The translations under genes were made by a program, and so were the position numbers. Under the pieces are notes generated by a model. That model saw only the letters and a program-made list of their open reading frames with translations, had not been told where the DNA came from and searched no databases. Positions 1 to 27,216 of a DNA stretch of 27,216 bases are shown here, piece after piece. Each line of letters starts with the position of its first letter. The stretch's first letter is position 1. This stretch comes from a virus, in the IMG/VR virus record IMGVR_UViG_3300033552_000049, positions 1 to 27,216 of that record; one strand, 5' to 3'.

Positions 1-741
1 TTGCGGAGTTGCCCCTTTGATACCCAGCACATCCCCTGCAAACGTGCCCTCACCCCCCACAAAGTCAGCCGCCTTATTGACCGCATTGACCACGCCGTCG
101 GGGAGTATTCGCTGTAAAAACTGTGCCGCCCCGTCAATTGGGTCTTTGCCGCCTTTAGCCAGCCTCATTGGTAAGCTGGTTATTAGTTTTTGCCGGTCTG
201 TAGGCTGTATAACCTCGTCTTTATCCCACGGGTTTCCTTGTGCTGCGTTAGCTGACGGCATAACCGCATCGGTGACAGCGTTCAACGCATCGACAACCGG
301 CCTTTTGGGCATGCGTGCAACTACTTGTTGACCATACTCCAATGTATTTGGTGCTTTTTTAAGATTCACCGGGTCATAGACAGCAATACCGCGACGCGCC
401 TTTTCCAGACCGCCTGGGCCGCCGTAATAGCCAGCGGCTGTCAGCGCAGGGTCGCCGCCCGATTGTTTGTCGAGCTGTTTTAAATAGCGAATGCCAGCAC
501 GCATATTCTGCTCAGGGTTTTGTATGTCCCAATCTTTATCTGCAACACTTTTAAATGTTTCAGGGATGATTTGCATACCGCCCATAGCATTGCGGTTGGA
601 AGTTTTCGTGCTCTTCCCGCCGCCGCTTTCCTGCTGGTAGATCGAACGCGCAACATCCGAAAGCTTTCCGGTTACGCCTTCACGCGCCAGGGCTGCATCA
701 AAAGGCGAAAGCACCGCGTCATTGTCCCAAGGGTTAGCCAT
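1..741 (-). CDS. Virion lytic transglycosylase / ejection protein (3' end cut off)
   Basis: The frame runs from the ATG at 741 to the left edge without a stop, so at least 247 residues are present and the C-terminus is missing. A soluble-lytic-transglycosylase domain fills residues 25-115: a likely catalytic Glu38 in QQESGGG, then GGMQIIP at 54-60, and YYGGPGG at 105-111, matching the family's E, GLMQ and AYNAG motifs. Such proteins are carried in the virion and cut peptidoglycan so that DNA can enter the cell. It is last in a set of three ejection-type genes, the position of gp16 in P22. Its ATG overlaps the preceding stop as TAATG. The motif NPWD occurs at residues 3-6 and again at 170-173. 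Beyond the SLT domain I recognise nothing. The domain call is firm; the ejection role is inferred from context. Confidence 0.8.
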   Translation of the reverse strand, partial: MANPWDNDAVLSPFDAALAREGVTGKLSDVARSIYQQESGGGKSTKTSNRNAMGGMQIIPETFKSVADKDWDIQNPEQNMRAGIRYLKQLDKQSGGDPALTAAGYYGGPGGLEKARRGIAVYDPVNLKKAPNTLEYGQQVVARMPKRPVVDALNAVTDAVMPSANAAQGNPWDKDEVIQPTDRQKLITSLPMRLAKGGKDPIDGAAQFLQRILPDGVVNAVNKAADFVGGEGTFAGDVLGIKGATPQ

Positions 742-1964
742 TATGGTTTTTTCCTCATTTGACCTTTGGGGTCGATGTAGGTTGCGCCGCTTGGGATTTT
801 GGCGTAATCTGCGGCGTTTTTGATGGTGACGGGTGCTGACTGCTGCTTTTCGTCCTTTGGCCCGGTGGCTTCCTGGGCTTGCCCTCCAGAAAGTCGCGTG
901 CGTGCTGCCTGCATATCAACCATAATGCGGGCCACGGATTCACGGAAAGCAGCTTCCCCCATCTTTGGATCAAGCGCGCCGACTGCTGCCGTCAGCTTTT
1001 TACCCTCAGCATCAGACAGTGCGCCCATGCCCTTAAGTTGAGCCACCATCGGGATAAACGCCTGAGATTGGAAGCTATTGAGTTCGGCTTGAAAGTTTGC
1101 AGAGTCTGACCCTGGCATCGTTGGAAACGCGCCAGTTATACCCACTGAGCGAGACAGGCCGGAATGCTTGCTCAGCCGGTCCAGGGTGCCAAGCATTGTG
1201 TCAAAACTCGCTAGCTGGCTGGATTTCGTCAGGTTGGTGGTTTCGTCCTTGGTTTCACGCTTAAGCTTGTTCTCTTCAACCTTGGTGGCGGTGGTTTCGC
1301 GCATACGGCTGTCCGTCATATCCTGCCCGCGAATCTGCACCTGTTGGCCGTCACGCTGGATTTGCTGTCCTTCGCGCTGGATAACCTGCCCTTCGGCTTG
1401 CGTTTTTGCAGACAGCACAGCGTTAGCATTGGGCGTGTCGTACTCCATCTGTTTCCACTTTTGGTCAAGTTGTTGCGCGACAGTCTGTCCCTCCTTGATT
1501 TTCCCTGCGATGAATGCCGGGTCGTAGTTTGGCTGCATTCCCTCCACATTCAGGCCGTAAGATTGCGCGGTAGCGCGTGCGCGGTCATAGCTGCCCTGGT
1601 CTTTCACGCCGGCCAGCAGTTGACTGCCCAACGCTAATTGCTGCATGGTGTTAGCGAGCCGGTCTTTTTCCGTCGCCGCATTCTGTTTGGCTTGCTCGCC
1701 CTGCTGCTTGGTGTAGGCCAACGACTGCGCGCCGAAGCCCTGCGAAGCCAGCCCGGTAGCCACATCGGCGGACGACTTGCCGCCCGCGATTAATTGAGCC
1801 AGCGCGTTGTCGCCCGCCAAGCCGCGCTTCGCCTCGTCCATCTTCATGCCGCTCATCATCTCGGCTAGCTTGTTTTGTCGGCCTTGTGCAGCCTCGGCGT
1901 CATATTCGGCGATAGACTTCACGCCCCGCCCGGCCAGTTGGTATATTCCTGCGTCGATAGCCAT
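741..1964 (-). CDS. Putative internal virion / DNA ejection protein
   Basis: This 407-residue protein is rich in Gln, Ala, Lys and Glu with few aromatic residues or cysteines, the composition expected of long helical ejection proteins. Residues 191-214 contain a run of about three seven-residue repeats (EGQVIQR, EGQQIQR, DGQQVQI), probably a short coiled coil. The C-terminal tail is charged and ends in a KGQMRKKP-type basic stretch. It sits between a glycine-rich gp7-like protein and the transglycosylase, the same place as gp20 in P22, and is coupled to the next gene by TAATG. I see no enzymatic motif. The assignment rests on gene order and composition; sequence homology to P22 gp20 is not evident by eye. 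Confidence 0.6.
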   Translation of the reverse strand: MAIDAGIYQLAGRGVKSIAEYDAEAAQGRQNKLAEMMSGMKMDEAKRGLAGDNALAQLIAGGKSSADVATGLASQGFGAQSLAYTKQQGEQAKQNAATEKDRLANTMQQLALGSQLLAGVKDQGSYDRARATAQSYGLNVEGMQPNYDPAFIAGKIKEGQTVAQQLDQKWKQMEYDTPNANAVLSAKTQAEGQVIQREGQQIQRDGQQVQIRGQDMTDSRMRETTATKVEENKLKRETKDETTNLTKSSQLASFDTMLGTLDRLSKHSGLSRSVGITGAFPTMPGSDSANFQAELNSFQSQAFIPMVAQLKGMGALSDAEGKKLTAAVGALDPKMGEAAFRESVARIMVDMQAARTRLSGGQAQEATGPKDEKQQSAPVTIKNAADYAKIPSGATYIDPKGQMRKKP

Positions 1965-1966
1965 GA

Positions 1967-2755
1967 TTACATCCCTGCTCTGTTGGGGGTGAAAATTCCG
2001 CCATTCGTTGAACCGCCGTAAGCGGCGCCCTGCCCAACGCTGTAGCCGCCGTCACTGATTCCACCGAAGCCACTCATACCGCCCAAGCTGTTACCACCCC
2101 TCAAGGCTGAGATTCCACCGTTCAAAGCGTTTTGCCATGCGTTGCCCTGGGCCAGGTAGGACGAGCCGCGTGCATTACCCAGCCCCTGTTGTGATTGGCT
2201 GATGTTGTTCGCCATGTTGGTTCCGGCTGCGCTGATCTGGTTGGTCGCCTGTTGCCCTGCGCCGCTCAGTCCGGCAAGTTTGTTGTACTGGCTATTTTGG
2301 TCGGCATTGAAGCGGTTGTAAGACTCGTTCGCCTTGGTGCTGCCGTAGTCACTGCCGAAGCGCGTCAATGCCTTCAGCGTTGCGCCTGACAGCATTGAGC
2401 CGCCTGCCGCTGCTTGCCGGTTGATGCCTTGGACGCCTTGGTCTAGGCCAAACTGCAAACCAGACTGGTAAACCGGATCCGCGTCCATGTCGGACTGCTG
2501 AAAACGTCGCCCAAACTGCCCCCCGTGCATGAGGTCGGCAAGCTTGTAATTTGCCTGAAGACCAGTTTCACGGAACGGTGCGTTGTCGGCGCGTGTCGTA
2601 TCGTATTGGTATCGCTGGGTAGCGTCGGATTGCGCCGCGCCCTGCTCTTGAGATTGACGTGCCTTCTTTGCCGACCTTGACGAAATCGCCGATCCAGCCA
2701 CGCCAGCCCCAATGCCGAGAAAGCCAACGGCTGCTGCTGATAATCCAAAAGACAT
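1967..2755 (-). CDS. Glycine/alanine-rich DNA transfer (ejection) protein, gp7-like
   Basis: I start this 263-residue protein at 2755 and not at the longer upstream ATG. The start at 2755 has GAGG six bases upstream and lies one base after the previous stop, while the longer form would run deep into that gene. Residues 3-25 are a hydrophobic Gly/Ala segment (start MSFGLSAAAVGFLGIGAG) that could insert into a membrane. The middle contains NAPFRETGLQAN and a Gln/Asn/Ser-rich helical part, and the last 50 residues are glycine-rich. This architecture is common in podovirus proteins annotated as DNA transfer or injection proteins. The position ahead of two other ejection-type genes agrees with that. 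The role is inferred. Confidence 0.65.
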   Translation of the reverse strand: MSFGLSAAAVGFLGIGAGVAGSAISSRSAKKARQSQEQGAAQSDATQRYQYDTTRADNAPFRETGLQANYKLADLMHGGQFGRRFQQSDMDADPVYQSGLQFGLDQGVQGINRQAAAGGSMLSGATLKALTRFGSDYGSTKANESYNRFNADQNSQYNKLAGLSGAGQQATNQISAAGTNMANNISQSQQGLGNARGSSYLAQGNAWQNALNGGISALRGGNSLGGMSGFGGISDGGYSVGQGAAYGGSTNGGIFTPNRAGM

Positions 2756-2756
2756 A

Positions 2757-3242
2757 TTAAGCCTCGATTCTTTCCGCCGCCGCATTGGCAAGCAATTGTT
2801 TGTTATCTGTGCCGCCAAGTAGCTCGCACGCTTTGGACTCGGTGAAAAGCTCTGTTAATTTATCGGTGTCGGTGCAGTTGTCTGGGTTCGGTAGAAAGTT
2901 GGTCCACCGCGAATCCTCAAGCGCGTAAACGGCGTTTTTCATGCCGGGCTTGCAGGTCAGAGTTTCGCCTGCGGCTACGTCGCGCCATCCGCCTTCAGTG
3001 CTAATCCTCAAGCGCCCCATACTGACAATTATCAGGTGCTCCGTCTTGTGGACTGCCCCCGTGACTGTGACGCCTTGGGGTATGGTCATCTCGCGTGCAT
3101 ACAGGCCAGGCGCGAAGTAATGGCGCACCGGGCAATCCACCTGCGGCAAGGCCATCATTGACTGCTCCAGCCGTTCCGCTTTTTGTCGCTGAGTGGCCGT
3201 GTGCTTAACGCCAAATCCGTAGCCATAGGTAACTTGCATCAT
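2757..3242 (-). CDS. Cupin-fold phage protein of unknown role
   Basis: The 161-residue product has a single-domain cupin-like core: HYFAPGLYAREMTIPQG, a TGAVHKTEHLIIVSMG segment with two histidines (HKTEH), GRLRI, then CKPGMKNAVYALEDSRWT. The HxxxH arrangement resembles the metal-binding part of cupin motif 1. Proteins of this type are common among phage structural genes, but I know of no established function. An N-terminal basic segment precedes the core and an acidic, Ala-rich tail follows. The start overlaps the preceding stop as TAATG, with two consecutive ATG codons. It could be a minor virion component or a small-molecule binder; the sequence does not decide. Confidence 0.6.
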   Translation of the reverse strand: MMQVTYGYGFGVKHTATQRQKAERLEQSMMALPQVDCPVRHYFAPGLYAREMTIPQGVTVTGAVHKTEHLIIVSMGRLRISTEGGWRDVAAGETLTCKPGMKNAVYALEDSRWTNFLPNPDNCTDTDKLTELFTESKACELLGGTDNKQLLANAAAERIEA

Positions 3243-3583
3243 TACGGGATAGTTATATAACCAGACGTTTCCAAATTAACCGACGCGGCGGCATCGCTCG
3301 ATGCTTGGATCGTCCACCCAGCGGCCCATGTCTGCCCAATTGCGCCATGCACATTAAACGTTTCACCGGGCGCGATAACGCGAGACCAGCAAAGCGGGTT
3401 TCCTGCACCTGCTGCTGCGCCTACGGGAACCCGGAAAACATTAAGCAATCGCGGTATTGAAGTGGTGTTGGTGGCGCTCATAGCATTTACAGTCAACAGG
3501 CTGTTGTCGGGCACTGTGAAATAGGTTGCTATAGCAGCTGTCAATATGACGTTGTTACTTAGTGGCTTGGGTAGTCTTTGCAT
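3242..3583 (-). CDS. Small putative virion structural protein
   Basis: This 113-residue protein reads as a beta-rich domain: alternating short hydrophobic strands, Ser/Thr/Asn-rich turns, a VIAPGETFNVHGAIGQ segment and a C-terminal SGYITIP. Similar small domains occur in many phage tail and decoration proteins, where a 'N-terminal potential - iapGet - GQ - I.A.s' pattern is typical. AAAGG lies about five bases before the ATG. It is followed by the cupin-fold gene through a TAATG overlap. No catalytic residues are visible, and there are few charged residues. Function is unknown; a decoration or tail-associated role is an inference from context. Confidence 0.5.
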   Translation of the reverse strand: MQRLPKPLSNNVILTAAIATYFTVPDNSLLTVNAMSATNTTSIPRLLNVFRVPVGAAAGAGNPLCWSRVIAPGETFNVHGAIGQTWAAGWTIQASSDAAASVNLETSGYITIP

Positions 3584-3591
3584 GGGTGCCT

Positions 3592-4050
3592 TTAGGAAGA
3601 GGTAATAGTTTCGTAAGCAGTAGCGCCGCCAATGCGGGCTTTGTTCATAGTCGTGTCGAAGTACATCCGGCCTTTTTTGTAGGCTGGCGCGCCGGTCGTG
3701 GCGAAGCTGGGCAGGTCCAAAAATAACTGCTCTGACACCGGCTGCATGACCATAGCGTCGGGCTGCGTGGTAAATTCAAGCATCTGCGACTCATTTAGAG
3801 GCTGGCTGGTAGTCTCACCAAAAGATTGGAACTGCGCCGCGCCTCTTACATCTGCCGCTATGTCTCCGCCTGCGCTTTGCGTTCCTTCTGCGCTGATAGA
3901 GCTATTTGAGTTAAACACTTCGTCCCCAACCAACCCCATCGCGCCTCCGGTGCGGTTTAGGATTTCGTACAGCGCTCTATACGCTTCATTGGTCAGCGTG
4001 CCGTCTGCATTGACGAAGGGAATGCGGGTTGATAGGGTGACTGCGGTCAT
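3592..4050 (-). CDS. Putative tail-associated structural protein
   Basis: The 152-residue product opens with RIPFVNADGTLTNEAYRAL followed by a helix and RTGG, an N-terminal pattern I recall from phage tail or fibre-proximal proteins. The middle is Ser/Gln-rich and low in complexity. The end has KKGRMYFDTTMNKARIGG, a short segment often found near the ends of tail fibre modules. It overlaps the stop of the ADP-ribosyltransferase-like gene by four bases (ATGA). No enzymatic motif is seen. A structural role in the tail is likely but not shown. Confidence 0.5.
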   Translation of the reverse strand: MTAVTLSTRIPFVNADGTLTNEAYRALYEILNRTGGAMGLVGDEVFNSNSSISAEGTQSAGGDIAADVRGAAQFQSFGETTSQPLNESQMLEFTTQPDAMVMQPVSEQLFLDLPSFATTGAPAYKKGRMYFDTTMNKARIGGATAYETITSS

Positions 4051-5027
4051 GGTGTCGCCTTGCCATTGCGCTCAAGAATCTTCAGCAGGCTTTCATTGCC
4101 TGGAAATACTACGTAATTGCTTGTGCCGCCTGTAGCGCGTGAGCCGCCATCTAGGTAGCGAATGCCGGGAATTCCTGCTTTTTGAAGTGCCTCAGACGCA
4201 AGACGTTGATTGCGCCCCTCTTGAATATTCATGTAAGCCCACTGCCCGTTGCTATCCATAGACAGCGGCTGCGCTCTTTCTAGCGGCCTTCCTAGCGCAT
4301 CCTTACCGTTCAAACCTTGCATGGCTTTCTGCACATCAGGATGCTGCGCACTTAGCGGCTTATCCCAATCAAGCATTTTGGCAATGTGTTCGTCGGGTAG
4401 GTCTACTTTGTAGAGGGAGCCGCCAGGCTCGCCAAGCGAAGCCACATCAGCACGAAGCGACGCGGCGCGTGCTGGATCGGTAGCATCAAGACGAAGCGCA
4501 AGTTTTTTATGCAGGCGCGTTTTTGCATCATTCATAGCCTTGTATTTGAATGCTTCGTCGGTCAACTTTGCTTGATAGCTTCCAGCGACCTCCCGCGAAT
4601 CAGCCAAATAAAGACCATGCCCGTAAGCCTGCGCACCCTCGCCCGTGCCGATCTTTGAGCTATCAAACGCATCAAACTTGTGCGGCGAACCGTGCCACAC
4701 GACCGCACCTGTTTGCGGGTTAAGCGTGCGCGGGGCCATTGCATTTTCACCCATTTTTAGCAAACCGTTAGCAATTTGAGGCGCCTTGGCAGCAGCCAGC
4801 ATTGGCGCGACACCACCCAACGACTCACCCAAAATTCCCGCTAGCCGGTTTTGCGGCTCAGCGGTCAAGCCCTTGGCGCGCATCCAGTTTGATCCACCCA
4901 TCGGGGAATCACCCACATTAATACCGGCCTTGCGCATCAGCCAGGCCAGCCCATCAACCGGCGCGGACACGTTGGATGCTGCTGCATTTGATGCTCCCTG
5001 CATGAAATCTATTAGTTTGTTTCCCAT
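4047..5027 (-). CDS. Putative ADP-ribosyltransferase (ART-PolyVal-like) in the virion gene cluster
   Basis: I place the start at 5027, where TGATG joins the gp10-like stop; the longer frame to 5105 overlaps that gene by 79 bases. Of the 326 residues, 1-100 are a helical, alanine-rich part without recognised domain. Residues 109-150 carry VVWHGSPHKFDAFD and GHGLYLADS, a pattern typical of ART folds in phage polyvalent proteins: His112 (WHG) and Tyr140 (GLY) would be the first two members of an H-Y-[EDQ] site. The third may be in NYVVFPGNE at 304-312. Such enzymes move ADP-ribose from NAD onto targets. Lying between the neck gene and small tail genes, it could be packaged and ejected into the host, as T4 Alt is; that is inference. 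The ART call is fairly firm. Confidence 0.7.
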   Translation of the reverse strand: MGNKLIDFMQGASNAAASNVSAPVDGLAWLMRKAGINVGDSPMGGSNWMRAKGLTAEPQNRLAGILGESLGGVAPMLAAAKAPQIANGLLKMGENAMAPRTLNPQTGAVVWHGSPHKFDAFDSSKIGTGEGAQAYGHGLYLADSREVAGSYQAKLTDEAFKYKAMNDAKTRLHKKLALRLDATDPARAASLRADVASLGEPGGSLYKVDLPDEHIAKMLDWDKPLSAQHPDVQKAMQGLNGKDALGRPLERAQPLSMDSNGQWAYMNIQEGRNQRLASEALQKAGIPGIRYLDGGSRATGGTSNYVVFPGNESLLKILERNGKATP

Positions 5028-6460
5028 CAGCTTGTCCCCGGCTCGCCTTCGACTACCGCGCCCAGAATGGCAAACTTGCACGGGTCTGTGAATGACAACT
5101 CCCACACGCGATTACGACCAGCTCCCAGCCGGGTGAACTTGGCCCTTGCGCCGTACTCACCAACTTTGCCCGCCGTTGCGCTTTTCTCATTGCTCCAAGT
5201 GTGCCCGCCGTCGTTTGAGTAGCGCAACATCAGCTTAGGGTCTGCGCCTTGACCTGACGCTGTACCTGTGCCGGTTTCCATGTCCACCTGCATAGACGAG
5301 TAAAACAACTTGTTTTGCAGGCTTTCCGTGGTCGTGGTGGCCCGGATGCGTTTAATTGGACCGCCGTCATCGGTGAACGTGTCTAGGTCCAGCGCGTACA
5401 CCGCTCCGCTCTGATAATCGCCGACCAGATGCAGATTGTTAAAAAACACGCTGCAATTGGCGCGCCATTGCGAAAGTACTCCCGTCGTCGGGTTTAGCCA
5501 TGCGCGTTGATGCCATGCCTGCGTGCTTGCGTCATATACCCATGTTGCCTTGCTGGCCGGGAATGTAAGAACGTAGAAAATGTGCCCTTCTTGCTGGTAA
5601 GTGAAGGCGAGCGCATCGGACAGGCTGTAGCCAGCCAGTGCATTTTCTAGCGCGTGCGTGCTGATGCGCGTCGGCGTGTAACCAGCAGCCCGCCACACAA
5701 TGCCGCTACCGCGATCATCTGCTCCAAGCCAGAACACGGTGTTGTCAGCCTTGCAAATCGTGCCAGCGGCTGCGCAGCCGTGTTCAATAAACGTGGTGCC
5801 TGATCTTTGAAACGGAAAATCAAGCGATCCGGTATTGACCCATATTTCAGCGGACAACTCGCCAAACAGCCAAAGCTCACGGTGATCCGAGATGATCCCG
5901 ACAGTGTTATCAGGCGATCCCTCTGCGCTGGCAAAATCCAAAGCATCCCACAGCGTCCCGTTGTAGGGCGTCTGATTAATCCAGAATGACTGACTGCCCG
6001 GCTTGCCGGTTACGATGAAATAGCCATCTTGGTAAGTCGCACGCTTAACGCCTGCTGGGAATCCTGAAGATGTGATGCTAACCATGGATGAATCAGCCGT
6101 GTTGACAATCCATCCTCCTACGCCATCCACAATTAAAATTTGCTGCCCGTTGCTGCAAATGCCGACCTCGCCTGAACTGGTTCCGATGAACCCGACGGCC
6201 ACTATAAAATAGTCTGCATCGACGCGGTAGACCGATCTGCCCGCCACCCACCAACTAAAAGCCCCCTCTTTCCATGCTGCGCGCACAGGCCCCGAAGGCA
6301 GCGTGAACTTGCGTATCGTGCCAGGCGTGCCGTATAAAGCAACTGGCGCTCGCGGGCTTGCGTTGTCTAGCTCCATGTAGCAATTGACTGCGCGCTGTGT
6401 GTCTGTGTTCAGGCTTCGAGCTTGATAGGCTGGGCCAATAAAGGGGAGCTTTGTTTTCAT
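5027..6460 (-). CDS. Packaged DNA stabilization (tail-neck) protein, P22 gp10-like
   Basis: This 477-residue protein begins PFIGPAYQARSLNTDTQRAVN, the usual opening of the P22 gp10 family, which forms a hub under the portal and keeps packaged DNA in place. The body shows repeated beta-strand segments with spaced aromatic residues, including DHRELWLFGELSAEIWVN and WLGADDRGSGIVW. This suits the beta-rich fold of the family and its usual 450-500 residue length. The gene is preceded directly by the gp4-like adaptor gene, the same order as in P22 (gp4 then gp10). It ends in a TGATG overlap with the next gene. Confidence 0.85.
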   Translation of the reverse strand: MKTKLPFIGPAYQARSLNTDTQRAVNCYMELDNASPRAPVALYGTPGTIRKFTLPSGPVRAAWKEGAFSWWVAGRSVYRVDADYFIVAVGFIGTSSGEVGICSNGQQILIVDGVGGWIVNTADSSMVSITSSGFPAGVKRATYQDGYFIVTGKPGSQSFWINQTPYNGTLWDALDFASAEGSPDNTVGIISDHRELWLFGELSAEIWVNTGSLDFPFQRSGTTFIEHGCAAAGTICKADNTVFWLGADDRGSGIVWRAAGYTPTRISTHALENALAGYSLSDALAFTYQQEGHIFYVLTFPASKATWVYDASTQAWHQRAWLNPTTGVLSQWRANCSVFFNNLHLVGDYQSGAVYALDLDTFTDDGGPIKRIRATTTTESLQNKLFYSSMQVDMETGTGTASGQGADPKLMLRYSNDGGHTWSNEKSATAGKVGEYGARAKFTRLGAGRNRVWELSFTDPCKFAILGAVVEGEPGTS

Positions 6461-7104
6461 CAGTCAGCCACGGTGAATGTAATGACTTCAGATGCAATCG
6501 AACTTTCGAGTGCGCGCATTTTCTTCGCCTCCCAGCGTTGACCGATCTCGATGCGCTTGTCTTGCGGAACGCCAAACTTCAAGCAGATTTCATTTGCCAC
6601 GCCATAGCCCAGCGGGTTCAGCCAGTAGAGCGGCAACATGGGGGCGGTAATCAGGTCCGCATCTTGGACAAGGCGCTGGTATTGCAGCGTCAGCACAGGA
6701 TTGACAGCAGGGATAGGCCACGCCAACAACGCACCAGCTGGGCTGATATAAAAGTGAGTAGCTGTGCCAGTTTGCGCAGTGTTAGGTACGGCCAGCCATT
6801 CGGCGTGCGTGTACTGCGTCAATCGAACCTTTGTGCCGCTGGCCGAGCTCCACGCCACCGGATAACCGTAGTAATCAGCAGGCAGCGCCACCGACTGCGA
6901 TCCAGCCCATGTCAGCGCCACCTCGCCCGAAAGCGCGGGCCAGTGGTAGCCCATCAGCGGTAGCTCTTTTAGCAAGCCATTGAGGGCACGTAAAGCGGTT
7001 TGCATATCTCCACTGCTGGCGGATTCACCGTCTGCAATCACACCCAGATGTTCCAGGGCGTCGGTGCAGATTTCGGCTGCGGCCAGGGTCCAGGTGAGTG
7101 CCAT
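6460..7104 (-). CDS. Head-to-tail adaptor, P22 gp4-like
   Basis: The 214-residue product is mostly helical at the N-terminus (ALTWTLAAAEICTDALEHLG, then MQTALRALNGLLKELPLMGY), followed by strand-rich segments with many Trp, Tyr and Pro. These features fit the P22 gp4 family, a ring that binds the portal after packaging and receives the gp10 hub. P22 gp4 itself is about 166 residues, so this member is somewhat longer. I see no remnant of a muramidase motif. It lies right after a small gene and before the gp10-like gene; the ATG follows the previous stop without a gap, and its own stop overlaps the next ATG. Confidence 0.75.
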   Translation of the reverse strand: MALTWTLAAAEICTDALEHLGVIADGESASSGDMQTALRALNGLLKELPLMGYHWPALSGEVALTWAGSQSVALPADYYGYPVAWSSASGTKVRLTQYTHAEWLAVPNTAQTGTATHFYISPAGALLAWPIPAVNPVLTLQYQRLVQDADLITAPMLPLYWLNPLGYGVANEICLKFGVPQDKRIEIGQRWEAKKMRALESSIASEVITFTVAD

Positions 7105-7365
7105 TTACAGAGCTTCTACGCTGTACTGATAAATCGGGATGGTGACTGACTTGTTCTTGCCGTCAGCGTCTTGAATGATGGTGTGAATCACCGCCAGCTT
7201 CAGCGCGCCTAGGAAGTTCTCGTCAATCGTCGTTTCAACGTTGCGCTTGTACAGGTTCAGCTTGAAATTGTGGCCGATCTCTACGTCGCCGCCTTCGCCG
7301 TGAAAGGTGATCTTGTACTGCTTCAATGCTTTGGCTTTGGGTTTGATGTCAAAAACGTCACTCAT
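7105..7365 (-). CDS. Small conserved head/neck-region protein
   Basis: I start this 86-residue protein at 7365 because AAAGGA lies about seven bases upstream of that ATG; an in-frame ATG at 7383 has no comparable site and would lie beside the terminator. The sequence is strand-rich and basic (KQYKITFHGEGGDVEIGHNF, then KLNLYKRNVETTIDENFLG), with a Lys-rich end before IYQYSVEAL. It is the first gene after the capsid gene's terminator. I do not recognise the family. A minor structural or connector role is suggested only by position. Confidence 0.6.
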   Translation of the reverse strand: MSDVFDIKPKAKALKQYKITFHGEGGDVEIGHNFKLNLYKRNVETTIDENFLGALKLAVIHTIIQDADGKNKSVTIPIYQYSVEAL

Positions 7366-7383
7366 GGGATTTCCTTTATTCAT

Positions 7384-7413
7384 AAAAAAGCCCGGAGGGT
7401 TAGTCCGGGCTTT
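7384..7413 (-). terminator. Rho-independent terminator after the major capsid gene
   Basis: On the minus strand a perfect ten-base stem (AAAGCCCGGA / TCCGGGCTTT) with a seven-base loop is followed by further T residues. It lies 14 bases after the capsid stop. It should end most transcripts there, so the capsid and upstream genes would be made in excess over the neck and tail genes unless transcription reads through. Confidence 0.85.
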
Positions 7414-7427
7414 GAGGGTGGCTGCTA

Positions 7428-8414
7428 TTACGCAGTAGCGAGGTTTTCCAGACGGATCAACCAGCTTTGGTTCAAGATCGTGGTGACGGTAGTCGCCTTC
7501 CAGCCCACGGTAGAGCGCTGCTCCAGCGGGTCAGCGGAACCGGCAGAGCCGAGCGCCTTGACGTAGGTTGTCAGCGCTTGACCAGCCAGTGGCGATACAC
7601 CGTAAGCCTCGGCTGCGATGATCAGGCTGGCATACACGTCGTTGGTTGTGCCGCCTTTGAAGCCAGCAGTCAGGACTGAGGTGGCATTGGCAAAAATACG
7701 CGCATTGGTTGAAGTGACGAAGCGAATGTTTTTGTATGCGCCAATCTCGTCCTCAATCACGCCCATCTGTGTGCCGTAGTCGGACACTGCGCGGAAGCCA
7801 ATGATCTGCTCCAGGTCAAACTCTACATCAGGGTGAACGATGCCAATGAAGGCCTTCCGAATCGCGCCAGTTCCAACATTGTCGGAAGGCGTGATGCCCT
7901 CTTTCATGTACTTGGCGTTCTGGTTCTTCAGAAAGCGGATCGCTTTATCCAGGTCGGCAGCGGTCAGCTTGTTGACTGTAGCTAGGCGGCTGGCAGCACC
8001 AGAGCCAAACGCCACATTAGAACCAGCCACCAGCACATCGCGCCGGGTCAGGTCAATCGTGGTGCCTGCTTGGTCGCCCAGCACATCGGTAGCTTCGGTA
8101 ACCACCGCGTCTTGGTTGGTCATGCTCACCATATCGGAAAGCGTGATGTAGTCGCCGTACTGCGCCAGCGTGGACAGAATGTCCGTTACCGCCAGGCTGG
8201 AACCAGCAGGCGTCACGCCCTCGGTCAGTGCCGTAGTGGCTGCGGCCAACTGCGAGTAGCGGCGGAATTTGATCTGGTTACCGCTGCGCATGGCGATAGG
8301 ACGCTTTTGACCGAAGCGGCCATGAACGTCGTTGGGCTGTGCGCGGGACAGCAGGTTGCGGTCATAAAAGGCTTGGACGCCGGGGGCGACTTGGGCAAGG
8401 GTAGTGGTAGGCAT
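7428..8414 (-). CDS. Major capsid protein, N4-gp56 family
   Basis: The 328-residue protein shows the N4-gp56 capsid pattern from end to end: FYDRNLLSRAQPNDVHGRFG near residue 17, KRPIAMRSGNQIKFRRYS, LTEGVTPAGSSLAVTDI, then ITLSDMVSMTNQDAVVTEAT and TRRDVLVAGSNV. It has the HK97-type fold and forms the capsid lattice. The length fits short members of the family. It follows the scaffold gene and is followed by a strong terminator. The site before the ATG is a weak AAGAAG. This capsid type combined with P22-like neck genes is a mosaic worth noting. Confidence 0.92.
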   Translation of the reverse strand: MPTTTLAQVAPGVQAFYDRNLLSRAQPNDVHGRFGQKRPIAMRSGNQIKFRRYSQLAAATTALTEGVTPAGSSLAVTDILSTLAQYGDYITLSDMVSMTNQDAVVTEATDVLGDQAGTTIDLTRRDVLVAGSNVAFGSGAASRLATVNKLTAADLDKAIRFLKNQNAKYMKEGITPSDNVGTGAIRKAFIGIVHPDVEFDLEQIIGFRAVSDYGTQMGVIEDEIGAYKNIRFVTSTNARIFANATSVLTAGFKGGTTNDVYASLIIAAEAYGVSPLAGQALTTYVKALGSAGSADPLEQRSTVGWKATTVTTILNQSWLIRLENLATA

Positions 8415-8431
8415 AACTTCTTTCTATCGGG

Positions 8432-9190
8432 CTAGTAGCCCTTGACTCGACGGACTTCTTTGGCGAAGTCTGCGTCGCTCATGGTTTGGAAACGACGGAC
8501 GTCTTCAAGCGCGGAATCGGTAGTGGTTTTAACGCCTCCACCTGATCCCGCGCCTGGTACGGCCATCGCCGACTTTTGCGCCAGCTTGGCGGACTCAGCA
8601 GCGAATCGCTTGCCAATATTCCGTTCAGCGTGCGCCAACTTTTCTTCAGTGATTTCACGGATGACCAGCAAGGGATCTTGACGAGCATCATCATCCAGCG
8701 CAGATAACCGCACTTCCAGCGACTTCAGCAGCTCAGGGTCCAGATCGTTGCTGAAAATGCCGGGGTGGGCCTTATCAATCACGTTCTGCCACTGTTCTAC
8801 CGCTTGATTGCGCTGCTGCTCGGGGGCTGGGTCTTGCGTCACGTAGCGGATTGCTTCGGCCAGTTCTGGATTGGCGTCCAGAATAGTTGGCTTGGCGGCT
8901 TCGCGGCGTTCGTTCTCACGCTCCCTGCGCAGTTGTGCGGCCTCTTGCGATGCCTTTGTTGCCCAAGCTTGGTTATCCTTGGCAATCTTCTCGGCTTTTT
9001 CAACGCGAGCCGTCAATTCAGCCATCGGATCGGGTTTTGGGGCCTCTTCCTTGACTACCTCGACAACCTCATCCACCTTTTCAGGGGCGATGAACTGGCC
9101 TTGTGCATCTCGTGCGGGAGTGGCCTGAGCCGCCGCATCTAATGCAGCAGCCGCTGCGTCGTATTCCTTTTGGTATTCCGTATCTTCCAC
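8432..9190 (-). CDS. Capsid scaffolding protein
   Basis: This 252-residue protein is highly charged and mainly helical. It has an acidic, Ala/Glu-rich N-terminus, a Glu/Lys/Arg coiled-coil-like centre (VEKAEKIAKDNQAWATKASQ, then RRERENERREA), and a glycine-rich linker (VPGAGSGGG) before a short helical C-terminus ending KEVRRVKGY. A basic C-terminal helix that contacts the coat is typical of scaffolds. Its place directly upstream of the capsid gene is the usual one. No protease motif is visible, so it probably acts as a reusable or passively lost scaffold. The call rests on composition and gene order. Confidence 0.8.
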   Translation of the reverse strand: MEDTEYQKEYDAAAAALDAAAQATPARDAQGQFIAPEKVDEVVEVVKEEAPKPDPMAELTARVEKAEKIAKDNQAWATKASQEAAQLRRERENERREAAKPTILDANPELAEAIRYVTQDPAPEQQRNQAVEQWQNVIDKAHPGIFSNDLDPELLKSLEVRLSALDDDARQDPLLVIREITEEKLAHAERNIGKRFAAESAKLAQKSAMAVPGAGSGGGVKTTTDSALEDVRRFQTMSDADFAKEVRRVKGY

Positions 9191-9231
9191 TGATTACTCC
9201 TTGGGGTCGGTGTTCCCGATAGTCCCTAACT

Positions 9232-9492
9232 TCAAATTGCCGGGTCTTGCTCAGATAATCCGGCGCTTAACGCTTCCCGCTCTTGTGAGAGCGTTTCGGG
9301 CATGTCTCTTAGGTCAAGCAGGGCCTTGATGCGCCCGCGTACCTGTTCTGATTCTTGGCTGACCAGTTGCCCGGTCAGCGCTTCTATGCGGTGGTTGATC
9401 TCGTTCAGCACATGCGGCCATCCACTATGAATAGCCTGCAATGTGGTGCTGATCTCATCGAGCCGCTGCTGTGCTAAAAATGTATTACTCAT
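9232..9492 (-). CDS. Small helical protein of unknown function
   Basis: The 86-residue product is predicted to be nearly all helix, with many Gln, Glu and Leu, and has the segment RGRIKALLDLRDMPETL near its centre. I have the impression that small proteins of this kind often stand between portal and scaffold genes in phages with N4-gp56 capsids, but I cannot name a function. The gene is separated by short gaps from both neighbours, unlike the overlapping junctions elsewhere. It could be a chaperone-like assembly factor; nothing in the sequence proves this. Confidence 0.5.
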   Translation of the reverse strand: MSNTFLAQQRLDEISTTLQAIHSGWPHVLNEINHRIEALTGQLVSQESEQVRGRIKALLDLRDMPETLSQEREALSAGLSEQDPAI

Positions 9493-9504
9493 GAATGTCC
9501 TAAA

Positions 9505-9915
9505 TCAAGCTAGTAGCAGCGCTAGAAGCGCCTCGTCATCGTCTAACTGCATAGCCTCAAGGGCCGCTTGCTGCGCGGTCAACTGCTTGCCCAGCTCAAG
9601 CAATGCCTGAACCTGCGCATCTCGTATACCAGCCTGCACACTGCGACGGATGTCTTGAAGGCTCGGAACAGGCCCAGGTTTAACGCCAATCTCGATGGCT
9701 GGCACTGCCTTTTCGACTGGCTCCGGTTGCGCTACTTGCGACCCTACTGCCTTACTGTCTTCTAGCGGAACACCTAAAAATAGGTCTGTTGCCGTTTGCT
9801 TCTGCGGACCCCAGTGAACCCGCTTAGCAGGTTGCCAGCCGCCTGAATTGATCTCTTCAACCGGGTCCGGCGGAACAACACCTGCTGGCTGGTTGTACAG
9901 CAGTAGCAGCGACAT
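9505..9915 (-). CDS. Hypothetical head-region protein
   Basis: The 136-residue protein starts MSLLLLYNQPAGVVPPDPVE, a short hydrophobic stretch followed by a proline-rich segment; this is too short to be a clear membrane anchor. The centre is Pro/Val/Glu-rich and probably disordered, and the last 50 residues form an Ala/Leu/Gln/Asp-rich helix ending in a run of leucines. Its ATG directly follows the stop of the repeat-bearing structural gene. I do not recognise it. It may be a small virion or assembly component. Confidence 0.5.
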   Translation of the reverse strand: MSLLLLYNQPAGVVPPDPVEEINSGGWQPAKRVHWGPQKQTATDLFLGVPLEDSKAVGSQVAQPEPVEKAVPAIEIGVKPGPVPSLQDIRRSVQAGIRDAQVQALLELGKQLTAQQAALEAMQLDDDEALLALLLA

Positions 9916-11175
9916 TTATGGGCCCGTGTAAAAGTACGCGGTAAGCCTGCACACAACACCAGCACCGGCAGCCGGGGCCACGATGGTGGTCGCGGTCGCC
10001 GCCGCCGTTGCTTTGATTGGGCTTGATAGCTGCTCGTCCGTCACCGTCTTTGATGTACCTGCGCCCAGTGCGTTGCCATCGGTCCAGGCCAATGCTCCGG
10101 GGATGTTGGTGGACGTGAATCCAAGCGTCACCGCAGAACCTGCCACAGCCGTTGCAGACGTGTTGTGCAATGTGATGCGAATGCGCGTGATGTAGTGAAA
10201 CAATCCAGCGGCAGGCGCGGGAAGGTTCAGCGTCGCCGTTGTGTTTGCCACGGATAGGATGGTGGCCGATGTCACTGCTGGCAGCTGCATTCGCGCACCG
10301 TTGGTAGCGTCGCCCCTTGCACGGTCCCAGCTTGCGCCGTTGTAAACCATGTTGTGGGCGAGCATCTCCTCAAAATCGTTGTCATTGCTGCGGGCATCCT
10401 GCGGCCTGACGGATGAACTTTTACTGTAAGACTTGTGCAGCTTGATTTGCAAACGGAAAGCTGCCTGCGCTGTTGCTCCATTCGTGTAAACAATGCGCAT
10501 AAATCTTGCGCTTACGGCAACACTAAACACCCTCCCCGCTGCTGCTGGAATTGTGTAGGCGTCAGAAACATCCCAGTTTGTCCCGTTTGAAGACTGCTGA
10601 ATCTGCAACCCATCAACCGCACTGGCCTGGTCGGCGAACACGGCGACGCGCACGTCTGCAAACTCTGTGACGTCTTCACCTGTGCCTGTATAGACCGCGT
10701 TGGCCGCTAGTGCTGCGGTCGATACGTTCGCCGTGGATATGACGCCGTTGGCAACTTGAGTAACTGAGCCACTGACAGGCTGGGTCGCTTGAAAGAAAGT
10801 GCCGGACACTGGCTGCGTGGCCTGAAAGAATGCGCCACTTACAGGCTGTGTCGTTTGGAAGAACGAACCAGATACGGGCTGGGTCGCTTGGAAGAATGAA
10901 CCCGATACGGGTTGCGTAACCTGAAAGAATGTCCCACTGACTGGCTGTGTGGCCTGAAAGAACGACCCACTGACAGGGACGGGCGTCAGCCTTAGTTGCG
11001 CGTCTGTTAGCCCGGCGTAGTTCATCAAGGAAACAGGCATCGGATTGGTGGCACTGGTGTCAGTGGCGACACCATCCACACCCCAAACGACTTTCGTCCG
11101 CTGGTACTTGACGCCCGCGATCTCGTCGGAGGCGATTATTTCGCCAGTTGCGGGGAGCGTACTGTTATCAGCCAA
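9916..11175 (-). CDS. Repeat-bearing putative virion decoration/fibre protein (TTG start)
   Basis: The gene starts at TTG, directly after the portal stop and in the same frame, with AAGGGG eight bases upstream. The 419 residues fall into three parts: a conserved-looking N-terminus (residues 1-66, including GEIIASDEIAGVKYQRTKVV), six tandem 11-residue repeats at 67-132 of the form PVSGSFFQATQ followed by a partial seventh, and a Thr/Ala/Gly-rich beta domain to the end. Such short Gly/Ser/Gln repeats often make fibrous stalks in phage surface proteins. Its place between portal and scaffold suggests a head fibre or decoration. The repeat is plain in the sequence; the role is inferred. Confidence 0.65.
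   Translation of the reverse strand: MADNSTLPATGEIIASDEIAGVKYQRTKVVWGVDGVATDTSATNPMPVSLMNYAGLTDAQLRLTPVPVSGSFFQATQPVSGTFFQVTQPVSGSFFQATQPVSGSFFQTTQPVSGAFFQATQPVSGTFFQATQPVSGSVTQVANGVISTANVSTAALAANAVYTGTGEDVTEFADVRVAVFADQASAVDGLQIQQSSNGTNWDVSDAYTIPAAAGRVFSVAVSARFMRIVYTNGATAQAAFRLQIKLHKSYSKSSSVRPQDARSNDNDFEEMLAHNMVYNGASWDRARGDATNGARMQLPAVTSATILSVANTTATLNLPAPAAGLFHYITRIRITLHNTSATAVAGSAVTLGFTSTNIPGALAWTDGNALGAGTSKTVTDEQLSSPIKATAAATATTIVAPAAGAGVVCRLTAYFYTGP
10756..10977 (-). repeat. 33-bp tandem coding repeat, six copies plus a partial copy
   Basis: Six consecutive 33-base units encode the 11-residue motif PVSGxFFQxTQ, and a partial seventh encodes PVSGSVTQ. The units differ from each other at many third positions while the residues are nearly constant, so the array is not a fresh duplication. 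Confidence 0.9.
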
Positions 11176-13404
11176 TTACATTTCCCCTTGAACAGTCTCG
11201 ACTCCAGCCACGCGGCCCAGCTCGTCGCGGATAACCCGCTTGGGCGCGGCCATCATCGCCATCATTTGTTGAAGTGCCTGAAGCGTTCCGGCTGCTTCGC
11301 CGTCTTCGCCCTCGTCGCCAACTGCCTCGACCTGCGTCATTGCTGCTGCGTCCAACTCCATAGCCTTGATGCGCTCTGCAGACTCAATTTGCATGCGTGC
11401 AATTTCGAGCTTGACCATTTCCGGGTCAGTTGCCTCCATCGTCTCAGGTGGCGGCTGCATGGACAACATGCGCTTGGCTTCAGCGTCCTGCTCTTTGATT
11501 CCAATTTCACGCTCTTTGATGCTTAGCTCACGCTCGCGTCCGGCTTTTTCAGACTCCAGCTTGTCCACTTCCTCGCCCGCCTTGCCAAGCGCTTCACCCA
11601 TTTGCTCGATTTGCTGCTGCATTTGCTCAAGCTGCTGTTTGATCTGCGGTGGGATTTCTTCCTCACCCTCTTCTTTGAGGATGGGTGACTCTCGGCCGAT
11701 CTCCATCACGTCCCAGGTCTGATTCAGTAGTTCGCGTGCGTCGATCAGAGGCGCAGTCATGGGGTTGCTCATAGCAAAGTCAGCAAAGGCACGCAGCTTG
11801 TTCGTCAGAATCTCTTTTTGCATAAATGAGCTGGTGCCGGTGGCTTGCCAGTCCATAAACGAATGCTTGCCAAATTCTTTGATCTGCGTCCAAATTTCAG
11901 CAGTTTTGTCGCCGTGAATCTTTTGGACTGTATCTACATCCAGGTATTTCAAATTCCACTCAATCAGGCTTTCTACCATCGGCTCAATCCAAAGCTCGTC
12001 GATGTTCTGGATGACTTCCTTCATCGGCAAGCTGGACGCCGACATGATCATGCTGATGCCGCTAGCGGTCTTATTCAGGTTGCTGGAGTCGTCACCCTGC
12101 GTGTACTTTGTGATACCGGTATCGTCGTCGCTGAACTGCTCAGACATGCGAATAACGTCCATCCAGCCGCCAGTAATGTCAGGCTCGACTTGGTGCAGGA
12201 TGGCGGTTTGGCGTTCTTCAGGCGATAGGCCCGGCTTCATTTGATAGACCTTGCCGGGGAACTTTTTGAAGTCCTCGGTGGCAAGGAACTTCGAGCGGTC
12301 TACGCTGGCAGTCCCCAGCAGGCTCATGCCCTTACCTTCCATGAACAGACGGAAGGCGGCGTTGGTAATCTTTTGTGGGGTGAAGTTGTTCTCCGCAGGG
12401 CCAACACCCCAAATCTCATGAGGCACATCCTCATAGACGCATCGCAGGGTTGGTGCCTGGCCGTAAGGTGATTCATCCACCTTGACAACCACACCACCCG
12501 CCATAATGACCACAACGTCAACCATTGGGTCAGAAGCCTTGACTTGCTCGTCACTGCCCATCGGCTCAATCGAATCATCCTCGGTGCTGACGCCCTTCAT
12601 GGCGGACGCTGGAACCTTACCAAAGAATCGAGCCACCTTGATGCGGTCGTTTTTGTGCCAGTATTCGACATTACCGCGAAGCTGCTGGGTTCGTGCGCTG
12701 CCCTGGTCTTCGTTGCTGCCTTTATTAACCAGTGCCTCGGCGATGTTGCTGTATCGCTTGTCATCGGCCCAAGCAGCGACAGTGTGAGGGCTTTCCAGTG
12801 TGGCCCAAAACACGCCAAGACCATTGCATATCTCACGCGCTTCCGGGTCTGGTATCACGTCCATCGTGTTTGCCAGTTCAAAATAAGGCGCGTCGAACTT
12901 GTATTCGGTTTCTTTCAGTGACGTGTAGCCGGATGAATTGTCGGCGCTTGTCTCTTTAATGCAGGCTTCACGCACGAAAGGGCCGAACACAAAGCCAGTG
13001 CCGTAGGTCGCCAGCGTGTTGACGCCAGCCTTCAGCATCGCCTTGAACTTCATGCGGTCCATCTGCTCGGTCAGAATGTCCTCGATGGCGTCAGCGTATG
13101 GGGCCAGCTTCTCATCCGTAGGGCTGGTGTCAAACGGCAGCTTACCAGCGCCGAAAAGCGCGTCATTGATCTTTGCCCGTGCTGCTCGTACTTTGTTGCG
13201 GGTTGAACCGACAAACAGGGTTTTTGCCTTCTTGGACTTTGCCAGTCCCGTTCCGTTTGTGTCGTCGTCAGCGGGGATACGCATCACATCGCGGTAGCAC
13301 TCCAGCATTTTCAGCTCTTGTGGCTTGCGTGCGTTTTCCCACGCAATCAGCCGCTCTTCAAGCAGCAAGGCCAGCGCAGAGGTTTTTTGGAGTGTGTCGG
13401 TCAT
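11176..13404 (-). CDS. Portal protein
   Basis: The 742-residue product has the length and layout of podovirus portals, which form the 12-subunit ring through which DNA is packaged and ejected. The N-terminal two thirds mix helices and strands; typical segments are KAMLKAGVNTLATYGTGFVF, WGVGPAENNFTPQKITNAAF and DDSSNLNKTASGISMIMSAS. Residues roughly 575-650 form a long coiled coil (Gln/Glu-rich, with KEREIGIKEQDAEAKRM), probably the barrel region, and the C-terminus is Met/Ala/Glu-rich. It follows terL after a gap of six bases. The final codons read GGG GAA ATG TAA and are followed in the same frame by the next gene. Confidence 0.9.
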   Translation of the reverse strand: MTDTLQKTSALALLLEERLIAWENARKPQELKMLECYRDVMRIPADDDTNGTGLAKSKKAKTLFVGSTRNKVRAARAKINDALFGAGKLPFDTSPTDEKLAPYADAIEDILTEQMDRMKFKAMLKAGVNTLATYGTGFVFGPFVREACIKETSADNSSGYTSLKETEYKFDAPYFELANTMDVIPDPEAREICNGLGVFWATLESPHTVAAWADDKRYSNIAEALVNKGSNEDQGSARTQQLRGNVEYWHKNDRIKVARFFGKVPASAMKGVSTEDDSIEPMGSDEQVKASDPMVDVVVIMAGGVVVKVDESPYGQAPTLRCVYEDVPHEIWGVGPAENNFTPQKITNAAFRLFMEGKGMSLLGTASVDRSKFLATEDFKKFPGKVYQMKPGLSPEERQTAILHQVEPDITGGWMDVIRMSEQFSDDDTGITKYTQGDDSSNLNKTASGISMIMSASSLPMKEVIQNIDELWIEPMVESLIEWNLKYLDVDTVQKIHGDKTAEIWTQIKEFGKHSFMDWQATGTSSFMQKEILTNKLRAFADFAMSNPMTAPLIDARELLNQTWDVMEIGRESPILKEEGEEEIPPQIKQQLEQMQQQIEQMGEALGKAGEEVDKLESEKAGRERELSIKEREIGIKEQDAEAKRMLSMQPPPETMEATDPEMVKLEIARMQIESAERIKAMELDAAAMTQVEAVGDEGEDGEAAGTLQALQQMMAMMAAPKRVIRDELGRVAGVETVQGEM

Positions 13405-13410
13405 GTGTTT

Positions 13411-14925
13411 TTAGAAGAAGAAGCCGTCAGAGCCTGGGCTGGCTTGCTCAATAGGTGAAAGATTGGATGATGCGACCACAGGCCGGGCAAAGGTCAAGCC
13501 CAAAGCATCGGCGGTGTCTGGTGATCGAAAGCCCCGCTTTTTCATATCTTCCTTACGCTCCATTTTGAGTGCGCTGTTGCTGTCATAGCTGTAGCGAATC
13601 TGGGTCAGATCAGCCTGCATTTCGTCGCTGTCCGGTATCTGTGCCGGTTGCGCTTCCATCCAAGACCTCATCTCGCCCCACATTTCAGCGCGCTTGTTTG
13701 TGTACTTCTTTGCGTCATACGGCGACTCAGAGCTATTCACTTGAACGAGGTCTGTGCTGCCATACGCGATCAACTCTTGCAAGCGGTCATAAACCCCTGC
13801 GCCCAGTCCGCCCACATCGACGGCCACCTGGTCAGGCTTTACCTCTTTGATGATCTGAAGCACCAGTCCAGCCACTTCCATCGTGCTTTTCTTGCTGTAG
13901 CTGCGAAGCCAATGAACCTTGCGGCCCTGACGGAAACAGATTGAGGTTCGGTCATCCCCGAAGCGGGCCGGGTCTACCCCGATCAGCTTAGGCCCGACTG
14001 CTTCAGCTTCTGCTTTGCGCGCCTTAACAACGATGTCGCTTTTAATGTACGGATCAAGCCCGGACACTTGGAAGGCCTCCGCAGCGGTTGCGGGATACTC
14101 CTGCTTGAATAGCGTGTCGTCCCGCAGCTCGACCGTCTTAGACCTCCTCCATGCCATCTGCTCAAGCGTCAGGCTGTAGGCGTCGCTGTAATCTTTTTCC
14201 TCCGGGGTCAACTCGAACCCAAGAGGGGGCCTCTTGATGTACTCAGGCTGCCAGAACCACGGAACAAAGATGGCCGTGTACTCTGACTGCCCAGCTTCTG
14301 CGGCCTGCCATTGCTGGTGAAAGTAGTTTCCGATGCCGTTGGCGGTTGACTCCATGATTGACTCGGTATCCGGCGCATCAGGGATGGCCTGCAGGATTCC
14401 AGCCGCGTGCATTTGTGCGTTAGGCCAGAACCCCACTTCAGAGCCGTGGAATAACTGGATTGTGGAGCCTCGCCCTACCGCCTTATTACCTGCGGTCCCA
14501 ACTTTGTAGCCTGAGTCCAACTTATTGAAATACAACTCTTTGGCGTTTGCTGCGCTGGTGCCTGGCTTGACCAAAAGCGGGCAGTTCTCGTGGTATCGGT
14601 TAGCAATCTCGAAAAGGTTATTGGTGGCCTCTTCCTCATGCGTAAGGATGAAAGCCCTCAAGCCCTTGGAATGGGTCACGCGCCAGTAATAACGGCCTTC
14701 AACGTACGTAGAGCACCCTTGCTGCCTGCCCTTCAGGATCAACGCCCTGATGCGCCCTGTGTCTTTTCGCTGCTGCTCTAGCCGCTCATGGATATACAAC
14801 TGAGCTGCATTCAGTATGAATGGCTCGACCTTTGCGTCCTTGGTGCGAATCTTCAAGCACTTGGCCGCGTAGTGGAGAAAATCATCCTTTAACCGCTGGC
14901 GAACCGATTGCTCGTCCTCGGTCAT
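13411..14925 (-). CDS. terL: Terminase large subunit
   Basis: This 504-residue protein is the ATPase-nuclease motor that drives DNA into the procapsid. The ATPase part has a variant Walker A (LKGRQQGCST, 64-73) and a Walker B-like ESIMESTANG at 188-197 with the catalytic Glu. The RNase H-like nuclease part shows acidic residues at Asp318 (GVDPARFGDD), Asp370 (VAVDVGG) and near the end (DTADALGL). The length is usual for the family. The gene overlaps terS by four bases (ATGA) and precedes the portal gene. I cannot tell headful from cos packaging from this alone. Confidence 0.95.
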   Translation of the reverse strand: MTEDEQSVRQRLKDDFLHYAAKCLKIRTKDAKVEPFILNAAQLYIHERLEQQRKDTGRIRALILKGRQQGCSTYVEGRYYWRVTHSKGLRAFILTHEEEATNNLFEIANRYHENCPLLVKPGTSAANAKELYFNKLDSGYKVGTAGNKAVGRGSTIQLFHGSEVGFWPNAQMHAAGILQAIPDAPDTESIMESTANGIGNYFHQQWQAAEAGQSEYTAIFVPWFWQPEYIKRPPLGFELTPEEKDYSDAYSLTLEQMAWRRSKTVELRDDTLFKQEYPATAAEAFQVSGLDPYIKSDIVVKARKAEAEAVGPKLIGVDPARFGDDRTSICFRQGRKVHWLRSYSKKSTMEVAGLVLQIIKEVKPDQVAVDVGGLGAGVYDRLQELIAYGSTDLVQVNSSESPYDAKKYTNKRAEMWGEMRSWMEAQPAQIPDSDEMQADLTQIRYSYDSNSALKMERKEDMKKRGFRSPDTADALGLTFARPVVASSNLSPIEQASPGSDGFFF

Positions 14926-15212
14926 TTAAGCGCATCGAGCGCCGCCTCGTGATTCGTCACTGATGCGTTCATCTCGACACTTGACAAACGAGGATGCACG
15001 TAAGGCGCGGCCATGTTCGCCGCTGCCAGTCGCTCGCGTGGCTCCGCTTCAACACTGCGCATCACACTGAGGATGTACTCCAGCGGGCTGATGCCCTCGT
15101 CCATAGCTTTGTTCGCTATCTCCCTGGTCTTCACAGTCGCAGCGCCAGCTTTGCGCCCCGCGTTCTTGCGTGCCCCGCCGCGCTTTGAATTGGTTTGATT
15201 GTTTTCAATCAT
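14922..15212 (-). CDS. terS: Terminase small subunit
   Basis: The 96-residue protein has the N-terminus typical of many small terminases (SKRGGARKNAGRKAGAATVK), followed by a helical core with SPLEYILSVM and RLAAANMAAPYVHPRL. Small terminases bind the packaging site on viral DNA and guide the large subunit to it. It is somewhat short compared with the 120-180 residues common in the group. It overlaps terL by ATGA. Its own ATG overlaps the stop of an upstream ATG-less frame, also as ATGA. The ribosome site before it is weak, which fits translational coupling. Confidence 0.85.
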   Translation of the reverse strand: MIENNQTNSKRGGARKNAGRKAGAATVKTREIANKAMDEGISPLEYILSVMRSVEAEPRERLAAANMAAPYVHPRLSSVEMNASVTNHEAALDALK

Positions 15213-15343
15213 TCAAAGGCTTTCAAAGAATTGACTAACCCTTCGTCTTTACCGTGCGGTAGTTGCAATGAGTCGGCGTATAGGTGCAGGGCAGCGAAGC
15301 TTATGCGAACAAGTCGCCAATAGTGCTTGAGATCGTGCCCTGC
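15209..15343 (-). CDS. Possible short gene without an ATG, coupled to terS
   Basis: A frame opens right after the TAG of the 126-aa gene and stays open to a TGA at 15209-15211, which overlaps the terS ATG as ATGA, the junction style of nearly all real genes here. It contains no ATG or GTG. The coordinates given take an ATT at 15343 (44 residues), which has AGGCGG about seven bases upstream; this is only one option, and a TTG further in is another. The encoded residues look protein-like (GHDLKHYWRLVRISFAALHL, then LPHGKDEGLVNSLKAFE). The upstream half overlaps the terminator stem. Either it is a real gene with an unusual start, or the coupling pattern is chance. Confidence 0.35.
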   Translation of the reverse strand, partial: AGHDLKHYWRLVRISFAALHLYADSLQLPHGKDEGLVNSLKAFE

Positions 15344-15381
15344 GAAAATAAGAAAGCCGCCTGATACTGCTATCGGCGGCT
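15344..15381 (-). terminator. Terminator between the putative late regulator and terS
   Basis: On the minus strand AGCCGCC pairs with GGCGGCT, the stem continues with GATA/TATC, and the loop is gcag. The tract TTTCTTATTTT follows. On the plus strand the same stem is followed by GTTTTT, so it could work in both directions. It would stop early transcripts before terS unless antitermination occurs. Confidence 0.75.
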
Positions 15382-15421
15382 GTTTTTGAAGGTGGATCTT
15401 CCACTGGTGCGTATCATGCCA

Positions 15422-15802
15422 CTAAATCACACCCGATGCAAGTAATTTTTTAAGTAGCATATTGCGCCCCTCAATCAACAACACTGTGCGCTCTTCAGGG
15501 TCTTGCGGTAGTCGTGGGCTAGACCACACACTACAACCGGTATGCAGGTTTCTGGCTTGCAGCTGCAATGCTGTGCGATAGACCGGATCTAACTCCATCG
15601 CATGGAAGTTGATCGCTTCCATGCGTCCACCATCTATTTCGCTGTCCACAATGTCGTTGGTGCTGTCCCACCCCTTGCTTGTCTTGGCGTCCCTGAACAT
15701 AGGGCTAGAGTTAATACCGCCTACATGCTGGTAGCCACATGCCCAAATATGCCAGCGCACCAGTAGGTCATTCAAGATTGAGTCAATTTCGTTTTGCATC
15801 AT
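15422..15802 (-). CDS. Conserved phage protein, possible late-gene regulator
   Basis: This protein of 126 residues begins with two consecutive Met codons and has the segments LLVRWHIWACGYQHVGG, AKTSKGWDSTND, ALQLQARNLHTGCSVWSSPR and RTVLLIEGRNMLLKKLL. I recognise the pattern from small proteins found just upstream of terminase genes in betaproteobacterial prophages, but know of no proven function. A terminator lies 41 bases downstream, before terS. A protein encoded just before a terminator and the late operon occupies the position of the Q antiterminator in lambda, so a similar role is possible. No zinc finger or clear HTH is visible. The gene is confident; the role is only suggested. Confidence 0.65.
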   Translation of the reverse strand: MMQNEIDSILNDLLVRWHIWACGYQHVGGINSSPMFRDAKTSKGWDSTNDIVDSEIDGGRMEAINFHAMELDPVYRTALQLQARNLHTGCSVWSSPRLPQDPEERTVLLIEGRNMLLKKLLASGVI

Positions 15803-15818
15803 GCCTAAATTATCTAGG

Positions 15819-15983
15819 TTACTGCGGTTTTGTCTCGTCTGTGAAGTAAGGGCTGGCGGGTTGTTGGTTTAGCTCTGTGTCAATCATATCGAGCCACCTA
15901 TCCCCTATGCGCTCGAACGTACCCATGAGCTGCAACCATCTTGCGTCGGTGGCCTTCTGTTGCTCTGTGTAGCGTTCAGTCAT
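15819..15983 (-). CDS. Small hypothetical protein (54 aa)
   Basis: This ATG-started frame encodes 54 residues: a charged helical first part (MTERYTEQQKATDARWLQLM, then GTFERIGDRWLDMID) and a short polar tail ending DETKPQ. The regular spacing of hydrophobics suggests one amphipathic helix pair. It lies 16 bases before the 126-aa gene and follows the tRNA region. GGGTTGAC precedes the ATG, so a weak ribosome site is present. I do not recognise a family. Confidence 0.5.
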   Translation of the reverse strand: MTERYTEQQKATDARWLQLMGTFERIGDRWLDMIDTELNQQPASPYFTDETKPQ

Positions 15984-16021
15984 GTCAACCCTTTGGTTAA
16001 AACACTAAGCACCCATCGGAC

Positions 16022-16120
16022 TTACCTTGCGGCTGGGTCTTGCCGTTCACGCACGAAGTGGCCGCAGGTGTATAGCTGCGCGAACATCACGCACCATTTA
16101 CCCGTGGTGCGCCGCCCCAC
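16022..16120 (-). CDS. Possible tiny ORF (GTG start, 32 aa)
   Basis: In the otherwise gene-free stretch between the folded element and the 54-aa gene, a frame from GTG to TAA encodes 32 residues with a protein-like segment KWCVMFAQLYTCGHFVRERQ (two Cys, CGH). No good ribosome site precedes the GTG and the frame is short, so this may be chance. An internal ATG would give only about 21 residues. Confidence 0.2.
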   Translation of the reverse strand: MGRRTTGKWCVMFAQLYTCGHFVRERQDPAAR

Positions 16121-16144
16121 AATGGCGGATGAATCGGGTGAAAC

Positions 16145-16253
16145 TTAACTAAGTGGTGGCCGGTGCTGATCTCCGGCTTACCGGTGGCGGCCTCCCGTTA
16201 CGGATAGAGAGGCTCGACTGCGCATCAGCACTGCGCATTCACCACTTAGTTAA
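16145..16253 (-). ncRNA. Strongly folded 109-nt element beside the tRNA (candidate structured RNA or DNA site)
   Basis: Perfect 14-base inverted repeats (TTAACTAAGTGGTG at 16145-16158, CACCACTTAGTTAA at 16240-16253) enclose a second perfect 8-bp stem (16163-16170 with 16224-16231). Inside that stand two hairpins: CCGG-ctta-CCGG at 16173-16184 and GCCTC/GAGGC at 16190-16213. The whole is a nested, branched fold. A 9-base direct repeat ACTGCGCAT lies at 16217 and 16230. No T run follows, so it is not a plain terminator. It could be a structured RNA processed with the tRNA, or a DNA site such as a packaging signal about 0.9 kb before terS. I match it to no known family. Confidence 0.45.
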
Positions 16254-16268
16254 ATTCCATCATAAACT

Positions 16269-16345
16269 TGGTTGCAAAGGTGGGATTTGAACCCACGACC
16301 TACGGGGTATGAACCCGCCGCTCTACCAAACTGAGCTACCCTGCG
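16269..16345 (-). tRNA. tRNA-Met (CAT), initiator-like, with encoded CCA
   Basis: The 77-base gene folds as a full cloverleaf with anticodon CAT at its usual place, T-loop TTCAAAT, variable loop AGGTC and the CCA end encoded. It has two hallmarks of bacterial initiator tRNA: a C1-A72 mismatch at the top of the acceptor stem (CGCAGGG against CTTTGCA) and three consecutive G-C pairs (GGG/CCC) at the bottom of the anticodon stem. The D stem, GCTC/GAGC, has C11-G24, as in elongator tRNAs, where bacterial initiators normally have purine 11 and pyrimidine 24. It is therefore most likely an fMet-type tRNA of mixed character. It is transcribed with the phage genes around it. Confidence 0.92.
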
Positions 16346-16480
16346 TTAAAACTGGCTCTGGGCACTTTCACCCAGTGTGTTGTCAGGCCCTTCCCCTGCA
16401 TGGTCGGCGACCGGGTTCCCCCAATCCTGCGAATCACGGGTTCAACGCCGCTAATTACGCTTAACCTACGTGATTACATT
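16346..16480. other. Non-coding spacer upstream of the tRNA
   Basis: These 135 bases hold no convincing gene. On the minus strand there is a hairpin CTGGG-tgaaagtg-CCCAG just before the tRNA and a perfect dyad GGTCG-G-CGACC at 16402-16412. I see no clear sigma-70 promoter. A 21-codon ATG frame runs into the tRNA and is probably chance. Confidence 0.5.
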
Positions 16481-16951
16481 TTAACGCATGAAGCCTGCGA
16501 AGTGGTTGGATTCTTTCCATCGCAATCCAGCCCTCACCATGCGCGCAAGCTCTGTGCTTATCCCCAGTTCAAGCGCAATCACCTTATTGTGTTTGTCGCT
16601 CTCCCGGATATAACGCGCCTTGTCCATGTCCAGTTTTGCATTGTTCATACGCATTGACCGTTTGATAGCTGCCACCCTGCGCAGGCGCACTACCGGGTTC
16701 TTCGACGTTTCAATGCTTATCTGGCTGCGGGTCTTGACCACCATGTGGGCGCGGTGCAGGCATCCATGCTCGCCGCACTTCATCCGTACATGCTCTGTTT
16801 TGCCCAATGTCTTACCGCTGCTTTCGTACACTTCACGGCGAATGTTGATCTTGCCATATGTCGGTGTTCGGTTCCTTGCGGTGGCCCCGTGCCAAATGAT
16901 GCAATCGCCTGACTGCTCGCACATCGCCAATAACTGCTCTACGGTCTTCAT
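16481..16951 (-). CDS. HNH-like endonuclease / DNA-binding protein
   Basis: The 156-residue protein follows the plan of small phage HNH proteins: GDCIIWHGA near residue 15, TYGKINIRREVYE, then EHVRMKCGEHGCLHRAHM (residues 53-70) in the place of the H-x..C-xx-C..H motif. The C-terminal third reads as a helix-turn-helix: KLDMDKARYIRES, VIALELGISTELARMVRAG, RWK. The HNH core is degenerate, since the usual Asn is not obvious, so it may be a DNA binder and not an active nuclease. It overlaps its upstream neighbour by ATGA. In other phages such genes can be free-standing homing endonucleases, and it lies next to a tRNA. Confidence 0.65.
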   Translation of the reverse strand: MKTVEQLLAMCEQSGDCIIWHGATARNRTPTYGKINIRREVYESSGKTLGKTEHVRMKCGEHGCLHRAHMVVKTRSQISIETSKNPVVRLRRVAAIKRSMRMNNAKLDMDKARYIRESDKHNKVIALELGISTELARMVRAGLRWKESNHFAGFMR

Positions 16952-17430
16952 AGCATTACCACCTGGTCAGTCTTTTTAAGAGTCACGTTCTTCAAAATCT
17001 TAATCACTCGGCGCTCTGTTAGCCGATGGCAGCGAATCATGGTCCTAGCAGGCAGTACAGCGATCACCGCTGCGTAATCCTCAAGCACGGCCCTGACGCT
17101 TTGGATACCCGGTCCTGACAGCCTTAGCGCGCCGCCTGCCTTGCATCGGTGCCCAGCCTCTGCCATCACTGCCATTGCATCATTCAAGAGCCCGTCCGGG
17201 TCTTCTGTCTCGCCCATCAACACCAGCTGCTCTGAAAAGTTCACGCAGTCGGACACGATGCCCCAATCAAATCGGTCAGGATGCTCGCCGGACTCTATCT
17301 GTGCCAATCCATCCCACATCGACGTAAGCTGCGTGCGCCGCCAGGCTTCGGGTAGTGGCTCTGTTGGGCTTGCACACATCTCATCGATCAGTGTGTATCG
17401 GAACTTGTGCTGCTTTTTATGCTTTGCCAT
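16948..17430 (-). CDS. Hypothetical phage protein (160 aa)
   Basis: This 160-residue protein starts with a basic stretch (MAKHKKQHKFRYTLIDEM), has a segment PLPEAWRRTQLTSMWDGLAQ, a helical acidic middle, and a basic C-terminal part with RTMIRCHRLTERRVIKILKN. Such small proteins are common in the nin-like region of betaproteobacterial phages, but I cannot name a function. It overlaps the HNH-like gene by ATGA and the preceding small cysteine-rich gene by 14 bases. Confidence 0.6.
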   Translation of the reverse strand: MAKHKKQHKFRYTLIDEMCASPTEPLPEAWRRTQLTSMWDGLAQIESGEHPDRFDWGIVSDCVNFSEQLVLMGETEDPDGLLNDAMAVMAEAGHRCKAGGALRLSGPGIQSVRAVLEDYAAVIAVLPARTMIRCHRLTERRVIKILKNVTLKKTDQVVML

Positions 17431-17626
17431 GATCTATCCATTCGCACCCGGTGCAGGACTTGTCGGCCTTGCCTAGCTCTGATTTCTGATACTCGCAGTC
17501 CATCGACATGACGTTAGGCCAGCTTGGGCGGTCTGCGCCTGCTGGGACGTAGCCGCTTATGCTGCGCACCGTAGTGATAAACGGTTTGCGATCGAAACAC
17601 CCGTTTTTGTGTGTGTCGGGGTTCAT
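17417..17626 (-). CDS. Small cysteine-containing protein (69 aa)
   Basis: The 69 residues end with MDCEYQKSELGKADKSCTGC followed by EWIDHG. The spacing of the three cysteines (C-x13-C-x2-C) plus a nearby His suggests a small zinc-binding knuckle. The start at 17626 is supported by a TAATG overlap with the previous stop; an internal ATG would give only the C-terminal 30 residues, which is the more conserved-looking part. The gene lies in the middle of the coupled operon. Function is unknown. Confidence 0.55.
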   Translation of the reverse strand: MNPDTHKNGCFDRKPFITTVRSISGYVPAGADRPSWPNVMSMDCEYQKSELGKADKSCTGCEWIDHGKA

Positions 17627-17922
17627 TAGGCGCTAAACGAGCCAAGCCACACGGCACGCTTCAGCATCTCAACATCAACATTCATTTCAGTCTCCCGCAC
17701 CTCGATGTTATTTTCGGCCTGCATTTTCTGCCAGCGCACCAGGCTATCTATCGCCTCCAGAATGTCTTTAGCCTCGTCTTTGGTTCCACGCATTCCAGCG
17801 CAAAGCAGCTTTTTGATTGCATGTTGCAATGGTGGACTGGTCACCTTGTAAAGGTCTAAGACCCTGTAAACGTCGATGGTTTGCAGGTTGCTCACGTCTT
17901 TTGTGTAGTGTTGGTGGTTCAT
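17626..17922 (-). CDS. Small helical phage protein (98 aa)
   Basis: The 98-residue product has the segment DVYRVLDLYKVTSPPLQHAI, then KKLLCAGMRGTKDEAKDILE and AIDSLVRWQKM. I recall this pattern (a 'helix - V.dp.lQHA.KKLL.aG.RG.K....D..EA' unit) from many proteobacterial phage proteins without known function. It is predicted to be all helical, and may be a small DNA- or protein-binding adaptor. It is coupled to both neighbours by overlaps (ATGA before, TAATG after). Confidence 0.65.
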   Translation of the reverse strand: MNHQHYTKDVSNLQTIDVYRVLDLYKVTSPPLQHAIKKLLCAGMRGTKDEAKDILEAIDSLVRWQKMQAENNIEVRETEMNVDVEMLKRAVWLGSFSA

Positions 17923-18056
17923 TTGGTTCTCATTTCATCAAGCACGCGACGAAGCCATTTAGCCCCGCCGATTTCTTTCCATTGGGTCACTTGGGCCAGC
18001 GTCTGCGGCCTCCAAGTGATGGGACTGGGCCGTACAGGCCCCTTGGGCTTGTTCAT
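17919..18056 (-). CDS. Tiny phage protein (45 aa)
   Basis: The frame encodes 45 residues: a Pro-rich basic start (MNKPKGPVRPSPITWRPQTL), then AQVTQWKEIGGAKWLRRVLD and EMRTK. The GGAKWLR helix pattern occurs in several small phage proteins that I cannot assign. It lies between two coupled genes (TAATG upstream, ATGA downstream), which is the main reason to believe it. Confidence 0.6.
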   Translation of the reverse strand: MNKPKGPVRPSPITWRPQTLAQVTQWKEIGGAKWLRRVLDEMRTK

Positions 18057-18205
18057 TAAATATTGAATTCGTTTAACTTTAAAAAATTCACATCTTCAAT
18101 TGAAGCCATGCAAACAGCCATCATGTGCGAATCAAGATACGCTTGAAGGCTTTTGCGAGCCGACGGCGTTGGTGTCTTGCGATATGCGTTAAGTAGTTTG
18201 TTCAT
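18056..18205 (-). CDS. Tiny phage protein (49 aa)
   Basis: The 49-residue product is helical, beginning MNKLLNAYRKTPTPSARKSL, with MMAVCMASIEDVNFLKLNEF near its end. A GGAAAG site lies eight bases before the ATG, and the stop overlaps the next ATG as TAATG. No family is recognised. It is the first gene after the 93-base gap downstream of ninB. Confidence 0.55.
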   Translation of the reverse strand: MNKLLNAYRKTPTPSARKSLQAYLDSHMMAVCMASIEDVNFLKLNEFNI

Positions 18206-18247
18206 TTTGTTCTTTCCGGGTTGTTTTGTTGATGTCTCAAGTGTAAT

Positions 18248-18276
18248 ACAAATACACCCCCAGCCCTCGTATTTGT
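18248..18276. promoter_or_regulatory. Inverted repeat between ninB and the following operon
   Basis: ACAAATAC (18248-18255) and GTATTTGT (18269-18276) form a perfect 8-bp inverted repeat across 13 bases, in the only sizeable gap (18206-18298) of this operon. It could be an operator or an RNA hairpin; no T run follows, and I see no matching promoter. Confidence 0.35.
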
Positions 18277-18298
18277 TGATCTTTACAATTCTTTTTTA

Positions 18299-18691
18299 TT
18301 AAGGCTCTGACAGCGCAATTCCATTCATATCGCAGAAAGCCAGCGCATACGTGATGAGGCTTGCACTGCGCCGCACACTCATAAGCGCAGTTGATTCACG
18401 GATGTTCACGAATTCATGCTCTAGGCCTGGGATGATCTCGCACTCTTCTGCTGTCGCCACAGCATGACCGCTGACCAATAACACCTTCCATCCGTTGGCG
18501 TTGCGCTTCTTCCCTGCCCACTGAAACCCGGACTTCGCTATATCGCTGCATATGGCGTGGAACTTTGCGTTCTGGTCGCTGTTGCGCGTCGGATCACTGA
18601 TGACCACCATTCGCCCATACGGCGCGTCCTTCACCCCTTGGATTGCATTGGCGCGGGCTGTAGCGTGGGCTAGGATGTAGGTCTTCTTCAC
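18299..18691 (-). CDS. ninB: NinB (Orf-family recombination mediator)
   Basis: The 130-residue protein fits the NinB family, named after the lambda protein also called Orf, which binds single-stranded DNA and helps recombination in place of the bacterial RecFOR proteins. Segments that fit: HATARANAIQGV, YGRMVVISDPTRNSDQNAKF, QWAGKKRNANGWKVLLVSGH, EEIIPGLEHEF-type region (CEIIPGLEHEFVNIRESTAL) and the closing SLITYALAFCDMNGI. The length is close to the usual 140-150 residues. The gene follows the PAPS-reductase-like gene with no gap, in a nin-like region that also holds ninG. Confidence 0.85.
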   Translation of the reverse strand: MKKTYILAHATARANAIQGVKDAPYGRMVVISDPTRNSDQNAKFHAICSDIAKSGFQWAGKKRNANGWKVLLVSGHAVATAEECEIIPGLEHEFVNIRESTALMSVRRSASLITYALAFCDMNGIALSEP

Positions 18692-19525
18692 TTAATCTCC
18701 GCAGAAACACGAAATAGATTCTTCTTTTGGGTCAAACATATCATGCTGGTCGGCGGCGAATGCGGCCATCTGTGCATAACTTGGGCGGTCGCTTCGGAAC
18801 ACCGCGCCGCTTGGTTTGCTTGCCAGTGCCAGTGATTCCATTTTGGCCCACCACACGGCGCGCTCGGGTTTTTCCGCAATCAGACTTAGCACCTGCGCGC
18901 CACCTTTGAGAAAGCACAGGTCACAATTGCCGTGCATGGTCACGCCGTTGTTATTGGGAAGGCCCAAGTCAAAGGGTTGCGCACGCCAAAATGCGCCTAC
19001 ATCTTCTTTTGTAATGCCAGCCGCTACCAGTGGGATGCGCGACTTATCGGCAATCTTGGCGGCGCGGCGTTGCTCGTCTGCGCGCATCCCGATCATGCTC
19101 ATGTTTTCGGCTTCGGCCTTCGTTTCTGCCATGCCCAAACTAAGCAGGTAGCGACCTATCGGCCTGATCTTCAAATCAATCGTGCAAAACCGCGTAACGG
19201 GATTTGGCAAGTAATTGCGTTTGCGAATAAGCGCTTCAAACGGCTCCCCATTGCGACTGGCTGTCTCAAAACTCACTATTTCAAAACGCAATTCGGTATC
19301 GCGGAACTCAAGCCAAACAATCGGCACATTCCATGCTGTCGCACAGTCACGCACAAACCGCATCGTCGCCTCGTCTTCTTTACCTGTATTGGCAAAGCAC
19401 ACCACTGCGTCGTCCGGTAATTTGCCGCCGTGGCTTTGCAGTACACGCCACAGCATGTAGGCGCTGGTGCGACCGCCTGAAAAGCTGATGCAAGTCGGGC
19501 CGTCTATTTTGAATGGGTCGGTCAT
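18692..19525 (-). CDS. PAPS-reductase-family (ATP-PPase) protein
   Basis: This 277-residue protein has the adenylating P-loop SFSGGRTSAYML (14-25), the segment CFANTGKEDEATMRFV, and RFCTIDLKIRPIGRYL at 112-127, which is the CTxxLK pattern of PAPS reductase/DndC/IbrA-like proteins. A CDLC pair (201-204) and a final CFC (273-275) could bind a metal or Fe-S cluster. Related phage genes are of uncertain function; true sulphate reduction, nucleic-acid thiolation or a regulatory role have all been considered for the family. A ParB-like gene, its frequent partner in IbrA/IbrB pairs, lies about 5.6 kb upstream. The fold call is strong; the substrate is unknown. Confidence 0.85.
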   Translation of the reverse strand: MTDPFKIDGPTCISFSGGRTSAYMLWRVLQSHGGKLPDDAVVCFANTGKEDEATMRFVRDCATAWNVPIVWLEFRDTELRFEIVSFETASRNGEPFEALIRKRNYLPNPVTRFCTIDLKIRPIGRYLLSLGMAETKAEAENMSMIGMRADEQRRAAKIADKSRIPLVAAGITKEDVGAFWRAQPFDLGLPNNNGVTMHGNCDLCFLKGGAQVLSLIAEKPERAVWWAKMESLALASKPSGAVFRSDRPSYAQMAAFAADQHDMFDPKEESISCFCGD

Positions 19526-19725
19526 GCTGGACCCTGAACTTTTTTATCGTCGCGCATGAAGCGGTCAAGCATCAGGCGGTCAAACATTACTACTGCCCTG
19601 CACCTGCCGTAAACGGCAAGCCTTCGCATGTTTTGCCCATCGCTATTTTTTAGCCGTAAGAATACCCCCTCGTACCAATTCGCGCTTAAGTAAAGCGCCC
19701 AAAACAGTCGTTCGATGTAAGTCAT
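19522..19725 (-). CDS. Small hypothetical protein (67 aa)
   Basis: The 67-residue product starts MTYIERLFWALYLSANWYEG, aromatic and hydrophobic, but with enough polar residues that a membrane helix is doubtful. The rest is basic, with YGRCRAVVMFDRLMLDRFMR. It overlaps the PAPS-reductase-like gene and the upstream gene by ATGA at each end. No family is recognised; the double overlap is the main support. Confidence 0.5.
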   Translation of the reverse strand: MTYIERLFWALYLSANWYEGVFLRLKNSDGQNMRRLAVYGRCRAVVMFDRLMLDRFMRDDKKVQGPA

Positions 19726-19916
19726 GATGGAACCTGCCCAGCGAAGTAGACCATTGGCAATGGCGCCAACATGCTGGCAGCAACCAACTCACGCTTGCCC
19801 AACTGCCGCCACACGTCACCGATCACAATCTCTCGGACGTGGACAATGCGCCCCGACTCCATCGCAATGACCTCGACGCCTTCGAATAAATATTTATGCC
19901 CTTGTTTAGCGGTCAT
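19722..19916 (-). CDS. Small hypothetical protein (64 aa), probably beta-rich
   Basis: I start at the ATG at 19916, which has GAGGAGG seven bases upstream and an ATGA overlap with the preceding gene; a longer form to 19943 lacks these. The 64 residues (MTAKQGHKYLFEGVEVIAME, then GRIVHVREIVIGDVWRQLGK) look like a small SH3-type barrel, rich in Val, Ile and Gly. I know no function for it. Coupling at both ends shows it belongs to the operon. Confidence 0.55.
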   Translation of the reverse strand: MTAKQGHKYLFEGVEVIAMESGRIVHVREIVIGDVWRQLGKRELVAASMLAPLPMVYFAGQVPS

Positions 19917-20149
19917 TGCTTTGCCTCCTCTGGAATAGACCAACCAACCCCTAGCCGGTAAATAATTCGCCCAGCCTTTCGCATGGCCTGTAGCCGACTA
20001 TCAATGATTGAATGACTGGTCATATCCGTCAGAATGGAAAGGCTAGCAGCCTCATTGCCAACAGCGCCCCCAGAAACAGCAATAAGCTTTCTCTTGCCTG
20101 ATTTGATGTTGTCAATCAATGCCCCGTCAAGTTTGGCGTGAATGCTCAT
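19913..20149 (-). CDS. Small protein with possible winged-helix fold (78 aa)
   Basis: The 78 residues contain helix-like segments (LSILTDMTSHSIIDSRLQAM, then RKAGRIIYRLGVGWSIPEE) that resemble a short winged helix-turn-helix, with the recognition helix around SHSIIDSRLQAM and a wing at RIIYRLGVGWS. This would make it a small DNA-binding protein. The N-terminal part (KLDGALIDNIKSGKRKLIAV) is unlike known families. The gene overlaps both neighbours by ATGA. The fold is a visual guess. Confidence 0.55.
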   Translation of the reverse strand: MSIHAKLDGALIDNIKSGKRKLIAVSGGAVGNEAASLSILTDMTSHSIIDSRLQAMRKAGRIIYRLGVGWSIPEEAKQ

Positions 20150-20730
20150 TGGTTTGCCTTCAGTTGTTTTTTGATTCTGCGTAGTCGTTTGCCCATGACT
20201 TTCTTAAACTTTTCCGTGTAGTTGACGTTTGTCTTAACTACCTGCGTCTGTGACTCCAGCCATTGCACTCGGTCCTCGCCGATCTTTTCAACCAATCGTG
20301 GCCGGTACTGCGACAGATTCCCACCCTTAAACAAATTGCACTGAGCGCAGGCTTTGTGAATGTTCCATAGGTGGAATTGCACGGCCGCATTATTCCCGGC
20401 TGGCCTAAAGTGCGAACCGTGCCATAAACCGTTGTAGTTGGCTGGCATGTGGCACGATATACAGCCGTCGTTCCTGTCTCGAATCCTTGCGATTTCCTGC
20501 ACAATCTCACGGCATTCTTTTTCGTGCGCTGACGGTGTTTTTTGTTTTTCTCGCCTAGCCTTGGTTTCCTTGCGGTCAACCTGAGCCGCCTTCTTTTCCT
20601 TGCCCTCTCGCAGCGTTTTAGCCAAAGCCTGAGCACAGGGCCAGCTGCACACGGTTGCGAGCGCCATGGGTGATATAAATGGCTCCTTGCAGACTTTGCA
20701 CTTCTTTTGCTTGGTCGTCTTATGCTGCAC
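20146..20730 (-). CDS. ninG: NinG (Rap-like recombination endonuclease)
   Basis: The 194-residue product matches the NinG/Rap family, whose lambda member cuts branched DNA during recombination. An N-terminal zinc-finger-like CKVC (11-14) and a Cys pair near 28-32 precede a Lys/Arg-rich helix. The core has CISCHMPANYN (90-100), WHGSHFRPAGNN with His107, WNIHKACAQCN (122-132) and GGNLSQYRPRLVEKIG, the typical HNH-like arrangement. It lies with ninB in the same coupled operon. It overlaps the upstream gene by 11 bases and the next by ATGA. Confidence 0.9.
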   Translation of the reverse strand: MQHKTTKQKKCKVCKEPFISPMALATVCSWPCAQALAKTLREGKEKKAAQVDRKETKARREKQKTPSAHEKECREIVQEIARIRDRNDGCISCHMPANYNGLWHGSHFRPAGNNAAVQFHLWNIHKACAQCNLFKGGNLSQYRPRLVEKIGEDRVQWLESQTQVVKTNVNYTEKFKKVMGKRLRRIKKQLKANQ

Positions 20731-21061
20731 TTGTCATTGCCTTCCCTATTTCAGCGGCGGCGCAGGTGATTGCGCGGCGAGTGGCTGCCTTTTGGTCTGG
20801 AAAGTTTGCAGAAACCACCCATAAATCCCTGTCATAAGAAGTTCCACACCTGATTACTGGTGCGTTGTCTATGCAGTCACCAAATTCAATACCAATTTTT
20901 AGGCTTACTAAAATCCGCAGGGCGTCGCCATCATCGGTTAGTGGATTCCACCATTCGTTTTCTGATGCCGGATCAAAACAGGCGTGCGGCGTGTGGTCTA
21001 GCCATTGCAATTCAATCCCAACAGCCTTAGCCGCGAATTCAAGCAGCTTTTTGTCAGTCAT
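20720..21061 (-). CDS. Phage_ABA_S-like domain protein
   Basis: The 113-residue protein has the marks of the small phage ABA-sandwich domain: WNPLTDDGDALRILVSLKIG near the centre and a final helix with FPDQKAATRRAITCAAAEIG. The N-terminus (LLEFAAKAVGIELQWLD) is also usual. Members are frequent in phage early operons and have no proven activity. It overlaps the methyltransferase-like gene by ATGA and ninG by 11 bases. Confidence 0.7.
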   Translation of the reverse strand: MTDKKLLEFAAKAVGIELQWLDHTPHACFDPASENEWWNPLTDDGDALRILVSLKIGIEFGDCIDNAPVIRCGTSYDRDLWVVSANFPDQKAATRRAITCAAAEIGKAMTSAA

Positions 21062-21660
21062 ATCAAGAATCCTTTTCCGTCATTTTGTTCGCCGTCGTCG
21101 CCAAGTCCAGACCACTGCGCCGCCATCGCTTCGGCAATGCCTAAATACGTGGTACTGCGTAGCTTCCAGCGGTTCGGCGAAGGTGGCAAACGATGTACAC
21201 GAGCTTCGCGCCCATCCACAATGTTTGTAGGCCGCAGCTTTGGAAGACCCTTCAACCAAAGGCAGGTGGCCTTTGTCTCTCCGTGCCCATACTGCCAGGG
21301 CTGGATGACTTGATCCGGCTTACGTATTTTGCTGCTGATGATGCTAATGGGGTTCTCCAAAGCAATCTTTGGAATTGGCGCGTCGAGCAACCGCTGCACA
21401 AACTCCAACGCCTCTTGTTGCACGCCGCTTTCTTTTTTGGCTGCAAAGTGGCGAGCGCCTGAAACGGCCAAGTGCGTACATGGTGGGTGGGCAATCAGCA
21501 AGTCCCAGTCCTGCGTAAGTAGCGCTAGTACATCACCTTGCACATGCCAGCCTTGCTTGTTGTCTGTTGGTAGCAAGTCGCATGAAACCGCCGTGTGCCC
21601 GCGACGAGAAAAGGCATCGCGGACAACACCTGAATATTCACAAGCAACCAATACCCTCAT
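21058..21660 (-). CDS. Small cytosine-C5-methyltransferase-like protein
   Basis: This protein of 200 residues shows a Rossmann-type start (VLVACEYSGVVRDAFSRRGH), HPPCTHL at 58-64 (the place of the PPCQ catalytic loop, here with the Cys kept) and ENPISII at 102-108 (motif VI). These are landmarks of DNA cytosine methyltransferases. It is much shorter than the usual 300-400 residues and lacks a recognisable target-recognition domain, so it may be a minimal enzyme, a related base-modifying protein, or inactive. No restriction gene adjoins it; self-protection against host restriction would be a plausible purpose. It is coupled to the next gene by ATGA. Confidence 0.75.
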   Translation of the reverse strand: MRVLVACEYSGVVRDAFSRRGHTAVSCDLLPTDNKQGWHVQGDVLALLTQDWDLLIAHPPCTHLAVSGARHFAAKKESGVQQEALEFVQRLLDAPIPKIALENPISIISSKIRKPDQVIQPWQYGHGETKATCLWLKGLPKLRPTNIVDGREARVHRLPPSPNRWKLRSTTYLGIAEAMAAQWSGLGDDGEQNDGKGFLI

Positions 21661-21670
21661 GCTTCGCTCC

Positions 21671-21862
21671 TCAAGATTTGTTCGTTGTCGTCGCCAGTGC
21701 CTTCATTGCCGCCACCAGCCGCGCAGGCAAATCGGCGTGCATGTCCGAGTGCTGCTTTGCGATATCCTGCACTTGACTCCATACGTATTCCTTCCACCCA
21801 GGACTTTGCGCTAATTTCACATACCAATCGAGCGTTTGCTGCCGGTGTGCTTCTTTGTTCAT
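21671..21862 (-). CDS. Small hypothetical protein (63 aa)
   Basis: Two minus-strand frames overlap here. I prefer this one: its residues (TLDWYVKLAQSPGWKEYVWS, then VQDIAKQHSDMHADLPARLV) are ordered, helical and Trp-containing, and its start forms an ATGA overlap with the preceding gene. The competing frame encodes Gly/Ala/Arg-rich low-complexity sequence. The pattern 'W..Y...q......h...gLp..v..am' resembles small phage proteins of unknown role. Confidence 0.6.
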   Translation of the reverse strand: MNKEAHRQQTLDWYVKLAQSPGWKEYVWSQVQDIAKQHSDMHADLPARLVAAMKALATTTNKS

Positions 21863-22164
21863 TTTTCATTAGATTTGATTTCGCGGGCGGATAAAAACGG
21901 CATCAATGCCTCCGCCAAAGCCCCTGCGCCCAAGTCATGCTTACCGTCTACACGGCGAATCTCTTGCGCCAGCTGGGCGACATCGAAATGCGCCACTGGT
22001 GCTGGTTGGGTGATGGCTTTTTCAATTATTGCAATTACAGCAATACCACTGTTTAAACCGTCTTCCCAGAACTCATTTCCATGTTGCCCAGGATTTGTAT
22101 CGTCATTTTCAACAAACCATTTCAGGGAATCTAGTGCTTGTTGCAGAATTTGTTTATTTTTCAT
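21859..22164 (-). CDS. Hypothetical phage protein (101 aa)
   Basis: The 101-residue product begins MKNKQILQQALDSLKWFVEN, a common kind of helical opening in small phage proteins, followed by EFWEDGLNSGIAVIAIIEKA and a C-terminal helix with ALAEALMPFLSA. It is the first gene downstream of the large gene-free stretch at 22,165-22,630 and so probably the first in the nin-like operon. The stop overlaps the next ATG as ATGA. No function is known. Confidence 0.6.
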   Translation of the reverse strand: MKNKQILQQALDSLKWFVENDDTNPGQHGNEFWEDGLNSGIAVIAIIEKAITQPAPVAHFDVAQLAQEIRRVDGKHDLGAGALAEALMPFLSAREIKSNEK

Positions 22165-22334
22165 GCTTTGATTTTGGGTTGTTTTGCTTACGTGGTGCTG
22201 ACGTTAGCCAGCCAGTCCGGCAAATTTATTTTTTTCATCCACAGCTACCCAAGGTGATAGTCAGTGAGTTTTGACTAGTACCCCAACCATCTGTCCTCAA
22301 TTGCTACGAGGAAACCAGACTGCTGCACGCTGAA

Positions 22335-22351
22335 CGGAATGATTCATTTCG
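22335..22351. promoter_or_regulatory. Near-perfect 17-bp dyad, possible operator
   Basis: CGGAATGA, a central T, and TCATTTCG are complementary at seven of eight positions plus one G-T pair. A short, compact dyad of this sort in a gene-free region ahead of an operon is typical of repressor sites, but no flanking promoter is clear. Confidence 0.35.
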
Positions 22352-22517
22352 CCAAAAGCTAACGGAGTCACAGTCTTTTGGGTAAATCCCAGTCGCTCAC
22401 CAACGCTGGGCCCGTGCGGTTAGTTGTGCCGCCCGGGTAGTCTTTTTGCTGTGTGGCCCGATTTCAAGGCTTTGCTATGTCGTTCACCAGGTGGGCATCC
22501 AGCTTGCCACCAAACGC

Positions 22518-22589
22518 AAAAAGCCCTTACTACTGCGTTCTATGCTGGCGAGCACTCCCTGTTAAGGGCAAAACGCATGAGTAAGGGCT
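22518..22589 (-). terminator. Large-loop terminator after the primase gene
   Basis: On the minus strand AGCCCTTACT pairs perfectly with AGTAAGGGCT, and a second stem of six pairs (TGCGTT/AACGCA) continues inside. TTTT follows the outer stem. The loop holds CTGGCGAGCA, which is complementary to TGCTCGCCAG at 22604-22613 outside the stem, so a pseudoknot could compete with the terminator. It stands 42 bases after the primase stop. Confidence 0.6.
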
Positions 22590-22630
22590 CATGTTAGGCA
22601 TCATGCTCGCCAGAACTTGATGTGTGTATT

Positions 22631-23563
22631 TTACACCTGTTTGGTTACTCCGGTTAACCATTTGCGCAAAATTTGTGATGTTTTAAACGTCCCTAACAAT
22701 TTGTGCAAGTCGTTGATATCTTGGCCCACCTCTGGCGGCATGAAGTACGGCAACCCAGCCCCCACCGCCGCTTTTTCACCAGCGCCTGATGCGTCATGGT
22801 CGGCCACTACGAAACCACGTCCTGCGGTCTTTGCCATCGTCATGAGGTTGTGCGCGCTAAAGCACACGCGGATTCGATAGCGCAGGCGCAGAGCTTTCAG
22901 GCATTCACGCAAACTCAGTCCTGATGCGTAGCCCTCGACAAACCAATCCACAGCGCCTGGGCCGTCGTTTGAAATGACGTACTCAGCCCCGCTGGTGCGC
23001 TGACCTGTCAGGAATTTCTTTGACCCTTCACGGTCAATCAGTTGGACACCGACCAGATTTGAACCCACGCGCATCGGCACGCACAGCAAGTTGTTCAACT
23101 CGTCCGGCCGCCACACTGGGCCAATCGCGTCAATCCATCCTTTCGAGTGGTAGTAGGCGTGCTTCTCGTTTTTGGCCTGATGCAGTATCCACGCTGCTTT
23201 TTTGGCTGCATTCTGGTGGGACACGGCCAAAGCTTTAGCCGCGTCGGTGTTGCGCAGCGCCTGGGCCGCTTCCCTTGCGTCGATCTGCGCACGGGTGGGG
23301 CGCTCATACTGGCTGTCATCACGCCAGCCGTTGGCCTTTGCCTCATGGAACACAGAGCCGACAGACACCCCAGCCCCACGGCACGACTTCCACACCGCCC
23401 GGGCGGCGCTCGCGTTGTAGGACTTTGCTGACTGGCTCCAGTCATCCCACAAGTCAAAACCATCTTCACCCAATTCCGATTTCACGCCCATTGCGCACAT
23501 GAGCCACGTTTCCCGGTCGTCCGAGCCAATAAAGGCCAACGCTGATTCAATGCGCGCCCTCAT
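22631..23563 (-). CDS. PriCT_2 / Toprim primase-like protein
   Basis: I start this 310-residue protein at 23563, where ATGA overlaps the helicase stop and AGGTGG lies about six bases upstream; a frame 15 codons longer exists. Residues 1-80 match the PriCT_2 domain (RIESALAFIGSDDRETWLMC, then GFDLWDDWSQSAKSYNA and AVWKS), usually seen next to phage primases. The last part is a Toprim domain with EGYASGLSL (210-218), VVADHDASG (252-260) and QDINDLH. No N-terminal zinc finger or AEP catalytic domain is present, so primer synthesis may depend on the Toprim part alone. With the helicase it probably starts phage DNA replication. Confidence 0.85.
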   Translation of the reverse strand: MRARIESALAFIGSDDRETWLMCAMGVKSELGEDGFDLWDDWSQSAKSYNASAARAVWKSCRGAGVSVGSVFHEAKANGWRDDSQYERPTRAQIDAREAAQALRNTDAAKALAVSHQNAAKKAAWILHQAKNEKHAYYHSKGWIDAIGPVWRPDELNNLLCVPMRVGSNLVGVQLIDREGSKKFLTGQRTSGAEYVISNDGPGAVDWFVEGYASGLSLRECLKALRLRYRIRVCFSAHNLMTMAKTAGRGFVVADHDASGAGEKAAVGAGLPYFMPPEVGQDINDLHKLLGTFKTSQILRKWLTGVTKQV

Positions 23564-25047
23564 GCTTTTCCACCTTTTGCGCGGCGGATGTTTTGGCTGG
23601 TGATCCAATTTCGGACAGTTTCTCCAGTGTGCTTAGGTTGTGGTTTTGACATAGACGGCCCGACTCCAAACTTTTCTTTGTACTTGTAATAAGCAGATCC
23701 GGGATTGTGTCCCCGCTCGATTGCGTAACCCAAAAGCTGCGCATAAAAATCAACCTTGAATTCAGCGGTGAACTTTTCAGCCTTGCGAGCGCCTGGGCCG
23801 ATCTCAGTCATCTCGCCAGGTACGGCCACCACGTCATTGCGCTTGGTGCGGACAAACCCACAATGGGCGCAGGTGTCGCCACCACCCCAGATGACACTGC
23901 ACTTCGGGCACTTTGCCGCCTCTTTTTGCACGTCAGTCGGCTCTTTTTTGGGTTTTGCGTCCTGCCCCTGCCCAAGTTCCTCTACGCCTTCATGATAGAG
24001 CTTGTCCCAATCATCGGCAAAACGCAGCCAGTTGCCTGAATTGTCCTGCACAACGCACATTTTTTTGCCATCATGAATTCGCGCCCCCCGGCCGACCTGC
24101 TGAACATGCTCTGAAAAGCTCTTTTTAAGTGGACGAGCCAAAATTACATATTCGACATCGGATTGGTCAAAGCCACGACTCAGAATTGCCACAGAGATGA
24201 CCACCTTGATGTCGCTGTCAGGCCTTGCAAAGTCCTTTAAAACCTCATCACGGTAAGCGTCGTCATCCTCAGAGCTGATCTGTGCCGCGTTAATCCCTGC
24301 CTCCTGAAACTTGGTGACAAGCTCAGCTCCATGAGCGATGCCACATGAAAAGCAGATTGTTTTACGGTACTCACCAAAAACATCGTTTGATATCCGCACG
24401 TAGTCGGCCACCACGTCACCGACAATTTGCTGGCCGCGCTTTTCCAAGTCGTCTTTTTTCCACTCGCCTGCAACAACCTTCAGCCCACGGGTGTCAATTT
24501 CCTTGGCGACAAACACACGGAACGGCACAAGGAACCCGTCATCAACCAGCTTGGACATGGTTGTCACGCTCACCACATTGGAAAAGTGTTTACCAATAGC
24601 AGGATGAAACGGCGTCGCAGTCGCTCCTATGACGCGCAGGTCAGGTTGTTTTTGCAGCAGGCTTATAACTGACTTGCGCATGGCCGCGTGCAGTTCGTCG
24701 ATAAAAACAATGTGAACCACTGGCATTGATTCCATGCGCTCTAGCGTTTGGGCGCTGGCAATCTGCACCTGACGATCTGGCCTGAAGCGCCAATGTCCAG
24801 CCATGAGGACACCGTGGTCAATGCCTGCATTCTGTAGATGTTTTGAGAACTGCTCGACAAGGATACGGCGCTCGCAGATGAACATAATCCGCGAACCCTT
24901 ATCCATTGCAGCGCGAATCATGTGTTCCATAATTCGGGACTTCCCGGCCCCAGTGGGAGCAACCAGCACCTGCCTAGTGTGGTTGTCACGGAATCCTTGG
25001 CGCAGGGACTCCACAGACGCGGATTGATATGGGCGTAGCTCTAGCAT
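23560..25047 (-). CDS. SF2 DEAD/DEAH-type helicase with C-terminal zinc ribbon
   Basis: The 495-residue protein has the SF2 helicase motifs in order: RPYQSASVESL near the start, Walker A APTGAGKS (30-37), DELH (117-120), GATATP (141-146), VVISVAILSRGFDQ (282-295) and QQVGRGAR (316-323). After the helicase core a CPKC...CAHC zinc ribbon stands at 380-396, followed by a Lys-rich C-terminal domain. It resembles phage replicative or repair helicases of the UvsW/RadD kind. The start is firm: AAGGAG lies six bases before the ATG. It is coupled to the primase-like gene by ATGA, so the two likely act together on the phage replication fork. Confidence 0.9.
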   Translation of the reverse strand: MLELRPYQSASVESLRQGFRDNHTRQVLVAPTGAGKSRIMEHMIRAAMDKGSRIMFICERRILVEQFSKHLQNAGIDHGVLMAGHWRFRPDRQVQIASAQTLERMESMPVVHIVFIDELHAAMRKSVISLLQKQPDLRVIGATATPFHPAIGKHFSNVVSVTTMSKLVDDGFLVPFRVFVAKEIDTRGLKVVAGEWKKDDLEKRGQQIVGDVVADYVRISNDVFGEYRKTICFSCGIAHGAELVTKFQEAGINAAQISSEDDDAYRDEVLKDFARPDSDIKVVISVAILSRGFDQSDVEYVILARPLKKSFSEHVQQVGRGARIHDGKKMCVVQDNSGNWLRFADDWDKLYHEGVEELGQGQDAKPKKEPTDVQKEAAKCPKCSVIWGGGDTCAHCGFVRTKRNDVVAVPGEMTEIGPGARKAEKFTAEFKVDFYAQLLGYAIERGHNPGSAYYKYKEKFGVGPSMSKPQPKHTGETVRNWITSQNIRRAKGGKA

Positions 25048-25101
25048 TGAAAACTCCTTGAAACAACTACCGTCATTTATGGCCGACGGCGTGGCCTTTC
25101 T

Positions 25102-25968
25102 TTACTTGCTCGTTTTGAGCTTTTCGATTTCCTTGCGCTGCATTTGACACTGCTTTTTCAGTTGCGCGACTTCCTGCATAAGCGAATCACGGGAAAGATT
25201 AACGGCGTCCAGTGTGGCCGTCAACGTCTTGACTTCAGCCCGCAACTCATAAATCAAATCCTTGCTCATGCTTTTCTGTGAGTCAGGGACGTCGCCCATG
25301 GAGGCCATTGCAAGCGCGACTTGCAAATCGTCGATTCGGTCATTAGCTGCATCTAGTGGCGTGTAATCCAGCAACAAATCTGAGCGCAGCGCAACAGACT
25401 TCATTGACTCCGGGCCACCCGCAGCAATAGCCTTTTGTTCGTCAACAGGCAGCTTGGCTACAGCCGCCGCCGACTTGACTGATATTGCCCCGCTTTTCAC
25501 AGCGTCTTTGACTGTTTGAACTGCGCTAGATTGAACTGATTTTGCTTGCTCGATTGTCCTGACGCCAACGCCAGCAATAGCCGCCAACTCTTTCGATGTT
25601 TTGATTAAGTCCGCACCGGGTGCGGACTTAACTAGACGATGCGAAGGATGCCACTGATAAACCGCAGTCACCGCCGCCGCCCGTTGGCTGGCCGTTAGGT
25701 TGCGCCTAGACTTGTTTTGAGCCAGCACAAAATCACGCGGGTCAACGTCATCAGCCAATTCAATGACAGGGCAAAACATTCCAGACTCAAGCGTTGCTCT
25801 GTACCTGTGCCAGCCATCAATCACCATTCCCTCAAAGATCGTGATCGCGTTCTGCACGCCAATGTTGCCAATGCTTTCAACCAGCGAATCAAATTCATCC
25901 TGAGCCATTGCGGGAAATGCAGCGGACAGCGGGTGTTGTAGGTATTTAATTTGCTTCTCCATGGTCAT
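25102..25968 (-). CDS. ParB/Srx-domain protein
   Basis: The 288-residue protein begins with a ParB/Srx-like domain: HPLSAAFPAMAQDEFDSLVE, ITIFEGMVIDGWHRYRATLE with GWHRYRA at 52-58, and AQNKSRRNLTASQRAAAV at 83-100. A helix-turn-helix follows (KELAAIAGVGVRTIEQAKSV), and the last 55 residues form a coiled coil rich in Lys, Glu and Leu. No ParA partner is nearby. ParB-like phage proteins can bind CTP and DNA, act as nucleases or regulate genes. The IbrB-type ParB proteins pair with PAPS-reductase proteins, and one is encoded in this window. The start forms ATGA with the preceding gene. Confidence 0.85.
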   Translation of the reverse strand: MTMEKQIKYLQHPLSAAFPAMAQDEFDSLVESIGNIGVQNAITIFEGMVIDGWHRYRATLESGMFCPVIELADDVDPRDFVLAQNKSRRNLTASQRAAAVTAVYQWHPSHRLVKSAPGADLIKTSKELAAIAGVGVRTIEQAKSVQSSAVQTVKDAVKSGAISVKSAAAVAKLPVDEQKAIAAGGPESMKSVALRSDLLLDYTPLDAANDRIDDLQVALAMASMGDVPDSQKSMSKDLIYELRAEVKTLTATLDAVNLSRDSLMQEVAQLKKQCQMQRKEIEKLKTSK

Positions 25969-26171
25969 ACACCCCGCCCATTCTCAGACCGCAACCCAGC
26001 ACCATCGCGCACAGTAGGCCACTTCTCCCCGAAGCATTCCCCTTGCGTGTTCGAATTGCCATAGGTCAGGCTAGGCGCGGCATTCTTTGGCTTTGCTTCC
26101 GCGTACTTGCGTTGTTGCGATGCTTGGTATTCTTTGATCTGCGCTGTGTTTTTGTGGCTCGGCATATTCAT
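25965..26171 (-). CDS. Small hypothetical protein (68 aa)
   Basis: I choose the start at 26171, which forms an ATGA overlap with the preceding gene; longer in-frame starts run into that gene. The residues MNMPSHKNTAQIKEYQASQQ, RKYAEAKPKNAAPSLTYGNS and so on are basic and probably disordered at first, ending with GEKWPTVRDGAGLRS. No family is recognised. It is the gene immediately before the ParB-like gene and is coupled to it. Confidence 0.5.
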   Translation of the reverse strand: MNMPSHKNTAQIKEYQASQQRKYAEAKPKNAAPSLTYGNSNTQGECFGEKWPTVRDGAGLRSENGRGV

Positions 26172-26464
26172 TCTTTCTGTTGTTGGCGGGCTGCAATCAT
26201 TGCATCCCACATTGGGATAGCCAACTGCCTAAAAAAACCTTTTTTGTGAGCAGCGTTAAGCATTGCCTGCGTCGGATCAATCGGCACCAGGACATAGCCT
26301 TCGGGGATGGTTGGTTGTACTGGCTGCGTAGACCTTGTGCTTTTCATGTAAGCTTGCAATCCTTTTAAATTGCGCTCAGTGCCAAACAACTCTAATGCAA
26401 TAGGATTTTCGGAATCAGCCATGTCGTCAAGCCAAAGATTGATCGTTAGTTTGCCGTGGTTCAT
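26168..26464 (-). CDS. Hypothetical phage protein (98 aa)
   Basis: The 98-residue product contains TIPEGYVLVPIDPTQAMLNA, then AHKKGFFRQLAIPMWDAMIA, a motif pattern ('P.GyvLVP..pT..M..A......yraMi.A') found as a C-terminal module in many phage proteins of unknown role. The first half (MNHGKLTINLWLDDMADSEN) is more acidic. It is joined to both neighbours by ATGA overlaps. Confidence 0.65.
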   Translation of the reverse strand: MNHGKLTINLWLDDMADSENPIALELFGTERNLKGLQAYMKSTRSTQPVQPTIPEGYVLVPIDPTQAMLNAAHKKGFFRQLAIPMWDAMIAARQQQKE

Positions 26465-26877
26465 TCCTGCACCCCAAAAATAGCCTGTGCTGCTGCTTTT
26501 GCGTCTTCTTCTGTTGCGAAGGCCATGCCGCGTTTTAACAACAAGAAGTCATGCCTATCGCCGCACCATGAAAATACATGGGCCTCATTTGAGAAAATAT
26601 TGATTGCCCAATAAATAGTGCCAATCTTCGGCACTTGACTCATCGGCGCTGGGTACGTGATAGTGCGGGTCACCATTGGGCGGGCAATGCGGTACCTGTA
26701 TCCAGTACTCCAAGTTGCCTCATCGCAAATACCTTCATCGTTGTTGTGTAGAAAGATCCATTGTGTTTGATCTTCTTCGGCATTTACCTGAACTAATTTC
26801 GGCGATTGGCTTAAAGCGCCTTCTAAGTTCTCACGCCAAACGGCATGATGGGGGTGGGTTTTGTCTGATACGTTCAT
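26461..26877 (-). CDS. Hypothetical phage protein (138 aa)
   Basis: The 138-residue product opens with MNVSDKTHPHHAVWRENLEG, has a strand-rich middle with TRTITYPAPMSQVPKIGTIY and WAINIFSNEAHVFSW, and ends with GMAFATEEDAKAAAQAIFGV, a helical module seen at the end of many phage early proteins. The gene lies second in the early operon, overlapping the first gene's stop and the next start. I cannot assign a function. Confidence 0.55.
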   Translation of the reverse strand: MNVSDKTHPHHAVWRENLEGALSQSPKLVQVNAEEDQTQWIFLHNNDEGICDEATWSTGYRYRIARPMVTRTITYPAPMSQVPKIGTIYWAINIFSNEAHVFSWCGDRHDFLLLKRGMAFATEEDAKAAAQAIFGVQE

Positions 26878-27050
26878 TTTGTGCTTTCTGGTTTGTCTGG
26901 GGTTGATTCGCCAAAGTGTTTTCTGTACTCGCGGTTAACAAAAGCCTCAAGCCAACGTCGGCCAAGGTGCGCCCAGAGCACGCGGAACTTGAGCCACGTT
27001 TCGGGCAGTAGGCGGATAGAGCTGGTTTGTGTGGGGATTGGTTTGTTCAT
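26874..27050 (-). CDS. First early gene, small protein (58 aa)
   Basis: The frame encodes 58 residues with a helical centre (SIRLLPETWLKFRVLWAHLG, then RRWLEAFVNREYRKHFG) and a polar tail. The spacing of Trp, Leu and Arg looks like a short DNA-binding helix pair, but this is not certain. The ATG stands only six bases after a -10-like TAAGAT, so the message may be leaderless or nearly so. The stop overlaps the next ATG. It is the first gene of the leftward early operon. Confidence 0.55.
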   Translation of the reverse strand: MNKPIPTQTSSIRLLPETWLKFRVLWAHLGRRWLEAFVNREYRKHFGESTPDKPESTK

Positions 27051-27056
27051 GCCGCC

Positions 27057-27085
27057 ATCTTATCCGCAAGCAGCCATTAGCGCAA
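27057..27085 (-). promoter_or_regulatory. Putative leftward early promoter
   Basis: On the minus strand TTGCGC (27085-27080) and TAAGAT (27062-27057) are separated by 17 bases, the ideal sigma-70 spacing, with three and four matches to the consensus boxes. Transcription would begin at or near the ATG at 27050. The match is only moderate. Confidence 0.4.
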
Positions 27086-27097
27086 CACATTTGTGTT
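27084..27097. promoter_or_regulatory. Operator-like dyad AACACA-TT-TGTGTT
   Basis: This perfect 6-2-6 inverted repeat touches the -35 box of the putative leftward promoter, where a repressor would block RNA polymerase. No repressor gene is in the window. Confidence 0.45.
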
Positions 27098-27118
27098 CAT
27101 TTATTTCCACCGAGCGTA

Positions 27119-27147
27119 TTGCAATCGCGTTTCCCGCATGGTACATT
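27119..27147 (+). promoter_or_regulatory. Putative divergent rightward promoter
   Basis: TTGCAA and TACATT on the plus strand are 17 bases apart, each with four matches to the consensus. It would drive a gene beyond the right edge, such as a repressor. Two copies of GCAAACGA follow at 27156 and 27180. The evidence is weak on its own. Confidence 0.25.
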
Positions 27148-27216
27148 TAGTCATCGCAAACGAAACGACACAACCCGCAGCAAACGATACTAGCTGCACA
27201 GCCTGATAGATTGAGT

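Follow-up and report, generated by a model that had tools for sequence, protein, structure and literature searches.

A phage tRNA(CAU) gene combining initiator-type acceptor and anticodon stems with an elongator-type D-stem: a probable accessory initiator tRNA

The features that separate the bacterial initiator from the other tRNAs with a CAU anticodon were taken, with their frequencies, from a study that reannotated 9917 bacterial CAU genes (PMC5143459). C1-A72 occurs in 3392 of 4438 initiators as against 2 of 2762 elongator tRNA-Met and 1 of 2717 tRNA-Ile2 genes, and three stacked G-C pairs in the anticodon stem (GGG/CCC, or 3GC) occur in 3849 of 4438 initiators as against 2 of 2314 tRNA-Met and 1 of 2286 tRNA-Ile2 genes (PMC5143459). 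Positions 1 and 72 are mismatched in 98.6% of initiators and paired in 99.5% of elongators, while the D-stem pair 11:24 is A:U in 4430 and C:G in 3 of the 4438 initiators, and C:G in 2759 of 2762 elongator tRNA-Met genes (PMC5143459). Transfer of C1xA72 and 3GC into elongator tRNAs led to initiation in E. coli (PMC7949028). The formylation determinants are located in the acceptor stem (PMC9976931). Formylation is assisted by A11:U24, G2:C71 and C3:G70 (PMC7949028; PMC9976931) and by G4-C69 (PMC9976931; PMC7949028), with the contribution of A11:U24 being only an assisting one (PMC7949028). The formylation rate sets the use of a tRNA in initiation or elongation, and a C1xA72 initiator that lacks formylation can be used in elongation (PMC7949028).

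A second body of work concerns nucleases that cut tRNAs. VapC of enteric bacteria cuts the initiator tRNA (fMet) between A38 and C39 (PMC4105405). Phage tRNAs whose cut site is changed rescue cells from AriB (PMC12409363), and the tRNA-Tyr of phage T5 counters retron-Eco7 (PMC11555353). The principle of altered-site phage tRNAs was proposed by van den Berg et al. in 2023, in a survey where phages were reported generally to avoid tRNA-fMet where VapC cuts (PMC10264068).

The window, meaning the whole 27,216-nt stretch of viral DNA that was analysed, was found by ARAGORN to hold one tRNA, tRNA-Met(cat), on the minus strand (Table 1). The gene matched Rfam RF00005 at 63.9 bits (gathering score 29; E = 6.4e-12) and reads, 5' to 3', CGCAGGG TA GCTC AGTTTGGTA GAGC G GCGGG TTCATAC CCCGT AGGTC GTGGG TTCAAAT CCCAC CTTTGCA A CCA. 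It is full-length with every arm paired, and the minimum-energy fold of the tRNA strand is a cloverleaf in which the 1-72 end is open. C1-A72 is the sole unpaired position of the acceptor stem, where 5-68 and 6-67 are G-U pairs and 4-69 is A4-U69; A73 is present, and the D-arm is GCTC/GAGC. The first-pass annotation had described C1-A72, the three stacked G-C pairs (29-31/39-41) and C11-G24, and all of these were confirmed by the sequence and the RF00005 alignment. The DNA-encoded CCA and the anticodon loop UUCAUAC were additional to that description. No convincing promoter was found beside the tRNA, the one weak match being at the level of shuffled sequence.

Table 1. Positions of the tRNA(CAU) gene, its diagnostic residues and neighboring features in the window
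Feature	Position	Strand	Evidence
Full-length initiator-like tRNA(CAU) gene, C11:G24, encoded CCA	16269..16345	-	ARAGORN, Rfam RF00005, MFE fold
C1, mismatched to A72	16345	-	sequence
A72, mismatched to C1	16273	-	sequence
G29-G31, anticodon stem 5' side of three G-C pairs	16314..16316	-	sequence, RF00005 alignment
C39-C41, anticodon stem 3' side of three G-C pairs	16304..16306	-	sequence, RF00005 alignment
CAU anticodon in loop UUCAUAC (U32, C38; usual C32, A38)	16309..16311	-	sequence, chromosomal comparison
C11 of elongator-type C11:G24 pair	16335 (G24 at 16321)	-	sequence, literature counts
CCA end, DNA-encoded	16269..16271	-	sequence
Terminase large subunit (terL), first of structural gene block	13411..14925	-	phrog_2 3.6e-30; IMG/VR relatives at 95% identity
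Terminase small subunit (terS), ATG start	14922..15212	-	phrog_641 1.2e-7, phrog_15261 6e-19
HNH endonuclease-like gene, upstream of tRNA	16481..16951	-	phrog_826 2.3e-4, weak
Folded non-coding element, 19-bp terminal stem, just downstream of tRNA	16140..16262	-	-56.2 kcal/mol, z = -5.9

The marks of the three CAU classes were compared in this tRNA. The 1-72 mismatch and GGG/CCC of bacterial initiators are present and A11:U24 is absent; of the elongator tRNA-Met marks, C11:G24 is present and a paired 1-72 is absent; the tRNA-Ile2 marks, a paired 1-72 and an anticodon stem other than GGG/CCC, are both absent. Of four minor formylation determinants, three were retained (G2-C71, C3-G70 and A73), with G4-C69 replaced by A4-U69. 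From the published counts, naive and rough odds, calculated with pseudocounts and assuming independence of features, favored an initiator over tRNA-Met by 535:1 and over tRNA-Ile2 by 1450:1, despite C11:G24. A tRNA-Ile2, carrying lysidine in its CAU anticodon and decoding AUA, would account for the anticodon and for the C11:G24 D-stem, which is common to Ile2 genes (PMC5143459), but the single occurrences of C1-A72 and of GGG/CCC among the Ile2 genes, together with the latter odds, make this assignment scarcely credible. The overall identity was 84% to other phage tRNAs of the same hybrid form, 77% to E. coli fMet, 66% to Ile2 and 62% to elongator Met. Judged on these features, the phage tRNA is very probably able to initiate. 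It is considered a variant rather than a standard tRNAfMet because one near-invariant mark of bacterial initiators, the 11:24 pair, fails.

The same combination was sought in IMG/VR by scans that are samples and not a census, with a parser that took in well-formed tRNAs only. CAU tRNAs with C11:G24 and 3GC were found in at least 119 stretches, yielding at least 70 distinct well-formed phage tRNAs besides that of the window; among the matches listed, 45 of these 70 had a 1-72 mismatch, most commonly C-A. The canonical A11:U24 initiator form was represented in viruses by at least 89 distinct tRNAs. The two initiator marks were associated with each other: among the matches listed, 1-72 was mismatched in 37 of 61 C11:G24 CAU tRNAs with 3GC versus 14 of 106 without (p = 2.5e-10; non-redundant tRNAs, C1-biased loci left out). 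In 46 non-redundant hybrids among the matches listed, mismatches were present at 1-72 in 32 of 46 cases versus 6 of 276 at positions 2-7, and several pair types were seen at 4-69 to 7-66. The concentration of mismatches at 1-72 in an otherwise maintained stem points to selection for an open end rather than to decay.

These data bear on the proposal that the gene encodes an elongator tRNA-Met which has undergone drift at 1-72, carries GGG/CCC by chance and serves internal AUG codons. The C11:G24 pair and the GCTC/GAGC D-arm are indeed of elongator type, and the entry of unformylated C1xA72 initiators into elongation (PMC7949028) is in keeping with it. Drift is nevertheless unlikely, as it is opposed by the association of the two marks across phages, by the localization of the mismatches to 1-72 (both among the matches listed) and by the near-absence of either mark from elongators (PMC5143459). 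Slightly less unlikely, though still improbable, is a dual-use initiator of low formylation that takes part in both initiation and elongation, with C11:G24 and A4-U69 weakening formylation. This is supported by the lack of the formylation-assisting A11:U24 and G4-C69 and by the decisive role of formylation rate (PMC7949028), while the retention of all the major determinants, C1-A72, G2-C71, C3-G70 and A73, argues against it.

Whether 3GC is universal in the C1-A72, C11:G24 class was examined in a separate scan for C1, C11:G24 and CAU, which gave at least 86 distinct tRNAs, with A72 in 67 of 86 among the matches listed. Among the 75 listed tRNAs of this C1-selected scan that were not C-G, the anticodon stem was GGA/UCC in 32 and GGG/CCC in 8. 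Universality was therefore rejected, GGA/UCC being the commonest stem among the C1-selected matches listed, and with GGG/CCC in only 8 of 75, 3GC is not shared by every member of the class. The mark kept most persistently is the open acceptor end, 3GC being frequent without being universal. A related phage group (L345, L406, L509 and others) has C1-A72 and an fMet acceptor stem, yet GGA/UCC and a non-initiator D-stem. The first-pass description of an initiator-like tRNA with an elongator D-stem is right and applies to a recurrent phage class, and the competence of such tRNAs in initiation is backed by the literature counts and the transplant experiments. This phage variant of the initiator tRNA is real and recurrent. 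No description of the hybrid class was found in the open-access literature, to which the search was confined.

In bacterial chromosomes the pattern was rare. It was present in 2 of 398 Pseudomonadota genomes, one of which was the search centre (1 of 397 besides the centre), and the canonical initiator pattern was present in 220 of the 398. The form GAGC...GGGTTCATACCCC...GTC gave four matches in approximately 85,000 species genomes, all from Burkholderiales by name. At three of five bacterial loci examined, nearby ORFs matched phage families, which is consistent with these three loci being prophages. All but two of the canonical chromosomal matches listed in Pseudomonadota had the anticodon loop CTCATAA, and the U32/C38 loop version of the A11:U24 form was found in none of the 398 genomes.

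In the anticodon loop of the phage tRNA, C38 replaces A38 at the A38/C39 site of VapC, a change at a known nuclease site. Among the matches listed, the UUCAUAC loop was present in 17 of 45 hybrids versus 6 of 89 phage initiators with A11:U24 (raw p = 1.6e-5). U32/C38 as a hallmark of the hybrids was rejected, since among the matches listed p rose to 0.08 after de-duplication at 90% and the signal was gone at 80%. The UUCAUAC loop was also observed in some elongator-type phage tRNAs. U32/C38 was kept solely as a contrast between phages and chromosomes, and as an unproven lead toward nuclease escape.

The tRNA lies approximately 1 kb upstream of terS, which is followed by terL, the portal gene and the structural genes, all on the same strand. 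The folded element between the tRNA and terS matched nothing in Rfam and had no relatives in the phage records; it could serve in processing or termination, or form a packaging site. None of 80 TerL relatives examined in IMG/VR, including the nearest (TerL 95% identical), had this tRNA at the same site; some had other tRNAs at other places. Since close relatives lack it, the tRNA was deduced to be dispensable, an accessory gene that lies outside the phage core and was probably acquired at the boundary between the terminase and the late genes. The window also contains a gene for a phosphoadenosine phosphosulfate reductase-like protein (18692-19525, minus strand; phrog_424, 8.6e-48), an auxiliary metabolic gene. 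tRNA genes often serve as phage integration sites. That fact and the absence of the tRNA from close relatives would suit a gene that is a functionless passenger or the remnant of an attachment site. Such an origin is very unlikely given a full-length gene in which every arm is paired and the CCA is encoded, the lack of an integrase among the ORFs tested in the window, and a sequence that is not of host type, in which the one mismatch, at 1-72, is the selected one.

The position near the terminase is shared by other phages. A CAU tRNA was found directly after terL in PaMx74, QDWS359 and ZS04, all three with other 11:24 or stem variants, and in PaMx74 and ZS04 it is without annotation in the record. 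Families of the terminase large subunit accounted for approximately 11 of the 75 large ORFs lying no more than 3 kb from initiator-like tRNAs, versus 2 of 74 near elongator-like CAU tRNAs (p = 0.017; summed from family tables and not locus by locus, the idea having arisen from related data). This is only suggestive of co-expression of initiator-like tRNAs with the late genes. In one relative (L130, 2695-3040) a permuted tmRNA with the tag ANDAQFLVAANA was identified by ARAGORN just upstream of terL, and the same neighborhood may therefore collect other translation RNAs.

It had also been suggested at first pass that the tRNA might favor non-ATG starts, for which the support is weak overall. 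A TTG start at 11175 is credible, having AGGGG 8 nt upstream as a good Shine-Dalgarno sequence and a reading of (f)MADNSTLPATGE. The ATT start proposed before terS was wrong, since the terS ATG at 15212 directly follows an in-frame TGA. The TTG lies immediately after the portal stop codon and opens a 419-aa ORF (9916-11175, minus strand), which has QPVSGSFFQ repeats close to its N terminus and gave no PHROG or Pfam match.

Taken together, the gene is probably a phage-owned, accessory initiator tRNA that would serve starts at times when the host's own initiator runs short or comes under attack. The steps proposed for it follow from its sequence and published rules. The CAU anticodon would direct charging by MetRS, and Met-tRNA formyltransferase would be expected to formylate the product because C1-A72, G2-C71, C3-G70 and A73 are intact, with C11:G24 and A4-U69 predicted to lower the efficiency without abolishing it. 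Acceptance by IF2 and in the 30S P site would then be expected, given the formyl group and the 3GC anticodon stem. In this way start codons could be kept served in phage gene expression. Phage tRNAs are usually attributed to codon supply, which cannot account for an initiator tRNA, since such a tRNA reads a single codon and does so once per protein; we infer that the purposes left are an increase in the capacity for initiation or a substitute for a damaged host initiator. The U32/C38 loop would alter the A38/C39 site of VapC-type nucleases, and by analogy with altered-site tRNAs the phage tRNA may be a damage-resistant replacement for a cleaved host initiator. More tentatively, and with a good deal of doubt, we hypothesize that phages maintain an initiator-tRNA class of their own (open 1-72, 3GC, elongator body, often U32/C38), distinct from that of the sampled bacteria, which would remain active under defences by which the host initiator is cut, acetylated or depleted, so that late genes start while host translation stops.

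Many initiator-like phage tRNAs are present in IMG/VR, though the survey cited above reported avoidance of tRNA-fMet where VapC cuts (PMC10264068), and a large share of them carry a D-stem pair lacking in 99.8% of bacterial initiators. The hybrids offer a natural test both of the role of 11:24 in initiation and of phage protection of translation initiation against tRNA-cutting defences. Such genes may be mislabelled as elongator Met or missed, as with the two records whose initiator-like CAU tRNA has no tRNA feature at its position.

Compared with bacterial tRNAfMet, the phage tRNA has the same C1-A72, G2-C71, C3-G70, A73, three G-C pairs, encoded CCA, CAU and D-loop length, and shares 77% identity with its E. 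coli counterpart. It differs in C11:G24 (not A11:U24), A9 (not G9) and UUCAUAC (not CUCAUAA), and, in the acceptor stem, in A4-U69 and the two G-U pairs. Phage-encoded initiator tRNAs are annotated elsewhere: the wastewater huge phage 1-SewaA has an annotated tRNA-fMet, and in Stenotrophomonas phage QDWS359 an annotated tRNA-fMet adjoins terL, as the initiator-like tRNA lies near the terminase here, although that of QDWS359 has A11:U24. With T5 tRNA-Tyr (retron-Eco7) and T5 tRNA-Lys, -Thr and -Asn (AriB of PARIS) it shares a loop that departs from the host consensus beside a nuclease site; those cases differ in that here the initiator itself would be targeted, and the open-access literature searched describes no phage tRNA of this kind for it. 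The laboratory chimeras, in which tRNA-Met or tRNA-Gln was given C1xA72 and 3GC, have the same two initiator features on an elongator body (PMC7949028). Those were engineered and the phage tRNA is natural (PMC7949028), and by this analogy it looks like a natural counterpart of the transplant construct.
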